DNA from: a virus | DNA: 64,000 nucleotides | Direction: 5' to 3' (one strand) | IMG/VR virus record: IMGVR_UViG_3300031730_000002 | Location: 21,866 to 85,865 of that record | Shown: positions 1 through 64,000 of the stretch, one piece after another | Numbering within the stretch: position 1 is the stretch's first letter | Layout: each line of letters begins with the position of its first letter | The notes under the pieces: generated by a model | What the model saw: the letters and a program-made list of their open reading frames with translations, nothing else | What the model was told of the DNA's origin: nothing | The model's database searches: none | Position numbers and translations under genes: made by a program

Positions 1-3000
1 CGAGATCGAGGCGGCGTGGGCCGCCTACTCGAAGTCGACTGCTGACAGCGTTGCTGCCAGCAAGGCCTCCGCGTGGGTGCGCGCCGAGAGTGCGGCCAAC
101 ACCGAGATCTCGGCAGCGATGGTGCAGTCCGACAGGGGCTTTGCTGAGCTGGCCAAGCAGTCAGCCGCGCGGCGTGTCGCTGCGGCTGAAGCGGCAGCTG
201 CGGTGGAATCCAAGGGCATCGCTGCGGCAGAGGCGTTCGCCACCAAGCAGATCCTTGCCGATCGAGCTGAGGCCGACGCGCGGTACGCCGCCGGCCTGAA
301 GGCGTCGAGCGACATCCGGCAGGCTGCGCAGACCAAGGCCCGTCAGGAGGACGCCGCGTGGGCCAGCCGTGCCCCGAAGTCGGGCATCAACGATGCGTGG
401 GACAAGATCGAGAAGGATCGGGCCACGCAGCAGGTCTCCAGCTTCAAGCAGGCCAACCAGGGCTTCAAGGCTATCGAGATGGCTGCCGCGGCCGAGCGCG
501 TCGCCGCGCACGAGAGCAGCGTTGCTGCTGAGGTGGCTGGCATCAAGGCAGCCGACGCCTTCGCCCATGCCGACATGCAGCGCCGGCACGCCAACAACGT
601 GAAGGCAGCGAAAGAGTACGCCGACACCCAAGCTGAGGTGCAGGCGCTGCGTGAGCGCGATCAGAAGCTCGATGCCGCCTTCGCAGCATCGAACGAGCGG
701 GCTCGCGCCCGCACGTTGGTGGGTGCGCGGGCCCAGCTCGACCAAGGCCTGCCGGTGGCCACGGTGCAGCAGAACTTCGGTGGGCAGGCCACGGGCCTTG
801 CCCAAGCTGCAACAAGCCTGAAGAGCCTGCAGGCCGAGCTTGCGACGGCGCCCACCAAGACCAAGATCATGTCCGCGGCGCTCAACGACCTGCACAGCGC
901 GGCGCGCGGGGTTGCATCGGGCTTTGGCGCCATGTTCCTGACGTGGGGCAACATCGCCCCGCTGCTGGCCGGCGCGGCGCTGTCCAACGCCTTCGTGCAG
1001 ACCGTCAAGCTGGGCTCGGCGGTCCAGCAGACCCTCGCGATCATCAAGGAGCTGGGCGGCAATACTGTGGCCGAGGTTGGCCAGGTGAAGGCCACGTTGC
1101 TCGACCTCGCTGCAGCGGGTCCGTATGGGCCGCGCGAGATCGCGGAAGCGTTCAAGACGCTGTCACTCGCTGGTCTCGATGCGAAGCAGCAAGTTGCGGC
1201 AATCAAGGATGTCTTGAACTTCTCGGTTGCTGGTGACCTCGGGATCGAGAAGGCCGCCGAGTCTTTGGTGACCATCGGTACTGCCTTCAAGTACACCGCA
1301 GACAACTACAACCGAGTTGGCGATGTCATCGCCAAGACTGCGGCTGTGTCTGTGGCCAGCGTTGAAGGCACGGCCAAGGCATTCGCCACTGCATCACCAC
1401 TTGCGGAACAGTATGGCATCTCGCTTGAAGATGTTGCTGTGCAGGTTGCACTGCTGAGCAACATCGGCATCAAGAACACTGCGGCCGGTACTTCGATTCG
1501 TAACTTCTACCAGCAGATCTTGGCCGAGACGCCCAAGGTCGTGAACGCGCTCAAGCAGTTGAAGTTTGATCCGCGCGACGCACAAGGCAATGTGAAGGAG
1601 TCTGTCCAGCTTGTGACCGAGCTGGCAGCTGCACTGAACAAGCTGGATAACCGCGGTCGGCAGAATGCCATTGCGCAGATCACCAACGAGCGAGGCAATA
1701 AGGATGTCGCCTCGTTGCTCGATGCTGTCAACAAGACAGTTGAGGTGAAGCAAGCAGACGGTACTGTCCAGATTTTGTCTGGCCTTCAGGCCGCCAAGCG
1801 AGCGATCGTTGATGCTGCAGGCTTCGCTTCGATCGCAGCAGCGAACATGTCGTTGACGACATCCAATCAGATTAAGGGCGTCTTCTCCGCTTTGCAGGGC
1901 TCGTTGCTGACTGCCTTCGATGAGATCGAGCCCTCGGTCCTGAAGGTTGCAGTTACTCTCAAGCAAGCGTTCAACTCCGACGACTTCAAATCGGCAGTGC
2001 AGGGTCTGGCCAGCACGGTGGCCAACCTGACGGTGTTCCTTGTTGAGCACGCTGCGGCTATTGGTGGGGTGATCGCCGCCTACATCGCCTTCAAGGGTGC
2101 GATGGCGGGTGTGGCAATCGCCACTGGTGTGCTCGCAGGTGTCACTACGCTGACCACCGCATACCGCGCAATGAAGGTTGAGGTGGCTGCCACCGCGCTG
2201 ATCTGGCCTGTGCTCAGTACCGGAATGGCTGCGACTACCGGTGTGACTGTGGCGAACACTGCAGCGACTGCCGGCAACACCATCGCGCAAGAGGCATCGG
2301 CCATTGCTACCACAGCAGCAGGTGTTGCTTCGCGCGGAGCAGCTACCGGATTTGCGCTGATGCGTGCTGCACTCGGCCCGATCGCCTTCCTGCTTGGCGG
2401 CATCGTGACCCTGTGGATGCTCTACAAGAGCACGACCGCGAGCGCTAACGTGACTTCGGCTGAGGCCGCGGACATCACCGGACGCTTGCAGGTGGAGGCG
2501 CTGGAGAAGGAGCACAAGCGCCTCAAAGAGCGCAACGACATGATCGAGGCCGGCACGGAAGCGCGCAAGGCCGACATGAACATTCAGAACGCGCAGGTGC
2601 TGGCTGAGCTGAGTGCTCAGCAGATCCGCGCGAAGAATGATGTGCAGAGCCAGGCTGATGCGGCGAAGAAGCGGCTCACTCAGGCTGAGGGTCTGAGCAA
2701 CGTTCCAGGCGCAGGGCCGGAGGCCGAGTACCTTGCGCAGAACGACATCAACAAGGCCGCAGAAGACTACCGGAAGGCACAAGCCGCGGTGCTGGCACTT
2801 GAGCAGCAACAGACTGCCCAGCTTGGGCTGGTTCGTGCTGCTCAGCGCGGCATCATGGAAGAGAGCCAGCGCCAGGAAGATCGTCGGCTGAAGGAAGCTG
2901 CGGACTCTCGCCGCACGCCAGGGACAACTCCCTTCGTTAAGGTCAAGCCAGATCTGACTGCTTTTTCTGGCGCCAAGCGTGAGTTCCAAGAAGAAGAGCA

Positions 3001-4645
3001 GATGATCGCTAAGCGCTTTGGCGATCAGCAGAAGCTGCTCGACCTGAGCAACAAGAACAAGCTGATCAGCGATGCGGCTTACGCATTTCAGTCGGAGCAG
3101 ATCGCTGACGCGCAGTACAAGGCGCAGGTCGCCGCGCTCGAACGCTATATCAGCGAGTCCGAAGGACTCATTGCAGCAATGCGCGCCAAGAACAAGGGCG
3201 GCAAGGCTGACGCAGAAGAGACCAGTCAATCGAACCTGTCGAAGAAGTACAAGGAACAGCTTGAGTTCTTGAAGGCTGAGGCCGCGCTGAAGAAGCAAGG
3301 TGGCGAGCGCAAGATCGATGACTCCTTTGACAAGGAGACTGCCAAGATCGATCAAGCTGTGACCTTGGCAAAAGCTCAGCAGCAGATCGCGCAAGATACA
3401 GCCAACTTGACCGAGCGGCAGGTCGCCTACTACACGGCTGAGAACGCCGCACTTGCGACGAGCAATGAGTTTTTGCGCGAGAAGCGCACGATCCTGACAC
3501 AGTTGCAGGATGAGATCGCTCGCGCATCTGACACCAGTCAAGGCCCGGTCGATGACCCTTATGTTGCTTATCTTCAGAAGCGTGCTGACACACTGCAGGA
3601 GCAAGTGGACAAATTCACTGTCGCCCGCAACAAGGACGCCGCCGCTCTCGGCCAGATCGCGGCTGACAACGCACAGCCCAACTGGGAGAAGATGCTCAAC
3701 GGGTTCAAGAACGTTGTGCAGCAGATGGAGTCGGCCTACAACGAAGTGGTCGAAGGCTTCGTCACGAAGGGGCAGGACATCTTCGCGGATATCGTGAAGA
3801 ACGGGAAGTTCTCATTGAAGAGTCTTCTCGATGTGATCGAGAACGCGCTGATCAAAGAGGTCTATCAGACTCAGATCGCGCCGCTCTTCGCTGACATGGG
3901 TAAGGCAGTGGCTGGTGCGATCTTTCCGCAAGGCGGCAAGAACCCCAACTACAGCAACGAAGGCAACAACTACAAGATCGGCAGTGTTGACACGGCAGCG
4001 TCTAACACATCAAGCGCGTTCACGTCTCTGCAGACCACTGGCATCACGCCCACGACCTCAGCTTTCGGCACACTCAAGCTGGCTCTCGATGCCGCGGCTG
4101 CGGCTGCCTACCGCTTGGCGAATAGCGGCGGTGGCGGTGGCTATGGTGGGTTGGGCAAAGTCACCGGTAGTGGCGGCAGCAGCGGTGGTGGAGTTGATCC
4201 TGGTGGTGATGGCGGCTACACGGACTACTACTCTGCGAAGGGGAATGTCTTTGGCTTTGCCAGGGGCGGAGCCTTCACCAACTCGATCGTGACCGAGCGC
4301 ACGCCGTTCCATTTTGCTCGCGGAGGCAAGTTTAGTCGCGGCGAGATGGGCGAAGCTGGCCCCGAGGCTGTCATGCCTCTGAAGCGAGGCGCCAACGGTG
4401 CGCTCGGCGTGGCGATGATGGGTGGTGGTGGCGGCAACAACACGTCGGTCGAGGTGCACAACTACGGCGACAGCAAGGCACGCACCGAAGAGAAGAAGAA
4501 TCCGGATGGCAGCAAGATCATTCGGGTGATCATCGATCAGACGAAGCGCGAGGTTGCAGGTGACATTCAGCGCGGGGGGCAGATTGGTGACGCGGTCGAG
4601 ACCCAGTACGGCATGAATCGGGCTAACGGCTTGCCGCGTCGCTGA
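1..4645 (+). CDS. Tail tape measure protein (5' end outside window)
   Basis: The frame is open from base 2, so the true start lies upstream; a GTG at 77 is only an internal codon. About 1547 residues are visible. The first ~250 are Ala/Glu/Lys-rich helix and coiled coil. From about residue 270 there is a TP901-type tape measure core with hydrophobic helices, followed by long coiled coils. The C-terminus is Gly-rich, then has the F-A-R-G-G and G-E-M-G-E-A-G-P-E-A-V-M-P-L motifs typical of lambda-family tape measure proteins. These proteins set tail length and exit with the DNA. Its stop overlaps the next start (TGATG), which begins the distal tail genes. Confidence 0.93.
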   Translation, partial: EIEAAWAAYSKSTADSVAASKASAWVRAESAANTEISAAMVQSDRGFAELAKQSAARRVAAAEAAAAVESKGIAAAEAFATKQILADRAEADARYAAGLKASSDIRQAAQTKARQEDAAWASRAPKSGINDAWDKIEKDRATQQVSSFKQANQGFKAIEMAAAAERVAAHESSVAAEVAGIKAADAFAHADMQRRHANNVKAAKEYADTQAEVQALRERDQKLDAAFAASNERARARTLVGARAQLDQGLPVATVQQNFGGQATGLAQAATSLKSLQAELATAPTKTKIMSAALNDLHSAARGVASGFGAMFLTWGNIAPLLAGAALSNAFVQTVKLGSAVQQTLAIIKELGGNTVAEVGQVKATLLDLAAAGPYGPREIAEAFKTLSLAGLDAKQQVAAIKDVLNFSVAGDLGIEKAAESLVTIGTAFKYTADNYNRVGDVIAKTAAVSVASVEGTAKAFATASPLAEQYGISLEDVAVQVALLSNIGIKNTAAGTSIRNFYQQILAETPKVVNALKQLKFDPRDAQGNVKESVQLVTELAAALNKLDNRGRQNAIAQITNERGNKDVASLLDAVNKTVEVKQADGTVQILSGLQAAKRAIVDAAGFASIAAANMSLTTSNQIKGVFSALQGSLLTAFDEIEPSVLKVAVTLKQAFNSDDFKSAVQGLASTVANLTVFLVEHAAAIGGVIAAYIAFKGAMAGVAIATGVLAGVTTLTTAYRAMKVEVAATALIWPVLSTGMAATTGVTVANTAATAGNTIAQEASAIATTAAGVASRGAATGFALMRAALGPIAFLLGGIVTLWMLYKSTTASANVTSAEAADITGRLQVEALEKEHKRLKERNDMIEAGTEARKADMNIQNAQVLAELSAQQIRAKNDVQSQADAAKKRLTQAEGLSNVPGAGPEAEYLAQNDINKAAEDYRKAQAAVLALEQQQTAQLGLVRAAQRGIMEESQRQEDRRLKEAADSRRTPGTTPFVKVKPDLTAFSGAKREFQEEEQMIAKRFGDQQKLLDLSNKNKLISDAAYAFQSEQIADAQYKAQVAALERYISESEGLIAAMRAKNKGGKADAEETSQSNLSKKYKEQLEFLKAEAALKKQGGERKIDDSFDKETAKIDQAVTLAKAQQQIAQDTANLTERQVAYYTAENAALATSNEFLREKRTILTQLQDEIARASDTSQGPVDDPYVAYLQKRADTLQEQVDKFTVARNKDAAALGQIAADNAQPNWEKMLNGFKNVVQQMESAYNEVVEGFVTKGQDIFADIVKNGKFSLKSLLDVIENALIKEVYQTQIAPLFADMGKAVAGAIFPQGGKNPNYSNEGNNYKIGSVDTAASNTSSAFTSLQTTGITPTTSAFGTLKLALDAAAAAAYRLANSGGGGGYGGLGKVTGSGGSSGGGVDPGGDGGYTDYYSAKGNVFGFARGGAFTNSIVTERTPFHFARGGKFSRGEMGEAGPEAVMPLKRGANGALGVAMMGGGGGNNTSVEVHNYGDSKARTEEKKNPDGSKIIRVIIDQTKREVAGDIQRGGQIGDAVETQYGMNRANGLPRR

Positions 4646-5505
4646 TGGCACTCCCGCAAATCCTTTTGCCCTACGGGACGCCACCGTTCCTGCGGGATAC
4701 GCACGAGCTTGAGACGATCTCGCTCTATGCGAACACACAGGTGCAGACCGGTGCGGCGATCCGTCGTCGCATGTGGGTCAGCGCACCGCGGTATGCCAAT
4801 GTGGTGCTTGAGCTGAGCACGCCGCTGATGGAGGACTTCGATGAGTTCTACGAAGAGACGCTGGGCGGTGGTGTCAAGAAGTTCTCTGCGCAGGTCCAGA
4901 ACCAGGGACCAGGTCTTCTGTGGTGGTCGTGCCGTTTCTTCGAGCCTTACACGGTCGAGTATCTCGGCGGCCTTTGGTGGCGTGTCTCGGCCAAGCTGAT
5001 CTTGTTCGATGAGGGCAGCGAGGATGGTCCGGAACCTACAACGCTGGTTGGTAGTGTTCGTGTTGATCTACAGGCTACTGCTTTGCTGGTGGTCGAGCAG
5101 CCGTTGAGCGGTAGCGTGACGATCGCACTTGAGTTCAATCCAAACATAACTGCCTTGTCAGGTTCGGTCGTCGCTGCGCTGGAATATGCAACCTACTTTG
5201 GACCGGCACCTGTCGGATCTGCTGCAGGTACATCGACAGTGTTGGGTGTCAAAGCTGGTCCTTTGGTTGCTGCGGCTGCAGGCACATCGACTGCATCTGC
5301 AGTCGGTCGAGGTGTTGCTTCGACGGTGGGGTCTTCGGCAGGTGCTGCCGTGGCCAGTGGGGTTGGGGGCAGCAATGTTGGTGTTGGATCTGCGGCAGGC
5401 ACATCGACTGCCAACGCTGTTGGGCCGGCTGAGTACTTGCTGCTCGAAGACGGAGTTAGCTACTTGCTGCTCGAAGACGGCGTTTCAAAACTGATTTTGG
5501 GGTAA
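4645..5505 (+). CDS. Minor tail protein with repetitive C-terminus
   Basis: This 286-residue protein directly follows the tape measure gene. Residues ~1-130 form a compact domain ending in W-W-R-V-S-A-K-L-I-L. The same pattern (F-D, then L-G-G-G, F-S-A and W-R-V-S-A) recurs in the protein at 6051, so the two look like paralogues. The C-terminal half is low complexity (Ala, Gly, Ser, Thr, Val), with three G-S-A-A-G-T-S-T-like units and a tandem Y-L-L-L-E-D-G-V-S. It is probably a distal tail component; I recognise no named family. Confidence 0.65.
   Translation: MALPQILLPYGTPPFLRDTHELETISLYANTQVQTGAAIRRRMWVSAPRYANVVLELSTPLMEDFDEFYEETLGGGVKKFSAQVQNQGPGLLWWSCRFFEPYTVEYLGGLWWRVSAKLILFDEGSEDGPEPTTLVGSVRVDLQATALLVVEQPLSGSVTIALEFNPNITALSGSVVAALEYATYFGPAPVGSAAGTSTVLGVKAGPLVAAAAGTSTASAVGRGVASTVGSSAGAAVASGVGGSNVGVGSAAGTSTANAVGPAEYLLLEDGVSYLLLEDGVSKLILG
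5434..5480 (+). repeat. 27-bp-period tandem repeat in minor tail gene
   Basis: An identical 20-base block starts at 5434 and again at 5461. It encodes two copies of Y-L-L-L-E-D-G at the very C-terminus of the minor tail protein. Confidence 0.85.
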
Positions 5506-5508
5506 GCA

Positions 5509-6054
5509 ATGGCTGATACGAAACTCACAGACCTGACCGCGATCACCAGCACGGACGGCTCTGAAGCTCTGTATGCGGTGAAGGGTGGAGTACCAGGGTC
5601 GCTCAATATCGATGTGATCTGCAATCGTGCAGTAGCGCTTGTGCCTGCAGCGCCTGAGAGCATGTACTACTTCGGCACTACGACTGATGCCACACCAACT
5701 GACCTGACAAACGACGGCACAGGCAGTTTTTCCGGCTCTAACGGTCTGCTTTTGGATTTTGGTGCTGGCCCCGGTGTCGTTGGGTATGAGGCGATGCTGG
5801 TCGCGCACTCGACAAGTGGTGAGCATCTCTTCTCGACCACGAAGAATGTGGCCAGCTATGACCTGAGCGGGCCTACGGCAGCCTTGCTTGGAACGGACAC
5901 CTTCACGGTCGTTGATGATTCTGCCGGGGCGTCTGCTTGGGTCGTGACTACGGTCGTCGACCCCACCACGATGTATCTGTACTTCCAGGTGACCGGAGAC
6001 ATTGGCACCACGATCACATGGGGCCTGCGCCTCACGCCTGTGCGCCTGCAATGA
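5509..6054 (+). CDS. Putative tail structural protein
   Basis: This 181-residue protein starts three bases after the preceding stop. The N-terminus (M-A-D-T-K-L-T-D-L) resembles the short capping segments seen at the start of many phage tail spike and fibre proteins. The rest is Thr/Gly/Val-rich and probably beta structure, with no enzyme motif. Its place between two paralogous minor tail genes suggests a distal tail component. The function is inferred from context only. Confidence 0.55.
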   Translation: MADTKLTDLTAITSTDGSEALYAVKGGVPGSLNIDVICNRAVALVPAAPESMYYFGTTTDATPTDLTNDGTGSFSGSNGLLLDFGAGPGVVGYEAMLVAHSTSGEHLFSTTKNVASYDLSGPTAALLGTDTFTVVDDSAGASAWVVTTVVDPTTMYLYFQVTGDIGTTITWGLRLTPVRLQ

Positions 6055-6899
6055 ACCAGTACCCTCTGACCCTGCCAGGGCCATCTAAGATCCTGCTGAA
6101 GCCGGCCGAGCGCCGCCGTGTGTCTTCGCTCAGCGAGGGCTTGCAGCAGGTGTTGGGGCGTCAGCGTGACTTCCTCGGTGTCGAGGAAGTCGAGTGGGAG
6201 TTCGTGGCATCGTACGCCGAGATCTTCGACACCTGGTGGAAGGATGAGCTGGTCTATGGTGGGGGCTGGTTCTCTGCAGGTTGGCCGTCTTCTCGCTTGC
6301 TGACTGGAGGCAACCGACGCTTCATTACAGTGCCGAAATGGACGCTGATCGGGCACGAATACTGGCGTGTGTCTGCGGACCTTGAGCTGCGCGGTGGTGC
6401 TGTGCCTATGGAGCCGGGCGGCACACGGCCCTACGATATGTATGCCTCCTTTCCGAGCCAGGCAGGGAACAACCGACTGATGTACGGCGGGTTCTCTGAA
6501 CTTACCTACCCATGGACTCTGCACGTCACTACGCACAACACTGCGGTTGATATTGCGGCAGGGCCTGTAGTTGAGTTCACTTTTACTGTGGTCAATGTGG
6601 ACACGGTGAACTTCTCAGCCCCAAGTTTCTCTCCGGTCACAAGCACAACAACCCGAACAGTCTCTCTTCGTGACTTCGATACCAACAGTGCGACCATCCG
6701 GGCGCTTAATACGCTTCCAGGCAACTTCTACACGACGCAGACCATCACAGTGCATGCGACGGTTGATGGCGTGGATATCGGGCAGGCTTTCCAACTTATC
6801 TGCAATCCGGATGAGACGACCAACTCCGGCACTGCTGTCGTCACCGGCTATCCAGGCGGGCGCACCACCTACGCTGATTACACCTGGAGCACTTTCTAA
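6051..6899 (+). CDS. Minor tail protein, paralogue of the 4645 product
   Basis: This 282-residue protein starts at the ATG in an ATGA overlap with the previous stop. Residues ~55-120 (F-D-T-W-W, G-G-G-W-F-S-A, then E-Y-W-R-V-S-A-D-L-E-L) match the end of the first domain of the protein at 4645. The C-terminal ~150 residues are Thr/Val-rich, like an immunoglobulin-type or carbohydrate-binding beta sandwich. It is probably part of the tail tip. Confidence 0.62.
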   Translation: MNQYPLTLPGPSKILLKPAERRRVSSLSEGLQQVLGRQRDFLGVEEVEWEFVASYAEIFDTWWKDELVYGGGWFSAGWPSSRLLTGGNRRFITVPKWTLIGHEYWRVSADLELRGGAVPMEPGGTRPYDMYASFPSQAGNNRLMYGGFSELTYPWTLHVTTHNTAVDIAAGPVVEFTFTVVNVDTVNFSAPSFSPVTSTTTRTVSLRDFDTNSATIRALNTLPGNFYTTQTITVHATVDGVDIGQAFQLICNPDETTNSGTAVVTGYPGGRTTYADYTWSTF

Positions 6900-7469
6900 A
6901 TGCCTGTCTACCTGCCAGCAATCAACGGCCTCAAAGTGAGCCAAGCCTACGCTGAAGCCATGTCTTCAGAGCTGATCACGCGCGTGATGGTCTTGTGCTA
7001 CGAGTTCAATCATCCCGAGTTCGTCGATGAGAACGGAGACCAGGAAGCCATCCGCATCGTCAACGAGTATCTCGACATGACGATGACGCTCGAACCTGGA
7101 GCGCCAATGAACGGAGGCGAAGCTGTGCTGTTTACCGCGCTGCCGTGCCGTGTCTCCGGGCCGAACGAAGGAGACAGCGGAGAGGCGCAAGGCATCTCAC
7201 TCGAAGTCGACGGAGTCAGCGGCGAGCTGGTCGAACGCTTGCGACTTGCACTCAACTCATCGGCGCCGGTGACAGTCATGGAGCGTATTTACGCGAGCGA
7301 TGATTTGAGCGGTCCGGCGCAGTTGCCTGTATTGCAGATGATCTTGCGCAATGTCTCGGTTGGTGATGTGACAGTCACTGCCAACCCAACGTTCTTTGAC
7401 GCGTCGAACAACCCGTTCCCTCGCACTGAGTACTCGAAAGAGGAATACGCAGGACTGGCATCGCGATGA
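6900..7469 (+). CDS. DUF1833-like tail protein
   Basis: This 189-residue protein resembles the DUF1833 family of phage tail proteins, which is usually encoded just before an NlpC/P60 tail peptidase, as it is here. It starts directly after the preceding stop. Its own stop overlaps the next ATG (ATGA). It has no signal peptide or membrane segment. A tail tip assembly role is inferred from gene order. Confidence 0.7.
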   Translation: MPVYLPAINGLKVSQAYAEAMSSELITRVMVLCYEFNHPEFVDENGDQEAIRIVNEYLDMTMTLEPGAPMNGGEAVLFTALPCRVSGPNEGDSGEAQGISLEVDGVSGELVERLRLALNSSAPVTVMERIYASDDLSGPAQLPVLQMILRNVSVGDVTVTANPTFFDASNNPFPRTEYSKEEYAGLASR

Positions 7470-7894
7470 AACACTGGGCCTACGAACATATCGGCAAGCC
7501 TTACACGGATGGCAACGACGGCTTGCCTATGGACGGTCCTGACACGTTCAACTGTTGGGGTTTTGTGCGCTTCATCTTTCGCACGGTGCGCGGCATTGAG
7601 ATGCCGTTGGTGCACATCGATCGCTTCTTGTCTGATGATGCAGCGAATCGAGTGGCGATCCGGGAAGTCTTCTCCAAGAGCGGCTGGCGTCCAGTGAGAG
7701 ACTCGATCCCGCAGGAGTTCGACATTGCGCTGACATCGAATGTGAACGGTAGACACGTAGGCATCGCCAGTCACGTGAATGACCGTATGCATTTGATCCA
7801 TGCGATCGAGCGTGAGGGGGTGTCTGCGATCTCATTCGCGGATCTGTGGATGCTTGGATATCGCAAGCCGACTTTCTGGAGATACCAAGCGTGA
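7466..7894 (+). CDS. NlpC/P60 tail peptidase
   Basis: This 142-residue protein is the length of a single NlpC/P60 domain. The candidate catalytic Cys is C30 in F-N-C-W-G-F, followed by H97 in G-R-H-V-G-I and another His in M-H-L-I-H-A. Such proteins, the lambda gpK type, sit at the tail tip and cut peptidoglycan cross-links during entry. It lies between the DUF1833 gene and the gpJ-like gene, overlapping both by four bases (ATGA before, GTGA after). Confidence 0.85.
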   Translation: MKHWAYEHIGKPYTDGNDGLPMDGPDTFNCWGFVRFIFRTVRGIEMPLVHIDRFLSDDAANRVAIREVFSKSGWRPVRDSIPQEFDIALTSNVNGRHVGIASHVNDRMHLIHAIEREGVSAISFADLWMLGYRKPTFWRYQA

Positions 7895-10710
7895 ACACTT
7901 TGCCTGCGCTGTTGCCGACCGCCCGTATTTGGGACATCCCCTTCGACGGTGAAGAGGTTGATCCGCTGTTTGCTTACCACCCTTCGCTCGGCGGCTCTAT
8001 TCGTGACTGGATTCCGCCGGGTTGCGGGCGCGCGATGGTGATCGTCAATGGTGTCGCGCTGATGCAGCGTGAGTGGATCTTCCGTCCAGTGCTTCCAGGA
8101 GACGTGATCGACTGGCACTTGCTGCCGACTGGTGGCGGTGACAACAAGGGCACGTCACGTCAAGTACTGACGATCATTGCGATCATTGTCATCGCCTATT
8201 TTCTTGGGCCTGCAGGCGCAGGTCTGTCAGGCACCGAACTCGCGGTGGCGACAGTAGCTGCAAACCTTGCGGCCACAGTGCTGATCAACGCGATCATTCC
8301 GATCAAGGCACTTGATGTCAGCGCGAACTCGGCATCGTCGGTCTATAACGTCGCGCTGTCTGCCAACTCAGCTCGTCTGAACCAGCCGATCCCGGTCATC
8401 TATGGTCGCATGAAGACCTTTCCGGACTTCGCCGCTCAGCCTTATTCCTACTACGCCAACAACAATCAGTACTACGCCGCGGTCTTCTGCATCGGGCAGG
8501 GCCACTACACCATCGAGCGGGTGATGATCGATGACACGAACATCCGCAACTTTGAAGATGTGAAGTATCGCATCCTGCCTCCAGGCTCATTGCCTACGCT
8601 GGTGCAAACCAATGTGGTGACGGCACCGGAGATCGCAGGCCAAGAGCTGAAGGCTGGGCGCTTCACCGCAGGCTACACAGTCTGTGCTGCAGGCTACGTT
8701 GTTTCGCGCATCGAGATCGATGTGACGATGGATCAAGGCATCGGCTACATGGAGAACGACGGCTCGATCACGCCGTTCCCATTGGATATGCGAGTCGACG
8801 CACGCTACGTCGATGACTTCGGTGTGCCCACCAGCGCGGTGACCGGCTCGGCGTCTTGGTTCAACATCATGCTGCCGAACATCACCGGGGCAACGCGCAC
8901 ACCAATCCGCCGGACCTTTGGTGTGGACATTACGCCGGGTCGGGTCGAGGTGCGGATGACTCGCACAACACTCTTCTACACCGACAACCACTACGTCAAC
9001 ACTGTCAACTGGGCGTCGATGCGTGGCTTCATTGTCGACGCCGATGGGGCAGTTCTGCACGCAGGTGCAACACACATGGAAGTGCTGATGAAGGCCAGCG
9101 AACAGCTGACCGGCTTGAATCAGCGCAAGGTGAATGTGATCGCGCGCCGAAAGCTCAGCGTGCAGACTGCCACAGGCGTGTACGGCCCACTTGCGGAGAC
9201 CCGCAGCATCGCTTGGGCGATTCAGGACATCTGGCTCAACCAAGATTACGGTGCGCGACAGGCATTCAGCACACATGACTACGACACCTTGGTGATCCTG
9301 GATGCCATTTGGGCAGCCCGCCAGGACTACCTCGACATCATCTTCGACAGCCGCATCACTGTGCGTGAGGCGTTGAAGATCGTGACGCAGGCGGGTCGCG
9401 CTATTGCCTATCAGCGCATGGGCATGCTGACCGTGGCACGCGATCAGATGCAGACGCTTCCGATCGCAGGCTTCAGTGGGCGCAACATTGTGGCTGGCAG
9501 CGCGACGATCGGATATGCGCTACCGACACCAGAAACGGCTGACGCAGTTGTTGTTGAGTACTTCGACAATCGCATTTGGGACTGGGTGCCTGTGGTCTGC
9601 CCGGCGCCTGGTGTTGTGACGCCGGTCAACCCAGTGACGCTGCGGCTTGCAGGCATCACGCAGTACTACCAAGCCAAACGCGAGGGTACTTACAAGGCCG
9701 CTGACAACCTCTGGCGCCGCGAGTTCCCTCGGTGGCAGACCGAGCTGCTGGGCCGGCTGCCGACTTACGGAAGTCCGGTACTCTTTGCCCCGGCGATGCC
9801 GGGCTGGGCACAGAGTGGTGATGTGGTTGATGTGAGCGGGCTCAGCATCACGCTCAGCGAGCCCGTAGTCTTCGAGACTGGTGTCGACAACTTCATCAGC
9901 TTCATGGGGCCTTACGGCAACTATGGCGCCGCGATCGTCGCATCTCCAGGCAGCGACTCGAACACAGTTGTGCTCGCATCAGCGCCAGCCTTCGCTCTGG
10001 TCTTCAGCGATTCAGATCGAGCGCGCACGCGCTACATCTTCGGGCCGCAAGGTCACGCAGAGATGATGGTGCGCATCTTGAGCTTGCAGTACAAGGGGCA
10101 CTCGGAGACCGGGCCGATCGTCGAGCTCTCTGGAGTGTCGGAAGACAACCGCGTGCATGCTGCTGACAACGAGTTTTTGCCTGTTGGTGGGGTGGTTCAG
10201 AGCCCAGTGCCTACCAGTGAAGCCGGCGACTTGGACAATCCGCCTGTCGGTGAAGGTGCACCAGGTGACGGCGGCGAGTACTACTACACCGTCGACATTG
10301 GAGATCCTTGGATCACCGAGACCACATCTTTCGCTGCGCCGAAGTCAATCAGCTTCACGTTCAAGAACGATGGCACACTTCTCAGCGACCCGACCTATCC
10401 AGGGTCTGATGTGCACCCGCTCTGGATGCTCTATGGGGCGGTCGAATCGTCGATTGCTGCGCAGTACGAGGTACGAGCAGTCATCACTTCTACTGACCCG
10501 GTTATTCCTACCGATTTTGATTTGGTGGCAACTTTCACAGATGACACCGGGGCTTGGCACAACCTCGGCGCGGATGTGACCTACACACTGAATCTGACAG
10601 CCGGCGAGACCGCCATTGTGCAAGGCTATTTTGAGATTCGGGATGTCGCGACGCATACAGTCCAGGACTCTGGCGGTATGCTCTTTGCGATCTACACCAG
10701 CATCATCTGA
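7891..10710 (+). CDS. Tail tip / host specificity protein, lambda gpJ-like
   Basis: This 939-residue protein starts at the GTG of a GTGA overlap. A hydrophobic double segment lies at residues ~85-135 (I-I-A-I-I-V-I-A-Y-F and A-A-N-L-A-A-T-V), as in fused gpI/gpJ proteins. The gpJ-like body follows with I-P-V-I-Y-G-R, R-V-D-A-R-Y-V-D and A-I-Q-D-I-W-L-N-Q-D-Y-G-A-R. Proteins of this type form the central tip that contacts the receptor. The C-terminal ~200 residues, after a Gly/Pro linker, are probably the variable receptor-facing part. Confidence 0.85.
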   Translation: MNTLPALLPTARIWDIPFDGEEVDPLFAYHPSLGGSIRDWIPPGCGRAMVIVNGVALMQREWIFRPVLPGDVIDWHLLPTGGGDNKGTSRQVLTIIAIIVIAYFLGPAGAGLSGTELAVATVAANLAATVLINAIIPIKALDVSANSASSVYNVALSANSARLNQPIPVIYGRMKTFPDFAAQPYSYYANNNQYYAAVFCIGQGHYTIERVMIDDTNIRNFEDVKYRILPPGSLPTLVQTNVVTAPEIAGQELKAGRFTAGYTVCAAGYVVSRIEIDVTMDQGIGYMENDGSITPFPLDMRVDARYVDDFGVPTSAVTGSASWFNIMLPNITGATRTPIRRTFGVDITPGRVEVRMTRTTLFYTDNHYVNTVNWASMRGFIVDADGAVLHAGATHMEVLMKASEQLTGLNQRKVNVIARRKLSVQTATGVYGPLAETRSIAWAIQDIWLNQDYGARQAFSTHDYDTLVILDAIWAARQDYLDIIFDSRITVREALKIVTQAGRAIAYQRMGMLTVARDQMQTLPIAGFSGRNIVAGSATIGYALPTPETADAVVVEYFDNRIWDWVPVVCPAPGVVTPVNPVTLRLAGITQYYQAKREGTYKAADNLWRREFPRWQTELLGRLPTYGSPVLFAPAMPGWAQSGDVVDVSGLSITLSEPVVFETGVDNFISFMGPYGNYGAAIVASPGSDSNTVVLASAPAFALVFSDSDRARTRYIFGPQGHAEMMVRILSLQYKGHSETGPIVELSGVSEDNRVHAADNEFLPVGGVVQSPVPTSEAGDLDNPPVGEGAPGDGGEYYYTVDIGDPWITETTSFAAPKSISFTFKNDGTLLSDPTYPGSDVHPLWMLYGAVESSIAAQYEVRAVITSTDPVIPTDFDLVATFTDDTGAWHNLGADVTYTLNLTAGETAIVQGYFEIRDVATHTVQDSGGMLFAIYTSII

Positions 10711-10721
10711 CCGAGAAGACC

Positions 10722-11594
10722 ATGAGCCAACTATCCAACTACACCGAGAACGAGCTTGCCGATTTCATTCGAGGGCAGGGAGCGGCGGGCATCAACGCCA
10801 TCTCGCTCTTCTACATCGGGCTTGCGACTGCAGCGAGCGACGGCAGCATCACGGAGTGCTCTGGCACCGGGTATGCACGGCAAGCGTATGGGCGCGGCTT
10901 GACCCAGTGGTGCGGTACTCAAGGCTCTGGCACTACGCTGGCCAGTACTGGGGTCAGCCACGCGATCAGCAACAACAACTCATGCTCCTTTGGCACATCG
11001 GGTGCAGCGTGGGGCACTGCCACACACGCAGTGCTGTACAGCGCAATCACTGGCGGCAATGTCATCGCTTACTGCGAACTGCCCAGTCCGATCTCTATCG
11101 GGTCTGGTGTGCCGGTTAGCTTGGCTGCAGGCGCGATCTCGATGACGTTGGGGTTGACTGGCGGGTTGAGCAACTACCTGTCCAACAAGCTACTCGATTT
11201 TGTGTTTCGCGCCGTGGCCTACACGATGCCGGCCAATCTGTTCTTCGGCCTGTTCACGACCGCGCCGACGAATGCTGGTGGCGGCGTCGAGGTGTCGGGT
11301 GGGGCCTACGCCCGCCAGAGCCTGCCGGCGTCTATGGCTGGCCTCTGCGGTACGCAGGGTGCTGGAACCACAGTGGCCAGCACCGGTACAAGCGGTCGAA
11401 TTGCCAACAACCTGACCCTTGCTTTCCCCACTCCAACGGCCAACTGGGGCACAATCACGCATGAGGCGGTTTTCGATGCTGTGAGCGCTGGGAACCTGCT
11501 CTTCTGGAACGTGCTCGATGTGCCCCGCACGGTGCTCTCAGCCAGCAGCCCGCAGACGCATGCAGCAGACACATGGGAGCTGACCTTTGCCTAA
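10722..11594 (+). CDS. Tail fibre protein with two copies of one domain
   Basis: This 290-residue protein has two repeats, about residues 1-145 and 146-290. Each begins with L-S-N-Y, then L-x-D-F, and continues with L-F, Y-A-R-Q, W/L-C-G-T-Q-G and G-T-T-x-A-S-T-G, then W-G-T-x-T-H-x-x-x. Single-copy proteins of this kind are common tail fibre or tail tip proteins in siphophages. The duplication is visible in sequence; receptor binding is inferred. A shorter related domain follows a Tat signal in the gene at 59194. Confidence 0.72.
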   Translation: MSQLSNYTENELADFIRGQGAAGINAISLFYIGLATAASDGSITECSGTGYARQAYGRGLTQWCGTQGSGTTLASTGVSHAISNNNSCSFGTSGAAWGTATHAVLYSAITGGNVIAYCELPSPISIGSGVPVSLAAGAISMTLGLTGGLSNYLSNKLLDFVFRAVAYTMPANLFFGLFTTAPTNAGGGVEVSGGAYARQSLPASMAGLCGTQGAGTTVASTGTSGRIANNLTLAFPTPTANWGTITHEAVFDAVSAGNLLFWNVLDVPRTVLSASSPQTHAADTWELTFA

Positions 11595-11619
11595 CTCTCG
11601 AAATCACCGGGACTTTGCC

Positions 11620-11955
11620 ATGACTGCACCAGACACAGGCTCCATGCCGCTCGACTCTCACGGGCGCCGCAAGTTCTTTCAGTTCAACCCGAACATCGAC
11701 TCAGGCACCTTGCTGAACATCCTGGTGATGGTCGTTGGCGGTTTCATCGCCTACGGAACCTACACCAGCGACAAGGCCTTGCAGACCGCGCGCATCACCG
11801 CGGTCGAGAAGGAGGTGATCGAGAACAAAGGTACTGTCAAGGAGGCTGTGACCGACTTGAAAGGTGAGGTCAAAGACGTGCAGCGCACGCTGCGCGATGT
11901 GAACGAGAGCCTTGCGGTGCTCAAGGCTCGCCCCAGCATTCAACCGAGGCCGTGA
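11620..11955 (+). CDS. Single-TM coiled-coil protein of the lysis module
   Basis: This 111-residue protein starts at the ATG at 11620; an upstream TTG would overlap the tail fibre gene. It has a soluble N-terminus, one membrane helix (residues ~31-48, I-L-V-M-V-V-G-G-F-I-A-Y), then a charged coiled coil. That layout fits an inner-membrane lysis protein, either a holin-type or spanin-type partner. It directly precedes the two-TM protein and the endolysin. The exact role cannot be assigned. Confidence 0.55.
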   Translation: MTAPDTGSMPLDSHGRRKFFQFNPNIDSGTLLNILVMVVGGFIAYGTYTSDKALQTARITAVEKEVIENKGTVKEAVTDLKGEVKDVQRTLRDVNESLAVLKARPSIQPRP

Positions 11956-11956
11956 C

Positions 11957-12286
11957 ATGGAAATGCCCAAAGTTCCTCAGGCCTTCATGCAAGGTCTCAT
12001 TGCTTTGCTGCTGATCGGCAACTTCACCTTCATGCTGGTTGCGCCCTCAATCTTCCCCAGCTACAAGCCGCCCGGCGACGCGCTGACGCAGACGCTGGTC
12101 AATCTCGTGATCCTTGCTGTGGGCTACTACCTCGGCAGCTCGCAGGGCTCAGCCCGCAAAGATGAGCTGAACGCCAGCCAGCAGGACAAGGCGATCGTGG
12201 CGCTGACCGGCGCTGCACCTCTTGCTGCGCCCGTGAAGATCGACGACAGCACCCCCATCAAGGTTGAAGAGACTGCACCGAAATGA
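11957..12286 (+). CDS. Putative holin (two membrane helices)
   Basis: This 109-residue protein has two predicted membrane helices, at residues ~12-35 (G-L-I-A-L-L-L-I-G-N-F) and ~47-64 (L-V-N-L-V-I-L-A-V-G-Y-Y-L), and a soluble Ala/Lys-rich tail. It lies immediately before the endolysin and overlaps its start (ATGA). Size, topology and position fit a holin, the pore former that releases or exposes endolysin. No named holin family was recognised. Confidence 0.65.
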   Translation: MEMPKVPQAFMQGLIALLLIGNFTFMLVAPSIFPSYKPPGDALTQTLVNLVILAVGYYLGSSQGSARKDELNASQQDKAIVALTGAAPLAAPVKIDDSTPIKVEETAPK

Positions 12287-12927
12287 TCACCGCCTCGCAG
12301 TGGCTGCGCGTGCTGGCCTACTGCGGTGTGAAGTTCACCACCGCGACCAGCTGGGCCAAGGTCTTCGAAGCCAGGGTGCAGCCCGAGCTGTTCTCGCTCG
12401 GGCAGGCCGAGCTGGACGACTTCGTCGGCCAGACCCTGCACGAGTCGGCGATGCTGGAGCATCTGGTCGAGAACCTGAACTACAGCGCGAAGCGAATCCG
12501 CGAGATCGGCAATGAATCCCCGGTTGGCTCGCGCTGGCGCTCGTTGGTGCCGATGGCCGACAGCCTGGCTTACAAGCCTCGCGAATTCGGCAACGCCGTC
12601 TACGGCGGCCGGCTGGGCAACACGCTGCCAGAGTCGGGCTTCAAGTACCGGGGCCGCGGCATCCCGATGATCACCGGCTACGACAACTACGCCTTGGTGC
12701 AGAAGCTCACCGGCTTGCCTATCGTGGCCGTGCCCGAGCTGCTCGAACAGCCGGACATGGCGCTGCGCTGCGCGATCCTTTGGTGGGAGAAGAAGGTGCC
12801 GGACAGCGCGATCGACAGTGTCGAGCGTGTGACAAAGGCGGTGCAGGGCGCCCAGCTCGGGCTCGATGATCGGAGACAGCTTACGCAAAAAGCGTCACAA
12901 GCTCTCAAGGAATGCCTTAAAGTGTGA
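12283..12927 (+). CDS. Endolysin, GH19 chitinase-like
   Basis: This 214-residue protein has the compact GH19-type lysozyme fold used by many phages of Gram-negative hosts. The T-L-H-E-S-A-M-L-E-H-L-x-E-N-L-N-Y-S segment contains the likely catalytic Glu (E54, with a second at E63). R-G-R-G-I-P-M-I-T-G-Y-D-N-Y follows, as in GH19 lysins. There is no signal peptide, so export should depend on a holin. It cleaves peptidoglycan glycan strands at the end of infection. Confidence 0.9.
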   Translation: MITASQWLRVLAYCGVKFTTATSWAKVFEARVQPELFSLGQAELDDFVGQTLHESAMLEHLVENLNYSAKRIREIGNESPVGSRWRSLVPMADSLAYKPREFGNAVYGGRLGNTLPESGFKYRGRGIPMITGYDNYALVQKLTGLPIVAVPELLEQPDMALRCAILWWEKKVPDSAIDSVERVTKAVQGAQLGLDDRRQLTQKASQALKECLKV

Positions 12928-12957
12928 GTCTCCCTCCACTGCCTTGAAAGGCCTCCC

Positions 12958-13320
12958 ATGCTCAAACGACTCGATCCGCGCGGCTTCATTGCCGCGTTCC
13001 TACTGGTGATGCTGGTTAGCGCTTGCAGCACCTTCGGCGTGCCAACGCCGCAGACCTTCAACCAGAACCTTGCGGTCAGCATTGCTGCGAACACCTCGGT
13101 GCGCGAGACCGCGACCACGCTGCTGCAAGCTGGCAAGATCTCGGCGATCGACGCGCAGAACATCCAGGCTCAGGCTGATGTGGCGCGTGAAGGCTTGAAC
13201 GTCGCGCGAACGCTGTCAGGCACCGACCTTGCGAGTGCGCAGGGTCGACTTGAAGCCACGACTGCGGCGTTGAAGGCGCTGCAGGCCTACCTCGCAACGA
13301 AACAAGGAGCGCCGAAATGA
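12958..13320 (+). CDS. Lysis-module lipoprotein
   Basis: This 120-residue protein has a signal peptide ending in the lipobox L-V-S-A-C, with Cys at residue ~23. An Ala/Gln-rich helical domain follows. It comes right after the endolysin, the usual place for an outer-membrane spanin or a related envelope protein, but it is longer than typical Rz1 and is not Pro-rich. Lipoprotein status is well supported; the spanin role is speculative. Confidence 0.62.
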   Translation: MLKRLDPRGFIAAFLLVMLVSACSTFGVPTPQTFNQNLAVSIAANTSVRETATTLLQAGKISAIDAQNIQAQADVAREGLNVARTLSGTDLASAQGRLEATTAALKALQAYLATKQGAPK

Positions 13321-13505
13321 ACGCACTCGCCATCATCACGCTGCTGCTGCAGTACTCCGACAAAATCGCGCAGATCGGCGGTCTTCTGTCGAAGGCCCAG
13401 TCCGAAGGCCGCGACGTGACCGACGCCGAACTGGACACCCTGTTCGCCGGTGACGACGCTGCTCGCGCAGCGCTGGCCGCGGCAATCGCTGCAGCCCAGC
13501 CGTAA
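13317..13505 (+). CDS. Small Ala-rich protein of the lysis module
   Basis: This 62-residue protein begins in an ATGA overlap with the lipoprotein gene. The N-terminus (L-A-I-I-T-L-L-L-Q-Y) is hydrophobic or amphipathic and the rest is charged, then Ala-rich. No family was recognised. Confidence 0.5.
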   Translation: MNALAIITLLLQYSDKIAQIGGLLSKAQSEGRDVTDAELDTLFAGDDAARAALAAAIAAAQP

Positions 13506-13515
13506 GGGGAGAGCC

Positions 13516-14196
13516 ATGCGTCAGATCTTTCTTTTGGCGCTGGCTCTGCTGTGCGCGCCTGTGCAGGCAGCCATCGGCTGCCTGCCTGTCACGATCTTCA
13601 CGCCTTTTCCCATTGCGATGGGGTCTGTGACGAAGTCTGTGGAGACCGACGCGGCCACTGCTGATGCATGGTGGTGCCCGATCTATCCGGACGGTGTTCT
13701 CAGGTATCAAGTCAACGTGATGTGGAGCCTGAAGAAGACCAAAGCTGCCTACGACTGGGGTGCAGCCTTTATCCGGATCAAGGCAGCTCCCTCCATGCTC
13801 GACGCGCTCAATGGGGAGCTGGCATCGAACAGCGCGGCAACAGCACCTGGCTCGCAGGATGAGTACGAAGTCAACCTTGTGAAGTATCGAGCTTGTCTCG
13901 CACTGGCGACCAAGCCCTATGTTGTGAGCATCCCGGATCTACCGGCCAACTTCTGCGGTGTGGCGCCTACGCCGCCCGGCCCAAGCGCTGTCACATGGCT
14001 GACACCGAGCAGCACTACCTTGAAGGTGTACTCGAACAACAGCGGGAAGCTGGGCCCCGCCATCGCAGGGCGCACTGCACCGCCAAATGCGAAATGCAAC
14101 AGCTCGGTGCCCCAAGTGAAGCTCGGTACGTCTGTTTACTTTCCTCTTCTCACCGGCCCACTCAACGAGCTGGTTTTGTGTAAACTGGTGCAATAA
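13516..14196 (+). CDS. Secreted protein of unknown function
   Basis: This 226-residue protein has a clear Sec signal peptide (L-L-A-L-A-L-L-C-A-P-V-Q-A, cleavage near residue 19). The mature part has several Cys residues (C22, C49 and others), consistent with disulphides in the periplasm. The ATG at 13516 is preceded by GGGGAGAG. It lies at the end of the lysis module, so an envelope role is possible, but no family was recognised. Confidence 0.55.
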   Translation: MRQIFLLALALLCAPVQAAIGCLPVTIFTPFPIAMGSVTKSVETDAATADAWWCPIYPDGVLRYQVNVMWSLKKTKAAYDWGAAFIRIKAAPSMLDALNGELASNSAATAPGSQDEYEVNLVKYRACLALATKPYVVSIPDLPANFCGVAPTPPGPSAVTWLTPSSTTLKVYSNNSGKLGPAIAGRTAPPNAKCNSSVPQVKLGTSVYFPLLTGPLNELVLCKLVQ

Positions 14197-14579
14197 TGCA
14201 CGTCACGATCCAACGTCTCGAAGTTCACATCCACGCCGACTTCTCGGCTCTTCTTCCATCCATCGGAGCAATCATGGCAACCCTCGACGAACTGCAAGCC
14301 AAGGCCACCCAAGCAGCTGAGGCTGTGGCATCCCTCACCGCTGCTGTCACGGCATCGAACGACAAGACCGACGAACTGATCACCGTGGCCGGCGCCACCA
14401 AGGACGCACTGGAAGCGCTGCGCGCCGATGTGGCCAACGGTATCGTGGTCGACCCCGCGCGCCTCGACGCCATCCTGGCGCAGATGGACAGCGTGGTCGT
14501 GGCTGCCGAAGCCTCGAAGGTCGCCGTGGCCGAACAAGACGCGCAGACCGGTGCCGCGGCCGAAGCAAACGTGCCCTGA
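14196..14579 (+). CDS. Coiled-coil protein ending the structural/lysis operon
   Basis: This 127-residue protein starts in a TAATG overlap. Its first 15 residues (M-H-V-T-I-Q-R-L-E-V-H-I-H-A-D) form a strand pattern seen in small siphophage proteins. A heptad-rich Ala/Leu helix follows from residue ~27. An internal ATG at 14274 has a reasonable ribosome binding site and would give a 101-residue form. It is the last plus-strand gene before the convergent junction. Function unknown. Confidence 0.55.
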   Translation: MHVTIQRLEVHIHADFSALLPSIGAIMATLDELQAKATQAAEAVASLTAAVTASNDKTDELITVAGATKDALEALRADVANGIVVDPARLDAILAQMDSVVVAAEASKVAVAEQDAQTGAAAEANVP

Positions 14580-14599
14580 GTCTCGGGTGAAGGTGGACT

Positions 14600-14619
14600 A
14601 CGGCGCGGGAACGCGCCGT
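14600..14619. other. Hairpin with GGAA loop in convergent gap
   Basis: ACGGCGCG and CGCGCCGT pair perfectly around a GGAA tetraloop. It lies 21 bases after the last plus-strand stop. No T-run follows, so it is a weak terminator candidate or a structured 3' end. Confidence 0.5.
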
Positions 14620-14646
14620 GGTTACCTTGTCCCTGGAGAGGCATTC

Positions 14647-14680
14647 AAAGCCGTCGACGACGAGTGCGTTCGACGGCTTT
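14647..14680. terminator. Hairpin between convergent operons, possible two-way terminator
   Basis: AAAGCCGTCGA and TCGACGGCTTT form an 11-bp perfect stem around a 12-base loop. The A3 and T3 ends give short tracts in both directions. It lies between the converging units ending at 14579 (plus) and 14720 (minus). The T tracts are short, so efficiency is uncertain. The remaining bases of 14580-14719 hold no convincing gene. Confidence 0.55.
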
Positions 14681-14719
14681 CGTCCATTCTGAGCGAACGT
14701 ACAGGCTCAACAGAGCTTG

Positions 14720-14953
14720 TCAAAAGCTCGACGTTGGCACCGGATCTGCTCTACCCTTCCGAAGCGCCCACGCCCGCACACCGTCAAGCAGCACCCACAC
14801 GCCAGCCCCGAAGGGCTTGACGTACTGCTCCCCCTCCAGCCAGAGGCCCTTGTGGATGCGCTGGTAGATCGTGTTGGCGTTCTCTCCCGAGATCTCGCAG
14901 TAGCGCTTGAGCGGCAAGCCGCCCAAGCGCTCGACTGCCTCGTTCGGAGTCAC
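14720..14953 (-). CDS. Excisionase-like small DNA-binding protein
   Basis: This 77-residue protein has the outline of lambdoid excisionase-like proteins (DUF1233 type): L-P-L-K-R-Y-C-E-I-S-G, then N-T-I-Y-Q-R-I-H-K-G-L-W, a short beta hairpin and a W-V-L-L-D-G-V-R-A-W helix, i.e. a winged-helix shape. Such proteins bend DNA at attachment sites or act as regulators. No integrase is present in the window. It overlaps the sbcC stop by four bases and is the last gene of its operon. Confidence 0.55.
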   Translation of the reverse strand: MTPNEAVERLGGLPLKRYCEISGENANTIYQRIHKGLWLEGEQYVKPFGAGVWVLLDGVRAWALRKGRADPVPTSSF

Positions 14954-17055
14954 AAGGACACCACCTGGCTTGCGAAGGCGTCGACCAGCGGGCTGTGCGT
15001 CACCAGCAGCGTCTGATCGAAGCCGGCCGATGCCACCAAGCCCAGCATGTTGGTCTCGCGCTCATCGTCGCAGGCCGCCCCCGGCTCATCGAGCATGAGG
15101 AAGCGGGCGTTCGGCAGGAAGGTCTTGGTGAGGGCGATTCGGATCGCGAGCCCGAGCGCATCGAGCGTCGAGCCCGAGAGCCCGCCCACGTCCTGCCCAT
15201 CGGCCTTGAAGCCGCCGTCTGTGCGGGTGATCACCGACTGCACGCCACGAACCGACGAGAAGTAGCTGCTCACCGACGCCAGCACGATCGTCCACAGCTT
15301 GTCGGAGATCGCCGGCCGCGCGCCGCGCAGCTTCTTGATAAGCGCGTTGTTCCGGTTCATGGCTGCGAGCCGATCCCGTGCAGTGTCGAGCTGGACCTGC
15401 AGGGTGTGGCGCTGCTGTACCCGCTGGGCGTGCAGCTGCAGCTTGTGCTCCATCTCGACCCGCTTGGCGTCGAGCGCAGCCTTCACGTCGCGGATCTCGT
15501 CGCCCAGCACGCGCACACGGTGCTCCAGCGCGTCGCCAGCGTCGAGCCGAGCCTTGGCCAGCACCGCGGCAGCTTCGAGGCCTTCCTGCGCCGCCTGCAA
15601 GGCCGCCAGCTGCCCTTGCAGTGCTGAGAGCTGCCGTTCGCTGGCCGCCTTGTCCGACGCCGAGCTGAAGTATGCGCGGTGCTCGGCCTCAGCCCTGGCG
15701 ATCAGCTCGGCGTAGGCCGGTCGTTCGCCAGCGGCTTGCGGCACTTCGCCTTTCCACTTCCAGCTGTGTGGCACCTGATCGTCAGCGATCTCTATGTAGG
15801 CACTATGCTTCCCTATTGCCCGCTCGTATGCGGTCGCCTGCTGGTCGAGTAGCAACAGCTCATCATATTCAGCCTTAGTGCCGGCATAGGCTGTCTCACA
15901 AGCCAACACAGCCGTGTCGATCTCAGCCACTTCAGCATTCACTGCGATGTTGCGCTGCACGACTTCAGGCACCGATGCCAGATCCTTGTCACAGAAGGCA
16001 CAGGTCTGTTCTTTGACCAGGCCTGCGACCACAGTAGCGCGGCGAGTAAGCAGGGCGTTGTTCTGGTTGATTAAGTTGTTGACCGTCTGCAGTGAATCCT
16101 TGAGCGCTTCTGCCAATGAGGCACGACTACCAGCCCACACCAGTTCAGGCACAGGCAGGTTGTGCAGCTGGCCATAGGCCGTCAGCGCAGCGTCCTCCTG
16201 CACGCGGCTGAACAGCGCCTTGCGCCAGTCCTCGACCTGCTCCTGCGTGGTGGTCGGCTGGATGAGCAGGCGCACAGTGGCCGGTAGCACTTCGGAGATC
16301 CGTAGCGACACCTGATCGGCGTCGCGCACGCCCGCGGCGGCGTCGACGATGGCCTTCCGCGCGTCGCCGAGCGCCAGGGCATTCAGCTCTGTCGACTTGA
16401 GCTTCTGCTCTTCGTAGGCCGCGCCCATGCGGCTGTTGAGCGCGTCGATCTCGATCTCCATCGCCGCCGTGTCCAGCGGCTCAACCGCCGCAGCTTCGAG
16501 CTGGCCAGCCAGCGTGGCCAGCTGAGTCTCGACATCCTTCGTCGCGCCGGTGGGCAGGTCGTGCTGCACCATCTCCACGATCCGGTCGATGAGGTTGAAG
16601 TCGGCCAACGTCTCGATCAGCGCCGCCGCCTCGCTCGGGCCGCCGGCCAGCGCACCACGCAGCGCACCTTGCGACGCGAGCATCATCTTGCTGGCTGTGT
16701 CGGCAGTGGTGCCCAACAGGTTCTCGCAGAAGCGAGTGACTTCGGTCTGGCCAGTGACCTTGCCGCCAGCGTAGTTCAGCTCGGCACCGGACTTCTTGCG
16801 CACGATCGTGTAGCTCACGCCATCGAAGTGGAATGCAAGCTCGATGCGCAGCGCGCTCTCGGGCTGGCCCCACGTCACGCATCGGTCGAGCGGCTGGCGC
16901 AAGGCGCGGAAGCCGAACAGCGCAGCTGCAAGCGCTTCCTGGACCGTGGTCTTCCCGGCTTCATTCAAGCCGCGGATGGCCACAAGGCCTTGGGCAAAGT
17001 TGATGGTCAGATCTTCGTGCTTGCGGAAGAACTTGAGAGTGAGACGATCAAACAT
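14950..17055 (-). CDS. sbcC: SbcC/Rad50-like recombination ATPase
   Basis: This 701-residue SMC-like ATPase has Walker A at residues 29-37 (G-L-N-E-A-G-K-T-T) and two coiled-coil arms. A zinc-hook C-A-F-C lies at ~352-355. A signature L-S-G-S and Walker B with D-loop (L-M-L-D-E-P-G-A-A-C-D-D) lie near the C-terminus. With the SbcD-like product of the next gene upstream it should form an end-processing nuclease like phage gp46/gp47. Its start overlaps the sbcD stop. It is shorter than E. coli SbcC (~1050), as is usual in phages. Confidence 0.9.
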   Translation of the reverse strand: MFDRLTLKFFRKHEDLTINFAQGLVAIRGLNEAGKTTVQEALAAALFGFRALRQPLDRCVTWGQPESALRIELAFHFDGVSYTIVRKKSGAELNYAGGKVTGQTEVTRFCENLLGTTADTASKMMLASQGALRGALAGGPSEAAALIETLADFNLIDRIVEMVQHDLPTGATKDVETQLATLAGQLEAAAVEPLDTAAMEIEIDALNSRMGAAYEEQKLKSTELNALALGDARKAIVDAAAGVRDADQVSLRISEVLPATVRLLIQPTTTQEQVEDWRKALFSRVQEDAALTAYGQLHNLPVPELVWAGSRASLAEALKDSLQTVNNLINQNNALLTRRATVVAGLVKEQTCAFCDKDLASVPEVVQRNIAVNAEVAEIDTAVLACETAYAGTKAEYDELLLLDQQATAYERAIGKHSAYIEIADDQVPHSWKWKGEVPQAAGERPAYAELIARAEAEHRAYFSSASDKAASERQLSALQGQLAALQAAQEGLEAAAVLAKARLDAGDALEHRVRVLGDEIRDVKAALDAKRVEMEHKLQLHAQRVQQRHTLQVQLDTARDRLAAMNRNNALIKKLRGARPAISDKLWTIVLASVSSYFSSVRGVQSVITRTDGGFKADGQDVGGLSGSTLDALGLAIRIALTKTFLPNARFLMLDEPGAACDDERETNMLGLVASAGFDQTLLVTHSPLVDAFASQVVSL

Positions 17056-18100
17056 TGTTGTGCTTCTCCAGCAGCGCAGTCACGGTGGCGCGCTCTTCTT
17101 CGTTGAGGATCTTCAGCAGCTCTTCGAGCACCGAGAATGAGCGGATCTGTTCGAGCGAGACCTGCAGCGATTCGCCGTCGTTGGTTCCTTCGACTTCGAC
17201 AGCGTTGGTGATGACCAGCGATTCGCTGTGCTTGCGGAAGCTGGAGATCGCGGTGATCACGTCCGAGGCCTGTGCCGCCGTCGCCTTGCCGACCACACGC
17301 ACGAAGTCGGTGATGCCAAGCGGCTGCAGCATCTGCCAGTCCAGCTCAGCGAAGCAGCCTTCGCGAGTCCACGTTGGCAGCCACTCGATGCCAGAGTCCG
17401 TGATGCGCAAGGCGTACTTCATGTCGTTGCCGAGACAGTCGGCCACGCTGCTCGGCACCTGGTTGCCGACGATGAGGACTTTGTTGTCCAGGTACTCTCG
17501 GCGCTGGTGCTCGTGCGCCACGATGATCTTCTCGACCTTCAGCGTGGCAGCCTGCTCCAGCGACAGGTTCAGCGAGTGGTCCGACTTCGCCGCAAAGTTG
17601 TTCGACACGTTGCAGTGCAGGAATAGGTACTTCGTGTCGGCCGGCACCTTGCTCAGCTCCAGCTCGAACAGGTCTTGGTTGGCCACGTGTGGGATGACGT
17701 ACACGCCTTCGTCAATCGTGGTGCCTTCCTTGATCACGACCACTTGGCCAGGGAAGCTCAAGGACAACAACTCGCAGAGGATGTCGAAGCTCGACAGCAC
17801 AGCCGAGTTTTTCGTCATGTCGTGGTTGCCGCGAGAAGCGTAGAGGGTAGGCACCGGCTTGTATGAGCACTCCAGCCACGCTGCGGTGATCTTGTAGATT
17901 TGCAGTAAGTCGCTCAGCGGGATCGCTGCGGTGTCGAGCCAGTCGCCGTTGATCAGCACGTCGTCGGTGCCGGCCATATCGAGCAGACCGCCGTAGTCGG
18001 CGAGCAGGTTGGCTCGTAGTTGCATCGCTGTGGCCGGCGTGGTGCCGCCGGTGCGGATCGCACCGAGGTGCAGATCGTTGATGTGGAAGAGGGGCTTCAC
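17048..18100 (-). CDS. sbcD: SbcD/Mre11-like metallophosphatase nuclease
   Basis: This 350-residue protein has the calcineurin-like motifs in order: H-I-N-D-L-H-L-G near the start, I-N-G-D-W-L-D-T, S-R-G-N-H-D-M, L-F-L-H-C-N and V-A-H-E-H-Q. I chose the GTG at 18100 because it forms a GTGA overlap with the previous stop and sits just before the first motif; upstream in-frame codons run into the neighbouring gene. It is the nuclease subunit for the SbcC-like ATPase and probably acts on DNA ends during replication or recombination. Confidence 0.9.
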   Translation of the reverse strand: MKPLFHINDLHLGAIRTGGTTPATAMQLRANLLADYGGLLDMAGTDDVLINGDWLDTAAIPLSDLLQIYKITAAWLECSYKPVPTLYASRGNHDMTKNSAVLSSFDILCELLSLSFPGQVVVIKEGTTIDEGVYVIPHVANQDLFELELSKVPADTKYLFLHCNVSNNFAAKSDHSLNLSLEQAATLKVEKIIVAHEHQRREYLDNKVLIVGNQVPSSVADCLGNDMKYALRITDSGIEWLPTWTREGCFAELDWQMLQPLGITDFVRVVGKATAAQASDVITAISSFRKHSESLVITNAVEVEGTNDGESLQVSLEQIRSFSVLEELLKILNEEERATVTALLEKHNNV

Positions 18101-18324
18101 AGATATGACCTTCGGAACATGAGATCCAGAGAGGTTGTGGCGACCTCGACAGGCTTGACGCGCACATCGATAAATTGTGGGTGGCCGTAGTCCCGCCGCA
18201 GCTCGATGCACAGGCGGTTGTTGAGCCTAGCGAGGCCAAAGTCTTTGGCAAGGCCAAGAAGACCTTCGGCTTCGAAGCCTTCGATCTCGGCGATGTCGAC
18301 GCCGTCGATTTGCAGCTTGGCCAT
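18097..18324 (-). CDS. Small conserved-looking phage protein
   Basis: This protein of about 75 residues lies between two genes with start/stop overlaps. The ATG at 18324 (TGATG overlap) is preferred over a GTG one codon earlier. It has no recognisable motif. Its place directly before sbcD suggests a role in the same DNA-processing operon. Confidence 0.6.
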   Translation of the reverse strand: MAKLQIDGVDIAEIEGFEAEGLLGLAKDFGLARLNNRLCIELRRDYGHPQFIDVRVKPVEVATTSLDLMFRRSYL

Positions 18325-18566
18325 CACTTGAACACCTGCTCTAGACGTGCAGTGACTGCAGCGCGAGCCTCTTGTCGAATGATGTCGGTCACGTTGTAGC
18401 CGCGCACCAACTCCTTCAGCGCGTCAGGCTTGCACATGCTCTCAACTGTGTGCGCCACTGCTTCTCGGATCTCTTCGCGTGTGATGGTCAGCAGGTGCTC
18501 GTTGATGAGCACGCGGACTTGGCCACGCAGCTCTTTGTCGTCGGATGTGTCGAGGGTGATCTTCAA
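18324..18566 (-). CDS. Small helical protein heading the SbcCD operon
   Basis: This 80-residue, mostly helical, acidic protein starts at a TTG with GGAG eight bases upstream. It is the first gene after the strong promoter at 18592-18620. No family was recognised. Confidence 0.6.
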   Translation of the reverse strand: MKITLDTSDDKELRGQVRVLINEHLLTITREEIREAVAHTVESMCKPDALKELVRGYNVTDIIRQEARAAVTARLEQVFK

Positions 18567-18591
18567 GGTCTTCTCCAGTTAAGGTGTAGAA

Positions 18592-18620
18592 AGAATAACA
18601 CCGCCCTCAGGCGATGTCAA
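18592..18620 (-). promoter_or_regulatory. Sigma70-type promoter for the SbcCD operon
   Basis: On the minus strand, TTGACA (18620-18615) and TATTCT (18597-18592) are separated by exactly 17 bases, in the 71-base gap between 18566 and 18638. It should drive the genes from 18566 down to 14720. A GAGAAGAC octamer (18575-18568) overlaps the downstream ribosome binding site. Confidence 0.85.
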
Positions 18621-18637
18621 CAGAGTCAGGAAATGTG

Positions 18638-19096
18638 TCAGAGATCCAGGATCGGCTGCACGTCTTCCCACTGTACGTAGCCGCTGAGATCCCAGCTACC
18701 GAACGCCGGACCAGGCCGTGTGCGGAACAGCTCCAAAGGTGGGCTGACCCACGTCTTCGTGATCGAGCTGTAGACCAGCACATGCACCACGCCGCCGGCC
18801 ATCTCGCGAATGCGGCACTTGCCCACCTGCGAGTCTTCGAAGTTCTTGTAGGGTAAGCGGTGCTCCTTGTGCGCCACCTCCTTCACCTCGATGATCCCGT
18901 GCCTGCCCGGCATGTACCAGCTGAAGTCTCCGGCGATGCGCTGGAACTTCCCGCCGGCAGATCTGGCGTCGTAGCCGCGGTGCCAGTCGAAGGCTTGGCG
19001 CTGCGAGTGAAGGCCTTCGAGGTAAGCCTTGACGATCGCCTCGGCACTCTTGCCCTGCTGGCCCTTGGCCTTGGTCTTCTTGTCGTCACCGAACAT
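18638..19096 (-). CDS. RecU-like Holliday junction resolvase / PD-(D/E)xK nuclease
   Basis: This 152-residue protein has the layout of RecU-type nucleases: an early G-K-S-A-E-A helix (E19), A-G-D-F with D57, I-I-E-V-K with E70 and K72, and P-Y-K-N-F-E-D-S-Q. These residues match a PD-(D/E)xK active site. RecU enzymes cut Holliday junctions, which fits the neighbouring SbcCD and polymerase genes. The family call rests on motif pattern only; another small PD-(D/E)xK nuclease is possible. Confidence 0.68.
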   Translation of the reverse strand: MFGDDKKTKAKGQQGKSAEAIVKAYLEGLHSQRQAFDWHRGYDARSAGGKFQRIAGDFSWYMPGRHGIIEVKEVAHKEHRLPYKNFEDSQVGKCRIREMAGGVVHVLVYSSITKTWVSPPLELFRTRPGPAFGSWDLSGYVQWEDVQPILDL

Positions 19097-19295
19097 CTTG
19101 ATCTCCAGTCAGTGCAGCTTCATCGTTGGCCGCCTGCACGACCACACCCAATGCCCGCATGTTCTCGCTCTGCACGAACAGGCTGATGGTCTTGGGCACG
19201 ATGCCCGGCAGCTGCTCCCACGTGTAGCCACCTTGCTTGAGATGGCGCTCGAAGATGCCGAGCTTCCAGCTGTCGATGATGATTCCTGCTTTCAC
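19086..19295 (-). CDS. Small phage protein
   Basis: This 69-residue protein starts at a GTG preceded by AGGAGACAG. It overlaps the RecU-like gene by 11 bases. It contains K-A-G-I-I-I-D and W-K-L-x-I-F-E-R-H-L, as in a short conserved phage protein of unknown function that I have seen beside replication genes. Confidence 0.6.
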   Translation of the reverse strand: MKAGIIIDSWKLGIFERHLKQGGYTWEQLPGIVPKTISLFVQSENMRALGVVVQAANDEAALTGDQDVR

Positions 19296-19322
19296 ATCTG
19301 TCTCCTGAATTTCTGGCGCCAG

Positions 19323-19706
19323 TCAAAACGGGCACACTTTGGTTTCAACGCCGCCAGTCTCCCATGCAAGGTCGACGGACAGCTCCATGATTTGCGATGG
19401 CGTCGCTCCATCGCGTATCGCTCTAAGTAGGTCAGCTCTTTTGGATTGGGAGCAAAACGAGCTTCCCAGTCGATGTGGGAAATGGAAGCCGTGGCAGCGA
19501 CAGGCCACACGACTGACACGTTCGCGATCTGCATAGAAGTGATAGTGCCCGCAATGCCGGCATAGACGACCCCCATTTGCTTTCAACTCCTTCTTCAACG
19601 CTGCACCGGTGAGAGGTGGAAGACCTCTCACCTGCGTGTAGCTCACAACAGCTTTCTTGAACGTGTTCCGCGTGCGGCACTTGCTGCAGCGGTAGATGTA
19701 GCTCAC
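19323..19706 (-). CDS. Cys/His-rich zinc-binding protein
   Basis: This 127-residue protein has a first knuckle Y-R-C-S-K-C-R-T near the start and a second L-C-R-H-C-G-H-Y-H. A further C-R-C-H-G-F-H-F-P-H cluster suggests two zinc sites. The start is a GTG in a GTGA overlap with the upstream gene. A competing frame over 19292-19576 was rejected because this one has the Cys pairs and the operon overlap. Possible nucleic-acid binding; function unknown. Confidence 0.62.
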   Translation of the reverse strand: MSYIYRCSKCRTRNTFKKAVVSYTQVRGLPPLTGAALKKELKANGGRLCRHCGHYHFYADRERVSRVACRCHGFHFPHRLGSSFCSQSKRADLLRAIRDGATPSQIMELSVDLAWETGGVETKVCPF

Positions 19707-20074
19707 TTGTTCAGATGAGCCAGAGCCCCGTGGAAGCGCGGCTTGCCCATCGTCGCCGTGACGATCTTCTGCTCGATCAGGATGAAGGTCACCACCTCGA
19801 CATCCTGCTTTCTCCGCGTCGGGTCTTTGCGGACCTTGGCCACGTGCTCAGGGTAAGGGTCTTCGGGGCCTTGCTGCACCACCAGCTCCACACGCCCCCG
19901 CAGCCACGAGGCCATAGCGCAGACCGCAGCATGCTTGTTGTGGAACAGCTTTGGCTGCCCAGTCTCGTAGTCGCTGTCGACCATGCCTGGAGTCCAGTGG
20001 CTGCTGCCCTTCTGCTGCTTGCGCTGCGGCATGAAGGCCTGCGTCGGAATGTGGCGAATGGCGAAGACTTCCAT
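19703..20074 (-). CDS. Conserved-type phage protein, unknown function
   Basis: This 123-residue protein begins M-E-V-F-A-I-R-H and is followed by a basic Gln/Lys patch. The last third is strand-rich (V-V-T-F-I-L-I-E-Q-K). It lies between thyX and the zinc-binding gene, with overlap to the latter. No family was recognised. Confidence 0.58.
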   Translation of the reverse strand: MEVFAIRHIPTQAFMPQRKQQKGSSHWTPGMVDSDYETGQPKLFHNKHAAVCAMASWLRGRVELVVQQGPEDPYPEHVAKVRKDPTRRKQDVEVVTFILIEQKIVTATMGKPRFHGALAHLNK

Positions 20075-20075
20075 G

Positions 20076-20858
20076 TCAGGCCTCCAGGCGAAACTTGCGG
20101 AACGCGGCCACCGAGTGCGGGCAGATCTGCTCGATCAGGTCGAGCATCGCATCGCTGTACACACGGATCTCGTGCTGCGCATGGTTGTCCGAGCGCAAGC
20201 CGATGAAGTGGAAGAGGTTGTGCAAGTCCACCGTGCCGAACATGCGGCTGTAGGTGGCGAAGGGCAGGTTGTCCCTCGCAAGCTCGCGCGGCATGCCTTC
20301 GTCCATCTGCTTCCTGTAGAGCGCGAAGCCGGCTTCCATGTGGGCGCGCTGCTCTTCCTGCCAGCGCCGATCGCGAGCTTCGATCTCGGGTGTCAGCTCG
20401 GTGCTGTCGTCGCGCATCTGCTTGTTGCTCTTCGACTGCGTGCCGAAGTTGCCGACTTCCGGCACGTAGAACTCTTCCGGCAACGGAGCGTAGCGAGCGC
20501 TCAGCTCGTTGTAGCTCCACATACGATGGCGGTGCCATTGGCGGAACACCATGATCGGAGCCTTCACCTCGAACGTGAAAACCATCGCCTCGAACGGCGA
20601 CGTGTGCCGGTTCTTCATCAGGTAGGCGATGAGCTTGGCGTCCTTCTCGTCTTCACCGACCCGCCAGTCAGCGTCGTAGCTGACCCGAGCGTTGCGCACC
20701 ACTTCGAGATCGCCGGACCAGTCGCCGTGGTCGGCCTTGAGATAGCCGCTGGTGGTGTGCGAGACGGCATCGTGAGTCGCTATGGACTGGGGGATGGGCT
20801 GCATGCAGGAGACGAGACGGACGAAGCCGTGGTCGAGAAGATCAGTTTTGGTTTTCAT
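20076..20858 (-). CDS. thyX: Flavin-dependent thymidylate synthase ThyX
   Basis: This 260-residue protein carries the ThyX signature R-H-R-M-W-S-Y-N-E-L-S-A-R at residues 110-122, with upstream H-T-S-P-F-E and downstream R-D-N-L-P. ThyX makes dTMP from dUMP using FAD, NADPH and methylene-tetrahydrofolate, independently of host ThyA. The start has the ACTTCAAAGGA leader (20864-20874). It supplies thymidylate alongside the phage dNMP kinase and MazG-like proteins. Confidence 0.95.
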   Translation of the reverse strand: MKTKTDLLDHGFVRLVSCMQPIPQSIATHDAVSHTTSGYLKADHGDWSGDLEVVRNARVSYDADWRVGEDEKDAKLIAYLMKNRHTSPFEAMVFTFEVKAPIMVFRQWHRHRMWSYNELSARYAPLPEEFYVPEVGNFGTQSKSNKQMRDDSTELTPEIEARDRRWQEEQRAHMEAGFALYRKQMDEGMPRELARDNLPFATYSRMFGTVDLHNLFHFIGLRSDNHAQHEIRVYSDAMLDLIEQICPHSVAAFRKFRLEA

Positions 20859-20952
20859 GTTGTTCCTTTGAAGTTGGGTGAACGTAGGGTGGTAGCGCGT
20901 TGCTCATGCAGGCGCTGAAGATGACGTAGAAGATGCCGGCGAAGAGGATCAC
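20842..20952 (-). CDS. 36-residue membrane microprotein upstream of thyX
   Basis: The GTG at 20952 overlaps the previous stop (GTGA) and has GGGAG eight bases upstream. The peptide starts V-I-L-F-A-G-I-F-Y-V-I-F-S-A, a single hydrophobic helix, then has a polar tail. It ends 17 bases inside thyX in another frame. Without it the 90-base gap would be empty. This is a moderate-confidence small gene. Confidence 0.45.
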   Translation of the reverse strand: MILFAGIFYVIFSACMSNALPPYVHPTSKEQHENQN

Positions 20953-21152
20953 GGCGCAGGCTCCCATGAGTGGATGTCTTTCATCGCGAAGTCGCGATCA
21001 GCGTTCTTCTCAATGTCGACAGCAGCGAGCAACCACTGCATCTCTGTATGAAACTGGCTGCTACGGAAGGAGATGAAGTGCGGCTGGATCAGTCGTTTGC
21101 TGCGCTCCCCGCGATAGTTCGTGTAATCGATGACTACTCTGTCATGGATCAT
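20949..21152 (-). CDS. WYL-like small protein beside the polymerase
   Basis: This 67-residue protein has Y-T-N-Y-R-G-E, then F-R-S-S-x-F-H-T-E-x-Q-W-L-L and R-D-F-A-M-K-D-I. That pattern recurs in short phage proteins related to the C-terminal half of WYL domains, which bind nucleic acids or nucleotides. It overlaps the polymerase stop by four bases. Confidence 0.6.
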   Translation of the reverse strand: MIHDRVVIDYTNYRGERSKRLIQPHFISFRSSQFHTEMQWLLAAVDIEKNADRDFAMKDIHSWEPAP

Positions 21153-24100
21153 GCTGCTTCCTTTTCAAGTTGACGATCTGCCATCGCTTTGTACATCTTG
21201 ACCAAGCCTTCAGCGATGGCTGCTGCTGTAGGCTCTGCACCGATCTCGGTCTGGTTGTAGAAGTCCGGCCCGAACGAGATGCTCGACGTGATCGGGATCT
21301 TCATGTCTGCGAACGTTGCCACCATGCAGGCGTGCATGCGCGGGATGAAGGCCGGCAGGTCTTCGATCAGCACCGACGCCACCACTTCATCGTGAATGGG
21401 GCCGTAGCAGATGGCGTCGAAGTCAAAGAACAGGCCGTCCTTCCACATGCGGCCTTCAGCCAGCTTGGTCATCTCGCCAGCCGAGCCCTGCACCTTGGTG
21501 TTCACGGCTTGCCGCTCGGCCTTGCTCGACACCCAGCGGTCGCCCTTGAAGGCTTCAGCCAGGTGGCGCATCGCGCCCTTCATCGTGCGCACGAAGCCGT
21601 CCTCACGGGCCTTGGCGATCACGCGCTCCTTCCAGAGTGCCACCTCAGCGAACGCAGCTTCTCGCGCGTCGATGAAGGCCTGCGCTGCCTCTTCGCTGAC
21701 CAGCAGCGTTTGCGCGACCTTGGGCGCCATCGCCCCGAACTCGGTGGTGAAGTTGACCTTCTTCCCGAGGTTGCGATCATCCTTTACGAACTGGAACAGC
21801 GGGTGCGACTTGTGCCCGTGCCGGATCTCTTCGAACTGCTCGTAGTTCAGGTCAGGCACTTCAGCGCCCTTGGCCCGGCGCTCTGCTTGCTTGTACTTGT
21901 AGACACCGACACCGGTCAGTGCGTGCACGTCCTTCTTGTTGTCGCCGACATAGCAGGCCACCAAGTTCGGGTCTTCGCTGTAGTCGGCGATGATCTTCAG
22001 CTCTTGCGATTCGAAGTCCATCGACACCACGACGGCGTTGCGCTTGTGTGGCACCACGCACTCGCGGATCTTCGCGGCTTGCCCGTCGATCTTCTGGTGC
22101 TTCGCAAGCTGCTGCTTGTTCGGCGCGCTCTCACTTGCCCGCCGCGTGTTCGTCGCGCACTGGTTGTGCGACGGGTGGATCATGCCGTCCTTCCAGTGCA
22201 CGAAGTACGGGTAGGTTGAGTAGTAAAGCGAGCGGCGGGTGCGCACCATCTGCATCAGCCTGAAGGCTTCGAGCACGCCCTTCTGATCTGGCGTGGCGTC
22301 CATCTGCAAGGCGTACTCGATCGAGAGCTGATCGGTCTTCGGGTTGCCCTCGTAGATGCCGGCCTGCCTCATCGTGTCGGTGGCCTTGTTGCGCACACGC
22401 ACCGGCAAGCCCATCATCTCGTACATGAGCTTGGACATCTTTGTGGGTGAGCCGAGCGGGTTGTCGGGCTCGCCCTTGAAGTGCGATGTCACGTACTTGT
22501 TGAAGAGCGCAAGGCCTTCCGGCCCGCTCGTACCCGCTTGCAGCGCCAGCGCAAACGACGGCTCGTTCTCGATCTCGCGGCAGTGTGTCACCAGCTTCGA
22601 CAGCGTGCGCATCGCTGTGTCCATCTTCTTGCCGGTGCAGATGGTGAAGGCTTCCTTCACGTCGGCTGCGGTCAGCTCGGTGTAGACCGGCGGCTGCGTG
22701 CCTGTGTACTTCTTCTCGATGAGGTAGGCGCTGGCCACCTTCCAGGCATTCGCATACACGATGTCATCGGCCGCGCTCAGCTCGTTGATCTTCTCCACTG
22801 ACACAGCCATGCCGGTCAGGAAGTTGACGGCATGCTGGTAGGCCGCATCGATCTCGACTTCGAGGTAGACCTGCCATGTGTGCTCGATCTCCATCACGAG
22901 CCGGTTGTAGACGTGCAGTGCCGCGGTGCAGATGGTGTCGTCGCAGCCGTAGCCGACCACCTGCTGAGCAGTCAGCTCGTTCATCTTGTAGCGGCGCTCT
23001 TCCCACTCTTCCATCGGGAACTGCACTTCGCTGTCAACAATCTCGCCGATGTTCGAAGCATGCTCGAACACGCGGAGCTGCCGGCCGCCCGGCTGCAGCG
23101 TGCCCACAGGCCCGGCCAGCTTGGTGACTTGGTCGAAGGTCTGCTGCTCGTAGCCCAGCACACGCTTGGAGCGGTCCTTTAGCCCGAGCTTGCTGTTCTC
23201 GTCGACGTAGCTGTTCTCGAACATCGTGTCGAGGACATTGGGCAGGAAGCCGCGGTAGCCGTTGTCCTGCCAGTGCTCGGCGAACTCCTGATAGCACACG
23301 CACAGCTCGAAGGCAGTGTTCTGGATCACCAGATGCATCGTCTTCGGGATCATCTCGATGACCTTGCGCGCCTGCTCCAGCGTGATGTTGTTCGTGTTGG
23401 CATGGTCGACGCTGAAGTACATGGTGTACTGCGTGTTCTTGCCGAGCGTCAGGCTGAAGCCCGTCAGCTCGCTGCCAAGCTGGTCAAGGCGGTCTCCGTC
23501 CTTCTGTGCGGAGATCCACTCGTCGCTTGCGTCGGTTGTCGAGGTCTCGATGTCGAACGTGGCGAACGGCGACTCTTCGATGATGCGCGGCATCCACTCG
23601 ACGAAGCCTTGCAGGTTGTCAGCTGTGACCAGAAAGGTCTCGCCATACCACTTGGACACACGTTCATCGGCTTGTGCAGGCCGCGGCGTCACCATGCCTG
23701 CCTCGATCACCAGCGGCACCTGCGCAGTGTTGACCCACTCAGGGTACAGGCGTGCCACGCGGTAGGAGCGGACGGCGTTCTTCTCTTGGTCGACGATCAT
23801 CTTGATCAGCCTGTCGTCGCCGACCTGTGGGTACAGAGGCCCAAGGTCCGACTTTGCAAGCAGGTCGAGCAGCTCGTGCATACCGTCTTCGCCATAGGCA
23901 AGCAGCATCGCCTGGAATGACTTGACGCCGAAGCCTTCGACGCCGCGGATCTTGTCGGAGGTGTCGCCGACCAGCGACTTGTACAGCGTGATCAGCCGGC
24001 GATCCCACGGGCCGTAGGGATGCTGGCCGAGCGGGTCATGGTTGCGCCGCACGATGATCTTGGCGCCGTGCGCGTTGGTGCCGTGCAGGATGGTCAGGTC

Positions 24101-24547
24101 GCCGTCGCCGGTGGCGATGACGAGATCCTGTTCGGCTTCGCGAGCCAGGTAGGCGAGCACGTCGTCGCCTTCGACGAAGTCCTGCGACATCAGCGTGGAG
24201 CCAAGGCCGCGCCACAGGTTGCGCATCATCTCGCGCAGCTTCTCGAACTCGGCGTAGTTCTCAGGGGCCTTGTCTTCGCCAGCCTTGTAGATCGGGTCGA
24301 ACGCACGCCGCTTCTGCTTCGAGTGCATGCCTTCGAACACGAGGATGGCGTCGATGGGCGCGAGGCCGAACTGGTCGAGAGCACCGACCATCATGTTCAT
24401 CACGTTCTCGTAGCCGTGCTTGGCCGAGTTGATCCAAACCTTCTTGTCGGGGTCCACCGGACTTGCGACTTCGTAGCCGTTCTCGGTGTCCTTACCTGCA
24501 AAGAGTCCTGTCCACATGAAGCTGGACATATCGAATGCGATGCGCAT
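21149..24547 (-). CDS. polA: DNA polymerase I with 5' nuclease, 3'-5' exonuclease and polymerase domains
   Basis: This 1132-residue protein has three domains. Residues ~1-290 are a FEN-type 5' nuclease (F-D-M-S-S at the start, E-G-D-D-V-L, T-G-D-G-D and a helix-hairpin-helix G-V-E-G-F-G-V-K). A DnaQ-type exonuclease has F-D-I-E-T-S with D332 and E334. The family A polymerase has motif A near 844 (S-M-D-F-E-S-Q-E-L), motif B (K-K-V-N-F-T-T-E-F-G) and motif C H-D-E at 1052-1054. All three active sites look intact. Phages usually encode the 5' nuclease separately, so the full fusion is notable. It is the replicative polymerase. Confidence 0.93.
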   Translation of the reverse strand: MRIAFDMSSFMWTGLFAGKDTENGYEVASPVDPDKKVWINSAKHGYENVMNMMVGALDQFGLAPIDAILVFEGMHSKQKRRAFDPIYKAGEDKAPENYAEFEKLREMMRNLWRGLGSTLMSQDFVEGDDVLAYLAREAEQDLVIATGDGDLTILHGTNAHGAKIIVRRNHDPLGQHPYGPWDRRLITLYKSLVGDTSDKIRGVEGFGVKSFQAMLLAYGEDGMHELLDLLAKSDLGPLYPQVGDDRLIKMIVDQEKNAVRSYRVARLYPEWVNTAQVPLVIEAGMVTPRPAQADERVSKWYGETFLVTADNLQGFVEWMPRIIEESPFATFDIETSTTDASDEWISAQKDGDRLDQLGSELTGFSLTLGKNTQYTMYFSVDHANTNNITLEQARKVIEMIPKTMHLVIQNTAFELCVCYQEFAEHWQDNGYRGFLPNVLDTMFENSYVDENSKLGLKDRSKRVLGYEQQTFDQVTKLAGPVGTLQPGGRQLRVFEHASNIGEIVDSEVQFPMEEWEERRYKMNELTAQQVVGYGCDDTICTAALHVYNRLVMEIEHTWQVYLEVEIDAAYQHAVNFLTGMAVSVEKINELSAADDIVYANAWKVASAYLIEKKYTGTQPPVYTELTAADVKEAFTICTGKKMDTAMRTLSKLVTHCREIENEPSFALALQAGTSGPEGLALFNKYVTSHFKGEPDNPLGSPTKMSKLMYEMMGLPVRVRNKATDTMRQAGIYEGNPKTDQLSIEYALQMDATPDQKGVLEAFRLMQMVRTRRSLYYSTYPYFVHWKDGMIHPSHNQCATNTRRASESAPNKQQLAKHQKIDGQAAKIRECVVPHKRNAVVVSMDFESQELKIIADYSEDPNLVACYVGDNKKDVHALTGVGVYKYKQAERRAKGAEVPDLNYEQFEEIRHGHKSHPLFQFVKDDRNLGKKVNFTTEFGAMAPKVAQTLLVSEEAAQAFIDAREAAFAEVALWKERVIAKAREDGFVRTMKGAMRHLAEAFKGDRWVSSKAERQAVNTKVQGSAGEMTKLAEGRMWKDGLFFDFDAICYGPIHDEVVASVLIEDLPAFIPRMHACMVATFADMKIPITSSISFGPDFYNQTEIGAEPTAAAIAEGLVKMYKAMADRQLEKEAA

Positions 24548-24786
24548 CAGTCTTCTTCTTTCTTTGCGAAGCGGAAGTTTTCGAAAATGTCCATCTGCAC
24601 ATCCAGCACCTCAGAGGCGATGAAGTAGAGCCACTTGCAGAAGATGTAGGCCCAAAGAATGCAAACCACCAGAACAGGCATCGTGTACAGGTCAGTCAGC
24701 ATCCAGGCAACGACCGTCCAAAGAAGCGGGATGCTGGTGGGCAAGCACTTTGTCGAGAGCACAAGGTGCTCGTTCGGGTTCTTCAT
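24547..24786 (-). CDS. Small two-TM membrane protein
   Basis: This 79-residue protein starts at the ATG at 24786 (ATGA overlap). Two hydrophobic segments (I-P-L-L-W-T-V-V-A-W-M-L and M-P-V-L-V-V-C-I-L-W-A-Y-I-F) are followed by an acidic C-terminus. Its stop overlaps the polymerase start. Function unknown; the polymerase neighbour could mean membrane-linked replication, but this is speculative. Confidence 0.62.
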   Translation of the reverse strand: MKNPNEHLVLSTKCLPTSIPLLWTVVAWMLTDLYTMPVLVVCILWAYIFCKWLYFIASEVLDVQMDIFENFRFAKKEED

Positions 24787-25022
24787 CTTGCGATCAACCT
24801 TTGAAGTTTTTCTTTGCTCGTCTGGCAATGCACGCAACGTATGCGACAGAGAGCAAGCCGAGCGGGAGGAATGTCACCGTCGCAATCAAGACAGTGAGCA
24901 CCGTCGAAGTCAGGGTGAGACTCAGGTGCAGTAAGTGCACGAATCTTTTCCAGAGCTGAGTCGTTGTAGATCTGCTGAAGCTCAGCAGCGCGGTCCAGAT
25001 TGTCACTATGCCCGCCTTGCAT
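24783..25022 (-). CDS. TraR/DksA-type zinc finger protein
   Basis: This 79-residue protein is the length of TraR. It ends in a four-Cys finger (C-L-D-C, 17 residues, C-V-H-C) containing the D-I-P-P-A-R-L motif typical of the TraR/DksA family. These proteins enter the RNA polymerase secondary channel and alter host transcription without ppGpp. The ATG at 25022 is preferred over a GTG one codon earlier. Confidence 0.82.
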   Translation of the reverse strand: MQGGHSDNLDRAAELQQIYNDSALEKIRALTAPESHPDFDGAHCLDCDGDIPPARLALCRIRCVHCQTSKEKLQRLIAR

Positions 25023-25551
25023 CACAGGCCGCGTTGATGTACTGCTGCAACTGAAGCACGTCGACGCGAAGCTGGTCGAGACTGCCGATGTTGTTGATGA
25101 TGTAGTCCTTCTCGTCAGGGATCAGACCGTGTTCGCTCGCATGCTTGCGGTCATCTTCCTTGATCGTGGTCTCGCGACCCTTGACGTGCACCAGCAGACC
25201 GCGCTCGCGCACCCAGTCGGCTTCGTTGTGGAACCGAACATCGGTGATCGTCACGCGCGCCCACATCGAGTGCTCGACGCGCGACTTGGTGATGGCCAGC
25301 CAGATGTCGGGCTGCAGCGCGCGGCCCCACTCGGTGCCCAGCGTCTGCGCCGCTTGCCGCCAGGAGAACTTGTAGCCGGGGATCGGCGCTTCCTTGTCCA
25401 CCCTGTTCGGCGGCTCCGGGAAACCCATCGCGATGAGACCTTGCTTCAGCGGGCCTGCAAAAGCGATCATGTGGTAGCCAAGCAGTTGGCCGACTGTGTC
25501 TTTGCCGGCACCGCCAGCGCCTGTGATGCCGATGACGAATGTGTCTTTCAT
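25006..25551 (-). CDS. Deoxynucleoside monophosphate kinase
   Basis: This 181-residue protein has a P-loop G-A-G-G-A-G-K-D-T at residues 11-19 and V-T-I-T-D-V-R-F-H-N-E-A, the pattern of the phage dNMP kinase family (T4 gp1-like). It would phosphorylate dNMPs, including the dTMP made by ThyX. It overlaps its neighbours on both sides, showing tight operon coupling. Confidence 0.85.
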   Translation of the reverse strand: MKDTFVIGITGAGGAGKDTVGQLLGYHMIAFAGPLKQGLIAMGFPEPPNRVDKEAPIPGYKFSWRQAAQTLGTEWGRALQPDIWLAITKSRVEHSMWARVTITDVRFHNEADWVRERGLLVHVKGRETTIKEDDRKHASEHGLIPDEKDYIINNIGSLDQLRVDVLQLQQYINAACDARRA

Positions 25552-26612
25552 TCTTGGTCCTTGTTGTAGATGGAACGTTCTGCTTCGGGAAGAGTGTCAA
25601 TCAGATCTTGCCTTAACTGCGTAAGGCTTTCCCTGATCTTCTTGCTGGAACTCTCGCGCATCACCAGCGGCGGGTCGCGCTGGAAATTCCAGATCTTCGC
25701 AGCGAAGTCATGCTTGTTCAGTACCTCGGGCACAAGCCTCTCGCTCAGCTGCAGCAGCTTGACCCTGTCGTTGGCCATCCACTCCTGCAAGATCTCCACG
25801 CAGTCCTGGACGATACCGATCTGCCGCTGCACGCTACGCACTTGCGGAACGGCTGCGAGGATTGCTTCAGGCAGCGGATCATTAAGCTCCCCACCTTGCA
25901 GGAAGTAGAGCATCTGCAGTGCGGAGTCGAGCGCCTCGGCCTCGTGGAAGCGACTGTCGTTTTCGAAGACCAGTGAACGCATGCGTGCGAGCGGGTCATG
26001 GCGGTATGACGTGATGGCTGCGCCGCGCGGCGACGTTGCCAGCGCCTCTATCAGACCGGTCACCGGCACATCCCAAGGCGAGTCAGGAGCGAAGGGAATG
26101 CCGGCGACAACGCCGACCGGACCACGTTCGGGAGTCTCGACGTAGAAGTCCGAAGCCGTCTGCACGAGTGGAGCGCCGCGGGACATAGAGATCGTGTAGG
26201 CCACCTCCATGCTGAACATCGCGCCGGCATACTCTGCCAGGTTGTTAGGGAAGCCTTCAGGGATACAGAAGCGCAGATGCCGATCGCCGATGGTTGTGTT
26301 GTGCAGCAGCCTGGAGGTGCGCTTCCAGCCGAAGGCACCGATGACCTTGTCCGGCTTGCGGAACATGTCGTGCAAGCTGTTGATCCAGAACTCGTACAGC
26401 AGATCGAACGTGATGCCTTCGCGCCGATCGATGAACTCCTGCAGGCCCAGCCCTTCGAGCACGAGCGTAGAGCCGGTCAGTGGTGGAACCTGCCACGGCA
26501 GATCGAGGTGTTTGATCTCGCCTTGCAGAAGGTCCACAGAGCCGAAGCCGGCCCTGTGGAATGCTTGGACGATGGCCCGAACCAGCGGGCCGCGGCGGTC
26601 AGCTCGCGCCAC
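25548..26612 (-). CDS. 354-residue protein of unknown function in nucleotide operon
   Basis: The protein begins at a GTG that overlaps the MazG gene by 14 bases and ends overlapping the dNMP kinase start. It has no P-loop, signal peptide or membrane helix. Notable patches are F-D-L-L-Y-E-F-W, F-G-W-K-R-T-S-R, P-E-G-F-P-N-N-L-A-E-Y-A and S-Y-R-H-D-P-L-A-R. It is wedged between two nucleotide enzymes, so a role in nucleotide metabolism is possible. No family was recognised. Confidence 0.6.
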   Translation of the reverse strand: MARADRRGPLVRAIVQAFHRAGFGSVDLLQGEIKHLDLPWQVPPLTGSTLVLEGLGLQEFIDRREGITFDLLYEFWINSLHDMFRKPDKVIGAFGWKRTSRLLHNTTIGDRHLRFCIPEGFPNNLAEYAGAMFSMEVAYTISMSRGAPLVQTASDFYVETPERGPVGVVAGIPFAPDSPWDVPVTGLIEALATSPRGAAITSYRHDPLARMRSLVFENDSRFHEAEALDSALQMLYFLQGGELNDPLPEAILAAVPQVRSVQRQIGIVQDCVEILQEWMANDRVKLLQLSERLVPEVLNKHDFAAKIWNFQRDPPLVMRESSSKKIRESLTQLRQDLIDTLPEAERSIYNKDQE

Positions 26613-27180
26613 CTTCGAGCACCTTGCGCTCGGCGCCGGTGTCGCGATTGAGCGCCATGTAGTCGCTGTACTTGTCGCCGTAGCGCAGCGCCAGCTTGTC
26701 GATGTTCTTGGTCAGCGCTGCGTCGAGCGTGTAGCCTGCGTAGACCAGATAACCGCACAGGCCTGTAGCGATGCCGACAACCATCTCTCGGTTGGAGACG
26801 CCACGCTCCTTCTCAGGGACAGCCACGCCGCCCACAAGTGCAGCCGACATCAGCGCCATGTCAACGAGATCCCACAGGTCCGTTGACAGACCCTTGCCCG
26901 CCAAGAACCCGACCTTCGTCTCTTCCCAAATGTCATCGACCAGCTTGCCGCCGAGATGCATCTCGTGCATGTACAGGTTCAGATACCAGCAGCAGTCGGC
27001 CACTTCTTCCATCATGTTGACGGCGTCGAAGGGCTTGCCATAGATGGCGAAACGCTTGACGTTGTCGGCAAGTTCGCCGATCTCGGTGACCAGACCGAGC
27101 AGCGCGTGCTTGACTTGCTGTTCGTGAGGGAAGGGCTTCGCGGTGCGAAGAGCGAGGGGCATGTATTCAGAGAAGTTCAC
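26599..27180 (-). CDS. MazG-like nucleotide pyrophosphohydrolase
   Basis: This 193-residue protein has the MazG metal-binding pattern E33-x-x-E36 (T-E-I-G-E-L-A-D) and E58-E59-x-x-D62 (M-M-E-E-V-A-D). The C-terminal ~90 residues hold a hydrophobic patch and a G-D-K-Y-S-D motif. Phage MazG proteins hydrolyse nucleoside triphosphates or alter host (p)ppGpp signalling. A second MazG-like gene is at 38677. Confidence 0.82.
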   Translation of the reverse strand: MNFSEYMPLALRTAKPFPHEQQVKHALLGLVTEIGELADNVKRFAIYGKPFDAVNMMEEVADCCWYLNLYMHEMHLGGKLVDDIWEETKVGFLAGKGLSTDLWDLVDMALMSAALVGGVAVPEKERGVSNREMVVGIATGLCGYLVYAGYTLDAALTKNIDKLALRYGDKYSDYMALNRDTGAERKVLEGGAS

Positions 27181-27860
27181 AGGCGTGCCTTTCGGAGAGT
27201 TTCGAGGGTGTACTTGAGGTTGGGGTCGATGTCCTGCTGCAGAAGCCAGTTGCGGTAGTCGTTGGGGATGTCGGTGATCTTCTTTCCTTTGTGTTCGCCG
27301 AAGGGCATCTCGTACAGCATGCTCGGCTTGTCGCCCATGCCAATCAGCTGGGCGAAGCTGCGGCCGGTGAGGGGCACTAGTGCTTTGAGCACATCGAGCA
27401 CGGTCAGGATGTCGCCCATCGCCTCGTGCGCCGGCCGCTCGGGGCAGCCCAGCTCAGTGCGCAAGGTGCCGAGCCGGTGGTTGGGTGCCGCCGGCATGTG
27501 CTTGCGCGCCATCTCCAAGGTGCAGACCTGAGCCACGATGTTCATGTGCGGACCGAAGAAGCGACGATCAAACCGGGCGTTGTGCGCGATGAAGATGACT
27601 GGCGGTTTCTCACCCGAGAAGATGAAGCCCATGGCCTCGGCCATCGTCGGCGCGCCGCGGACATCGGCGTCGGAGATCCCGTGGATCGCTTGCGCACCAG
27701 GCTCGATCTCGACGCCAGGGTTGATCAGCGACTCCCACTGATTCAAGACATTCAGGTCGATGTCGAGTTCGAGTAGCGCGATCTCGCAAGCGCCGGCCAG
27801 TGCGCTCAGCCCAGTCGTCTCACAGTCGCCCAACACTATCCGGGGTGTCACATCATCCAT
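27177..27860 (-). CDS. DnaQ-type 3'-5' exonuclease with DUF3820-like tail
   Basis: This 227-residue protein has exonuclease motif I G-D-C-E-T-T-G (D12, E14), motif II H-N-A-R-F-D and motif III H-E-A-M-G-D. From residue ~175 it has M-P-F-G-E-H-K-G-K-K-I and Y-R-N-W-L-L, a DUF3820-like module that also forms the separate gene at 34637. It lies just after the terminator at 27881, so expression may depend on readthrough or an unseen promoter. Confidence 0.85.
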   Translation of the reverse strand: MDDVTPRIVLGDCETTGLSALAGACEIALLELDIDLNVLNQWESLINPGVEIEPGAQAIHGISDADVRGAPTMAEAMGFIFSGEKPPVIFIAHNARFDRRFFGPHMNIVAQVCTLEMARKHMPAAPNHRLGTLRTELGCPERPAHEAMGDILTVLDVLKALVPLTGRSFAQLIGMGDKPSMLYEMPFGEHKGKKITDIPNDYRNWLLQQDIDPNLKYTLETLRKARL

Positions 27861-27880
27861 GCCTGTCTTTCGTAGGTGGA

Positions 27881-27906
27881 AAAAGACCCGGCACTGCCGG
27901 GTCTTT
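27881..27906 (-). terminator. Intrinsic terminator
   Basis: On the minus strand AAAGACCCGGC and GCCGGGTCTTT form an 11-bp perfect stem with a 3-base loop, ending in five T residues. It follows the Ig-like gene (stop at 27921) and precedes the exonuclease gene. It probably limits readthrough from the 28-29 kb genes. Confidence 0.88.
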
Positions 27907-27920
27907 CGGGGCGCTGCAGG

Positions 27921-28229
27921 TTAAGCAGCCGGTGCGGCGTTGTCGGCGAAGGTCAAGGTGAGCTTGGCCGGCGTCGAGACCGTGGCAGCCGTGTAGACGA
28001 CATCAGCGGTGACAAACAGCTGGTCGGGCGTGGACACGGTCAGCACACCGCTTGCGCTGACGGCTTCGTCGGCCGGTGCCAGATTGGCGCTGAGCGTGTC
28101 GGCAGATGCCACCACGACAAAGCCTTCGGTCACCGACCAGATGGCCGGCGTGTTCGGAGCAACGTCGAGGCCGGCGGCATCGACTGCGCGGAGGGTCACG
28201 GTCGCACCTTGTTTGAGAATGACTGTCAT
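27921..28229 (-). CDS. Ig-like domain protein
   Basis: This 102-residue protein is Ala/Val/Thr-rich with alternating strands, like bacterial Ig-like domains of phage proteins. The ATG at 28229 has the leader ACTTTGAAAGGT. The frame stays open upstream to a GTG at 28397, which has GAGGG before it and would add a basic, then hydrophobic segment of 56 residues (a possible longer membrane-anchored form). It is followed by a strong terminator. Function unknown. Confidence 0.55.
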   Translation of the reverse strand: MTVILKQGATVTLRAVDAAGLDVAPNTPAIWSVTEGFVVVASADTLSANLAPADEAVSASGVLTVSTPDQLFVTADVVYTAATVSTPAKLTLTFADNAAPAA

Positions 28230-28401
28230 GATCTTTTCACCTTTCAAAGTGAGTGATGTGGTGGGAGAGAAGACGAGGTAGAGCAGCTGTGGGCCGCTGG
28301 GAACAGGGAAGTAGAACTCTAGCAGCCCTGCGAGATAGTGCAGAACAATCTGCACTGCCCTCGCAAGGCGCCGCCACAGCCTCTTCAGCGGCGCCACTGG
28401 G

Positions 28402-29247
28402 TCAACCCTCAGCGAACTCGGCCGGGCCGACCTGCAGCAAGGTCCAGTTGTTCGTGCCGGTCTTCTTGGGCACCGCCTTGATGCTCAGGATGTTCGAGCC
28501 TTCGGCCGGCTGCTTGCCTGCAGCCACGTCGAACGTGCGGTCGAAGTTGAAGCGGTCGAACGTCTTGCGGGCCTGCGACGACAGGCTGACCTGCACCGTG
28601 CGATCGAGCAGGTTGGTGGGGTTCTCGGAGGCCAGCAGCACACCGACAAGCACCATCTTCTGTGCGACCTTGGCATTCGGAAATAGTGGGCGAACTTCTT
28701 CGAGGTAGTCGGCGATGGTCTGGCCTGAATCGCTGAGCGTCACGCCGTCGTTCGAGTAGCGCACGTACTCCTTGGCCTTGGCCGAGTCGTCACCCATGCC
28801 GATGTCCCAGGCGTGTTGCCACGAGCGCAGCTCGATCGCGATCTCGCGCCCGAGGCTGTTGCCGCTGTTGTCCTGGATGTCACCAGCGCCAGCCTTCAGT
28901 CGCTCGAAGGTGTCGTACTCGACGGTGAAAGCGTCCTTGAAGGCGTTCAAGATCGGCTCGGGCATCGCCTTCACGGCGGCGGTCAGGGCGCCCGGAGGAC
29001 GCACCAGCACGGCGCGTTGGGTGCTGGCAGGCTGCTGCTGCACGGCGGGCTTGACGGGGATCTGCACGGCGGCCGGCGCTGTGGTTGACGCAGGCGTCTG
29101 CGCTGCCCCGAGCTGTGCGGTCTGCGGCGTGGTGCCGGCTGCGGGGTTGTCGGCGGGAGCCACGGTCTGCTGCACGGGGGTCTGTGCGGCGGTCTCCACT
29201 GCGGGAGCAGCTTCGGCGGTGGCGTTGGGATTGCGGCGAATCAGCAT
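28402..29247 (-). CDS. Candidate single-stranded-DNA-binding or OB-fold protein
   Basis: This 281-residue protein has a disordered Ala/Pro/Gln/Thr linker at residues 1-75, followed by a ~200-residue domain. That domain contains L-G-R-E-I-A-I-E-L, E-Y-V-R-Y-S-N-D-G-V and L-L-D-R-T-V-Q-V-S-L-S. The domain recurs in phage genomes near replication genes. It follows the promoter at 29307 and sits next to the primase-helicase, where an SSB would be expected. The SSB assignment is inference. Confidence 0.45.
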   Translation of the reverse strand: MLIRRNPNATAEAAPAVETAAQTPVQQTVAPADNPAAGTTPQTAQLGAAQTPASTTAPAAVQIPVKPAVQQQPASTQRAVLVRPPGALTAAVKAMPEPILNAFKDAFTVEYDTFERLKAGAGDIQDNSGNSLGREIAIELRSWQHAWDIGMGDDSAKAKEYVRYSNDGVTLSDSGQTIADYLEEVRPLFPNAKVAQKMVLVGVLLASENPTNLLDRTVQVSLSSQARKTFDRFNFDRTFDVAAGKQPAEGSNILSIKAVPKKTGTNNWTLLQVGPAEFAEG

Positions 29248-29306
29248 GGTGTCATTTCCTATTCAGGTTGGTAGTCACATAGTGGTCAAGAGAAGACCAC
29301 GAGAGA

Positions 29307-29334
29307 AGTCTAGCGAGTTCAGTAGAAGTGTCAA
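29307..29334 (-). promoter_or_regulatory. Sigma70-type promoter
   Basis: On the minus strand, TTGACA (29334-29329) and TAGACT (29312-29307) are 16 bases apart. The -35 box overlaps the stop codon of the primase-helicase gene. It would drive the SSB candidate and Ig-like genes up to the terminator at 27881. A GAGAAGAC box lies at 29290-29297 (plus orientation) and a related GAGAAGTC at 29303-29310. Confidence 0.75.
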
Positions 29335-32279
29335 GTGCCTTTGAAGTTATCCACCCCCAGTTTGCGAAGTTCATTCATGTCGAAGACGAACGTGCCGCCC
29401 GGCGCCACCAGCTTGTGCGATGCGCCTTGCTCCAGCAGAGCAGTCGAGTCACGCATGGCGTGCAGGAAAGCAGGGTCGCCGGAGAAGAGCGGCTTGTAGC
29501 TGATGTTCTTGCAGTGCACGCGGTACTTGTGATAGCAGCGACGCATCGAGAACTCGATCGCTTCCTTGCCGCCGAAGTCGAAGACTGCGAAGTCCTGGCC
29601 TTTGACCAACTTCGATGGCGAGTCCTCTTCCTCGTAGCTCATCGAGGCAAAGGTGTTGAGCACCTTCAGGTACTCGGCTTGCGTGGCCGGCAACAGATCC
29701 TGCATGCGGGAGTAGATCGCATCGTCGAGCACTGCGAACTGCTCGGCAAACTCTGCCTCACCGTACACCAGATCGATGATCCGCTTGAACTGCCGCAAGC
29801 CGAACTTGCTGACGGTGAAGTTGTAGACCGAGCGCTGCTTCGCGCCCTGCTTGCGCCGCATCTCTTCGTCGGTGATGCCATCGGTCAAGTCCTGCGCGGT
29901 CAGCATGTAGTGCGCCTGCGCCGCGTTGTACATCACATCGAACTCGGTCTTCAACTGCTCCAGGCTGTAGTTGTGGACGATGTCGGCCGCAAGGTGGCGA
30001 CCGATCACCGCCATGCTCTGCTTCTCGGCCACGAAGTGCATGAAGCGTGCGTACCAGGTCAAAGCCACCGACGACGGCGGTCGCACCACCGTGACCAGGA
30101 CAACACGCTCCATCGTCGCCGGCTCTTCTTCCATCACCTCACCGACAAAGCAGACCGGCGCCGAGATCTGCGTCTGGTTCAGAGAGCGGAAATCCTCGCT
30201 GTCCCGGTTGCCGCCACCCTTCGTGATCTCGCGGTTGTTGTAGGCATCGCGCCAGAGCAGCTTGAGTTTGCTGTGCAGATCCGGCGGCATCTCGTGCGGC
30301 TTGTACTCGTCGATCAGCAGCGGGATGCTTGCCGATGCGGCCATGTGCTGCTGCAGAGCGAACAGGCTGGACTGCGGTGTCAGCTCTTTCGGCTCCTGGT
30401 TGAAGTAGAAGAGCGACAACATCGCCCGGTTCTGCTCGGTCTTGCCTGCACCAGCTGACCCATTCACATGCAGCAACGGGAACTTCTGGTAGACCTTGTT
30501 GAACATCATCCGGTAGAAGCATGACGTGTACCAGCCCAAATAATTCCCGATCACGTCGGGCTTCTGGCAGCCGATGAACGAGTGCAAGGCCTTGCGGAAA
30601 GACTCTTTACTTTCCGTGGCTGCCCAGTCCGCAAGCTCGGGCGCGTCGCTGAGATCCGTGCGGTAGATGCCGCGTGTGTCGGGGTAGCCTTGGAAGGACA
30701 TCGTGATGCCGGTGGCTGCAGCACGCGGCTCCATCATCACGCCGCGGTTGTCTGCCCACACCATGAAAGGTTTGTGCAGCTCGGTCTGCTCGTGGCCGGG
30801 GATGTTGAGTACGTCGAGGCCTTCGCGCTTGGCGACGTAACGGACCTTGTCGTTGCTCATAGCTTTCTGCGCTACTCGCATGTGAAGTGATCGAACATGA
30901 GCATCGCTCCCTTGCATGATGTGGGCGTAGCGCCCGGCGAATTTGTTGAAGGCCTGCAGACCAGAGAAGGTGTCCAGCTCAAGGGTCTGCGTGCCGACGC
31001 TCTTGCCGTTGACGAAGACCGTGGCTTGGTAGCATGACACCGCACTCTTCTCGGTGTCACGCAGGATCACCACGTCATCGAATGACAGAGCGCAGATGCG
31101 CTTCTTTCCGTCCTCGGTGTTGATGTAGACCCCGTACTTGGTCATGTCGAGACCAGCGGCGATGTCGTTGTACGCATCGCTGACCGGCACCTCGGTGCTG
31201 GCTTCAGCCGGTGCATTCGCAGCCGCTTCGATGTTCGCCGCGACTTCAGCCTCGGTGACTGGGATGCCGTCAAGGTCTGGTGCATCGTGGCTGAGCAAGG
31301 TCTTGATCGCACCGATCGAGAACTCGTAGCACGGGTTGTCGTGCGTGTAGCGGTGCATGCGCACCAGCTCGGTCGCACGCTTGTCCGGCGTGTTGTAACG
31401 GTTGCCGTCGCCACCATGAGTCTCGATCAAGCCAGCGGCCTTGGCCACCAACGTCTCTTCATTCCAGCCCATCGCATCGGCCACGATGCCGAGCTGCAGT
31501 GACAGCTGATGGAAGCCGACATCGGCCTTGATGCCTTGGCCAGCCAGCATGTAATCGAGCGAGGGCAGCTTGGTCTGGCGCAGCTTGCTGTTGTCGGTCA
31601 TCGCCTTCTTGCGACGCTTGGCCAGCTTGGCGTCAACCGCCTGCACGGCCTTGTCGTAGAGCAAGGTCAAGTCGATCGACTGTGCGGCCGGCTCGGGCTG
31701 GATCAGCGGGCGCGGCGCCGAGGTCAGCTCGGTGTACTGCTCGGTGGTCATGGCCTTCAGCTCGGACCAGGTGATCGCCACCTTGTAGCGCCCGTTCTCG
31801 CGCTGCACGTTCGTCGAGCGCCACATGCGCCCCTTGCGCGCCGAGTAGACCCGAAGGTCAAGGTGGTCGACTGCAACAGCCAGCGCCATCTCACGGTAGA
31901 AGAGCGGCAGGTTGACGACGCCGAGCTTCGGTGCCTTGGGCATGAAGACTTCCATCGGGATCTCGCAGTGGTAGCCGCGCCCGCCGGTAGCGAAGAGCTT
32001 CACCGTGCTCATCTTCAGGCCGCGCTCCTCCATGCCCGACAGCAGCTTGACGGCTTGCGTGGTCGCCGTGTCGATGTCGTTGCAGTCCCAGTCGAGGTAC
32101 ATCGGACCCTCGTACTTGAGCTTGTCGATCTCTTCGCGCGATAGGTCGTCGACCATCTGCGACACAGCGAGCACGGTCGAATAGCGTGGTCGTTTCTCGG
32201 CGCAGAAGGCAGGCCACATCGGCAGCGGAATGGGCTGCCATGTTTCTTCGCCCCCAACGATTTGCACGTACTTGTACAT
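29331..32279 (-). CDS. Prim-pol (AEP-type primase) / helicase fusion
   Basis: This 982-residue protein has Y-L-D-W-D-C (D63, D65) and G-G-R-G-Y-H-C-E-I-P in the first 130 residues, which fit an archaeo-eukaryotic type primase-polymerase. A central P-loop N-G-S-A-G-A-G-K-T at about residue 608 with P-L-L-I-D-E-Y gives an ATPase or helicase domain. I chose the ATG at 32279 because it forms a TGATG overlap and longer versions run into the next gene. It probably primes and unwinds DNA for the phage polymerase. Confidence 0.82.
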   Translation of the reverse strand: MYKYVQIVGGEETWQPIPLPMWPAFCAEKRPRYSTVLAVSQMVDDLSREEIDKLKYEGPMYLDWDCNDIDTATTQAVKLLSGMEERGLKMSTVKLFATGGRGYHCEIPMEVFMPKAPKLGVVNLPLFYREMALAVAVDHLDLRVYSARKGRMWRSTNVQRENGRYKVAITWSELKAMTTEQYTELTSAPRPLIQPEPAAQSIDLTLLYDKAVQAVDAKLAKRRKKAMTDNSKLRQTKLPSLDYMLAGQGIKADVGFHQLSLQLGIVADAMGWNEETLVAKAAGLIETHGGDGNRYNTPDKRATELVRMHRYTHDNPCYEFSIGAIKTLLSHDAPDLDGIPVTEAEVAANIEAAANAPAEASTEVPVSDAYNDIAAGLDMTKYGVYINTEDGKKRICALSFDDVVILRDTEKSAVSCYQATVFVNGKSVGTQTLELDTFSGLQAFNKFAGRYAHIMQGSDAHVRSLHMRVAQKAMSNDKVRYVAKREGLDVLNIPGHEQTELHKPFMVWADNRGVMMEPRAAATGITMSFQGYPDTRGIYRTDLSDAPELADWAATESKESFRKALHSFIGCQKPDVIGNYLGWYTSCFYRMMFNKVYQKFPLLHVNGSAGAGKTEQNRAMLSLFYFNQEPKELTPQSSLFALQQHMAASASIPLLIDEYKPHEMPPDLHSKLKLLWRDAYNNREITKGGGNRDSEDFRSLNQTQISAPVCFVGEVMEEEPATMERVVLVTVVRPPSSVALTWYARFMHFVAEKQSMAVIGRHLAADIVHNYSLEQLKTEFDVMYNAAQAHYMLTAQDLTDGITDEEMRRKQGAKQRSVYNFTVSKFGLRQFKRIIDLVYGEAEFAEQFAVLDDAIYSRMQDLLPATQAEYLKVLNTFASMSYEEEDSPSKLVKGQDFAVFDFGGKEAIEFSMRRCYHKYRVHCKNISYKPLFSGDPAFLHAMRDSTALLEQGASHKLVAPGGTFVFDMNELRKLGVDNFKGT

Positions 32280-32773
32280 CAGAACCTCGTGTTTGCGAAC
32301 TGCGGCCACTTGTGCCGGAACTCGCCGACTGGGGTCAGGTACGTGTCTCCTGCTACCCAGTGCGTCGGGTGACTTCTCATCTTCATCGCAAGGCTTAAAC
32401 GCAGTACGCTGCGGCCGGGCACCTTGGTGTTCGGCAGCCAGCGCACATCGTTGTGGTACGGGCACCAGACGAAGACATCAGGGTGTAGCTCTGTCGGGCG
32501 CTGAGCAACAAGAGTGCTGCCTTCTTCTTTGCTGGTCAGGCAAAGCTCAACGCCGTGCGTGAAGTCAACGTGCAGACCAGTCAACTCGAACGAGTCCATC
32601 ACCTCTGGCGACCCATCTGCCTTCGCCTTCCACAGCACCAGGACCAAGCCCTCGTGCACAGAAATCCGGTGCGAGATCCGCAAGCGTTGCCACTTGGCGT
32701 ACTGGTGCAAGGGCAGCAGCGCTGCCGCCGCCTCGACCAGTGTCACCTCTTCGGTCTGTCGATCACTTGCCAT
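32279..32773 (-). CDS. Protein of unknown function between two helicase genes
   Basis: This 164-residue protein starts at the ATG at 32773, which has AAGGGA eight bases upstream; the ATG at 32782 touches that ribosome binding site and is less likely. It contains V-F-V-W-C-P-Y-H-N-D-V-R and several Trp and His residues. No family was recognised. Operon overlaps on both sides suggest a replication-related role. Confidence 0.58.
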   Translation of the reverse strand: MASDRQTEEVTLVEAAAALLPLHQYAKWQRLRISHRISVHEGLVLVLWKAKADGSPEVMDSFELTGLHVDFTHGVELCLTSKEEGSTLVAQRPTELHPDVFVWCPYHNDVRWLPNTKVPGRSVLRLSLAMKMRSHPTHWVAGDTYLTPVGEFRHKWPQFANTRF

Positions 32774-34193
32774 ATACCGCATCCCTTAGATCTTGAAAGC
32801 CGCCTTGCACTCGGTTGAGCAGCTGGTCGTTGTGGAGAAGATTCTCGAAGAGATGCTTCTGAATGGTGCCGCTTGCGATGCCGATGTGAATGTTCGGCAC
32901 GTTGGGCTGGCCGTCGCGATAGACGCGGCCGACGACCTGGTTGAAGTGCAGCGGCATGCGCGGAGCTTCGGCGAACAGCACCTCGGAGCAGACGTGCTGA
33001 TAGTCGCTACCGAACCCACCCGATGCGGGCTGGATCACTGCGATACGGCAAGTCGGATCGAACTTGAATCGCTCGCTGTTGATCTCCTGCTTCTTCTGCG
33101 AGATCGCGCCGTACATTCCAACAGCGCCGAACTCTTGCAGGTACTGCAGGATCTTTGCGGAAGTGATCTGGTAGTAGCTGCCGATGATCAGTTTGGACTT
33201 GGCGGGGTTCATCACATCAGCCGAGTCCATGACGTGATCGATCAGATCGAACGTGGTGGACCGCGCATCTTCATTGCCGGAGAAGTAGTCCCAGTTGACG
33301 ATGATCTGCTGCAGCGCGTTGTACAGCTTGCTTGCGGATGTGGCGTCGATCTTGCCACCGCTTTCGAGCAGCAAGATCTGCTCTTCGGCAAGTACGTCGT
33401 ACAGCGCCTTGTGCTCTTTCTCAAGCTCGTACTCGATCGGTATGTAGTTAGGCTTCTTGAGCCCCTTGAGCACGTTCTCTTTGAGCAGCCTCGCGCTGTG
33501 CATCATCAAGTTGCTCTGCATCAGCTCAAGGTTCTTCCACTCCGTGACCTTCTCGAAGAAGTCACGCTCGGCGACGTGGATGTTTTCGAACTGGGTCTTG
33601 CTCCGGTAGATGCCCGGCGTGATCAGCTTGACGTATGCGTAGGCATCGTGGGGAGTACTGAGCGGTGTCCCTGTGAGAAGGGCAAGGTTCGAATCCTCGG
33701 CCAGACTCGCCACCGCTTTGTGGTTAGCGGACGCCGGATTCTTGACTGACGTGGCTTCATCCACGTCGATGGTCTTTGTCTTGCCAGCAAATGCATTGTG
33801 GATTCGCTTGTAGTCGTTCTTCAGGATGCCGATCGACATCAAGATCCACTTCGGTTTGGTCAGGTCCATCGCAGCGCGCTGCTTGAGCGTGCCGCGATAG
33901 ATCAGCACGTCGCCGATACCAGGGATCGAGGTGAGCCAGCGATGCCACTGCTTGAACAGGATGGGCGGCATGATCACCACGTTCACGTCGGCGTTCCAGC
34001 ACAGCGTGAGATAGGTGGCCATGACCGTCTTCCCCGTGCCGACCTCAGCATAGAGGCCCGCACGCGGGTAGTCGATCTTGTCTTCGATGACCTCGATCTG
34101 GTCAGGCCGGAGCGTGAACGGAGGCGGGTGGTCCTTCAGCACCGACAGGAGATCCCGGAGCGCCGGGGCGCTCGGTGCGAGCTGCGCGCTCAC
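32763..34193 (-). CDS. SNF2/DEAD-type superfamily 2 helicase
   Basis: This 476-residue protein has motif I E-V-G-T-G-K-T at 50-56, motif II D-E-A-T at 145-148 (instead of the usual DEAH or DEAD), motif III L-T-G-T-P near 173, and motif VI Q-V-V-G-R-V-Y-R-D-G-Q near 430. The layout fits a short SNF2-like translocase as found in phage replication modules. The start is the GTG two bases after the previous stop. Confidence 0.87.
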   Translation of the reverse strand: MSAQLAPSAPALRDLLSVLKDHPPPFTLRPDQIEVIEDKIDYPRAGLYAEVGTGKTVMATYLTLCWNADVNVVIMPPILFKQWHRWLTSIPGIGDVLIYRGTLKQRAAMDLTKPKWILMSIGILKNDYKRIHNAFAGKTKTIDVDEATSVKNPASANHKAVASLAEDSNLALLTGTPLSTPHDAYAYVKLITPGIYRSKTQFENIHVAERDFFEKVTEWKNLELMQSNLMMHSARLLKENVLKGLKKPNYIPIEYELEKEHKALYDVLAEEQILLLESGGKIDATSASKLYNALQQIIVNWDYFSGNEDARSTTFDLIDHVMDSADVMNPAKSKLIIGSYYQITSAKILQYLQEFGAVGMYGAISQKKQEINSERFKFDPTCRIAVIQPASGGFGSDYQHVCSEVLFAEAPRMPLHFNQVVGRVYRDGQPNVPNIHIGIASGTIQKHLFENLLHNDQLLNRVQGGFQDLRDAVYGK

Positions 34194-34194
34194 C

Positions 34195-34560
34195 TCAGAC
34201 CTTCAGGCGCAAGGCGTCTTTGAGGGGTTCGAACAGAACAGTCTGCTGCGGGTGCGCGTCGAGGAAGGCGCTGAAGCGCTTGATGGGCATCGTTGCAGCG
34301 GCGATGCCGAGAGTGAGACGACCGAGCGGGAAGTTGGAGTAGCCACACACCCACAGCGCCTCGCGGCTGTACCGCACATAGTCGTCAGGCGGGCCACCTG
34401 CACCAGACATGAGCCACATCAAATTGAATGCGCCGATGTCTTCGGGATAGCACAAACCCCAGCCTACCAAGTGCTTGCCTTCGCGCTGGATGTAGTAGGT
34501 GGGGTGCACCGGCGACCAGTACGGTCGGGTGATTTGCAAGAGGAAGTCGGAGAATTCCAT
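34195..34560 (-). CDS. Conserved-type phage protein, unknown function
   Basis: This 121-residue protein has aromatic-rich patches (R-P-Y-W-S-P-V-H, L-V-G-W-G-L-C-Y, F-N-L-M-W-L-M) and ends L-R-L-K-V. Its start has an AGAAAGGATC leader. It heads the short operon with the SNF2-like helicase. No family was recognised. Confidence 0.58.
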   Translation of the reverse strand: MEFSDFLLQITRPYWSPVHPTYYIQREGKHLVGWGLCYPEDIGAFNLMWLMSGAGGPPDDYVRYSREALWVCGYSNFPLGRLTLGIAAATMPIKRFSAFLDAHPQQTVLFEPLKDALRLKV

Positions 34561-34636
34561 GCGCGTGATCCTTTCTAAGAGGGGATGATTCTGTCGTAAA
34601 GTGAGGGCCGGATCAAGCCCTCGTAAACGTGAATTT

Positions 34637-34861
34637 TTAGCGGAAGCGTGGGTAGTCTTCGTTGTGGGTTGGGTCGTCTTCCTCAGCCTCGACGCAGGCG
34701 TTGTACAGCACCTTGCTGCACGGCTGGTTGTCGAACTCGTGGTACATCCAGATCACGTACTTCGGATCGATCTCGGCGATCTCACTCGGCGTCTTGCCGT
34801 TGTGCTTGCCGAAGTCGAGTGGTGTATGGTCAAGCTCTTCATCGCGTGTCTTGAACTTCAC
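34637..34861 (-). CDS. Stand-alone DUF3820-like protein
   Basis: This 74-residue protein starts at a GTG with AGGAG close upstream. Its core L-D-F-G-K-H-N-G-K-T-P-S-E-I with a later Y-V-I-W-M-Y matches the C-terminal module of the exonuclease at 27177. The tail is acidic. It is divergent from the H-NS-like gene. The next bases (34561-34636) hold only a 6-bp hairpin and no gene. Confidence 0.65.
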   Translation of the reverse strand: MKFKTRDEELDHTPLDFGKHNGKTPSEIAEIDPKYVIWMYHEFDNQPCSKVLYNACVEAEEDDPTHNEDYPRFR

Positions 34862-34873
34862 TGTCTTCTCCTG

Positions 34874-34902
34874 TTGACAAACTTACTAACTCTGTCTACT
34901 AT
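34874..34902 (+). promoter_or_regulatory. Sigma70-type promoter for the H-NS-like gene
   Basis: TTGACA (34874-34879) and TACTAT (34897-34902) are separated by 17 bases. It is the only good plus-strand promoter found right of 14.6 kb. A GTCTTCTC octamer (34863-34870) lies just upstream of the -35 box. Confidence 0.87.
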
Positions 34903-34914
34903 TCGCATGCGCTG

Positions 34915-34930
34915 TGAGTAGCGCTACTCA
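34915..34930 (+). promoter_or_regulatory. 16-bp perfect palindrome, operator candidate
   Basis: TGAGTAGCGCTACTCA is a perfect palindrome. It lies 12 bases after the -10 box, so it overlaps or just follows the expected transcription start of the H-NS-like gene. This is a typical position for a repressor site. Which protein binds it cannot be told; the H-NS-like protein, the LuxR-type protein or a host repressor are possible. Confidence 0.65.
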
Positions 34931-34958
34931 ACCCACTTACTGAACAAGGAACAATGTC

Positions 34959-35282
34959 ATGTCCATTCTCGACGAAATCGCAACCCTGAAGAAGCAGCTC
35001 GATGAAAAGATGGCTGCGGCCGAAGTCGAACTCCGTGCGCAGAAGTCCGGCGTCATCGCCGAGATCCTGGCGCACATGAAAGAGAACGGCGTCTCGCTCA
35101 AGGATCTGAACGCTGCGGCTCTCGTCGCCGCCAGCAAGTACAGCTCGGGCACGAAGACCTGGTCGGGCAAAGGCAAGCAGCCGGCTTGGCTGGTCGCGGG
35201 CATCGCTGCCGGCGCCACGCTCGACTCGTTCCTGACGCACAAGGTGGCCAACGCCGCCGCTGCCGAACCGGCCTCAGCGTAA
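34959..35282 (+). CDS. H-NS-like nucleoid protein
   Basis: This 107-residue protein has an N-terminal coiled coil (residues 1-45) for oligomerisation, then T-W-S-G-K-G-K-Q-P-A-W-L (67-78), the AT-hook-like DNA-binding loop of H-NS proteins. A hydrophobic extension of about 29 residues follows the motif. It is the only plus-strand gene in the right 49 kb and has its own promoter, palindrome and terminator. Phage H-NS homologues can silence genes or counter host H-NS. It could act early or in lysogeny. Confidence 0.88.
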   Translation: MSILDEIATLKKQLDEKMAAAEVELRAQKSGVIAEILAHMKENGVSLKDLNAAALVAASKYSSGTKTWSGKGKQPAWLVAGIAAGATLDSFLTHKVANAAAAEPASA

Positions 35283-35283
35283 G

Positions 35284-35541
35284 CTACGCCGCTCGCTGCA
35301 AGGCCGCCTCCGGGCGGCCTTTTTCGTGTCTGAAACGATCCCACATCAGCAGGTGCCGGAACTGGCTGCGGTCGTTGATGCCCATGCGCTTGCGAATCCG
35401 CAGCATGTGGGCCTCCGCAGTCTTCACTGCCATGCCCAGCTCTCGGGCCGCGGCCTTGCTGCCGCCCCACAGGATCACCGTGTCCATCAGCTGCTCTTCG
35501 CGTGGGGTCAAGCCCCAAGGGTTACTCTTCTTCTTGGTCAT
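35284..35541 (-). CDS. LuxR/GerE-type HTH regulator
   Basis: This 85-residue protein is almost entirely one GerE-type HTH: L-T-P-R-E-E-Q-L, then A-A-R-E-L-G-M-A-V-K-T-A-E-A-H and R-K-R-M-G-I-N-D-R. It has no receiver or ligand domain. It overlaps the Topo VI-like stop by 20 bases and ends two bases from the convergent H-NS-like gene. It may be a transcription regulator of the phage; a sigma region 4-like role is an alternative. Confidence 0.8.
   Translation of the reverse strand: MTKKKSNPWGLTPREEQLMDTVILWGGSKAAARELGMAVKTAEAHMLRIRKRMGINDRSQFRHLLMWDRFRHEKGRPEAALQRAA
35301..35324 (+). terminator. Intrinsic terminator of the H-NS-like gene
   Basis: AGGCCGCC and GGCGGCCT pair around a TCCG loop and are followed by four more T residues. 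It lies 18 bases after the H-NS-like stop and inside the 3' end of the opposing LuxR-type gene. Confidence 0.9.
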
Positions 35542-36430
35542 TCATCCACTCCGCGGCGTCAGCGATCTTCGCCTTGCCTTCTTCGATTTCCTGCTCGCGG
35601 GCTTCCCAAGCGTCTCGATCGATCAGCTCTTCAAGATGCTCGACAATCATGCCGTCCATCTCGACAGGTGACAGAGCATCAAGCTCCCACGACTCGTCGC
35701 CGTGGACCTGCTCGTACTCCTTGAAGCGTGAGTCGGTCTGTTTGGCTGGGTTGGGTGGCAAGTCGCGCTCGTCGACCTGCTCGCGGTTAAGCGCGATGCG
35801 ACGAAAATCGATGCTCAGGTTCGGCGTGTCGTGGTTGGCGAAGAGGTTGAAGCGCTGCTCCAGGTCTCGGCTCATGTCGATGCCACTGGGGTCATGGTCA
35901 CCGAGGTGCAGGATCACCAGCTCTTGCTTCGCCTTCGACGCCTTGTAGAAGTAGCTCTGCACGATCTCACGCAAGATCGTGACGCTGGGGTAACCACGCG
36001 CCGCGAGGTAGGGCACGTCCCACTTCGTGCAGGTACGGTCGATCACGCCGGCGAGAGCTTCCTTCTCCACCACGACCAGCACGCGCATCTTCTGCGTGGC
36101 CCACATGTCCATGTGAAACTGATCGGCGCAAGCCTCGACGATGCTCGATGCTGAAGACCACGATGCCTGCTGCACCAGATCTCGGGTGCGGTCTTCGATC
36201 GCCTCCCAGTCCAGCAGACCGGCCAGCCGGGCGTTGTTGCCCAGCATCGTGATGCGCTTGTAGCTCTCGACCGTATTGGGTATCCAGTCCTTCGCGACCA
36301 ACTGGTAGTAGAGCTGGCGCATCGTCAGCCGATAGCCTTGCTTCTGGTAGGTGTCGATAATCGCCGTCATGCGCGAGATCATTGCTAGCGACTCGGGCTT
36401 GAATTTCGTGTGTTCGTAGGCTTGCTTCAA
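35522..36430 (-). CDS. Topoisomerase VI subunit A / Spo11-like protein
   Basis: This 302-residue protein has an N-terminal HTH-like region with R-L-T-M-R-Q-L-Y-Y-Q-L (residues 34-44) and a Toprim domain with V-V-E-K-E-A (E122) and H-L-G-D-H-D-P-S-G (D178, D180). These match Topo VI-A/Spo11 relatives in phages. No B subunit (GHKL ATPase) is seen in the window. The start is a TTG with AAAGGA upstream, in overlap with the HNH gene stop. It may nick or cut DNA, but the activity of such lone A subunits is unclear. Confidence 0.75.
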   Translation of the reverse strand: MKQAYEHTKFKPESLAMISRMTAIIDTYQKQGYRLTMRQLYYQLVAKDWIPNTVESYKRITMLGNNARLAGLLDWEAIEDRTRDLVQQASWSSASSIVEACADQFHMDMWATQKMRVLVVVEKEALAGVIDRTCTKWDVPYLAARGYPSVTILREIVQSYFYKASKAKQELVILHLGDHDPSGIDMSRDLEQRFNLFANHDTPNLSIDFRRIALNREQVDERDLPPNPAKQTDSRFKEYEQVHGDESWELDALSPVEMDGMIVEHLEELIDRDAWEAREQEIEEGKAKIADAAEWMNDQEEE

Positions 36431-36810
36431 GTGGAGATCCTTTCAAAGAGTTCAGCCTGTGTCTCAGGCATGTCGGGCCACCAGCGGTTGCCCTTCAGTA
36501 CGTTCGCCTCAAGTGGGCTGAGTGTGAGATTGGCGGGACAGTGCAGGCCGCAGACCAGTGGGTGCCGCAGCGGCACGATGTGTTCCACCGACCAGCGCAC
36601 TCCCGTGGCAGCGGTGGCAATGCGCGCGAGCCGGTAGAACTGACCGAGATCAGGCTTGTCGACCCAGCGCGGAACAGCGCGTCTCTCATGGCGACGGCGA
36701 TGAGTTCCTGGTAGACGGGAACCAAAGACCTTCGGGCCTTTTCGTATAGCAAGCTGTCCGAAAAGTGGGCCTCTACAGTGCCCGTCACTGAGATCAAAGC
36801 TGGCCTGCAT
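36427..36810 (-). pseudogene. HNH endonuclease, apparently frameshifted
   Basis: The 3' part encodes an HNH domain: R-A-V-P-R-W-V-D-K, W-S-V-E-H-I-V-P-L, C-G-L-H-C-P-A-N-L and V-L-K-G-N-R-W-W-P. Upstream of about 36690 this frame has poor third-position GC, while the next frame (GTG at 36788, six bases after the upstream stop) encodes a plausible helical N-terminus (Y-E-K-A-R-R-S-L-V-P-V-Y-Q-E-L-I-A-V-A-M-R). Adding one base near 36665-36690 would join them. It could be a real inactivating indel, programmed recoding or a sequence error. Confidence 0.62.
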
Positions 36811-37063
36811 CTTCGTGGCGCACGCAACCGAAGGCTTCTCCAGTGCAGAGCACTGCGTAATACCCGCTGGCGTCCGTCATACCAAATCCGTTGGGCTCCA
36901 CCACGGCTTCGGCGAAGGTCTGCGTCGGCATCTTGCAGATGCGGACTTCAAAGCCGCGGCTCATTGGAATGTACGTATCCGGGTCTACCGGCTCGCACAA
37001 GTCATTGGCACGGAAGTCACCGCCGGCCGGCACCCAGTGTTTGCAGGTCTTGCAGGTCTTCAT
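36794..37063 (-). CDS. Cys-rich phage protein
   Basis: This 89-residue protein begins C-K-T-C-K-H-W and later has R-I-C-K-M and F-G-C-V-R-H-E, a Cys/His arrangement common in a short phage protein family of unknown function. It probably binds zinc. Confidence 0.68.
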   Translation of the reverse strand: MKTCKTCKHWVPAGGDFRANDLCEPVDPDTYIPMSRGFEVRICKMPTQTFAEAVVEPNGFGMTDASGYYAVLCTGEAFGCVRHEDAGQL

Positions 37064-37064
37064 G

Positions 37065-37349
37065 TCAGTGCACCTGCCCGTTGTTCGCAGCCCCAGTCAC
37101 GGTGTCTCTCGCCTGCTTGCGCATCGTCGCCACGAGATCTTCGTTGACTTGAGCGAACAGATGTTGCATCTGCTCTTCCGTGCCTCCGATGCGAGTGTCA
37201 ACGAACTGGCCGTCGTTGCCGATCGTCAGACCCATGAACATCCACTCGCCGGTGCTTGGGTCTTTGCCACACAGGAACGCTACCTGGTTGCCGTCTGCGT
37301 CACGCAGAACCTTGATGAAGTCTTTCACGCTTTGCTTTCTCTCGGCCAT
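37065..37349 (-). CDS. Unknown small protein
   Basis: This protein is about 94 residues long from the ATG at 37349. GTG codons at 37379 and 37328 are alternative starts, the latter with GAGAG upstream. It overlaps the preceding gene in another frame by up to 50 bases. The core V-A-F-L-C-G-K-D-P and W-M-F-M-G-L-T-I looks like beta strands. No family was recognised. Confidence 0.52.
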   Translation of the reverse strand: MAERKQSVKDFIKVLRDADGNQVAFLCGKDPSTGEWMFMGLTIGNDGQFVDTRIGGTEEQMQHLFAQVNEDLVATMRKQARDTVTGAANNGQVH

Positions 37350-37533
37350 CGGCCAGTTGAATGGTGCCAATGTAGACACCCTTGAGGGTCACGGCCACAA
37401 GTCGGCCGTTCTTGACCATGTCGTGCTGAGCCACGGCTGCACCGAAGACCGCACGGAACGACACACCCCAGTGGGGAATGTCGACCGTGCTGTCCTTGTA
37501 GGTGATGTTTGAGTTGACCGCGGGGTACAGCAT
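37300..37533 (-). CDS. Unknown small protein
   Basis: This 77-residue protein is strand-rich (R-L-V-A-V-T-L-K-G-V-Y-I-G-T-I). It starts two bases after the upstream stop. The C-terminus is basic and overlaps the next gene. No family was recognised. Confidence 0.52.
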   Translation of the reverse strand: MLYPAVNSNITYKDSTVDIPHWGVSFRAVFGAAVAQHDMVKNGRLVAVTLKGVYIGTIQLADGREKAKRERLHQGSA

Positions 37534-37535
37534 GG

Positions 37536-37721
37536 TCAGCGGCTACCAGCGACGTGCTGATAGGTCTCCAGTTGGCCTTGGGCGTTCTGACGAAGGTGAG
37601 GCTTGCCCTCAACCTTCGTCAAGCATTTGGATTGGTCCTGGTCGTTCTTGGGCGGGTCCGTCAAACGCTTGGGGCTTCCAAGGGGTGACAAGGGTTCGGT
37701 TATCTCGTGTACCGGGCGCAT
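37536..37721 (-). CDS. Small Pro/Lys/Gln-rich protein
   Basis: This 61-residue hydrophilic protein has AAGGAG six bases before its ATG, the strongest ribosome binding site in this stretch. It overlaps the preceding gene out of phase by 113 bases, which is unusual for this genome. No family was recognised. Confidence 0.5.
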   Translation of the reverse strand: MRPVHEITEPLSPLGSPKRLTDPPKNDQDQSKCLTKVEGKPHLRQNAQGQLETYQHVAGSR

Positions 37722-37893
37722 AGCGGCTCCTTGCTGACCTGACGTTGATATGCGAGCCGTAGTTTCCCATGGCGAGGGGGGTGTTGGGAATCAGGTCGAT
37801 CGTGACGACGTAGCCGAGATACTCCAACTCCGTCACGATCAGCGTGAGGGTGCTCATCAGCTCTTCGACCCGCCAATTGGTTTGCTTCCACAT
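37609..37893 (-). CDS. Unknown small protein
   Basis: This 94-residue protein starts two bases after the upstream stop. A helical first half (E-E-L-M-S-T-L-T-L-I-V-T-E-L) is followed by L-A-M-G-N-Y-G and a flexible tail, whose DNA is shared with the next gene in another frame. No family was recognised. Confidence 0.5.
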   Translation of the reverse strand: MWKQTNWRVEELMSTLTLIVTELEYLGYVVTIDLIPNTPLAMGNYGSHINVRSARSRYAPGTRDNRTLVTPWKPQAFDGPAQERPGPIQMLDEG

Positions 37894-37895
37894 GG

Positions 37896-38423
37896 TCAGT
37901 CGCTTGAGCTGGAGCTGCTGTCCGAACTGCTGCTGTCGGAGCTGCTGTCGGAGCTGCAGCTCGACGGCGGCTCGTAGCGCTCGATCGGCGTGCTGTCGAT
38001 GCGGATGTCCTTGCAGACGCTGGCCTTGGCCACATCGACCGGATTCGGTGCTTCCCACCCGCCGCTCGCGCCGCCACCATCGAACTCGCCGCCCTTGCCG
38101 GACTCGAACACAGCCGGCGCCGTGTCAAGCGGCGGCCATGCTGAGGGACGGTCAAGGCTGCGCTCGATCGGGTGACCGTAGAAGTAGACCACCTCTCCGC
38201 CCTTTGGCAGCACAAGAATCTCATCGTCCCTTATGGGCTTACGAGAAACTCCCTCGGCCTTGAAGCGAACGTTGGGCGGCCCCGGCGGTGCCGGAGGCTT
38301 GGGGTAGGTGGGTCTCGGGTTGTGCCCGTAGATCTGCGGCATCGGAGGGATGCGCCTTGGCTCAGGCAGTGCAACATTGCCGCCACCGCCGAACAGTCTC
38401 TTCAACCAGTTGAAGTTGAACAT
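37896..38423 (-). CDS. Pro-rich protein with poly-Ser/Asp tail
   Basis: This 175-residue protein has three parts: a short amphipathic N-terminus (F-N-F-N-W-L-K-R-L-F), a Pro-rich middle with I-L-V-L-P-K-G-G-E-V-V-Y-F-Y-G, and a C-terminal ~25 residues almost wholly Ser and Asp, with several S-S-D repeats. The start has the leader CTTGAAAGGA. It is probably largely disordered. Function unknown. Confidence 0.55.
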   Translation of the reverse strand: MFNFNWLKRLFGGGGNVALPEPRRIPPMPQIYGHNPRPTYPKPPAPPGPPNVRFKAEGVSRKPIRDDEILVLPKGGEVVYFYGHPIERSLDRPSAWPPLDTAPAVFESGKGGEFDGGGASGGWEAPNPVDVAKASVCKDIRIDSTPIERYEPPSSCSSDSSSDSSSSDSSSSSSD

Positions 38424-38450
38424 GGTCTTCCTTTCAAGTAGAGTAGGCCC

Positions 38451-38518
38451 GCCGACTCAGCAGGCCCCTGTTTCATGTGAGAGTGTCGGGAGCCCTAAGC
38501 CCCAAGCCCTGAGTCGGC
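38451..38518 (-). repeat. 10-bp inverted repeat with 48-base spacer
   Basis: GCCGACTCAG (38451-38460) and CTGAGTCGGC (38509-38518) are exact inverted copies. They span the gap between two genes and the 3' end of the upstream one. In the minus-strand RNA they could form a long-range stem enclosing several GGGC/GCCC pairs. It has no T-run, so it is not a simple terminator. Confidence 0.5.
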
Positions 38519-38677
38519 ACCCTCTAAACGCACCAGCTCCAGCAGCACTTTCTGTAGCGCCTGTTCCAGCGCGTCATACGCAAGTCGTCTGATGAGCTTG
38601 GTGTCCGTGACTGCACCCGGCTGCTGTACCAACTTCAGGTGAACAATCACAGAGTGGTCATCTGTGCATCTGCACAT
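38495..38677 (-). CDS. Small helical protein
   Basis: This 60-residue protein starts in a TAATG overlap with the MazG-like gene. The central helix (R-L-A-Y-D-A-L-E-Q-A-L-Q-K-V-L) is amphipathic. No family was recognised. Confidence 0.52.
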   Translation of the reverse strand: MCRCTDDHSVIVHLKLVQQPGAVTDTKLIRRLAYDALEQALQKVLLELVRLEGADSGLGA

Positions 38678-39300
38678 TACCCACCCTCGACGCTGTTGCC
38701 AACGATCTTCACGCTGCAGCCAACGCGGTCGCTCACCTCGTTGAACTTGTCGCGCACCGCGGCGCCAAGATCGACGCCGGTAGGGTGAGCCTTGTCAAAG
38801 CAGCCTGGAAGTCTTCGAGCGTCAAGGCAACGTCGCGCCAAGATGTCGAGGTAGCACTGCACGTCGGCCAGCTCCTTGCGCGCCTCGATCTCGTACTCAT
38901 CGAAGCTCAAGTCGCCCCGCTCGTACTTCTTGCGGATGTTCGCGAACTCGCCCAGCTCACCGACCAGCGCTTGCAGCCACTGAGCAGGAGACCAGTCGCT
39001 GCCGTCCGGCTCGCTGTGCGCGATGACGCCGTGCTTGTTCTTGAACTGCGGCAAGCGTGCGATGTTCGCCTTGCGCAAGGTGTCGAAGCTCAGCCCCTGC
39101 TCGGGCTCCTTCATCTCGTGCGCGCCGATGTTGCGCCCTGTGGCCGGCTCCAGCGCAATGCTCGGCTTGTACCCCAGCAACACGTGCGCCATGCCGCTCT
39201 CCAGATTCCGCAGCACGTTAAAGACTAGTGCCCAGCGTTGCTCCAGCGAGCAGTCGCGCGGATCGAACGTGCCCTGCGTGGGGTCGACGCCGCGGGTCAT
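38677..39300 (-). CDS. Second MazG-like protein
   Basis: This 207-residue protein uses the ATG at 39300 (ATGA overlap); a longer frame upstream reads through neighbouring genes. The C-terminal half has the MazG pattern V-G-E-L-G-E-F-A (E115, E118) and K-E-L-A-D-V (E143, D146). The N-terminal 70 residues, with E-P-A-T-G-R-N-I-G and H-V-L-L-G-Y-K-P, are a separate extension. Likely a nucleotide pyrophosphohydrolase or relative. Confidence 0.75.
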   Translation of the reverse strand: MTRGVDPTQGTFDPRDCSLEQRWALVFNVLRNLESGMAHVLLGYKPSIALEPATGRNIGAHEMKEPEQGLSFDTLRKANIARLPQFKNKHGVIAHSEPDGSDWSPAQWLQALVGELGEFANIRKKYERGDLSFDEYEIEARKELADVQCYLDILARRCLDARRLPGCFDKAHPTGVDLGAAVRDKFNEVSDRVGCSVKIVGNSVEGG

Positions 39301-39692
39301 ACCGGCAACTCCACAGTCGAGCCGTGGTACTGGTAGGCACGCATGCGCATCGCAGCTTCGAGCCTGGTGTCGCTCAACGCTATCACCAGATCGACGGTCG
39401 AGCCAACCGTTGCCATCCAGCCAGAGCCTTCCGGGAACGTGCTGATCTTCTCCCGATCGATGATCGGCCCTGCGTGCCGGTCTTCCGAGCTGTAGCGCCG
39501 GATGTTCACGCCCCACTGCTCGGTGGCCACGTCCCAGCCAACAGCAGTGAGGTACTCGCTACCGGGGATCGAGAGCGGGAACAAGATCCCCGCCGCGGTG
39601 CGCGGCTGGCCAGTGCCCAGCTTGTAGCCTTCGGCCAGCGCGACCGCAAGGTCAAGGCGTGCGCCGCGTAATTCCGTGGTCTTGTACAGCAT
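39297..39692 (-). CDS. NinX / DUF2591-like protein
   Basis: This 131-residue protein starts with T-T-E-L-R-G-A-R-L-D-L-A-V-A and later has G-P-I-I-D-R-E-K-I and A-A-M-R-M-R-A-Y, the spacing of the DUF2591 (NinX-like) phage family. The ATG at 39692 follows AAGGA and the leader ACTTCAAGGA. Function unknown in the family. Confidence 0.7.
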   Translation of the reverse strand: MLYKTTELRGARLDLAVALAEGYKLGTGQPRTAAGILFPLSIPGSEYLTAVGWDVATEQWGVNIRRYSSEDRHAGPIIDREKISTFPEGSGWMATVGSTVDLVIALSDTRLEAAMRMRAYQYHGSTVELPV

Positions 39693-39993
39693 TGGTGAAT
39701 CCTTGAAGTTGTGCGATGGTGAGTTCGTAGGCGAAGGTCTCCAGCATGCCGGTGTCCTTGTTCCAGGCTGAACCGAAGACCGTGGCGATTGCGTTGCAGG
39801 CGCAGCTGAGGTTGAAGCTCTTCGTGTACTTGGGCAGGCCGAGTGCGTCGAGCAGTGCCTGCGGGAAGTTGACGCCATGCAGCGCAGGCGGCTGCTGCGC
39901 CGCTGCCATGTAGGCTTCGCTGATCTGCTGTGGGCTGTCTACCGGCTCCGGCTTGACCGCTTGGTCCTTGAACCAACGTCCAAAGTCCTTCAT
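39652..39993 (-). CDS. Unknown phage protein
   Basis: This 113-residue protein overlaps the NinX-like gene start by 41 bases. It contains S-C-A-C-N-A-I-A-T-V-F and a C-terminal helix. No family was recognised. Confidence 0.52.
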   Translation of the reverse strand: MKDFGRWFKDQAVKPEPVDSPQQISEAYMAAAQQPPALHGVNFPQALLDALGLPKYTKSFNLSCACNAIATVFGSAWNKDTGMLETFAYELTIAQLQGFTNAVQDHGITRRTP

Positions 39994-39996
39994 GGC

Positions 39997-40173
39997 TCAG
40001 ACCCGCTTGAGCTGCGACGGCCGAGCCTTGATGACGCCGAGCATGCCGCAGTCGATGAAGCACCAGGTGCCGTTGGCCATCTCTTCGGTCTTGGTGACCT
40101 TGCCCTTGGCGGTCTCGCCGTTGCGACGGGTGAACTTGACGGCGGTGCCCTTGGCGAATTTCATGGAAGTCAT
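39997..40173 (-). CDS. Small SH3/KOW-like barrel protein
   Basis: This 58-residue protein runs from the ATG at 40173 (a second ATG at 40164). The pattern G-T-A-V-K-F-T, G-K-V-T-K-T, W-C-F-I-D and I-K-A-R-P-S-Q-L resembles small SH3- or KOW-like barrels, which bind nucleic acid or protein. Function unknown. Confidence 0.55.
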   Translation of the reverse strand: MTSMKFAKGTAVKFTRRNGETAKGKVTKTEEMANGTWCFIDCGMLGVIKARPSQLKRV

Positions 40174-40204
40174 TTGTGTGTCTCGTGAAGTTGAAGAAGT
40201 TGTC

Positions 40205-40234
40205 AGTCTAACGGAGTGTGTGGTCTGCTGTCTA
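40205..40234 (-). promoter_or_regulatory. Weak promoter candidate
   Basis: On the minus strand, TAGACA (40234-40229) and TAGACT (40210-40205) are 18 bases apart. The -35 box overlaps the stop of the J-domain gene, the same arrangement as at 29.3 kb. The matches are weaker than at the other promoters. Confidence 0.35.
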
Positions 40235-40834
40235 GCCGGCTGTGAAGTTCCCTCCATGCCAGAAGACTGTGCCGGAAGGCTCCGGCGGATTCGTGTTCTC
40301 GGCATCATGTGCACGCAGCATCTCGAACGCCAGCTCATAGGCCGCAGAGATCCGCGCACCTTCAGCACGAACTCGCGGCAGTGGTTCCAGGCGCTGCTCG
40401 ATAACGCGGTGCGCAAGGTTGGGCTTGCCGTCCTTGACCTGCACCTTCGCCTTCAGCGCCAGGAACTTCTTCTCGATCTCGTCAACCTTCTCCATGTTGC
40501 GTCGATGCTGTGCGTACTTGCCCTGCAGCATCACCGTGGCGTTGGTCACCACGTCACCTGCCGGTGTGTCGAGCACCGCGGCCATCGCCTCCATCACGAA
40601 GCCTGCAGCCTCCTGCTCGACTGGCGACTTCTCCTGCGCGCTGCCGGTCTCGTCATACTCCTTGCGTCGCTCAGGCACTGACAGCACGGCGTAGGCGTCG
40701 TTGACCTGCTGCATCTTCTCGGCGCTCCCGCCTTCACGGTCGGGGTGCGCCTTTGAAGACGCCTTGCGGTACGCCTTCTTGATGGTGTCTTCGTCGGCGT
40801 CTTTGGGGACACCGAGGGTTTCGTAGAGGTTCAC
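40232..40834 (-). CDS. J-domain (DnaJ-like) protein
   Basis: This 200-residue protein starts at the GTG of a GTGA overlap. Residues 1-65 are a J domain (Y-E-T-L-G-V, then H-P-D at 30-32, and a helix with V-N-D-A-Y-A-V-L). The rest is a helical C-terminal region without the DnaJ zinc finger. J domains stimulate host DnaK; phage versions may assist replication complexes or morphogenesis. Confidence 0.87.
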   Translation of the reverse strand: MNLYETLGVPKDADEDTIKKAYRKASSKAHPDREGGSAEKMQQVNDAYAVLSVPERRKEYDETGSAQEKSPVEQEAAGFVMEAMAAVLDTPAGDVVTNATVMLQGKYAQHRRNMEKVDEIEKKFLALKAKVQVKDGKPNLAHRVIEQRLEPLPRVRAEGARISAAYELAFEMLRAHDAENTNPPEPSGTVFWHGGNFTAG

Positions 40835-41232
40835 CGTTTGATCTCCACCACCGGGCACATCTTCTCCTTCCACCCTCGGTAGGCCTCGCGCAGAAGACTC
40901 CCGCTCGTTGTTGAGGCTGTGCGCTCGCTCAGCATGTGCAGGCCCCCGACAAGCAGGCCAAAGGCCAGCAGGATCAGCGCGACTCCAGGCACCACGAAGA
41001 AGCCTGACTCGAACTCACCGAGGCCGATCCAGAAAAGAAGACCGAAGGCCGGCAGCACGACTGCACCACCGATGACGATAAAGCCTAAAAAGACCACCCC
41101 GATGAACTTGAGCGGGGCCACCAGCACGGAGCGCCAGAAGATCTCGCACAAGGTTTGCGTGCGTTGGTAGGGACTGAGCCCGCCGAACTCGGCCCACTTG
41201 ATGAGGGCGCTTTGTCTGTTGATTGTGATCAC
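40831..41232 (-). CDS. Membrane protein, 2-3 helices
   Basis: This 133-residue protein has hydrophobic segments at about residues 40-70 (F-I-G-V-V-F-L-G-F-I-V-I-G-G) and 78-100 (V-P-G-V-A-L-I-L-L-A-F-G-L-L). GTGA overlaps join it to the J-domain gene and the zinc-ribbon gene. Function unknown. Confidence 0.65.
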   Translation of the reverse strand: MITINRQSALIKWAEFGGLSPYQRTQTLCEIFWRSVLVAPLKFIGVVFLGFIVIGGAVVLPAFGLLFWIGLGEFESGFFVVPGVALILLAFGLLVGGLHMLSERTASTTSGSLLREAYRGWKEKMCPVVEIKR

Positions 41233-41405
41233 ACTGGCTCCGTTCTGATCTGTTTGCCGTCCGCGTCCTTGACGCAGACATGATGGGTACGATGCTCGGT
41301 GCCGCCGGGGTCAAGCACGACTGCGCAAGTCTGCGGTGTCTTCGTGTTGAAGTGGGCACCGAGCTTGCGCCCGCAGACCCAGCAGATGCTGGGTCTGGTC
41401 TTCAC
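41229..41405 (-). CDS. 58-residue zinc-ribbon-like protein
   Basis: The GTG at 41405 and the stop at 41229 both lie in GTGA overlaps with neighbours. The peptide has C-W-V-C-G-R-K-L and later T-C and H-H-V-C, consistent with a small zinc-binding fold. Confidence 0.68.
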   Translation of the reverse strand: MKTRPSICWVCGRKLGAHFNTKTPQTCAVVLDPGGTEHRTHHVCVKDADGKQIRTEPV

Positions 41406-41797
41406 AGCGAGTCGGCGATGGTGCGCAGCTCGTCGAGCGACTTGCTGGTGAGCACTTCGTTTTCCTTGTGCTCAATGATGCCCAGCAGGCGCTGCTTGCG
41501 CTCCTTGTTCTCGCGCGCCGTCGCCGCTGCAGCGTTCTCTTCCAGGCGCACCGCGATGATGTGCTTGACGATGTCGAACGCAAGCTCGGCCGTCTTGTCT
41601 GCCGCCGCCGGCTTGGTCACGAAGGAGATGGTGTTCTCTTCCTTCAGTTGGCTGTAGAAGCCGCGGGCGATGTCGTCCAGGTTGGCCGCGCTGTTGGCGC
41701 TGGTCAGCGGCAGCTCCCACAGGTCTTCCACCGTGAGCATGCCTTTGGTGGTGTTGAAGCGGAGCTTGAGACGAGTGGCTTGTTCGAAGATGTTCAT
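41402..41797 (-). CDS. Conserved phage protein (N-I-F-E-Q family)
   Basis: This 131-residue protein starts M-N-I-F-E-Q-A-T-R-L-K-L-R-F and contains V-E-D-L-W-E-L-P-L-T-S, a pattern I recognise from many unrelated phages, where it usually neighbours the large protein encoded at 41820 here. The C-terminal half is coiled coil. Its start has the leader ACTTCAAGGA. Function unknown. Confidence 0.7.
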   Translation of the reverse strand: MNIFEQATRLKLRFNTTKGMLTVEDLWELPLTSANSAANLDDIARGFYSQLKEENTISFVTKPAAADKTAELAFDIVKHIIAVRLEENAAAATARENKERKQRLLGIIEHKENEVLTSKSLDELRTIADSL

Positions 41798-41819
41798 GTT
41801 GATTTCCTTGAAGTGAAGG

Positions 41820-43823
41820 TCAGAAGACCAGGTTGATGATTCGAGAGAAGCTGCCCTTGACTCGGCAGCGCACGCTGTTGCGTTGGGTGGATGAGAAGCC
41901 GAGGCCGGACAGCTGACGATCGCTCTCGTCAGTGCGCATCTTGCTTCCCACGAGTTCGAGTGTTTTGCGGTGCGGGGTGAGTTCCTCCTTCAAAAATTCG
42001 TTGTAGAAGCCGCGGGCCTGTCCCTCATTACGGCAAGCCTCCAGCATGAAGAAGTAGTGGCGGTTGCCGGTCTCTTCGCCATCCCAGTGGTTCGGGCTCA
42101 TCATCATCACGTTGACCGGCTGGAAGGTCTGCGTGGTGATGCCCCACATCTGCTTCGACGACTGCGTGCTGGGCAGGGACTCGATGATCTCAATACCCCT
42201 GGCCTTGCTGTACAGAATGTTGGCCACGCCAATCGTGTCCTTGGTGCGCAGCACCTTGTCGTAGACGATGTTGAGCTTTTGCCCGCCGAACTCGATCTCG
42301 ACTTCGAAGCCCACGCCTTCAGAGCGGCGGCTGTAGTTGTTGACCTGCAGCGCATACACGCCTTCACGCATCGTCTTCGCGTCGGCGTAGAAGATGTTCT
42401 CGACCGGCTTGGCCATCATGCCGCTGCCGCCGTTAGCATCGACATCCAGCTTGCCGCCGCACGAACTCTTCATGCTGCGGTTGCCGTAGTAGATGTGGCC
42501 ACCGCCCGGCTCGATCATGTGGAAGTCCAGATCGTCCGTGTAGTCCCATGCAAGGCGGCAGCACAGGTCACCAGTGACGTTGCCGCCGGCTGCCTTGACA
42601 CGCTCCTTGATCGAGTCGGCCACGCCGCCGTTGTATTCCCAGCTGAAGCGGTTGCCCCACTTGAACAACGGCTTCGCAGTCGGGTCTGCCGGCGCCACCA
42701 GCGACATCAGATTGCCGGCGTGACGGTTCTCGAACAGCAGCTCGATCGACTCGGCACGCGGCAGGATGTCGCGGATGAAGGTCTCGATGCCCACGTCCTC
42801 GACCTTGTCGAGCGACTTCTCCTTGACAGCCACCTTGGCCGCCAGATCATCGAACACATCGGCGTTCAGCTTCTTCTTGGCGTTGCGATTGGCGAAGAGG
42901 ATGTTGTTGACCGTGATGTCTTCGATGGTGGCGTAGCGACGCTCCAGCGCCGAGCCCAAGCCGAGTTCGTTGATGGCTTCCTTGGCCTTCTCGATCATCG
43001 CCTTCGTCACCAGCGCAGTCGGCCGCTTGTAGTTGGCCGGTGCGACCTTGTCCTCGAACGCCTTCACCGCCTTCTCCAGATCGACGCCTTCGGACAGGTC
43101 GACTAGCAGCGTGCCGATGACCGTGTTGCGGATCATGCCCTTCGGCGTGAGGTTGGCCCACACGAAGTTGTACTGATGCTCATGCTTGAGAGCGGAAAAC
43201 TTGACCTTCATGTCGGCGAAGTTGGTGACAGCGGCCTTGTGCTCTTCACCACGGTACAGCGCGTTCTGCGAGATCAAGTCGAGCACGGTGTTGATCGCCT
43301 CGTTGGTGATCTCCTGCAAGCCGCGGAGCATCACGTCGTAGTTCGCGCGCCGCTTGCTCAGCTCGGTCGCGATGTCGGCACCCGGCAGCACGAACTGGCT
43401 TGGGATGTTCACGAAGAAGTGCGGCCACGTGTGCACACCGTCGAGCGTGTCGACCAGCGTCTTGTCCGTGCCGGCCTTGGCTTCGTAGTGCAGGAAGGAG
43501 TTCTCGATCGGGTGCGACTTGACCAGCGCGGCCAGCTTGTCGCAGACCGCCTGGTAGTTCGCGTCTTCACAGAGCGCGTCCCAAATCGACACCACCTTGC
43601 CGTCGATGATCGCGACGACATCGCCGACTGCGCGGATGAAGCCCTTGCAGCAGTTGCAGTCGTGTTCGGTGTTCGTCTTGTAGATCGGGTTCGTGCCGGC
43701 CGGGAACGAAGACAGATAGCGTTCCCACATGGCGTCCTTGGAGACGGTGGTGCGGAACATCGGGTACTTCGCCATCGTGGCGAACTGGGCCGCTACAGCG
43801 ACCTTGATGTGTTTGAAGTCCAT
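41820..43823 (-). CDS. 667-residue conserved phage protein with DUF2135-like end
   Basis: The N-terminus (F-P-A-G-T-N-P-I-Y, then E-H-D-C-N-C-C-K-x-F-I-R-A-V-G) belongs to a large family seen in many phages. Residues ~390-540 look DUF2135-like: D-D-L-D-F-H-M-I-E-P-G-G-G-H-I-Y-Y-G-N and C-G-G-K-L-D-V-D. The Cys cluster may bind metal. The start has the leader ACTTCAAAGGA. Neighbours are the N-I-F-E-Q protein and a 54-residue protein. Function unknown; the length and wide spread suggest an important role. Confidence 0.72.
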   Translation of the reverse strand: MDFKHIKVAVAAQFATMAKYPMFRTTVSKDAMWERYLSSFPAGTNPIYKTNTEHDCNCCKGFIRAVGDVVAIIDGKVVSIWDALCEDANYQAVCDKLAALVKSHPIENSFLHYEAKAGTDKTLVDTLDGVHTWPHFFVNIPSQFVLPGADIATELSKRRANYDVMLRGLQEITNEAINTVLDLISQNALYRGEEHKAAVTNFADMKVKFSALKHEHQYNFVWANLTPKGMIRNTVIGTLLVDLSEGVDLEKAVKAFEDKVAPANYKRPTALVTKAMIEKAKEAINELGLGSALERRYATIEDITVNNILFANRNAKKKLNADVFDDLAAKVAVKEKSLDKVEDVGIETFIRDILPRAESIELLFENRHAGNLMSLVAPADPTAKPLFKWGNRFSWEYNGGVADSIKERVKAAGGNVTGDLCCRLAWDYTDDLDFHMIEPGGGHIYYGNRSMKSSCGGKLDVDANGGSGMMAKPVENIFYADAKTMREGVYALQVNNYSRRSEGVGFEVEIEFGGQKLNIVYDKVLRTKDTIGVANILYSKARGIEIIESLPSTQSSKQMWGITTQTFQPVNVMMMSPNHWDGEETGNRHYFFMLEACRNEGQARGFYNEFLKEELTPHRKTLELVGSKMRTDESDRQLSGLGFSSTQRNSVRCRVKGSFSRIINLVF

Positions 43824-43849
43824 GTGTTTCCTTTGAAGTGTTGGGCAGA

Positions 43850-44014
43850 TCAGATGATGTCGCGCTTGAAGAACGGCACCGGCGGCTTCAGCAGCAAGGC
43901 GGTCTGCACCTTGCGCATGTCGTCGCAGTTGATGTTGTACTGGGGCTGCAGCTTGCCGATCTTCGGCGGCTTGACCTTGGTCAGGATGACGCCGGTCTTG
44001 GTGACTTTGAGCAT
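43850..44014 (-). CDS. 54-residue basic protein next to the 667-residue gene
   Basis: The ATG at 44014 has AAGGAG seven bases upstream and lies downstream of the promoter at 44039-44067. The peptide is Lys/Pro-rich (T-K-V-K-P-P-K-I-G-K-L). It is the first gene of the transcript that includes the 667-residue protein. Confidence 0.68.
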   Translation of the reverse strand: MLKVTKTGVILTKVKPPKIGKLQPQYNINCDDMRKVQTALLLKPPVPFFKRDII

Positions 44015-44038
44015 TGGAGATCTCCTTCGAGGTTGGGG

Positions 44039-44067
44039 ATGGTAGTTGTGTCTTCTCGGTGGGTCAA
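44039..44067 (-). promoter_or_regulatory. Sigma70-type promoter with two GAGAAGAC boxes
   Basis: On the minus strand, TTGACC (44067-44062) and TACCAT (44044-44039) are 17 bases apart. GAGAAGAC occurs directly before the -35 box (44075-44068) and again in the spacer (44057-44050). The -35 overlaps the stop of the gene at 44064. Confidence 0.75.
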
Positions 44068-44354
44068 GTCTTCTCGTTCACGTACCTGAACAGCACTTCA
44101 CCCATCGGACCTTCGTACTCTTCGACGCCGGTCGCCGCCAGTGTGGCGTCGATCGCGTCCTGCAGATCACCGCCGACCAGCGGGCGCAGCCGCGCTGCGT
44201 TGCGCAGGTGCACCAGGATCGAGATGGTGGCCGCCGTGGCGCGCAGGTTTACATCGCTGCCGCTGAGCCCTAGGTTGCCCAGCCGCTTGGCCTCGTGTGC
44301 AACAGCACCGCGCATTTGCGCGATCTGCACAGCTTGCAAGGTTGAGATTTTCAT
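44064..44354 (-). CDS. Unknown helical phage protein
   Basis: This 96-residue protein starts in an ATGA overlap. It is mostly helix (L-Q-A-V-Q-I-A-Q-M-R and L-Q-D-A-I-D-A-T-L). No family was recognised. Confidence 0.58.
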   Translation of the reverse strand: MKISTLQAVQIAQMRGAVAHEAKRLGNLGLSGSDVNLRATAATISILVHLRNAARLRPLVGGDLQDAIDATLAATGVEEYEGPMGEVLFRYVNEKT

Positions 44355-44623
44355 ACGATCTCCTTGAGTTTGAGTTTCATCTTCTCTTTGCGAGGCTTCT
44401 TCAGCACATGCTCGGGCAGCACCGCCACCGCAAGTCGTGACACACGGACAGTGGGGCCTCCACGGTTCACACACACCTCGCGGTGCTCGGCGCGAAGCAC
44501 GCCGTTCTCGTCCTGGAATACCCGAGGCAGGTCATCGTGATCTTCGACCGGCACCAGCGGCGTGTACTTGCCGTCGCTCAGCCCCCACGCAAAGGGCTTG
44601 GTGCAGAACTTGCAGATGGGCAT
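44351..44623 (-). CDS. Small zinc-finger protein with basic tail
   Basis: This 90-residue protein starts M-P-I-C-K-F-C and later has H-R-E-V-C-V, a likely zinc site. The Lys-rich C-terminus suggests nucleic-acid binding. Function unknown. Confidence 0.62.
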   Translation of the reverse strand: MPICKFCTKPFAWGLSDGKYTPLVPVEDHDDLPRVFQDENGVLRAEHREVCVNRGGPTVRVSRLAVAVLPEHVLKKPRKEKMKLKLKEIV

Positions 44624-44624
44624 G

Positions 44625-44813
44625 TCAAGCTGTCGTCACCCCGCAGGCCGCGAGGAACTTGCTGCGGTCGAAGCGGGGGTTGTCGTAGTACAGCTCGGTC
44701 GCCAGCGACTCGGCTGTGCGCTGAACTGCGACCGGGCCGGCGCAAGCGGTGTCCGGACTTGCGAGCATGCGTTTGAACACCTCGGCGATGATGATGTAGT
44801 CTTTGCGGGTCAT
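44625..44813 (-). CDS. Short conserved-type phage protein
   Basis: This 62-residue protein with M-T-R-K-D-Y-I-I-I-A and F-L-A-A-C-G has the pattern of a short protein found in many phages. The leader ACTTGAGAGGA precedes it. Function unknown. Confidence 0.65.
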   Translation of the reverse strand: MTRKDYIIIAEVFKRMLASPDTACAGPVAVQRTAESLATELYYDNPRFDRSKFLAACGVTTA

Positions 44814-44825
44814 GTGTCTTTCCTC

Positions 44826-45137
44826 TCAAGTTGTTTCGGGCATGATGATGATCTCACCCACCTTCACACCCACCTCGACCTTGTCAGCGCCTCGCAAGCC
44901 CTCCATCAGCGACTTGCCGTTCAGGTCGATGATCGACAGCACGCGGCCGTTGACGGTCTTCTTGCAGACTGCGCGCCTGCCTTCGGGATGCAGCTTCAGG
45001 GTGATGCGCCCGTCGCTGTACGCTTCGGCGTCGTAGCGAGCACCCGGCACGAAGCCGTACTCGTTCAGGTCGAGCGTCTGAAAGTACAGGCGCGGAGCTT
45101 CGCGGTGGTAGCCCACCGCCTTCTTGAAAATCAGCAA
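44826..45137 (-). CDS. Protein with SymE/AbrB-like outline
   Basis: This 103-residue protein starts at a TTG preceded by ACTTTAAAGGAG. The segment P-R-L-Y-F-Q, then G-F-V-P-G-A-R-Y and R-I-T-L-K-L resembles the swapped-hairpin fold of SymE or AbrB proteins, but the match is loose. Function unknown. Confidence 0.5.
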   Translation of the reverse strand: MLIFKKAVGYHREAPRLYFQTLDLNEYGFVPGARYDAEAYSDGRITLKLHPEGRRAVCKKTVNGRVLSIIDLNGKSLMEGLRGADKVEVGVKVGEIIIMPETT

Positions 45138-45168
45138 GTCACTCTCCTTTAAAGTTTGTTTCGGCGGC

Positions 45169-45375
45169 TTAGCCGATGCTCTGGCTTTGTGTCTCGCGCA
45201 ACTTCCGCGCGATCAGCAGCGCTGCTACAGCTTCCTGCTTTTCGCGGAATGATGCGATTGCTCCGGCTGCGCCGAGCTTCTCCAGTTGCTCGATCAAGCC
45301 CTGCGAAACCGCAGCTTCGTGTTCGAGCCACGAGGCGAAGCGCTCGCGCTCCTGCTCTGTCAGTAACAGATCCAT
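45169..45375 (-). CDS. Small coiled-coil protein
   Basis: This 68-residue charged helix (E-Q-E-R-E-R-F-A-S-W-L-E, then R-E-K-Q-E-A-V-A-A-L-L) lies just downstream of the methyltransferase gene. No family was recognised. Confidence 0.55.
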   Translation of the reverse strand: MDLLLTEQERERFASWLEHEAAVSQGLIEQLEKLGAAGAIASFREKQEAVAALLIARKLRETQSQSIG

Positions 45376-45383
45376 CTTCCCTC

Positions 45384-46298
45384 CTAGAGTTGCGCCTGCA
45401 GAGCAGACAAGACATCTCGCGCCACGGTCGGGCAGACCGCGTTGCCGAGCATATGGGTAGCCTCACGTTTGACCTTCGGCAGCACGATGTGATCGCCGAA
45501 GGACATGATCGCGCGGTTCTCGCTGGGCTGCAACACACGCATGTGCTTGCCGCGGATCACAGCCCAGCGATCGATCGTGGTCACGGTGCCGATGGGCCGC
45601 GACACGCTGCGACCCGTGGTGCCGCTGCCGCTGCCGTAGAAGGGCGCGACGAAGCGCTCGCCATAGCGCTCGCGCCCGCTGCGAATTCGCTCCAGCGTGG
45701 CAGCGCTGCGGCCTGGCTTGTCGATCTCCGTCCACGAGTGGGTGTCGTCCCACTTGATAAAGCCCTCGACCGCGACGTGCTCGCGCTTGGGCAAGCGAAG
45801 CTGCAGCGGGTGCTTGGTCTTCGTGATGACGATGAACACCCGCTCGCGGTGCTGCGGCACGCCGTGGTCTGCCGCGTCGACGATGTGTGGCGAGAGCTGG
45901 TAGCCGGCGATTTCCAGCGCCAGCTTCCACGCAGGGTACAGATCCCAGTCCAGGAACTCGGGCACGTTCTCGATCACGATCGGCTTGGCGTGGAACTCTG
46001 CGTAGTCGACGACAGCCCAAGCCGTCGAGCGCATCGCATCGTGCCGCGGCTTGTCGACGCCGCGCGCCTTCGAGTGGCCCTGGCAAGCCGGGGAGAAGAC
46101 GCCAATGTCGTGGGCAGGGAGCGAAGACCAGTCCAGGATGTGTGCGTCCTGGCACTCGACATGGGTGGCAGGGTGATTGACCTTGTGGTAGTGGCAGGCC
46201 TTGTCCCAGTGGTTGAAGGCGAAGACAGGCTCCATGCCTGCAAGGCGTGCGCCCTCACTGAATCCGCCGATGCCGGCGAAACCGTCGATGACTTTCAT
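45384..46298 (-). CDS. C5 cytosine DNA methyltransferase
   Basis: This 304-residue protein has the usual motifs: F-A-G-I-G-G-F at 7-13, the catalytic loop S-P-A-C-Q-G-H-S with C72 (PAC instead of the common PPC), E-N-V at 110-112, Q-H-R-E-R-V-F-I, and G-N-A-V-C-P near the end. The ATG at 46298 has AAAGGA upstream. No restriction enzyme is adjacent, so it is probably an orphan enzyme protecting phage DNA from host restriction. Confidence 0.9.
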   Translation of the reverse strand: MKVIDGFAGIGGFSEGARLAGMEPVFAFNHWDKACHYHKVNHPATHVECQDAHILDWSSLPAHDIGVFSPACQGHSKARGVDKPRHDAMRSTAWAVVDYAEFHAKPIVIENVPEFLDWDLYPAWKLALEIAGYQLSPHIVDAADHGVPQHRERVFIVITKTKHPLQLRLPKREHVAVEGFIKWDDTHSWTEIDKPGRSAATLERIRSGRERYGERFVAPFYGSGSGTTGRSVSRPIGTVTTIDRWAVIRGKHMRVLQPSENRAIMSFGDHIVLPKVKREATHMLGNAVCPTVARDVLSALQAQL

Positions 46299-46323
46299 TG
46301 ATGTGTCCTTTCTAAGTTTTAGA

Positions 46324-46995
46324 TCACTTCTCGGCAGCGGCTCGATCCCACACATCGCGGTCAAACACCGCCCCGATGGTCGAGCGATGCTTGCGCAGCT
46401 CCAGGTAGGCTGCGTCCAGCTCGGCGCGCAGTGCTTCAGGGTATGCGTACTCGATCTCGCCGGCCACACGATGTCCTGGCGGCGGCGGCATGTCCTGCCA
46501 GTCCTTGCGCAGACCTGGAAGATGGGCGTAGTGGGTCGATGACCAGCGCCACGCCACCGGCTCTGCTCCCGCATCGGCTAGTGGGGCTGGCTGTGCCTTC
46601 GGCGCGGTCAGGGCCGCGCGAATCCACGCCTTCAGTTCGCTGCGCAGGATCTTCTTTCCGAAGACCGAAACGCGCGGCTCTTGCTGGTGCTCCATCATGT
46701 AGAGCGCTGCCGACAAAAGCTCTGGCAATTGGTCGGTGGGCGGCTCTGGCTGTGCTGGTGCGGAGGTGAGGGCGGCACGCAGGCGTTCGATTTCGTTTGC
46801 AGCCTCTTCGCACAACGCGATGCGATTCAAGCCGAATACCCCGCCACGAAGCCTTGCAACGATATCGCTCGGCTCCCCGACGTTGGTAGCGGTCATGTTG
46901 TCTGTTCCTTCATTCGGCGGATATTTGCCGATGGCCTTGCGGCAAATTTCGATGCAACCCTGGGTACGGCATTCGCCGCAGTCAACGAGGCTCAC
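46324..46995 (-). CDS. Ea22-like accessory protein
   Basis: This protein is 223 residues long from the GTG at 46995 (GTGA overlap, AAGGAG upstream). An ATG at 46896 with GAAGGA upstream would give 190 residues, and both leaders read almost the same. The first 33 residues are Cys-rich (C-G-E-C, then G-C-I-E-I-C). The rest has the E-R-L-R-A-A-L heptads and Pro-rich linker typical of Ea22-like phage proteins. Confidence 0.55.
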   Translation of the reverse strand: MSLVDCGECRTQGCIEICRKAIGKYPPNEGTDNMTATNVGEPSDIVARLRGGVFGLNRIALCEEAANEIERLRAALTSAPAQPEPPTDQLPELLSAALYMMEHQQEPRVSVFGKKILRSELKAWIRAALTAPKAQPAPLADAGAEPVAWRWSSTHYAHLPGLRKDWQDMPPPPGHRVAGEIEYAYPEALRAELDAAYLELRKHRSTIGAVFDRDVWDRAAAEK

Positions 46996-47189
46996 GGTGT
47001 CTGCTCCTTCGGTGTTGTTTGTTGCGAGGGGGTGGGCTTTCTCGGCCAGTCTGGGTGCGTGTAGACCCAGGCATACGCGACTGCCGAGTAAATGAAGTCC
47101 AGAGCATTTGGGTCGTGCCCAGACAGGATTCGTCCGGCTGGCAAAACACAGGCGACAAACACGGAAGCCAACCAACGCAACGCGCTCAT
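46992..47189 (-). CDS. Small membrane-associated protein
   Basis: This 65-residue protein has an N-terminal hydrophobic helix (L-A-S-V-F-V-A-C-V-L) and a Pro/Thr-rich tail. ATGA and GTGA overlaps link it to both neighbours. Function unknown. Confidence 0.55.
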   Translation of the reverse strand: MSALRWLASVFVACVLPAGRILSGHDPNALDFIYSAVAYAWVYTHPDWPRKPTPSQQTTPKEQTP

Positions 47190-47500
47190 GACTTCACCTC
47201 TGGAACTGCGAGGGTGGCCGCAAGAAGTCTGTGCGCCTCGCACTTGTGTTCGTGACTCGCGCCGCCGTAGACCTTGCTGTGCCAGCACCCGCACGCTGCC
47301 ACGCCCATTTCGCCCATCGTCTGCGGAAGGCTTTCTCTCGTCGCCGCAGCGAGCGCATCACGCAGCCGTTCAACCTCGCTGTCGTGGCCGGCTGCCTTGA
47401 GCAACGCTCGCGCGAATTGCCGGTAACCCCAAGACTTCAAGAAGCCTTGAGCGCCATCGGGCATCGCGTTGAAAACCACATCGATCTGGTCATCGCTCAC
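47186..47500 (-). CDS. Ea22-like small protein
   Basis: This 104-residue protein starts at the GTG of a TAGTG overlap. It has E-V-E-R-L-R-D-A-L-A-A-A and a C-G-C-W-H and H-E-H-K-C-E-A-H cluster that may bind zinc. Function unknown. Confidence 0.55.
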   Translation of the reverse strand: MSDDQIDVVFNAMPDGAQGFLKSWGYRQFARALLKAAGHDSEVERLRDALAAATRESLPQTMGEMGVAACGCWHSKVYGGASHEHKCEAHRLLAATLAVPEVKS

Positions 47501-48180
47501 TACTTCTTCTCCTGCTCTGGTGCGGGTGGGGCGGGAGGCAGGGGCCATTCGTGCTCGGTGACGGTGATGCTTCGCTGGCGGTCGGTATTGCCGCTCAAGC
47601 CTTCCACAGCAAGAAGGTGCAACCGCATGCGCTCGCCGTCTTCCTTGCGAGAGAACCAAATGGCGTTGTTGGCGTCGGAGCACCAACTGGCGTGGCGGCC
47701 CGGCTCATAGTTGAAGCCCCACCACTGTGGCCCATAGCCGTGTGCCTGCCACTCGATCAGCCATGCGCGCTCGCCCGCCTGCTCTGGCACGGTGGGCCAG
47801 CCCATAGCAGCGGCAATGGCGGTGCGGGCAGTTGCGATCCAGTGCGTAGGGCCGGTCTTCGATTCGTCCAGCCCGTCGTACTCAATGCTCTGGTGGATGG
47901 CTTCTTGAAGCGCGGTCACCAACTGCTTCACGAGCGCAGCCGCCTCGAACCTCTCCCGCTCGGTTTGCGCTGCGTGTGCGGCAATACCAGCACGCCGAAA
48001 CTCGCGCATCTGGTCGGCGGTGAACAACTCGACCGGCCACCATTGAGGCGGCACGGGGAATAGGTCGATGCAGAAATCACCGTTGCTGTGCATGTGCCCG
48101 ACACGCGCAGGCAACGGTGGCAGCGCAGCCACCTCGAACTCTGCGGGGGTGGCTGCGCGCTCTTGGGCGGCTTGGTTCAT
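47500..48180 (-). CDS. Unknown accessory protein with Trp-rich end
   Basis: This 226-residue protein runs from the ATG at 48180 (AAGGAGAG upstream); an ATG at 48198 in an ATGA overlap is an alternative. It contains W-L-I-E-W-Q-A-H-G-Y-G-P-Q-W-W-G-F and a Pro-rich C-terminus. Function unknown. Confidence 0.55.
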   Translation of the reverse strand: MNQAAQERAATPAEFEVAALPPLPARVGHMHSNGDFCIDLFPVPPQWWPVELFTADQMREFRRAGIAAHAAQTERERFEAAALVKQLVTALQEAIHQSIEYDGLDESKTGPTHWIATARTAIAAAMGWPTVPEQAGERAWLIEWQAHGYGPQWWGFNYEPGRHASWCSDANNAIWFSRKEDGERMRLHLLAVEGLSGNTDRQRSITVTEHEWPLPPAPPAPEQEKK

Positions 48181-48194
48181 TGCTCTCTCCTTGG

Positions 48195-48551
48195 TCATAG
48201 TCCTTGGTCCGCCAGATACTCGGCACACATCAGCGCAAAGCAGTCACAGTCAAAATCGGGCGTGAGATCGAACAGCAGCCCGAACTCCTGCTCGATCCAG
48301 CACTGCGCAGTGAGCAGCATGGTCGAGTGCTCGTACTCCATCCGCAATGCCTGCTCGCGCAGTGCCGATGACAGCGGGCCGTACTCCAGATGCGCGTCGT
48401 CGGGGTGAATGCGGAACGAGGTGTGGCCTGGATAGCCCAACCACGAGATAGAACAAACCCACCACTGTTGCCCGTCATGGGCGTCGTGAAAGCCATAGTG
48501 TTGAATTCGCGCACCGCGTGCCCACGCAAACTTAAGTCGTTCGATGTTCAC
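48195..48551 (-). CDS. Unknown accessory protein
   Basis: This 118-residue protein starts at the GTG of a GTGA overlap. It is rich in aromatic and Cys residues near the end (D-F-D-C-D-C-F-A-L-M-C). No family was recognised. Confidence 0.52.
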   Translation of the reverse strand: MNIERLKFAWARGARIQHYGFHDAHDGQQWWVCSISWLGYPGHTSFRIHPDDAHLEYGPLSSALREQALRMEYEHSTMLLTAQCWIEQEFGLLFDLTPDFDCDCFALMCAEYLADQGL

Positions 48552-48805
48552 AGTACGTAGTCCGCGGTGATGTTCTCGTCCTGCGTCCAGCCCGCCTCGA
48601 ACATGTAGTCGTTGGCGATCTCTTCGGCCTCGTGCTCGTCTAACCGCAGGCCGGGGATGTGCGACCAGACCGCGCACCAGACGATGTTGAAGCCAACGGC
48701 ATAGCCCACGAAGCGGGCATTTTCCGGCGCCTCGTCCGGCCGGCGCGGGCTCAGCGCGTCGTCGACCGCCCACGTTGCCTTGATCTTCTCTCGCATCAGT
48801 TCCAT
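48548..48805 (-). CDS. Unknown small acidic protein
   Basis: This 85-residue protein has a hydrophobic centre (V-G-F-N-I-V-W-C-A-V-W) and acidic flanks. It overlaps both neighbours. No family was recognised. Confidence 0.55.
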   Translation of the reverse strand: MELMREKIKATWAVDDALSPRRPDEAPENARFVGYAVGFNIVWCAVWSHIPGLRLDEHEAEEIANDYMFEAGWTQDENITADYVL

Positions 48806-49137
48806 GTGATTTCCTTCCAGTCTTCGGGGTCGTCGAACTTGGCCTTGGCGTTGTCAGCCTGCACCAGCCAGCTCTGCTTGAACTCGTTGCTCTGGTACAG
48901 CTTGAAAGGTACGCCGTTGGCCAAGCAGTACTCGACCAAGACCCAAAACTGCCCGCCTGTCCAGCTGCCGTAGACCCCGGTGTGCCGGAAGGTCTCGATC
49001 AGCCGATTAGCTCCTGTGTACGTGGGCCGGGCCAGCACCTTGTGCGGTAGGTTGGCCAGCGTGCGCTGCGACGGCTCGGCGCGCGTCCTGCCGTCACCGA
49101 TGAACGGCGCGAACTGCGGCGGCTTCTTCCATGCCAT
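48796..49137 (-). CDS. Unknown accessory protein
   Basis: This 113-residue protein has a basic N-terminus, then G-Q-F-W-V-L-V-E-Y-C-L and W-K-E-I-T-W. No family was recognised. Confidence 0.55.
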   Translation of the reverse strand: MAWKKPPQFAPFIGDGRTRAEPSQRTLANLPHKVLARPTYTGANRLIETFRHTGVYGSWTGGQFWVLVEYCLANGVPFKLYQSNEFKQSWLVQADNAKAKFDDPEDWKEITWN

Positions 49138-49140
49138 TGT

Positions 49141-49350
49141 TCATGCCCAAGTAAAGGTGAGCAACTCGCAGAGCTGCCCGTTGAAGTTGCCGAACGAGAC
49201 GTTCTCGCAGGCTCGTGGTTTCGCGTCGATGTGGTTGGCCTGCCAGTCTTTGACGATGGCCAGCTCTTCGGGAGTCAGGCCGGTGGCGTCGGAGTACATC
49301 AAAAATCCGCACCAGAAGGCGGGGAGCTTGTGCTGGACGAGGGCGGTCAC
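49141..49350 (-). CDS. Short conserved-type phage protein
   Basis: This 69-residue protein has L-P-A-F-W-C-G-F-L, then D-A-T-G-L-T-P-E-E and F-G-N-F-N-G, a pattern seen in a small protein of many phages. The GTG at 49350 lies in a GTGA overlap. Function unknown. Confidence 0.6.
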   Translation of the reverse strand: MTALVQHKLPAFWCGFLMYSDATGLTPEELAIVKDWQANHIDAKPRACENVSFGNFNGQLCELLTFTWA

Positions 49351-49529
49351 GTGTAGAACCCTCGCTCTTTCAGCAGCAAGTAGATCTCCATGAAGGCCTT
49401 CACCTCCTGCTTGGCCAAGTCGATCTCCTGGATCGGCGTGCCGGGCACCTGGTTGTAGGGTTGACCGCCGCGCTGGTAGCAAAGCGCCTCCGCGATCATG
49501 TGGACATCACTTTCTGAGACGTAGATCAT
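49347..49529 (-). CDS. Unknown small protein
   Basis: This 60-residue, mostly helical protein ends F-M-E-I-Y-L-L-L-K-E-R. ATGA and GTGA overlaps join it to its neighbours. Confidence 0.55.
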   Translation of the reverse strand: MIYVSESDVHMIAEALCYQRGGQPYNQVPGTPIQEIDLAKQEVKAFMEIYLLLKERGFYT

Positions 49530-49840
49530 TTAGCTCTCCTGTCGTTCATCTCCATGCCAGCCAGCATACCGCCCGCCATCGCAAGCATCGCGCCGAAGCG
49601 GTAGCGGCTGACCGTCATCGCATGTTGCTGCTTCTCCATCAACTCGCGCGCTGCCGGCGGCAGTGCCTCGATCTCAGCGCGGCGCCGTGCCTGCTCTTCC
49701 TCGATCGCTGCCTTCTGCAGCGCAGCGTGCGTGGCGATGCGGGCCTTCGCATTCGCGACACGCTCATCCCGCTTCAGGATGTTGCGCATCATCGCCAGCC
49801 GCTCACGCTCAGCGTGGGACAGTTTGTGTTTCTTGGTCAT
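49526..49840 (-). CDS. Basic coiled-coil protein
   Basis: This 104-residue protein has a long charged helix (H-A-E-R-E-R-L-A-M-M-R-N-I-L and E-E-E-Q-A-R-R-R-A-E-I-E) and a short hydrophobic stretch (F-G-A-M-L-A-M-A-G-G-M-L) near the end. Function unknown. Confidence 0.55.
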   Translation of the reverse strand: MTKKHKLSHAERERLAMMRNILKRDERVANAKARIATHAALQKAAIEEEQARRRAEIEALPPAARELMEKQQHAMTVSRYRFGAMLAMAGGMLAGMEMNDRRAK

Positions 49841-50064
49841 CAGAAGTGTTCCTCGTTGGGTTTGCGGGCGGCCTCGACCAAGTCGCGGACCTGCTGTTCG
49901 AGCGTGGCGACACGCTGCTCAAGCGTGGGGCGGGTGCGCAGCCACTCCAACGCCTTGTCGACATCGCCGTCACTGTGCACCAGCGCCCGTTTGCACTCCA
50001 TCAGCGGCTCGCTGGTGATCTCCTGCAGGTCGCGACACATTTGCGCCGTGATGTGGGCGGGCAT
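49840..50064 (-). CDS. EF-Ts N-terminal (UBA/TS-N)-like protein
   Basis: This 74-residue protein matches the helical start of EF-Ts and TS-N domains (M-C-R-D-L-Q-E-I-T-S, M-E-C-K-R-A-L, and D-V-D-K-A-L-E-W-L-R), then has a coiled coil. The ATG at 50064 is in a TGATG overlap. The domain could bind EF-Tu or another partner; this is inferred from motif similarity only. Confidence 0.68.
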   Translation of the reverse strand: MPAHITAQMCRDLQEITSEPLMECKRALVHSDGDVDKALEWLRTRPTLEQRVATLEQQVRDLVEAARKPNEEHF

Positions 50065-50351
50065 CACGGCAGCGTCTCCGCGTCGGCGAGTTCCTTGGCC
50101 CTTTCGACCAGGGTAGCGAGAACATGCGCATGATCGAAGCGCGGCGAAGGCATCTGCGCTAGCTCGCGCACGAAGTCCTTGTACTCGTGGAAGCCTGGTG
50201 CAGGCGCCGACAGCAGCAGAGGGAACGCCTTGTTCAGCCTTGCTTGGTTGGTACTGTCGGCCACCAGCCATGCGTCGGCCAGCTTGGCAGCGAAGCCGCC
50301 TTGGCCGCCGCGAGCAAGGCGGCAGACGTGGTCGTGAAGTCGTGAGTTCAT
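50064..50351 (-). CDS. Unknown accessory protein
   Basis: This 95-residue protein is helical, with A-K-L-A-D-A-W-L-V-A and F-V-R-E-L-A. It overlaps both neighbours. No family was recognised. Confidence 0.52.
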   Translation of the reverse strand: MNSRLHDHVCRLARGGQGGFAAKLADAWLVADSTNQARLNKAFPLLLSAPAPGFHEYKDFVRELAQMPSPRFDHAHVLATLVERAKELADAETLP

Positions 50352-50545
50352 GGGGTCTCCTGGTCAGGTAAGCGTCCAGTCTTCTCGAACTGCGCGTCGT
50401 AGGCTTGACGCAGCTCGAAAGCCATGTAGCCGGTCTTCACAGCGATCTTGCACACGGCGTCGGGAAACTCCATGCCTGACGTGATCAGATCGTTGAGCTG
50501 TCGCAGCGCGGAGCGCAAGCCGGGGCTGTACTCAGAACTCGTCAT
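50348..50545 (-). CDS. Unknown small protein
   Basis: This 65-residue protein starts at the ATG at 50545 with AAGGAG upstream. It is helical, with R-S-A-L-R-Q-L-N-D-L-I and M-A-F-E-L-R-Q-A-Y. No family was recognised. Confidence 0.55.
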   Translation of the reverse strand: MTSSEYSPGLRSALRQLNDLITSGMEFPDAVCKIAVKTGYMAFELRQAYDAQFEKTGRLPDQETP

Positions 50546-50657
50546 CGGGCATCTCCTTGTCGCAGATGGCACACACGAAGCGGCCTTCGCCGTAGTGCTG
50601 GTAGTCGTGGCCAGCCCAGCCGCACAGCGTCTGGTTGATCCAGGTGAGGAAGCGCAT
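50532..50657 (-). CDS. 41-residue Cys/His protein
   Basis: The ATG at 50657 follows the previous stop by two bases. The peptide has C-G-W-A-G-H-D-Y-Q-H and F-V-C-A-I-C-D-K, consistent with one zinc site. Confidence 0.58.
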   Translation of the reverse strand: MRFLTWINQTLCGWAGHDYQHYGEGRFVCAICDKEMPDDEF

Positions 50658-50659
50658 GA

Positions 50660-50818
50660 TCACAGGTGTTTCTCCAGAACGATTCGCGCCTTTTCGCTGC
50701 CGCCCTTCTTGTCGAAGAGGCTCTTCAGCTCGGGCGTGCAGCGAAGAGAGATGCGGGCCGAGTGCTCGGGCTTGCCGTGTGGCGCTCGGGTCTTGGGTCG
50801 GTGTTGGGTTTGTTTCAA
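50660..50818 (-). CDS. 52-residue ribbon-helix-helix-like protein
   Basis: The TTG at 50818 lies in a TTGA overlap with the upstream stop and has AAAGGAG eight bases before it. A basic arm is followed by A-R-I-S-L-R-C-T-P-E-L-K-S-L-F and a second helix. The outline resembles small RHH (Arc-type) DNA-binding proteins. The family call is tentative. Confidence 0.55.
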   Translation of the reverse strand: MKQTQHRPKTRAPHGKPEHSARISLRCTPELKSLFDKKGGSEKARIVLEKHL

Positions 50819-51027
50819 AGCAGCATCTCCTTTGCGTCACGACCGACACTCAACAGAATCAGGATGCCTTCGCGGAACGGCACACCAGCGGCCTTGGCCG
50901 CGGTGCAGCAGCCCATGAAGAACTCCATCTGCGCCTTGGCGTGAGTCACGGTGCCGGGCTTGAAGCCCTGCGTCTTGCGCCGCGTCAGCCACTGCTCGAT
51001 GCAGGCGTTGGTGATGTCAGCCGGCAT
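50815..51027 (-). CDS. Unknown small protein
   Basis: This 70-residue helical protein contains W-L-T-R-R-K-T-Q-G and F-F-M-G-C-C-T-A-A-K-A-A-G. It overlaps both neighbours. No family was recognised. Confidence 0.55.
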   Translation of the reverse strand: MPADITNACIEQWLTRRKTQGFKPGTVTHAKAQMEFFMGCCTAAKAAGVPFREGILILLSVGRDAKEMLL

Positions 51028-51265
51028 CTTTGATCGCTCCCAACTCGTCCACGATATTCGCGAAGATCATGTGCTGACCTTGAAGAAAGTACTCAAAGCC
51101 TTCCTCGAAGATCTCGACCAGTACTAGACGCTGGCCGACCATGAAGCACTCGATCTTCACGATGCTGGTGTTCTCTGGTCCAGGCATGCTCCACATGCAG
51201 CGAGCATCAAGCATGTTGAGCATGCCATTCAGCGCCGCTAGGCGGCGGGTTTGGGTGGGGCTCAT
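51017..51265 (-). CDS. Unknown small protein
   Basis: This 82-residue protein has a helical start (R-R-L-A-A-L-N-G-M-L-N-M-L) and strand-rich rest (L-V-L-V-E-I-F-E-E-G). The ATGA start overlaps the upstream small membrane gene. Confidence 0.55.
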   Translation of the reverse strand: MSPTQTRRLAALNGMLNMLDARCMWSMPGPENTSIVKIECFMVGQRLVLVEIFEEGFEYFLQGQHMIFANIVDELGAIKDAG

Positions 51266-51426
51266 TGGTTACCTCGAAAAGAGTTGGCAAGGACTGACAG
51301 CGCAACAGCCACAAGGCCCGACGCGACCACCTTGGCGATGTCAGGCGTTGCGGCGCTGGCCATGTACAGACAGATCACCGTCTGCACGACAGACGCGCAG
51401 GTAAAGCCGGCGTGTGCTGGTCTCAT
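51262..51426 (-). CDS. 54-residue membrane protein (second of a pair)
   Basis: The ATG at 51426 and the stop at 51262 both sit in ATGA overlaps. Two hydrophobic helices are visible (S-V-V-Q-T-V-I-C-L-Y-M and V-A-S-G-L-V-A-V-A-L-S-V-L). It pairs with a similar-sized two-helix protein just upstream. A holin/antiholin-like pair is one possibility. Confidence 0.62.
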   Translation of the reverse strand: MRPAHAGFTCASVVQTVICLYMASAATPDIAKVVASGLVAVALSVLANSFRGNQ

Positions 51427-51590
51427 TTGGTCTCCTTGAAAGCCACCGCGAGGATGGCAAAAGTAACGCCTGCGAGAGCGCAGGCCTCCACCTTCTCTAT
51501 CTCAGGCATCTCACCTCCTGTGAAGCCGTAGGCCGCGATCGTCGAGAGCAGCGCTGCGAGAGCGTAGATCGTTCGTATCGGGAAGGTCAT
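51423..51590 (-). CDS. 55-residue membrane protein (first of a pair)
   Basis: The ATG at 51590 lies in an ATGA overlap. Two hydrophobic helices are visible (I-Y-A-L-A-A-L-L-S-T-I-A-A-Y and A-G-V-T-F-A-I-L-A-V-A-F) with an acidic turn between. The gene fills the gap between 51427 and 51586. Confidence 0.62.
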   Translation of the reverse strand: MTFPIRTIYALAALLSTIAAYGFTGGEMPEIEKVEACALAGVTFAILAVAFKETK

Positions 51591-51835
51591 AGCAGCCCCA
51601 TCTCTTTCAACGCTTCCCTGGTTGTGATGTAGTCCTGGTTGAGTGTTCCAATCGCGAGATGATCAGCGTGCATGCGCTGAAGCGCCGCGATAGCGATATT
51701 GCCTTTGTCGTAGCTGTTCAGCCTGTCGGCCAGAAACTCAAGCGCCTCTCTCGGCATGCCACGAATCTGAATCAGCAGCCCTGAGTCGGTCTCCACCTCA
51801 AGTCTGCTCGAATCGACAACGATCGCAGCCTTCAT
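51587..51835 (-). CDS. Unknown small protein
   Basis: This 82-residue protein has a strand-rich start (K-A-A-I-V-V-D and L-L-I-Q-I-R-G-M) and a helical second half. No family was recognised. Confidence 0.55.
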   Translation of the reverse strand: MKAAIVVDSSRLEVETDSGLLIQIRGMPREALEFLADRLNSYDKGNIAIAALQRMHADHLAIGTLNQDYITTREALKEMGLL

Positions 51836-52638
51836 TGCTGTGCCTTTCTCAATGCCAGCTTCTCAGCCAGCGTCAGGGGGCGTCCATAGACGCGGGTGTT
51901 GTCGGCGGCCACGTCACCCACCACCGGCGCTGCCTTGGCCACCAGCACGCCGTGGTTGAGCGCGTCGACAGGGGCAGGGATGGGATCGGGCGGTCTCAGA
52001 TCGAGCGTCTGCATCGGTCCTGCGGCCTTGAAGACCCCCACCTGTGCTGGCACAGTCTTGACCGGCTCTCGTGGATACTCCTTGAACTCGGCATCGACCC
52101 GCAGCGGCGGGTTGTTGACGGTCACGAGCGGGCGGCGCACCAGCAGGCTCTTGCGTGGTGGCGCGATCTCGACATCGGTCTTGATGACCTGCGGCAAGTC
52201 GCTGATCTTGGTGGGCGGCATGTCGCCGATCTGCACGCCTCCTTCCGGCACTAGCTGGATGACTGCCTTGATCAGCTCCTTTGTTGCGCCTGCAGGCGCT
52301 GCTGCGGGCTCGGGCACCACCTCGCGCGCCAGCTGCCGATCGGTCGCTGACGTGCCGGCGCTGATGACCTGGTCGACAGCTTGCTCGTGCCCTGTCTTCG
52401 GGCCGGGCGGCCACTTGATTCGAGACCATGGCGGCGTCTTGTGTCGCGTCGCATCGTGGCTGTGGTCCTCGTCAGCCCAGCGCCTGACCGTGTGGCCAGG
52501 ATAGCCGTGCTCCGCAAGGCTACCGGCCGTGTGCTCCGACATGCACAGGCTGATGGTCGGACAAAGCACGCCGTCGCTGATGAGGCCCCAGCCGTGCTCG
52601 CCCTTGTATTCGACGAGACAGGTTTCAATGATTGCCAT
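51832..52638 (-). CDS. Pro-rich accessory protein
   Basis: This 268-residue protein starts with a ~50-residue domain containing several Cys and His residues (E-T-C-L-V-E-Y-K-G-E-H-G-W-G). Long Pro/Val-rich linkers follow (P-E-P-A-A-A-P and R-P-P-D-P-I-P-A-P). It is probably partly disordered. No family was recognised. Confidence 0.52.
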   Translation of the reverse strand: MAIIETCLVEYKGEHGWGLISDGVLCPTISLCMSEHTAGSLAEHGYPGHTVRRWADEDHSHDATRHKTPPWSRIKWPPGPKTGHEQAVDQVISAGTSATDRQLAREVVPEPAAAPAGATKELIKAVIQLVPEGGVQIGDMPPTKISDLPQVIKTDVEIAPPRKSLLVRRPLVTVNNPPLRVDAEFKEYPREPVKTVPAQVGVFKAAGPMQTLDLRPPDPIPAPVDALNHGVLVAKAAPVVGDVAADNTRVYGRPLTLAEKLALRKAQQ

Positions 52639-52641
52639 CGC

Positions 52642-52869
52642 TCAGCCCTCTGCGACAACCGCGACCAGCGTGATCTTGCCTTGCTGCACTTCTGTGGTGG
52701 TCGTGCTGTGCGGGCAGCGTGCGACAGTCATCGTGTAGCCTCCTGAATTCTCAACACGGAAGACCTTGCAGTCAGCAAGCTCGGGCGGCATCGCCAAGAA
52801 CTTGATCTCTCGTGAGGTTTCGCTGCACGCAGCCAGCAAACCGCACAGCAGCAGGATGAGCAGCTTCAC
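52642..52869 (-). CDS. Small lipoprotein
   Basis: This 75-residue protein has a signal peptide with the lipobox L-L-A-A-C (Cys at ~15). The start is a GTG in overlap with the previous gene. The short mature domain has two further Cys. It is a candidate envelope protein made with accessory genes, for example in superinfection exclusion, but nothing in sequence proves this. Confidence 0.65.
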   Translation of the reverse strand: MKLLILLLCGLLAACSETSREIKFLAMPPELADCKVFRVENSGGYTMTVARCPHSTTTTEVQQGKITLVAVVAEG

Positions 52870-53171
52870 AGCGTCGGCTCCTTCGGTGCTTGCACGCGAG
52901 CGCCGGCCGTCAGGCGCAACACTGCGTTGATGAAGTCGGGGCGCAGGCCTTGCTTGCGCATCTGCTGCACCGTGGCCACGGTGCCCTTCTGCGCCTCGCG
53001 GGTCTGCCAGTGCCGCGCCGTCACGGCGCCGATCAGCGCAAGGCTGCGCACCTCGTCGAGCGTCAGGGTGGTGGGGATGCCGTTGTCGCGGCGGGTGAAG
53101 GTGATCTGCGGTTTGGGCGTGCTGAAGTCGCGCGGCGTCTTCAGCAGGGTCACGAATGCTTGCGGGGTCAT
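52866..53171 (-). CDS. Unknown accessory protein
   Basis: This 101-residue protein is mixed strand and helix, with I-T-F-T-R-R-D-N-G-I. It has the leader ACTTTAAAGGA and lies just after the promoter at 53201. It heads this transcript. Confidence 0.58.
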   Translation of the reverse strand: MTPQAFVTLLKTPRDFSTPKPQITFTRRDNGIPTTLTLDEVRSLALIGAVTARHWQTREAQKGTVATVQQMRKQGLRPDFINAVLRLTAGARVQAPKEPTL

Positions 53172-53192
53172 TGGAGTGTTCCTTTAAAGTGA

Positions 53193-53215
53193 GAGAAGAC
53201 TTTACAGGTCTTCTC
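53193..53215. promoter_or_regulatory. Inverted repeat over a -10 box, operator candidate
   Basis: GAGAAGAC and GTCTTCTC (53193-53200 and 53208-53215) are 8-bp perfect arms around a 7-base centre that contains the -10 box of the minus-strand promoter. A protein bound here would block RNA polymerase. Confidence 0.65.
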
Positions 53216-53228
53216 GGTCAGATGTCAA
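53201..53228 (-). promoter_or_regulatory. Sigma70-type promoter
   Basis: On the minus strand, TTGACA (53228-53223) and TGTAAA (53206-53201) are 16 bases apart. The -35 box lies inside the 3' end of the gene at 53218. It would start the transcript that runs from 53171 leftwards. Confidence 0.78.
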
Positions 53229-53478
53229 ACTTCTCGCCGAAGATTTCCTTCCAGTCTTTGCGCAGTGTGTCGGCCGAAGCGACCACGAAGATGCCGGAGA
53301 TGTTCTGCAGCATGAGGTGGTGCTTGAAGGATGGGTAGTCCTTGGTCGGCACGGTCTTCACATCACGCTCATAGCCCATCCGCGGCAAGTCGTTGCCTTC
53401 ACCGATCAGCTTCTGCGCTGCGGCTTTGGAGATGCGGGCTTCGTACTCGACGCCGAAGCCGGTGATAGATCGCGTCAC
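53218..53478 (-). CDS. Unknown accessory protein
   Basis: This 86-residue protein has S-I-T-G-F-G-V-E-Y-E-A-R and F-V-V-A-S-A-D-T-L. It starts in an ATGA overlap. No family was recognised. Confidence 0.55.
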   Translation of the reverse strand: MTRSITGFGVEYEARISKAAAQKLIGEGNDLPRMGYERDVKTVPTKDYPSFKHHLMLQNISGIFVVASADTLRKDWKEIFGEKFDI

Positions 53479-54110
53479 ACCAGCACCCCGCTCTCGGTGA
53501 ACTCGTGGCCGTTGCTTTCGCAGATCTCCTTGAAGTTCTCGAACGAAGTCAGGAACTCGTGCTCCTTCTCCAGTTGACGGTACAGCCAGTTCGCAAGGTC
53601 GCGCAGCAAGCGCTGCACGTCTAACTCGTCAGTGGCGGTGACGCTCGGCGGATCGATCAGCCCCACGCTCATCGTGTTCGAGTGGCAGTACATGCTGCCC
53701 AAGCTCGTGATCTCGGCAACAACTTTGTAGAAGTGCTTCTTCTGAATGTCGAACAGCGCGTCGGTGATGCGGTGCAGCTCGGCGTCTTCTGGAGCATGCT
53801 CGCGGATCTTCTTCTTGCTCTCCTTACCGTAGCGATAGTGGCCGAAGAAGCTGGCGCCGTCGCCCTGGCTCCAGAAGCCGGAGAAGTAGATCTTCGGCTC
53901 TCTGCGCTCCTTGCCGTTCATCAGCTTGACGCTCTTGCTGGCGAGATCGATACCGATGATCTCGCAGATGGTCTCGAAGTCGTTGTAGGTGTACTCCCAC
54001 CAATCGTAGCCCGGCTCATCTACCATGTACTTCTCGCAGGCCTTCTGCTGCACGGCCTCGGGCAGTTCGTGCAGGAGGTAGACGGTGCGGGTGCGGGTCT
54101 CAGTTCTCAT
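53475..54110 (-). CDS. Conserved phage protein of unknown function
   Basis: This 211-residue protein runs from the ATG at 54110. The pattern Y-L-L-H-E-L, then W-W-E-Y-T-Y-N-D-F-E-T-I-C-E-I-I-G-I-D-L and F-S-G-F-W-S-Q-G-D-G-A-S-F is shared with a widespread phage protein. Database names for that family vary and include antitoxin; I see no toxin partner here. Function unknown. Confidence 0.68.
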   Translation of the reverse strand: MRTETRTRTVYLLHELPEAVQQKACEKYMVDEPGYDWWEYTYNDFETICEIIGIDLASKSVKLMNGKERREPKIYFSGFWSQGDGASFFGHYRYGKESKKKIREHAPEDAELHRITDALFDIQKKHFYKVVAEITSLGSMYCHSNTMSVGLIDPPSVTATDELDVQRLLRDLANWLYRQLEKEHEFLTSFENFKEICESNGHEFTESGVLV

Positions 54111-54319
54111 TGGCAGTCCTCGCAGTAGCGCTGGCGCGCAGGGATGATGTTGCAGCAGCCGTTGCACTCGTGCATGGCCTCGCTGCAACCGGTCTCGTGG
54201 CATGGCGTGCCGTTGATGACACAAGCCTCGCAGCTGTGGCAGCGAACGCGGTACTGCTTCGTGAAGGGGATGTGCGTGGAGTCGGCGAAGCCGAGCACAC
54301 GCAGGTCGGTGAGGTTCAT
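54107..54319 (-). CDS. Cys-rich zinc protein
   Basis: This 70-residue protein has nine or more Cys residues in pairs (C-H-S-C-E-A-C, P-C-H-E-T-G-C, H-E-C-N-G-C-C and Y-C-E-D-C), typical of a short zinc-binding phage protein. The ATG at 54319 follows GGAG. Confidence 0.7.
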   Translation of the reverse strand: MNLTDLRVLGFADSTHIPFTKQYRVRCHSCEACVINGTPCHETGCSEAMHECNGCCNIIPARQRYCEDCQ

Positions 54320-54570
54320 GCTTTTCTCCAGTGAGCGCGCTCGAACCAAATTCTGTAGTCTTGATCGGACGCGGGTTTGATGTTGTCGTGGCTGACGAAG
54401 ACCGTGCCGCCCATGCACTGCGTGCCGTGGTAGCCCTTGGCGCCTTCATGCAGCGACGTGATCATCACGAGCGCTGTCGAGCCGGACTCGTAGCGCCAAA
54501 GCGTGTTCATCGGCAGCGGGTACGGCTCGGGGTTGGTTCCATAGCGGTAGCTCACGCTGCTGTCCTCCAT
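54316..54570 (-). CDS. Unknown accessory protein
   Basis: This 84-residue protein is strand-rich with aromatic residues (T-L-W-R-Y-E-S-G-S-T-A-L-V-M-I and T-V-F-V-S-H-D). It overlaps both neighbours. Confidence 0.55.
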   Translation of the reverse strand: MEDSSVSYRYGTNPEPYPLPMNTLWRYESGSTALVMITSLHEGAKGYHGTQCMGGTVFVSHDNIKPASDQDYRIWFERAHWRKA

Positions 54571-55193
54571 TTGCGGTTCTCACGATCCCGAAGATAGCTG
54601 CTGATCTTGCACAGCCGTTCGAGCTTGTCGTTGTAGACCATGTTCTCGAACTCGCCGTTGCCGCGGTCGCTCTCCATCAGGCTCAGCTCAGCCCAGCTGT
54701 CGAAGCCATCAGAAGTGTCGGTCTCCTGCTCGGCGTAGGCCGACAGCAGACAGTAGAGCTGGTTGTGGTCCCACTCCGCGATGTCGCCCCATGTGTCGAT
54801 GTCGGGGCTGTAGAAGGAGCAGAAGCCGGAGCGACTGGTGAACATCTCGCGAGCTTGATCGCGCAGATTCTTGTCGTTGGTCTCGCCGAGGATGCGTCGC
54901 GCCTCAGCCTCGGTCATCTCGATCCAGACCCTGTCCGTTTCGAAGTTGTACTCACGCGGGCTGGTCATCGACTCGAAGACACCGGCGATCTTGAAGTGAT
55001 GGCAGAAGTTCTCGGCGTAGGCCTTGGCGTAGTCCTTGTGCGCCTGGCTCCAGTCGACGAGATCGAAGGCGCGTTCGATGAGGGGGCCGTTCGGGTTGCC
55101 TGACTCGTCGCTGAGCATCATGTTGAGCGCGTCATCGAGTTCGTGGTCGTGCACCGAGTGGTAGAAGCCTGCGAAGGGGATTCGAGCGATCAT
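54552..55193 (-). CDS. Conserved-type phage protein
   Basis: This 213-residue protein runs from the ATG at 55193 (GGGAGA upstream). It contains F-A-G-F-Y-H-S-V-H-D and Y-A-K-A-Y-A-E-N-F, and W-I-E-M-T-E-A-E. I have seen related proteins among phage accessory genes; the function is unknown. Confidence 0.6.
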   Translation of the reverse strand: MIARIPFAGFYHSVHDHELDDALNMMLSDESGNPNGPLIERAFDLVDWSQAHKDYAKAYAENFCHHFKIAGVFESMTSPREYNFETDRVWIEMTEAEARRILGETNDKNLRDQAREMFTSRSGFCSFYSPDIDTWGDIAEWDHNQLYCLLSAYAEQETDTSDGFDSWAELSLMESDRGNGEFENMVYNDKLERLCKISSYLRDRENRKWRTAA

Positions 55194-55330
55194 GTGAGGT
55201 TCTCCCTTGCGCAATGTGCGCAGGTTTGTGGTTCAACTTCTTCAGTGTCGTCAGACTGGTTCAACCGGCGCAGGCAGAAGTAGCAGTACAGCAGATACTG
55301 AAACTCTTCGGGGCCGTCGTCATCAGGCAT
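55190..55330 (-). CDS. 46-residue zinc-finger protein
   Basis: The ATG at 55330 overlaps the upstream stop by eight bases, and the stop overlaps the next ATG. The peptide has Y-C-Y-F-C and T-C-A-H-C separated by an acidic stretch, a clear C2-C2 zinc site. Confidence 0.66.
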   Translation of the reverse strand: MPDDDGPEEFQYLLYCYFCLRRLNQSDDTEEVEPQTCAHCARENLT

Positions 55331-55631
55331 CAACGTCATCGTCGTCACCGTACATCTCCTTGAGGTAGAAGATTGCCGCTTCCTCGCTCTCGTGAGCAGA
55401 CCAGTCGGTGCAGTCCATGAAGCCCGGCGCCGACATGCGAGCGACCCAGCCTTCCTTCACAGGCACCAACTCGTCTTCATCATTCGGCGTGCCTTCCAGG
55501 TAGTCGAGGAAGGCCGACACGTCGGTGGCGCAAGTGCGGCCGATCACGCCTGCCGGCACGATCTCGGTGCCGATGCTCGTCTCGATCTCGAAGTAGTGGT
55601 CGTGGTAGACCTGCGGTTGCATGAATGCCAT
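55323..55631 (-). CDS. Acidic accessory protein
   Basis: This 102-residue protein has V-Y-H-D-H-Y-F-E-I-E-T and A-F-L-D-Y-L-E-G-T-P and ends in an Asp-rich tail. No family was recognised. Confidence 0.57.
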   Translation of the reverse strand: MAFMQPQVYHDHYFEIETSIGTEIVPAGVIGRTCATDVSAFLDYLEGTPNDEDELVPVKEGWVARMSAPGFMDCTDWSAHESEEAAIFYLKEMYGDDDDVDA

Positions 55632-55632
55632 G

Positions 55633-55962
55633 TCAGCTCTCCAATTTGTTGACTTCGATCAAACGCTTGAGCGCCTGCATGCACTGCGTCTGGTTGTCCA
55701 CGCCGAGCAGACTCCAGACCTGCTGCAGCGCGGCCGAGCTGGTCTGCGCAGCCACGCTGTCCGACGTGTAGCCTTTGGCCCACTGCGGGCGCATCCGCTC
55801 TGCAGATTCGAGCCGTGATGTCAGGTCTGCGCACTTGGCAGCAAGCTCACGCAGCAGCCACGCCACGTAACCAGGTTCGAGATCCTCATCCTCGAACCCA
55901 TCACGCTCAAGCTCTGTTGCGAGCCTCTGCGCCCGCTCTTCGTTGGTCCAGGCCTTTCTCAT
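55633..55962 (-). CDS. Coiled-coil accessory protein
   Basis: This 109-residue protein has a heptad-rich centre (L-L-R-E-L-A-A-K-C-A-D-L-T-S-R-L). Its start overlaps the upstream gene by four bases. No family was recognised. Confidence 0.55.
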   Translation of the reverse strand: MRKAWTNEERAQRLATELERDGFEDEDLEPGYVAWLLRELAAKCADLTSRLESAERMRPQWAKGYTSDSVAAQTSSAALQQVWSLLGVDNQTQCMQALKRLIEVNKLES

Positions 55963-56240
55963 CGGTACTCCCTCGCTTGAAAGTCATAGACCAGCACCTT
56001 GGGGTGGCCTTCGAGAACGCAGACCAGTTCGTACCAGTCTGTGTCGTGAGAGCCGGAAGAGTTGCCAAGTGCCTTGGCCTCTTTCTTGTCGGCCTTGAGC
56101 ACCTCCAGCTTCGCTTGCTTGATGGCCTGCCCGGCGTCTTCGGACTCCATCTGCGCGATGTAGGTAGGCTCTTCCACAAAGTCGCACTCAAGCAGGTCGC
56201 AACACTCGGGTGTGCGCCGCAAGATCACTGTGTATTTCAT
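55959..56240 (-). CDS. Unknown small protein
   Basis: This 93-residue protein is ferredoxin-like in outline: M-K-Y-T-V-I-L-R-R strand, A-G-Q-A-I-K-Q-A-K helix, W-Y-E-L-V-C-V-L strand. No family was recognised. Confidence 0.55.
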   Translation of the reverse strand: MKYTVILRRTPECCDLLECDFVEEPTYIAQMESEDAGQAIKQAKLEVLKADKKEAKALGNSSGSHDTDWYELVCVLEGHPKVLVYDFQAREYR

Positions 56241-56249
56241 GGTCTTCCT

Positions 56250-56447
56250 TCAGTTAAGCCACTTCAATGCCCACCGGGCCGAAGATGGCAGCTTCACGAA
56301 CAGCGTGTATTTCCGTGTCGGTTTCTCGGCGCAGTCGGCTGGGTAGAAGACCAGCTTGGTCTGACACTCGGCGTCACGGAAGATGGTCACCGACTTATCG
56401 CCGTTCTCGACGGCGTAAACGGTGACGACTTCAGGTGGCTTTGGCAT
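56250..56447 (-). CDS. Unknown small protein
   Basis: This 65-residue strand-rich protein (V-V-T-V-Y-A-V-E-N-G and K-Y-T-L-F-V-K-L) starts at the ATG at 56447, overlapping the upstream gene by 17 bases. Confidence 0.55.
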   Translation of the reverse strand: MPKPPEVVTVYAVENGDKSVTIFRDAECQTKLVFYPADCAEKPTRKYTLFVKLPSSARWALKWLN

Positions 56448-56613
56448 CTTGGTCCAGTGCCAGCTTCGCAAGTCGGCGCAGGGTGGTGGCGTCGCCGGGC
56501 GTGTAGGTGCTGATGTCGAGCAAGGCGTGCTGCAGGGCTTCGAGCCGCTTGTGCAGCGACTCGAACGTTCCGCACATGTCGCGCAGGGTCTTGATGTCGG
56601 GGTCTTCGTTCAC
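56431..56613 (-). CDS. Small helical protein
   Basis: This 60-residue protein starts at the GTG of a GTGA overlap. It is helical, with F-E-S-L-H-K-R-L-E-A-L-Q-H-A-L. Confidence 0.55.
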   Translation of the reverse strand: MNEDPDIKTLRDMCGTFESLHKRLEALQHALLDISTYTPGDATTLRRLAKLALDQDAKAT

Positions 56614-56825
56614 AGGATCACGCTCACTTTCTTCTTGATGATGAGGGGCACGACGCAGTGCTCGTTGCCGTACTTGCCCACGATGAACTCGCCGCCTTGC
56701 TCGTTGCAAGCCTCGGCGCTGGTCTTCAGGTCGTCGATGATCGCGCAGCCTTTGGCCACGAGACCGCCAGCACCGACTACGATCATCACCGCTGCGGTGA
56801 TCAGCACCTTGGTCTCAACACGCAC
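56610..56825 (-). CDS. Small membrane or secreted protein
   Basis: This 71-residue protein has an N-terminal hydrophobic helix (V-L-I-T-A-A-V-M-I-V-V-G-A-G) and two Cys in the outer part. The GTG start has AAAGGA upstream. Confidence 0.6.
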   Translation of the reverse strand: MRVETKVLITAAVMIVVGAGGLVAKGCAIIDDLKTSAEACNEQGGEFIVGKYGNEHCVVPLIIKKKVSVIL

Positions 56826-57084
56826 GGTTCTTGTTCCTTTCGTCGCTGGCGTACTGCAGCAGGTCTTCCTGCAAGTTCAGGCTCTGCTCGGGCAGGCTGT
56901 AGTCGATCTCGCAAGTGTGGATGTGCATGTTGTCCGGCAGCTTGCAGCGGAAGACCGCGCCGGTATTGGCGATTGCAAACAGCACGTCGTGTTCATTCCT
57001 CGCTGCGATCCACAGCACGCGGTCGTCTGTCTCGTCGGTGCTGCCGTCGAAGCCGGCGGCAGTGATCTCGTAGATGTGCTTCAC
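56815..57084 (-). CDS. Unknown small protein
   Basis: This 89-residue protein starts at the GTG of a GTGA overlap: K-H-I-Y-E-I-T-A-A-G-F-D, then V-L-W-I-A-A and D-V-L-F-A-I-A. No family was recognised. Confidence 0.57.
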   Translation of the reverse strand: MKHIYEITAAGFDGSTDETDDRVLWIAARNEHDVLFAIANTGAVFRCKLPDNMHIHTCEIDYSLPEQSLNLQEDLLQYASDERNKNRAC

Positions 57085-57308
57085 AGGTTCCTCACGATGC
57101 AATCGTTCCGATACTCTTTCATGCGCTTGCGCCCCATGATGTCGGCACAGCGCTGCGCCTCAGCGCCGAACTTCTCGGCGAGCAGCATGCGCAGCTCGAT
57201 GCCGTCCCATGAGGCGGGCACGGTGTTGTTGCGGATCTTCTCGGCGATGTCGCCTGCGATGGCTTGCGTGAGATCACGCAGGAATTGGGTCTGTTCGGTG
57301 CGGGTCAT
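57081..57308 (-). CDS. Unknown small protein
   Basis: This 75-residue helical protein (F-L-R-D-L-T-Q-A-I-A-G-D-I) is common in outline among short phage proteins of this kind. It overlaps both neighbours. Confidence 0.57.
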   Translation of the reverse strand: MTRTEQTQFLRDLTQAIAGDIAEKIRNNTVPASWDGIELRMLLAEKFGAEAQRCADIMGRKRMKEYRNDCIVRNL

Positions 57309-57604
57309 CCTCGCTCTCCCATGATCTTGCCGCCTTCAATCCAGGCGTCGTTGACAACGCCGGCCATGTAGTCGCCGGGCTTGTAGAAGTCGTCGGCCGG
57401 CGTGAGAGCAAGTCGCTTGATGATTGCCCACAAGGCGTCGCGCTGGACCCTCAGCGCCTCGTCGGCGAGCACTTCGCTCACCACTTGCGCCGAGACCAGC
57501 TCGCGCTCATACTCGTTCACGTAGTCACGAACGACGGCCAGAATCTTCTCGCCGTCTGTACCGCGGGGCAGCACATCGTGCAGGTTGTGCCAGTTGATTT
57601 TCAT
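57305..57604 (-). CDS. Unknown small protein
   Basis: This 99-residue protein starts at the ATG at 57604, two bases after the upstream stop. It is helical, with E-K-I-L-A-V-V-R-D-Y-V and L-W-A-I-I-K-R-L. No family was recognised. Confidence 0.55.
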   Translation of the reverse strand: MKINWHNLHDVLPRGTDGEKILAVVRDYVNEYERELVSAQVVSEVLADEALRVQRDALWAIIKRLALTPADDFYKPGDYMAGVVNDAWIEGGKIMGERG

Positions 57605-57605
57605 G

Positions 57606-58166
57606 TCAGTAGTCCTGCAAAGCGTCCTGCAGCTTGGCCTGCAGCTCGCGGTTGAAGATCGTGCCCAGCTTCTTGCCAATCTCGCAGCACTCGTTGTAGG
57701 TGGCGAACGCCTTCATCGAGTCGGTGTCGTAGCCGAAGTCGCTGGCCCAGTCCATGAAGGACATGGAGGCTGCTTGCGCGTCGGACAGCAGGCAATTGAG
57801 GACGGAGGCGGCGGTGGGGGCCTTGGGCTTGCGCAAGGTCTCCAGGTACGCGAGGTAGCGCTTGCCCCAACTTGTGCGGCGGCTGATGTCATTGGCGGTC
57901 AGGCCAGGGAACTGGTACTTGGCCATGTTCCTTGCCTGCGCCGTGGGCTCGGCCCGCAGCCCGATGCCGGTCCTGAACGGGAACACGATCATCTTGTTGG
58001 GGGCGCGAAAGCTCACGCTCCAGCTGTCGTGCTCCCAGTCCTTGTCGTCAGCGTGCTTGGGCACGTGGCCTACGTAAGTCACTGCGTAGACGATCGGCAC
58101 AGCGCCAGCACCGGTCTTCAAGATCTCGTCGACGACCTGGTCTGCGCTGATTGTTGCTTCGCTCAT
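57606..58166 (-). CDS. Conserved-type phage protein
   Basis: This 186-residue protein starts with the leader ACTTCAAAGGAGG. Features are W-S-V-S-F-R-A-P-N-K, P-P-A-free basic linkers and F-M-D-W-A-S-D-F-G-Y-D-T-D-S. A similar D-W-x-x-x-F-G-Y-D-x-D-S pattern is common in a phage family of unknown function. Confidence 0.62.
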   Translation of the reverse strand: MSEATISADQVVDEILKTGAGAVPIVYAVTYVGHVPKHADDKDWEHDSWSVSFRAPNKMIVFPFRTGIGLRAEPTAQARNMAKYQFPGLTANDISRRTSWGKRYLAYLETLRKPKAPTAASVLNCLLSDAQAASMSFMDWASDFGYDTDSMKAFATYNECCEIGKKLGTIFNRELQAKLQDALQDY

Positions 58167-58184
58167 GTTGAGCCTCCTTTGAAG

Positions 58185-58547
58185 TTACCAGTCTGTGATC
58201 TGCTCGATGCTCCCATCTTCCAGTCGTTCATAGCGGCGCGGCCGGCCGGTGAGCACCATGTACAGGCGTCCATCGAGTTCGGCGATGTCGAAGAAGTCTT
58301 TGAGGAACTCCGGTGTCGGCCGGCCACCGAAGTCGGGGTAGCTCGCGTCGATGTGCACCTCTTCACCGTCCCAGTCCTCGATCTCGCCGCAAGCCACCTG
58401 CGCCACGCCCATGCACCAACAGATGATCTTGACCGCGGGGTGGTTGGCGAAGAGGTGCTCAGCCTCATTCCGCAAGGCGTTCTCGATCTCGTCGGCGATG
58501 TCCTTGAACATCGCTTCGACGCTGGCGGTCAGTGCCTCGATCGCCAC
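58185..58547 (-). CDS. Unknown acidic protein
   Basis: This 120-residue protein has a helical first half (V-E-A-M-F-K-D-I-A-D-E-I) and a strand-rich second half. The start is a GTG. No family was recognised. Confidence 0.55.
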   Translation of the reverse strand: MAIEALTASVEAMFKDIADEIENALRNEAEHLFANHPAVKIICWCMGVAQVACGEIEDWDGEEVHIDASYPDFGGRPTPEFLKDFFDIAELDGRLYMVLTGRPRRYERLEDGSIEQITDW

Positions 58548-58548
58548 G

Positions 58549-58752
58549 TCAGTCCCCCAGCGTCACGAGCCGCGCCACGTTGTCGCTGATCCGCCCGTCC
58601 CTGTGCATGGCATCCAGCCAGTCCACGAACGCCACACGGGTGTCGGTCGTGTACATGGTCCCTTTGCCGCTGTAGTGCGGGATCTTCTTGCGATCGATGC
58701 CGGGGTGGGCTGCCCAAAAGGCTGCGCGGGCTTCGCGTTGGGTGGTGATCAT
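58549..58752 (-). CDS. Unknown small protein
   Basis: This 67-residue protein starts at the ATG at 58752 with AAAGGA upstream: A-F-W-A-A-H-P, then T-R-V-A-F-V-D-W-L-D-A-M-H-R-D-G, a pattern typical of a short phage protein family. Confidence 0.6.
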   Translation of the reverse strand: MITTQREARAAFWAAHPGIDRKKIPHYSGKGTMYTTDTRVAFVDWLDAMHRDGRISDNVARLVTLGD

Positions 58753-58961
58753 TTTGGTGTGTCCTTTTCGATCCGTTTGAAATGGCGGCTGCAAGCCGCC
58801 TTGTCCTTGACCCACCGGCCTTCCCAGTAAGCCCAGCAAACGCGAAGCTCCCCGGTCAGGCTGTTGCGGCCGTCTTCGGCGGCCTTCCAGTAGCGAGTGA
58901 TGCCGTAGCAGACCTCAACGTAGGTCGCGTCCGGCGGTGCTTTGGCTCTGGTGAGGGCCAT
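58749..58961 (-). CDS. Unknown small basic protein
   Basis: This 70-residue protein has V-C-W-A-Y-W-E-G-R-W-V-K-D-K and a basic C-terminus. It overlaps both neighbours. Confidence 0.55.
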   Translation of the reverse strand: MALTRAKAPPDATYVEVCYGITRYWKAAEDGRNSLTGELRVCWAYWEGRWVKDKAACSRHFKRIEKDTPK

Positions 58962-59197
58962 CAGTCCTCCTTGAATTCAGGCACACCCGCCGCTTCGAGC
59001 AGCTCGGTGTCCGATGGGTCGATGTAGGGCACCAACGCCTGCAGCTCGGCAAGCTCGCCGTAGCTGATGCGCTCGGCGCGCAGCTCGGTGCGCAGGTATT
59101 CGAGGCGGTTGGGGTCGATGCCGACGATGGCCACGCCTTCGCCGCGTTCGATGGCGCCGGTGACGTGATGACGCAGACATTGGAGCAGCGGAGTCAT
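58961..59197 (-). CDS. Unknown small protein
   Basis: This 78-residue protein has V-A-I-V-G-I-D-P-N-R and an acidic C-terminus. It overlaps the start of the upstream Tat-signal gene region by four bases. Confidence 0.55.
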   Translation of the reverse strand: MTPLLQCLRHHVTGAIERGEGVAIVGIDPNRLEYLRTELRAERISYGELAELQALVPYIDPSDTELLEAAGVPEFKED

Positions 59198-59571
59198 GTG
59201 TTTCCTTTGTCAATGGTGAGAGTGAGAGTCAGCGAGTCGCCCGGCAAGAGGTGCGGTGATTGGCCGTTGTTGATCGGCAGCAGCAAGCCGCCGGCCAGCA
59301 CATGCGTCACCGTGCCCCAGCTGCCGGTCGGGCTCGGGAACCACACAGTGTCCTGCCCTTCGACGTAGGGCACGCGGGCGTAGCCGTTCCCGCTGATCTC
59401 CTTGCCGTCAGGGCCGTAGAGCGCGAGGAAGGCGTCTGAGCGCGGGAAGCTGTCGCCGCCCACGAATCTCGGCTTGGGCAGCCACAGCGGCATGAGGCTT
59501 GTAGGCCGCACGAACGCTGGCGCTGCTGCAGCCGCCAGCATGGCGGTGAGGAAGCTGCGGCGAGGGATCAT
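59194..59571 (-). CDS. Tat-exported protein with a tail-fibre-like domain
   Basis: This 125-residue protein begins I-P-R-R-S-F-L-T with an Ala-rich helix, a good twin-arginine signal. The mature part has I-S-G-N-G-Y-A-R, F-P-S-P-T-G-S-W-G-T-V-T-H and D-S-L-T-L-T-L. These align with both repeats of the tail fibre protein at 10722 (G-x-Y-A-R, F-P-T-P-T-A-N-W-G-T-I-T-H). So a virion-type domain seems to be exported from the infected cell. A role in the envelope, such as receptor masking, is speculation. Confidence 0.6.
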   Translation of the reverse strand: MIPRRSFLTAMLAAAAAPAFVRPTSLMPLWLPKPRFVGGDSFPRSDAFLALYGPDGKEISGNGYARVPYVEGQDTVWFPSPTGSWGTVTHVLAGGLLLPINNGQSPHLLPGDSLTLTLTIDKGNT

Positions 59572-59735
59572 GGCTGAATCCCGTCCAGCGCCTCAATGCG
59601 CTTCTCCAGGCGCTGCACCTCTTCCTTCAAGATGACGACTGCCTGAATCACGACCTGCTGCAAGTCGCTGACCTCGGCCTGCAGCGTGGTGATGCGCTGG
59701 TCGAGCGCCTGCAGGTACTCTTCGGTGGTCATCAT
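59568..59735 (-). CDS. 55-residue coiled-coil protein
   Basis: The ATG at 59735 lies in an ATGA overlap with the upstream stop. It forms one long heptad helix (L-Q-A-E-V-S-D-L-Q-Q-V-V and V-Q-R-L-E-K-R-I). Confidence 0.58.
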   Translation of the reverse strand: MMTTEEYLQALDQRITTLQAEVSDLQQVVIQAVVILKEEVQRLEKRIEALDGIQP

Positions 59736-59890
59736 GGCCTGCCGCTCAGCGCCGCGCCGATGATGCCGGTGGCCACGCATACCGTAAGGCCGTAGGCGGT
59801 AGCTGCCGGCCACCCGGCGAAGACGCCGGCCATGCCGGTGATGAAGGCTCCGAGAGCGATGCCGAAGGCGATGTTGGAGAGTTTGTTCAT
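59732..59890 (-). CDS. 52-residue two-helix membrane protein
   Basis: The ATG at 59890 follows AAAGGAAAACC. Two hydrophobic, Gly/Ala-rich helices (I-A-F-G-I-A-L-G-A-F-I and L-T-V-C-V-A-T-G-I-I-G-A-A-L) span nearly the whole protein. Confidence 0.6.
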   Translation of the reverse strand: MNKLSNIAFGIALGAFITGMAGVFAGWPAATAYGLTVCVATGIIGAALSGRP

Positions 59891-60126
59891 GGTTTTCCTT
59901 TGGTGAAGGGGCTGTCGAAAGGTGCACTGGTGCCGCGGTGCCACACCACACCAGGCTCGCTCATCGCAAGCGTTATCTCTTGCTTGTTGCCTGTCTCACC
60001 GCCCCAGCCCTTGATGCGGTGATAGGGGATGCCCATCAGCCGCGCCGCTTCGGTCAGCGTCTTGGCTGCGACGATGCAGCGATTGCGACCGTCTCCGCTG
60101 CAGGCGAAGACCTTGAGGGGCCTCAT
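59887..60126 (-). CDS. Unknown small protein with HTH-like centre
   Basis: This 79-residue protein has V-F-A-C-S-G-D-G-R-N, then T-L-T-E-A-A-R-L-M-G-I-P-Y-H-R-I-K-G-W, which could form a helix-turn-helix. It overlaps both neighbours. Confidence 0.57.
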   Translation of the reverse strand: MRPLKVFACSGDGRNRCIVAAKTLTEAARLMGIPYHRIKGWGGETGNKQEITLAMSEPGVVWHRGTSAPFDSPFTKGKP

Positions 60127-60335
60127 CGCGCCTCCACCAGCTTCCAGCAGCCGAGCACATAGAGGCGCTGATCTTCAGGCACACGATCGAGCAGACGGCC
60201 CACGATCTCCGTCAGCGTATCGAACCTGTCGTCAGACTCTCTCAGCGCCTCCTGCACCAGCTCCGGCCCGCTCATGTCGCGCGTGCCGTCGGGGGTGTTA
60301 AAGACCTTGAAACCATCCATCAAACGGACTTGCAT
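60123..60335 (-). CDS. Unknown small protein
   Basis: This 70-residue helical acidic protein has E-L-V-Q-E-A-L-R-E-S-D-D-R-F and L-L-D-R-V-P-E-D. It starts at the ATG at 60335, two bases after the upstream stop region. Confidence 0.55.
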   Translation of the reverse strand: MQVRLMDGFKVFNTPDGTRDMSGPELVQEALRESDDRFDTLTEIVGRLLDRVPEDQRLYVLGCWKLVEAR

Positions 60336-60336
60336 G

Positions 60337-60687
60337 TCAGCTCCACCACAGGATGATGCGCGTGGCAGGGGGCAGCAGGCGCACGAAGGCCTGCAACGCC
60401 GGCTTCCACTCGGGCGAGTAGACCTCCTTGAGGAAGCCACTCTTCGCAAGCTGGTGCGCCGTGACGAACGTCAGTGGCGTGCCGTAGGGGTCGGTCTCGA
60501 CCAGCCGCAAGCCCTCGTCCTCGTAGTTCCACAGCGGCAGGCCCAGCGGCGTGGCCAGCTTGTTGAGGTTGACTTCGCAGTCGCGGCTGACTTGCCCCAG
60601 CGTGATGCGATCGTAGCCGAGCACCTTGTCGCTGCGGATGCCGAAGACCGGCGCGTTCTCGAAGATCAGCGTCAGACTGAGGGACAT
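60337..60687 (-). CDS. Unknown accessory protein
   Basis: This 116-residue protein starts M-S-L-S-L-T-L-I-F-E-N and is strand-rich, ending R-I-I-L-W-W. It has a GAAAGGATTC leader. No family was recognised. Confidence 0.55.
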   Translation of the reverse strand: MSLSLTLIFENAPVFGIRSDKVLGYDRITLGQVSRDCEVNLNKLATPLGLPLWNYEDEGLRLVETDPYGTPLTFVTAHQLAKSGFLKEVYSPEWKPALQAFVRLLPPATRIILWWS

Positions 60688-60869
60688 GGTTGAATCCTTT
60701 CACGGTGTTTGACAGCCCGGTACTCGCCGGGCGAGTTCTCGCGGTACTCTTTGAGGGAGCGGCGCGTGTCTTGGCGGGTGGTCTCGCTTGTCACGATCTC
60801 CCATCCGTACTTGGGCCCGGTGTACTGCTCGATGTCCCAGTAGTCTGTGGTTTTGCGTTGGTAGGTCAT
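60672..60869 (-). CDS. Unknown small protein
   Basis: This 65-residue hydrophilic protein (Y-W-D-I-E-Q-Y-T-G-P) starts at the ATG at 60869 in an ATGA overlap. Its stop lies 16 bases inside the next gene. Confidence 0.6.
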   Translation of the reverse strand: MTYQRKTTDYWDIEQYTGPKYGWEIVTSETTRQDTRRSLKEYRENSPGEYRAVKHRERIQPCPSV

Positions 60870-61084
60870 GCTTTCAAATGCCCAGTTGCGACCGGCTGAA
60901 AATGGTACTGCTCCCACTGCTCGAACGTCAGCCAGTCGATGCAACGTTCGTGCGTGGCCCGCATGCAGCTGCCGACCATCGCGGTGTAGAACGGGCCTTC
61001 CTTGATGAGATTGCAGTCGGTCCTGCCCTTGGCCCAAAGCCAGGTCACGAACTCTTTGCGAGTGCGAGGGCAGCGGGGCTTCAC
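60866..61084 (-). CDS. Unknown small protein
   Basis: This 72-residue protein starts at the GTG of a GTGA overlap. It has E-F-V-T-W-L-W-A-K-G and C-I-D-W-L-T-F-E-Q-W. Confidence 0.55.
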   Translation of the reverse strand: MKPRCPRTRKEFVTWLWAKGRTDCNLIKEGPFYTAMVGSCMRATHERCIDWLTFEQWEQYHFQPVATGHLKA

Positions 61085-61383
61085 TTGAGAGCCTCCTGTG
61101 TGTACTTGGTGACGACTGCGACCGCAAGCCGGCGCGCTTCCTCCGCCTCGGCAAAGGTGCGGAAGTCGGCCCACTCATCGTGGCCGCTGTAGAGGTTGGC
61201 GCCGGCTGCGACATTGCCTGCGAATGCTTCGGCCATGGCGCGATCGAACGCGGTCTCGTTGCCGCCGTAGGCAAGCGTCCATTGGTGCAACTCTTCGGGC
61301 ACCTCGATGTTCACGCGATAGGTCTGCGTGATGGAGTGGCGAAAGCTCACGCCAGGGGCTACGGTGTCGCTGCCGATCATCAT
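61081..61383 (-). CDS. Unknown accessory protein
   Basis: This 100-residue protein starts at the ATG at 61383 (ATGA overlap). It contains Y-R-V-N-I-E-V-P-E-E-L and a helical end. No family was recognised. Confidence 0.55.
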   Translation of the reverse strand: MMIGSDTVAPGVSFRHSITQTYRVNIEVPEELHQWTLAYGGNETAFDRAMAEAFAGNVAAGANLYSGHDEWADFRTFAEAEEARRLAVAVVTKYTQEALK

Positions 61384-61610
61384 GGCTTCTCCGGTGGGTT
61401 GGCTGCAGCGCAAGCGGCGAGCACGCCCGGCGTCATGGTCAGCTTGAGCAGGTTGCACATCATCTCGCCGTTGTGCTGCGTGGTCTCGTTCAACAGCTCA
61501 GCGTACTTCTTGCGGTACTCCCGCAGGTGTGCGATTTCATCGGCTTGGTCTTCGACCTTGTCGCACAGGCGCAGCAGGTCGTGGGCGAAGGTGCGCATGT
61601 CTTCGATCAT
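61380..61610 (-). CDS. Coiled-coil accessory protein
   Basis: This 76-residue heptad helix (L-L-R-L-C-D-K-V-E-D-Q-A-D-E-I-A-H-L) is joined to neighbours by ATGA overlaps. Confidence 0.55.
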   Translation of the reverse strand: MIEDMRTFAHDLLRLCDKVEDQADEIAHLREYRKKYAELLNETTQHNGEMMCNLLKLTMTPGVLAACAAANPPEKP

Positions 61611-61885
61611 GGCTTCTCCGCAACCATCGGCGGCCTCACACCATCGTCAGCCAGCGCGAGGGCGTCGCGGATGGATTTGGCGTTGTCGATCATGTAGGTG
61701 ACGAGCTGCGAGGTTTTGTCGATGACCAAGGCCTTGTTCTCGTTGAGCAGGCCTCCCAATGCTACGTAGAGTTCGTCGCGCAGCTTGTTCTGCACGGCGT
61801 CCTTGCGCTGCATCAGCGCAAGCAGTGTCGCCTCGTCTTCGGCTGTCCAGGGGTTCAGCCCTGAGTTTTTGTAGGTTGCTGCCAT
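61607..61885 (-). CDS. Unknown accessory protein
   Basis: This 92-residue helical protein starts at the ATG at 61885 in a TGATG overlap: W-T-A-E-D-E-A-T-L-L-A-L-M, then L-G-G-L-L-N-E-N-K-A. Confidence 0.55.
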   Translation of the reverse strand: MAATYKNSGLNPWTAEDEATLLALMQRKDAVQNKLRDELYVALGGLLNENKALVIDKTSQLVTYMIDNAKSIRDALALADDGVRPPMVAEKP

Positions 61886-62220
61886 CAGTACTCTCCCATC
61901 ATGCGCATCTCTGCGCGTTGCTCTGCTGCAGACTCGGCAGCCCATCGTGCGTGCCTGCGCTCTTCCGCAAGCACGCGCTTCTCGGCGAACGTCATGGCGC
62001 TGATGATCGGCACCTGCACCCTGCCGCCTTGGCAGTCCTTGCAGGGCACGTCATAGGCGCCGGCCATTAAGTCTTCGCGCTCATCGGGCTCCCACTCAGC
62101 CAGGTCTTCGTGGCTGAATCCGTTGTCGAACGCCTCGGGCCAATGGGTTCCATGCCCACGGCAGCGTTCGCAGATTTCCCAGGTGTAGGTGCCGGGGCGG
62201 TAGCGGTGACGGCTCAGCAT
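61885..62220 (-). CDS. DnaJ-type zinc finger protein
   Basis: This 111-residue protein has C-E-R-C-R-G-H-G-T and P-C-K-D-C-Q-G-G, half of the DnaJ Cys-rich repeat, followed by a basic helix. It could pair functionally with the J-domain protein at 40232, which lacks a zinc finger, but they are 21 kb apart. Confidence 0.65.
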   Translation of the reverse strand: MLSRHRYRPGTYTWEICERCRGHGTHWPEAFDNGFSHEDLAEWEPDEREDLMAGAYDVPCKDCQGGRVQVPIISAMTFAEKRVLAEERRHARWAAESAAEQRAEMRMMGEY

Positions 62221-62426
62221 TTCGGCCTCGCATCCAGCGTCATGCGCAGCAGATCGGCAGCGTCGAACCGGCTGTGCCCGTTGGCCAGCAGCCGCTCGAA
62301 GAACGGCCGCGTGCGCTCCATGTAGGCGGGGCCAAGCTCCTTGGGTGCAGGCCAGACGATGTCCTGCGTTGCTGCGTCGAACTCGCGCAGGATGAAGAAG
62401 TCGGTGTCTTGCAAGCGTTGAGTCAT
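62214..62426 (-). CDS. Unknown small protein
   Basis: This 70-residue helical protein (F-F-E-R-L-L-A-N-G-H-S-R-F-D-A-A-D-L-L-R) starts at the ATG at 62426. Confidence 0.55.
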   Translation of the reverse strand: MTQRLQDTDFFILREFDAATQDIVWPAPKELGPAYMERTRPFFERLLANGHSRFDAADLLRMTLDARPKC

Positions 62427-62428
62427 GT

Positions 62429-62632
62429 TCAGGTCTCCTTGTTGACAATCGCACGAGCCATGTTCCACGCACGGAACTCGCGCACCTTGCACTCTTCGTG
62501 CATTGCATCCACGGCCGCCACCTCCACGGGGTCGCGGCTGAGCCAGTAAAGCCGGCGCTGCTTGCGGCGTGAGTATTCTTCGCGCAGTTGTTTGATCGCG
62601 AGCAGCTCGCGCAGGGCGTCGAGCGGGGTCAC
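62429..62632 (-). CDS. Basic helical protein
   Basis: This 67-residue protein starts at the GTG of a GTGA overlap. It is Arg/Lys-rich (Y-S-R-R-K-Q-R-R-L-Y-W) and may bind nucleic acid. Confidence 0.55.
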   Translation of the reverse strand: MTPLDALRELLAIKQLREEYSRRKQRRLYWLSRDPVEVAAVDAMHEECKVREFRAWNMARAIVNKET

Positions 62633-62823
62633 TGCTCGATCACCGGCCCAAGCACAGCGCCCTGCGCCTGCAAGGCGTTCCAGCGCCGATCCATCTTGTC
62701 TTCGGCGCTGGTGATGGCATTGGCCGGCGGCCCGAACGCTGTTGCGCGGCATGTGAATGTCACGGTGCGGGTTTCCGTGACGGTTGCTTCGTGCACGGGG
62801 GTGGATGATTCGACGTGGGTCAT
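62629..62823 (-). CDS. Unknown small protein
   Basis: This 64-residue Thr/Val-rich protein (T-V-T-E-T-R-T-V-T-F-T) has overlaps with both neighbours. No family was recognised. Confidence 0.55.
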   Translation of the reverse strand: MTHVESSTPVHEATVTETRTVTFTCRATAFGPPANAITSAEDKMDRRWNALQAQGAVLGPVIEQ

Positions 62824-63224
62824 GGGGTGGTCTCCTTGCGTTCATTCCAGTTCTTGCGCACATCTTCGAGCGCCTCACGCGAGGCCTCCGCTACCGTCCT
62901 GAGATCGACGCGCTGCCACGGTGAAACACGATCGTTGATGATGTAGACGGAGCGATTCGTCTGATAGCGAATCTTGCCGCCCCAGTGCTCACAGGTGAGC
63001 CACACCCACACGGATTCGATCGGAGGCTTTCCGTTCGACCAAAAGCCAGACGCAGGCTTCTCGTCGATCTTGACGAACGGCAGCTTCCCGCAGAACGGGC
63101 AAGGTTTGAAGCCCATCATCTGCTGGCCGTGCAACCAGTGTGTCTGCAGTGAACTGACCTGCGCGTTGTGCAGGTCGGTATCCGTCATGCCCGCACGCAG
63201 CGGGTCGGTGTCGATCTGGCTCAT
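62820..63224 (-). CDS. Lar-like zinc protein (possible restriction alleviation)
   Basis: This 134-residue protein has a central F-K-P-C-P-F-C-G-K-L-P-F-V-K-I, then W-V-W-L-T-C-E-H-W-G-G. That is the pattern of the Lar family of zinc-ribbon proteins, which can modify host type I restriction. The first 35 residues are an extension. Function in this phage is inferred. Confidence 0.72.
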   Translation of the reverse strand: MSQIDTDPLRAGMTDTDLHNAQVSSLQTHWLHGQQMMGFKPCPFCGKLPFVKIDEKPASGFWSNGKPPIESVWVWLTCEHWGGKIRYQTNRSVYIINDRVSPWQRVDLRTVAEASREALEDVRKNWNERKETTP

Positions 63225-63304
63225 GCCTTGCTCCAGTCGATGAACTCGCGTGCGGCCTTGACTGCTGCGAGGTAGGCGAGCACGCGCTCGGTGTTCGTTG
63301 TCAT
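63221..63304 (-). CDS. 27-residue microprotein
   Basis: The ATG at 63304 and the stop at 63221 each lie in ATGA overlaps with neighbours, and the gap would otherwise be empty. The peptide is one helix (R-V-L-A-Y-L-A-A-V-K-A-A-R-E-F). Very short but supported by context. Confidence 0.5.
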   Translation of the reverse strand: MTTNTERVLAYLAAVKAAREFIDWSKA

Positions 63305-63717
63305 TCGATCTCCTTGCCAGTGAACCCTTGGTACATGCGATCGCAGATGGCTTGCGGATCTTTCCACTCGCCCATCAGGAACTCAAGCGCGTCGACGGGC
63401 AGGCGTGGCTGACTCGACCGCACCCAGTCGGGCCGAATCCAGCGCATGTGCACGTTCGTGCCTTCGGTCGAGAGCGCAGCGACCATAATCCACAGGCCTT
63501 TGCCATCGTCCTCTTCCTTGATCTCGCTGCCCCAGCAGGTCACGCGACCGATCACACGCCCGAGGCTGACGTGCGTCTCATCTGGCATCTGCCAGGAAAT
63601 CCAGTAGCCGCGCTTGGCGTGGCCGGTCGAGTGGCCGACCCAAGAAGAGCGGCGCACAGGTATGCGCTGGTTGTCGAACTCGAAGTCCGTGCGCATCGTG
63701 GGGTAGGTCGGTTTCAT
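63301..63717 (-). CDS. Unknown accessory protein
   Basis: This 138-residue protein runs from the ATG at 63717. It is strand-rich with several Trp (Y-W-I-S-W-Q-M, L-W-I-M-V-A-A and R-W-I-R-P-D-W). No family was recognised. Confidence 0.57.
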   Translation of the reverse strand: MKPTYPTMRTDFEFDNQRIPVRRSSWVGHSTGHAKRGYWISWQMPDETHVSLGRVIGRVTCWGSEIKEEDDGKGLWIMVAALSTEGTNVHMRWIRPDWVRSSQPRLPVDALEFLMGEWKDPQAICDRMYQGFTGKEIE

Positions 63718-63927
63718 GGCTGAGCAGCCACGTTTTGCGCCGGGCGCGAGTAGCCCATGCTCTTGGGTGCGCGGCTGTAGATCAAGTGCTGGGCGCGCGG
63801 CTGCAACACGGCGCAGTCGGAGGCTTTGTCCCCGTAGAGCGCCTGCAGGCTCTGTGAGTCGGTGCGCACCACGTAGCGGCGGCCCGCGCGGCGTCGAGAT
63901 AGGCTGCAGGTTGATGGCGTGTGCCAT
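63714..63927 (-). pseudogene. Small gene with apparent one-base insertion
   Basis: The ATG at 63927 has the full leader ACTTCAAAGGAGA. The frame starts M-A-H-A-I-N-L-Q-P-I-S-T-P-R. After a GGG at 63883-63885 the coherent protein continues in another frame (Y-V-V-R-T-D-S-Q-S-L-Q-A-L-Y-G-D-K) to a TGA at 63714 that overlaps the next ATG. Removing one G gives a clean 70-residue protein. It may be a real mutation or a sequence error. Confidence 0.62.
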
Positions 63928-63953
63928 GTCGTTCTCCTTTGAAGTGTTGAGGG

Positions 63954-64000
63954 TCAGCAGCCGAGACGCACCACAGGCACGTCCCACGGCTCGACATCGA
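63954..64000 (-). CDS. Partial gene, C-terminal 14 residues
   Basis: An open frame enters from the right edge and ends at the TGA at 63954-63956 with V-E-P-W-D-V-P-V-V-R-L-G-C. The start is outside the window. Product unknown. Confidence 0.45.
   Translation of the reverse strand, partial: DVEPWDVPVVRLGC

Follow-up and report, generated by a model that had tools for sequence, protein, structure and literature searches.

Phage-encoded H-NS has been known since 2011 from gp43 of EBPR podovirus 1 (EPV1) (Skennerton et al. 2011, PMC3097231), for which silencing of host defence was proposed (PMC3097231). The plasmid- and island-borne homologues Sfh, Acr2 and Pmr (PMC7074111) are likewise silencer copies on mobile elements and contain both domains. 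T7 gp5.5, T4 Arn and LUZ24 gp4/Mip are also phage genes acting on host xenogeneic silencing, and T7 gp5.5 reduces H-NS silencing (PMC8501957). No functional test of a phage-encoded H-NS was found in the literature searched.

Here we analysed a stretch of 64,000 nucleotides, referred to as the window, which comprises bases 21866-85865 of an 85,865-base IMG/VR virus record and carries an hns gene. Like EPV1 gp43, its product is a full-length phage H-NS, and the two are 31% identical over most of the protein. However, the EPV1 gene lies among same-strand genes near the terminase, whereas the window gene forms a reversed single-gene unit; the motif is RGK in EPV1 and KGK here; and EPV1 was inferred to be lysogenic (PMC3097231), whereas integration genes were not detected in the window phage. 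Compared with Sfh, Acr2 and Pmr, the window gene differs in its phage context, its counter-oriented unit and in having KGK for Q/RGR. T7 gp5.5, T4 Arn and LUZ24 gp4/Mip, unlike the window protein, are not H-NS homologues with a DNA-binding domain. Both this protein and the H-NS of a related phage match PHROG 10171 (2.5e-8 and 3.5e-12, respectively), an unannotated phage family that comes without function or context. Phage H-NS as such is already known; what we did not find described in the literature searched is that its reversed orientation is conserved and that KGK occurs as a variant, and papers beyond it are possible.

A profile scan of IMG/VR gave 117 candidate H-NS homologues, and the question of what phage H-NS does is therefore a general one. 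Stand-alone genes number at most 117, because ParB fusions are among the candidates. These fusions are large phage or provirus proteins, such as L133:3321-5183, L141:3276-5243 and similar ORFs of 588-874 aa in L106, L115, L116, L118, L122, L132, L134, L160 and others. Two of the proteins were tested against Pfam, and both contain ParB_N, HTH_ParB and a C-terminal H-NS DNA-binding domain; nothing relevant on ParB combined with an H-NS domain was found in the literature. An hns match in 'Acinetobacter phage MD-2021a' (INPHARED CAKLQH020000023.1 and CAKLQF020000026.1) was set aside: with hemC, hemD and type II secretion genes beside hns (region viewed in the first record), it looks like a bacterial chromosome contig.

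The hns gene and its product

The window belongs to a tailed phage whose terminase, portal, major head protein, tape measure and tail genes all lie on the plus strand. Codon-usage gene calling showed a block of minus-strand genes from about 14.7 kb to the window end, about 49 kb long, which encodes DNA polymerase, primase, an SNF2-type helicase, a topoisomerase homologue and SbcCD, together with thymidylate synthase, MazG, a DNA methyltransferase and nucleotide-metabolism genes. The initial annotation had described a lone plus-strand gene embedded in this block, and the gene calling agreed, with hns as the sole well-supported one. Another plus-strand ORF, at 56422-57324, is weak, overlaps better-coupled minus-strand ORFs and has zero family matches. 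Rfam gave zero matches in the window. A lone reversed position could not be established as a rule for phage hns genes (5/37 vs 10/195 other small genes, p=0.07), and these counts rest on a crude gene caller. The features of the locus are:

34637-34861, minus strand, gene for an ExoX-C-like protein of 74 aa, divergent flank of hns (family match; orthologue on the same side in the relative)
34873-34899, weak imperfect 27-bp dyad spanning the promoter, 10/13 pairs, GTTGACAAACTTACTAACTCTGTCTAC
34874-34902, plus strand, sigma-70-type promoter TTGACA-17-TACTAT, 10/12 consensus matches (site scan)
34915-34930, perfect 16-bp palindrome TGAGTAGCGCTACTCA, about +6 to +22, candidate operator (sequence search)
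34946-34950, plus strand, Shine-Dalgarno-like AAGGA, 8 nt before the hns ATG (sequence reading)
34959-35282, plus strand, hns, H-NS family protein of 107 aa (ORF, Pfam, AlphaFold, Foldseek)
35284-35541, minus strand, gene for a GerE/LuxR-type HTH protein of 85 aa, convergent with hns (PF00196, E=6e-6)
35300-35326, plus strand, intrinsic terminator of hns, stem 35300-35321 of 9 bp followed by TTTTT (scan, folding)

The window protein matched the H-NS C-terminal domain PF00816 with E=2e-9 and 37.4 bits (curated cut-off 25.6), and the relative's H-NS scored 41.6. For the N-terminal oligomerisation domain PF22470 the window protein reached 19.5 bits, below the cut-off of 24.5. Its architecture comprises an N-terminal coiled helix, a short linker and a C-terminal DNA-binding domain with TWSGKGKQPAWL. 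In the AlphaFold model (pLDDT 85), a long N-terminal helix and a second helix are followed by a C-terminal domain of two strands and helices. The top Foldseek matches in the PDB were the C-terminal domain of Salmonella H-NS, superposed at an rmsd of 1.2 A across 40 columns, and then Ler; their E-values were above 0.1, weak as expected for 40 residues, and serve as support only.

The AT-hook-like motif of H-NS is Q/RGR (PMC4466236). In both phage proteins the DNA-contact motif is instead KGK, which, judged by sequence, is a variant inside the Pfam H-NS family; we do not claim membership of the strict Q/RGR subgroup. The motif differs across phage homologues (RGR, RGK, RGL, KGR and others). AT selectivity may be lowered by KGK, and with this motif in place of Q/RGR in each of the two phages, together with a short linker, classical AT-rich silencing is perhaps weak. 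It is possible, if rather unlikely, that the protein is an anti-silencer: by forming hetero-oligomers with the H-NS-like proteins of the host, it would make them less effective in silencing phage DNA, in the manner of truncated H-NS forms and T7 gp5.5. The N-terminal helix of the model, the very short linker and the replacement of the AT-hook-like arginines in both phages would fit such a function, and inhibition of H-NS or MvaT is known from several phages (PMC8501957). However, the DNA-binding domain has been kept, with its key W, G, P and W residues invariant, unlike in truncated antagonists, and KGK also occurs in homologues from bacterial assemblies (Chlorobiaceae and Rhodocyclaceae).

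The orthologous locus in a related phage

Most searches for related phages gave distant kin only. The nearest relative found is the IMG/VR contig IMGVR_UViG_3300049012_000046 of 62,450 bases (L164 or G047 in the coordinates below). Its helicase is 67% identical to that of the window phage, its primase 58% and the neighbours 49-51%. Its hns gene (L164 2615-2938) encodes 107 aa with 43% identity to the window H-NS and is located between homologues of EndoVII and ExoX-C, on the strand opposite to the homologues of EndoVII, ExoX-C, g34195, helicase and primase. These strands were taken from homology anchors only, because the codon-model gene map of the whole contig was noisy. On the 3' side of the gene a hairpin of great strength (fold -37.6 kcal/mol, z -4.9) is followed by a T-rich tail. 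In a tree of 51 phage and bacterial homologues the two proteins formed a clade with support of 100/98, and in BLAST the window H-NS matched the L164 protein with 75 bits, the next best match having 59.

Since the relative has an orthologous hns at the same locus, reversed and with its own terminator, the islet appears ancestral; most simply, the gene, its place, its orientation and its terminator would have been inherited from a common ancestor. This conservation is read from two genomes, the window phage and one relative. The autonomous islet proposed at the outset is thus supported by its anatomy (own promoter, own terminator, opposing strand) and by the same orientation and a terminator in the relative.

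Searches of IMG/VR or GTDB with the DNA polymerase and with the single hns protein gave no relatives, and the hns locus was not common to the contigs found via the topoisomerase and a 667-aa protein. One IMG/VR contig (L032; G018:C1:27148-27261, L082) has both a homologue of this 667-aa PHROG 1735 protein and an hns gene, which the tree places in another H-NS lineage.

Transcription signals and flanking genes

The near-consensus promoter reported upstream of hns was recovered by the site scan. Promoter-like sites with 10/12 matches are enriched, with 5 in the window vs 0.95 in Markov sequences, and three of the others sit directly upstream of minus-strand genes; a sigma-70-type promoter of its own is therefore not peculiar to hns. 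The 29-base hns promoter is identical at 23/29 positions to a stretch at G047:31995 in the relative, while shuffles of G047 reached a maximum of 18. That stretch directly precedes the relative's orthologue of window gene 28402-29247, and it and the hns promoter each resemble their own reverse complement, i.e. both are imperfect dyads. Because of this match to the promoter of another gene in the relative, hns is probably driven by the phage lineage's own promoter class, and the simplest reading of the sequences would be a phage-lineage promoter type and not the promoter of a host-derived cassette. A search before the relative's hns gave no sigma-70 promoter of comparable quality.

The hns terminator was the top-ranked site in an 18-kb scan (z=-2.0), in agreement with the strong terminator originally described, and falls within the 3'-terminal part of the LuxR-type CDS, which converges on hns. 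As read from the sequence, the hns terminators of the window and of the relative have no T-run in the operon direction, and no minus-strand promoter was seen between hns and the ExoX-C-like gene. Operon transcripts should for these two reasons cross hns as antisense.

The locus had been interpreted as a moron, a gene expressed independently of the lytic programme. A classical moron would be a host gene cassette of recent acquisition that brings along its promoter and terminator and is active apart from lytic growth, for instance in a prophage. The promoter and terminator are present at the sequence level, the orientation is reversed, H-NS is a bacterial family, and a terminator inside the 3' end of the LuxR-type gene is what an insertion might leave. 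However, morons are expected to have a composition unlike that of phage core genes (PMC2920897), and both the composition and the codon use of hns are the phage's own: GC is 63% vs 60% locally, and the codon score exceeds that of most phage genes. Morons are also expected to disrupt collinearity and so to be missing from the site in relatives (PMC2920897); in the one relative available the L164 orthologue occupies the corresponding locus, and no empty site was found. The promoter belongs to the phage's own class, and tyrosine integrase, serine recombinase (resolvase) and HTH_3 repressor families had no match in the record, which may be incomplete. Because hns is not foreign in composition, is ancestral at this locus, and neither integrase, resolvase nor HTH_3 repressor was found, the moron interpretation is not supported, and we consider it distinctly unlikely.

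The 16-bp palindrome was indeed found just after the expected transcription start, as had been noted, whereas its length as such is at chance level. Perfect palindromes of at least 16 bp number 2 in the window vs 1.9 expected; the other, and the only longer one, is the 18-bp GCACCGTGGCCACGGTGC at 52967-52984 within a minus-strand gene. With the window-wide number at chance level, only the placement is notable, the number of such palindromes expected in the 97-nt hns leader being about 0.003 (arithmetic from the window expectation). The sequence is single-copy in the 85.9-kb record. A palindrome regulon was rejected, as there were no further copies beyond chance and a control pattern scored higher. 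An RNA leader element was also rejected: the best fold of the leader is a different hairpin from that of the palindrome. The leader RNA is unstructured (z=-0.1), and the palindrome, if it acts, therefore acts as DNA. Most likely it would be an operator of some dimeric repressor, of host or phage. The palindrome was not found in the relative, whose longer hns leader (L164:2939-3117) has three inverted repeats, CGGTAGGACTTACCG, GTTAGGGCTTCCCCTAAC and AGGGGGTCGAACCCCT; these are possibly candidate operators with a specificity unlike that of the window palindrome.

The neighbouring gene is of the LuxR type, as annotated, and a small regulatory switch formed by the pair had been suggested; such a two-gene switch would act on the palindrome. 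The genes are adjacent and convergent, and inverted repeats are the sites at which dimers of LuxR/GerE domains bind DNA. However, the LuxR ORF shows an operon-like overlap with the topoisomerase ORF, and it probably stands outside the hns unit. In the window the topoisomerase and LuxR-type genes stand between EndoVII and hns, whereas the hns neighbours of the relative differ: no match to either gene was found in its 62-kb record, in a search without a positive control there, so that their absence is likely. As hns is kept in the relative while the LuxR-type gene was not found, and the palindrome is not common to the two phages, such a switch is highly improbable.

Both hns leaders are rich in AT. 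The window leader has a GC content of 0.44, the third lowest of the 100-bp intervals in 64 kb, and the relative's leader 0.41, the second lowest in 60 kb. In both phages the lowest spot is the leader of gene 28402-29247 or of its orthologue; the remainder of the window's own record contains one spot that is more AT-rich. The window gene encodes 281 aa without a Pfam or PHROG match and has its leader at 29248-29335; the counterpart leader (L164 9880-9970; G047:31941-32040) carries the hns-like promoter. AT-rich leaders would be obvious candidates for binding by the phage H-NS itself; alternatively, their AT-richness may simply be a promoter trait.

Proposed role

We favour, with reasonable confidence, the view that hns is a xenogeneic-silencer gene of the phage lineage kept as a counter-oriented single-gene transcription unit. 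Its product is most likely a small xenogeneic-silencer homologue that would be expressed independently of the opposing operon. In the proposed mechanism, host sigma-70 polymerase would transcribe hns independently of, and against, the replication-gene operon, and expression would be favoured at times of low operon activity, perhaps directly after entry. The protein would dimerise via its N-terminal helix and bind AT-rich promoters, which may include those of host defence or other host genes, phage promoters and its own leader. Co-assembly with host H-NS-like proteins is possible and would retune silencing during infection; the net effect could be either more silencing (of host defence, EPV1-like) or less (gp5.5-like).

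A more specific version, which we regard as unlikely, is that the arginine-free KGK, short-linker H-NS is kept back-to-front so that operon read-through, by antisense and polymerase collision, would couple its level inversely to operon activity. In this phage, in which lysogeny genes were not detected, the arrangement would time silencing by acting as a brake on it.

That two diverged phages have both kept the counter-oriented unit suggests that its independent expression is of importance to the phage. The locus, at about 460 bp, is a compact one in which the role of phage H-NS may be probed.

What the first reader, a model, noticed from the sequence alone, without database searches (positions are those of the whole stretch)
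59194..59571. A tail-fibre domain copied behind a Tat export signal
The mature part of this protein matches both repeats of the tail fibre protein at 10722-11594 at fixed points: G-x-Y-A-R, F-P-(S/T)-P-T-x-x-W-G-T-(V/I)-T-H, and a final D-x-L/W-x-L-T. Here it follows an R-R-x-F-L Tat signal, 48 kb from the structural genes and on the opposite strand. A phage exporting its own adhesion-type domain from the infected cell would be unusual. It might mask receptors, block superinfection or titrate antibodies or decoys.
Basis: partly seen in the sequence, partly recalled or inferred. Interest (0 to 1): 0.8.

Follow-up and report, generated by a model that had tools for sequence, protein, structure and literature searches.

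The report
Tat-leader proteins carrying virion-protein pieces
Many uncultured phages carry a small gene that joins one nearly invariant export signal to a piece of a virion protein, most often their own major capsid protein; the gene flagged here carries a tail-fibre piece instead, and the family may act as a decoy for factors that recognise virion proteins.

Summary
The 125-aa gene at 59194-59571(-) lies in an operon with ATGA overlaps and has a Tat-type leader. Its second half is a shortened Gp80 tail-fibre domain, homologous to both halves of the 10722 protein (hhalign 98.4%).

The larger result is its family. Scanning IMG/VR for the peptide APAxVRxxSLMP, without asking for a twin arginine, gave 118 matches; all 117 with readable upstream sequence have RRx(F/L/I/M) before it. 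The leader is near-invariant, the cargo hypervariable.

In 48 phage contigs, 20 of 50 cargos match another gene of the same phage (E<=1e-3), against 17 of 471 control small ORFs (p=4e-13). Every matched gene is a major head protein. Portal, collar, tail-fibre and tailspike pieces also occur. No cargo matched a recognised non-virion gene. Leader and cargo are under protein-level selection.

Receptor masking fits tail-fibre cargo but not capsid cargo. My preferred, untested model is a membrane-targeted decoy for host or satellite factors that recognise virion proteins. I found no published description, and no leader in 50,697 phage records.

The parts
59194..59571 (-). Gene for the 125-aa Tat-leader/Gp80 protein
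   Evidence: ORF; ATGA overlaps with both neighbours; leader and cargo homologies
59488..59571 (-). Leader, residues 1-28: MIPRRSFLTAMLAAAAAPAFVRPTSLMP; twin arginine, hydrophobic stretch, A-P-A site with a basic residue close by, and the family's SLMP motif
   Evidence: Leader HMM without this row E=1.2e-10; PF10518 19.3 bits, below its 22.7 cut-off; 107-row alignment A1
59215..59439 (-). Cargo, residues 45-119: shortened Gp80 tail-fibre domain
   Evidence: hhalign 98.4% to Gp80 profile; alignment A4; PF23140 17.2 bits
10722..11594 (+). Tail-fibre protein of the same phage with two Gp80 domains (about residues 1-147 and 148-290), homologous to the cargo
   Evidence: PF23140 194.8 bits, two stretches; phmmer 4e-4 from the cargo
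58961..59197 (-). Downstream 78-aa ORF, start codon overlapping the stop of the gene
   Evidence: Sequence; no PHROG match

Best explanation
The gene belongs to a large, apparently undescribed family of phage accessory genes that join a near-invariant Tat leader plus an SLMP motif to an interchangeable piece of a virion protein: where the source can be found it is mostly a segment of the phage's own major capsid protein, here a shortened tail-fibre domain. SHOWN: the leader family, the bias of the cargo towards virion proteins, and selection on the peptide. INFERRED: the leader delivers the piece to or through the inner membrane by the Tat route, and the piece acts as a decoy that binds a factor recognising that virion protein (a host immune sensor or a satellite's capsid-hijacking protein) and holds it at the membrane or carries it out of the cytoplasm. 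I put the anatomy at about 0.9 and the decoy mechanism at about 0.35; the confidence given is for the whole statement.
For: 118 matches to the SLMP-side motif in IMG/VR, 117 of 117 readable ones with RRx[FLIM] upstream that the pattern did not ask for. 20 of 50 cargos match another gene of the same phage vs 17 of 471 controls, Fisher 4e-13. All 15 target ORFs scanned are major head proteins; pooled search: 25 of 29 identified cargos are capsid segments in eight PHROG families, two collar, one Gp80, one unnamed ORF; weaker hits go to portal and tail-fibre proteins; one cargo matches a pectate-lyase fold as in tailspikes. Two phages carry separate leader genes with different segments of one capsid protein. 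Leader codons are fully degenerate; cargo dN/dS 0.07-0.56 in close pairs. Capsid proteins are known triggers of CapRel, Lit and Thoeris (PMC9712102, PMC11312562); the cargo of phage G046 covers the segment aligning with T4 gp23 residues about 93-127, and Gol lies in the first quarter of gp23 (PMC3014915).
Against: No interaction, localisation or phenotype was tested. About three quarters of the 118 cargos have no identified source. Gol is also the most conserved part of gp23, so its appearance may reflect detectability. A known capsid sensor needs the capsid in a certain form (hexameric for Thoeris, section heading of PMC11312562), which a fragment may not mimic. Pieces would have to bind without triggering the sensor.
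Confidence: 0.35

Rival explanations
1. Receptor masking or superinfection exclusion: the exported tail-fibre domain occupies or hides the phage's receptor and blocks later phages.
For: The cargo here is a tail-fibre domain and a few sisters carry collar, fibre or tailspike pieces. A leader to the periplasm is what such a function would need.
Against: Most identified cargos are capsid or portal segments, which do not bind receptors. The Gp80 domain is shortened and may not fold as in the fibre.
Confidence: 0.1
2. Assembly helper or assembly poison: the leader anchors the piece in the inner membrane, where it co-assembles with the phage's own (or a rival's) virion protein and places, times or spoils assembly.
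For: Identified cargos come from the phage's own virion proteins, in 11 of 17 mapped cases from the N-terminal part of the capsid protein. A prophage-encoded block of virion assembly of invaders is known (PMC10884400).
Against: The cargo type changes between capsid, portal and fibre among phages; the gene can lie tens of kilobases from the capsid gene or on the other strand; a poison would also hit the phage itself.
Confidence: 0.18
3. Biased gene capture without a cargo-specific role: the leader is the functional part (or a mobile 5' module), and it picks up ends of abundant late genes, for example through their mRNA, so capsid pieces are frequent by supply.
For: Cargos are hypervariable: 83 singletons and 9 clusters of 111. 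N- and C-terminal segments prevail. Cargo branches are long.
Against: Cargo is under purifying selection in close pairs; different phages keep the same capsid region as cargo; two segments of one capsid protein are held side by side in two phages.
Confidence: 0.2
4. Tat interference: short, poorly folded substrates with a strong leader occupy the host's Tat translocon and change the envelope or energy state of the infected cell.
For: Leader strongly conserved while cargo is not; fragments of virion proteins may well be unable to fold.
Against: Does not explain why identified cargo is always virion protein.
Confidence: 0.08

Closest known systems
Gp80 tail-fibre domain, Pfam PF23140 (the A4 profile matches PDB 8jou_a, 'Virion-associated phage protein')
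   Same: The cargo is homologous to it and keeps most of its invariant residues
   Different: Shortened, below Pfam's cut-off, behind a Tat-type leader, away from the structural genes
Tat signal peptides of bacterial exported proteins (Pfam PF10518)
   Same: Twin arginine, hydrophobic stretch, A-x-A site, basic residue near it
   Different: Followed by a conserved SLMPV(K/R) motif and attached to phage virion pieces; scores below Pfam's cut-off in this protein
Capsid segments that trigger host immunity: T4 Gol/Lit, SEC-Phi27 Gp57/CapRel, Phi80-alpha Mhp/Thoeris (PMC3014915, PMC9712102, PMC11312562)
   Same: Capsid protein, or for Gol a short segment of it, is what the host recognises; one cargo here covers the Gol-like region
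   Different: There it is the virion protein itself that triggers defence; here a separate leader-bearing protein of unknown effect
Prophage-encoded interference with virion assembly (PMC10884400)
   Same: A small phage-encoded protein connected with virion proteins
   Different: No leader or virion fragment is described in the abstract I saw; I did not read the paper

Membership tests
PF23140 Gp80 tail-fibre domain | Score above Pfam's gathering cut-off (27 bits) | tested here: not met
   17.2 bits, E=0.0065
PF23140 Gp80 tail-fibre domain | Sequence homology to the family by profile comparison | tested here: met
   hhalign 98.4%, E=8e-15, residues 45-119
PF23140 Gp80 tail-fibre domain | Same fold | tested here: inconclusive
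   AlphaFold pLDDT 52, pTM 0.40
Tat substrates | Twin-arginine motif, hydrophobic stretch and signal-peptidase-type site at the N-terminus | tested here: met
   Sequence; leader HMM E=1.2e-10 without this row; 117 of 117 readable family members have RRx[FLIM]. Pfam TAT_signal itself scores 19.3, under its 22.7 cut-off
Tat substrates | Tat-dependent export | not testable with these tools
   Needs reporter fusions in tat+ and tatC-deleted strains
Leader-plus-virion-piece family described here | Leader with AAPAxVRxxSLMP | tested here: met
Leader-plus-virion-piece family described here | Cargo homologous to a virion protein of the same phage | tested here: met
   Cargo to the window's tail fibre, phmmer 4e-4 among 6580 ORFs
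Superinfection-exclusion proteins | Blocks adsorption or DNA entry of a second phage | not testable with these tools
   Needs adsorption and plating assays

The most novel reading that the evidence does not exclude
Phages share a modular, Tat-targeted decoy system: one common leader loaded with pieces of the phage's own capsid, portal or tail proteins, which removes host immune sensors or satellite proteins that recognise those virion parts.
Probability: 0.3. Interest if true: 0.95.

Novelty: categorically new. Interest (0 to 1): 0.82.

Why it matters
A conserved export leader attached to interchangeable pieces of a phage's own capsid, portal and tail proteins would be a new class of phage accessory gene. 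If the decoy reading is right, the cargo shows which virion segments are recognised by defences or satellites of uncultured bacteria, which would make capsid sensing there directly testable.

Tried and rejected
A search with the first 50 residues alone found no relatives. A pattern for leader plus Gp80 core found no second example in IMG/VR. AlphaFold of the fusion with 28 sequences gave pLDDT 52 and was not used, so no fold search was run. A tree of coat N-termini and cargos could not decide between one capture and several. Leader queries in 50,697 phage records gave no convincing match; the only near-full-length hit (E=3) lies on the strand opposite to the annotated genes. The plasmid hit in Rhodovastum has a Gp80-like core but no leader, and a profile with it found nothing more. 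Genes next to the leader genes show no constant partner: terminase, methyltransferase, HNH, head and tail genes all occur. Paper searches found no description of the family; only open-licence papers are held.

Full report
The ORF. The gene at 59194-59571(-) encodes 125 aa. It begins and ends with ATGA overlaps with its neighbours, lies about 48 kb from the tail genes and on the opposite strand, in a run of small, mostly unassigned genes. The window is 21866-85865 of an 85,865-base IMG/VR record, a tailed phage with a tape measure protein, DNA polymerase and primase.

The cargo. Residues 45-119 are homologous to the Gp80 tail-fibre domain that occurs twice in the 10722 protein. The match is below Pfam's cut-off, but hhalign to a profile of 27 Gp80 domains gives 98.4%, and the residues L, E, G, Y, R and W-G-T-x-T-H that are invariant in the alignment are kept. 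The N-terminal helix and the DAxxxGN strand are missing. IMG/VR holds 331 relatives; of the 80 kept nearly all are single-domain proteins of about 127 aa without a leader. One, L005, has a Sec-like signal before a full domain.

The leader. Searching IMG/VR for codons of APAxVRxx[S]LMP gave 118 matches in 116 stretches. All 117 with at least eight readable upstream residues have RRx(F/L/I/M), though the pattern did not require it. The consensus is RRxFLxGLxxLxAAPAIVRAxSLMPVK. All six serine, leucine and arginine codons are used at the conserved positions, so selection is on the peptide and not on the DNA. The same pattern in one genome for each of 84,980 bacterial and archaeal species gave 14 matches, about five of them real. 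Nothing convincing was found in 50,697 phage records. The leader is therefore mostly a feature of uncultured viruses. The window's record has one copy.

The cargos. Among 111 proteins the cargo sequences fall into 9 small clusters and 83 singletons. I fetched 48 contigs in overlapping pieces and searched each cargo against its own phage with the leader gene masked: 20 of 50 matched at 1e-3, against 17 of 471 control small ORFs (Fisher 4e-13). The control ORFs are longest-ORF predictions, and the cargos are not fully independent (several carry the same capsid region), so the p-value is indicative. Seventeen of the 20 matches fell in predicted ORFs, 15 different ones, and PHROGs calls all 15 major head protein, in four families; the other three also fall in capsid proteins. 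A pooled search of 118 cargos against 6580 ORFs matched 29: 25 to capsid proteins in eight PHROG families including T4-type gp23, two to a tail-collar protein, one to an unnamed ORF, and the window's cargo to its own tail fibre. Weaker best hits led to two portal-type proteins, one tail-fibre or virion structural protein and one unnamed ORF. PHROGs on the proteins themselves gave only head, tail and connector functions among the named families. Detection bias towards conserved genes would also have surfaced terminases or polymerases; none appeared. Mapped segments are N-terminal in 11 of 17 cases, C-terminal in 3 and internal in 3. Contigs G003 and G040 each carry separate leader genes with different segments of one capsid protein.

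What it does. Receptor masking cannot explain capsid cargos. Known biology gives a reason to mimic capsid segments: CapRel, Lit (through Gol) and Thoeris respond to capsid proteins (PMC9712102, PMC11312562). In contig G046 the cargo matches the part of its capsid protein that aligns with T4 gp23 residues about 93-127; Gol is a 29-residue region in the first quarter of gp23 and its most conserved part (PMC3014915), so this is suggestive, not proof. I favour a decoy or sponge, with the leader moving the bound factor to or across the membrane. That step is inference; assembly interference and biased gene capture remain open, and receptor masking remains possible for tail-fibre cargos such as this one.

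Limits. Hosts are unknown; the few bacterial records with the leader are mostly alphaproteobacterial by title. About three quarters of the cargos have no identified source. No useful structure model was obtained. Export, binding and phenotype are untested.

Noticed in passing
L005:4377-4862: A full Gp80 domain behind a hydrophobic Sec-like signal, not of the family's leader type: a second, independent case of a signal before this domain.
   Followed up: partly
L148:1240-3670 (contig G040:47830-50239) and G040:2859-2936: Three leader genes close together in one phage, two carrying the N- and the C-terminal segment of the same coat protein, plus a fourth leader match elsewhere in the contig.
   Followed up: partly
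L322:5701-6287 (contig G003): Two adjacent leader genes with two different segments (about residues 51-97 and 291-338) of the same capsid protein, on the strand opposite to it.
   Followed up: partly
L463:4884-5258: Rhodovastum atsumiense linear 112-kb plasmid record: a 124-aa protein with a Gp80-like core, PDG-E-S-GY-RVP as in the window protein, but no leader.
   Followed up: partly
window 41820-43823 (-): A 667-aa protein matching PHROG 1735 (unknown function) over its full length, E=1.7e-275.
   Followed up: no
L108, L126, L141, L181 (leader proteins): A cargo cluster with a shared PRCxxCxxxxGMCxxTGGP motif, possibly metal-binding, with no virion source found.
   Followed up: no
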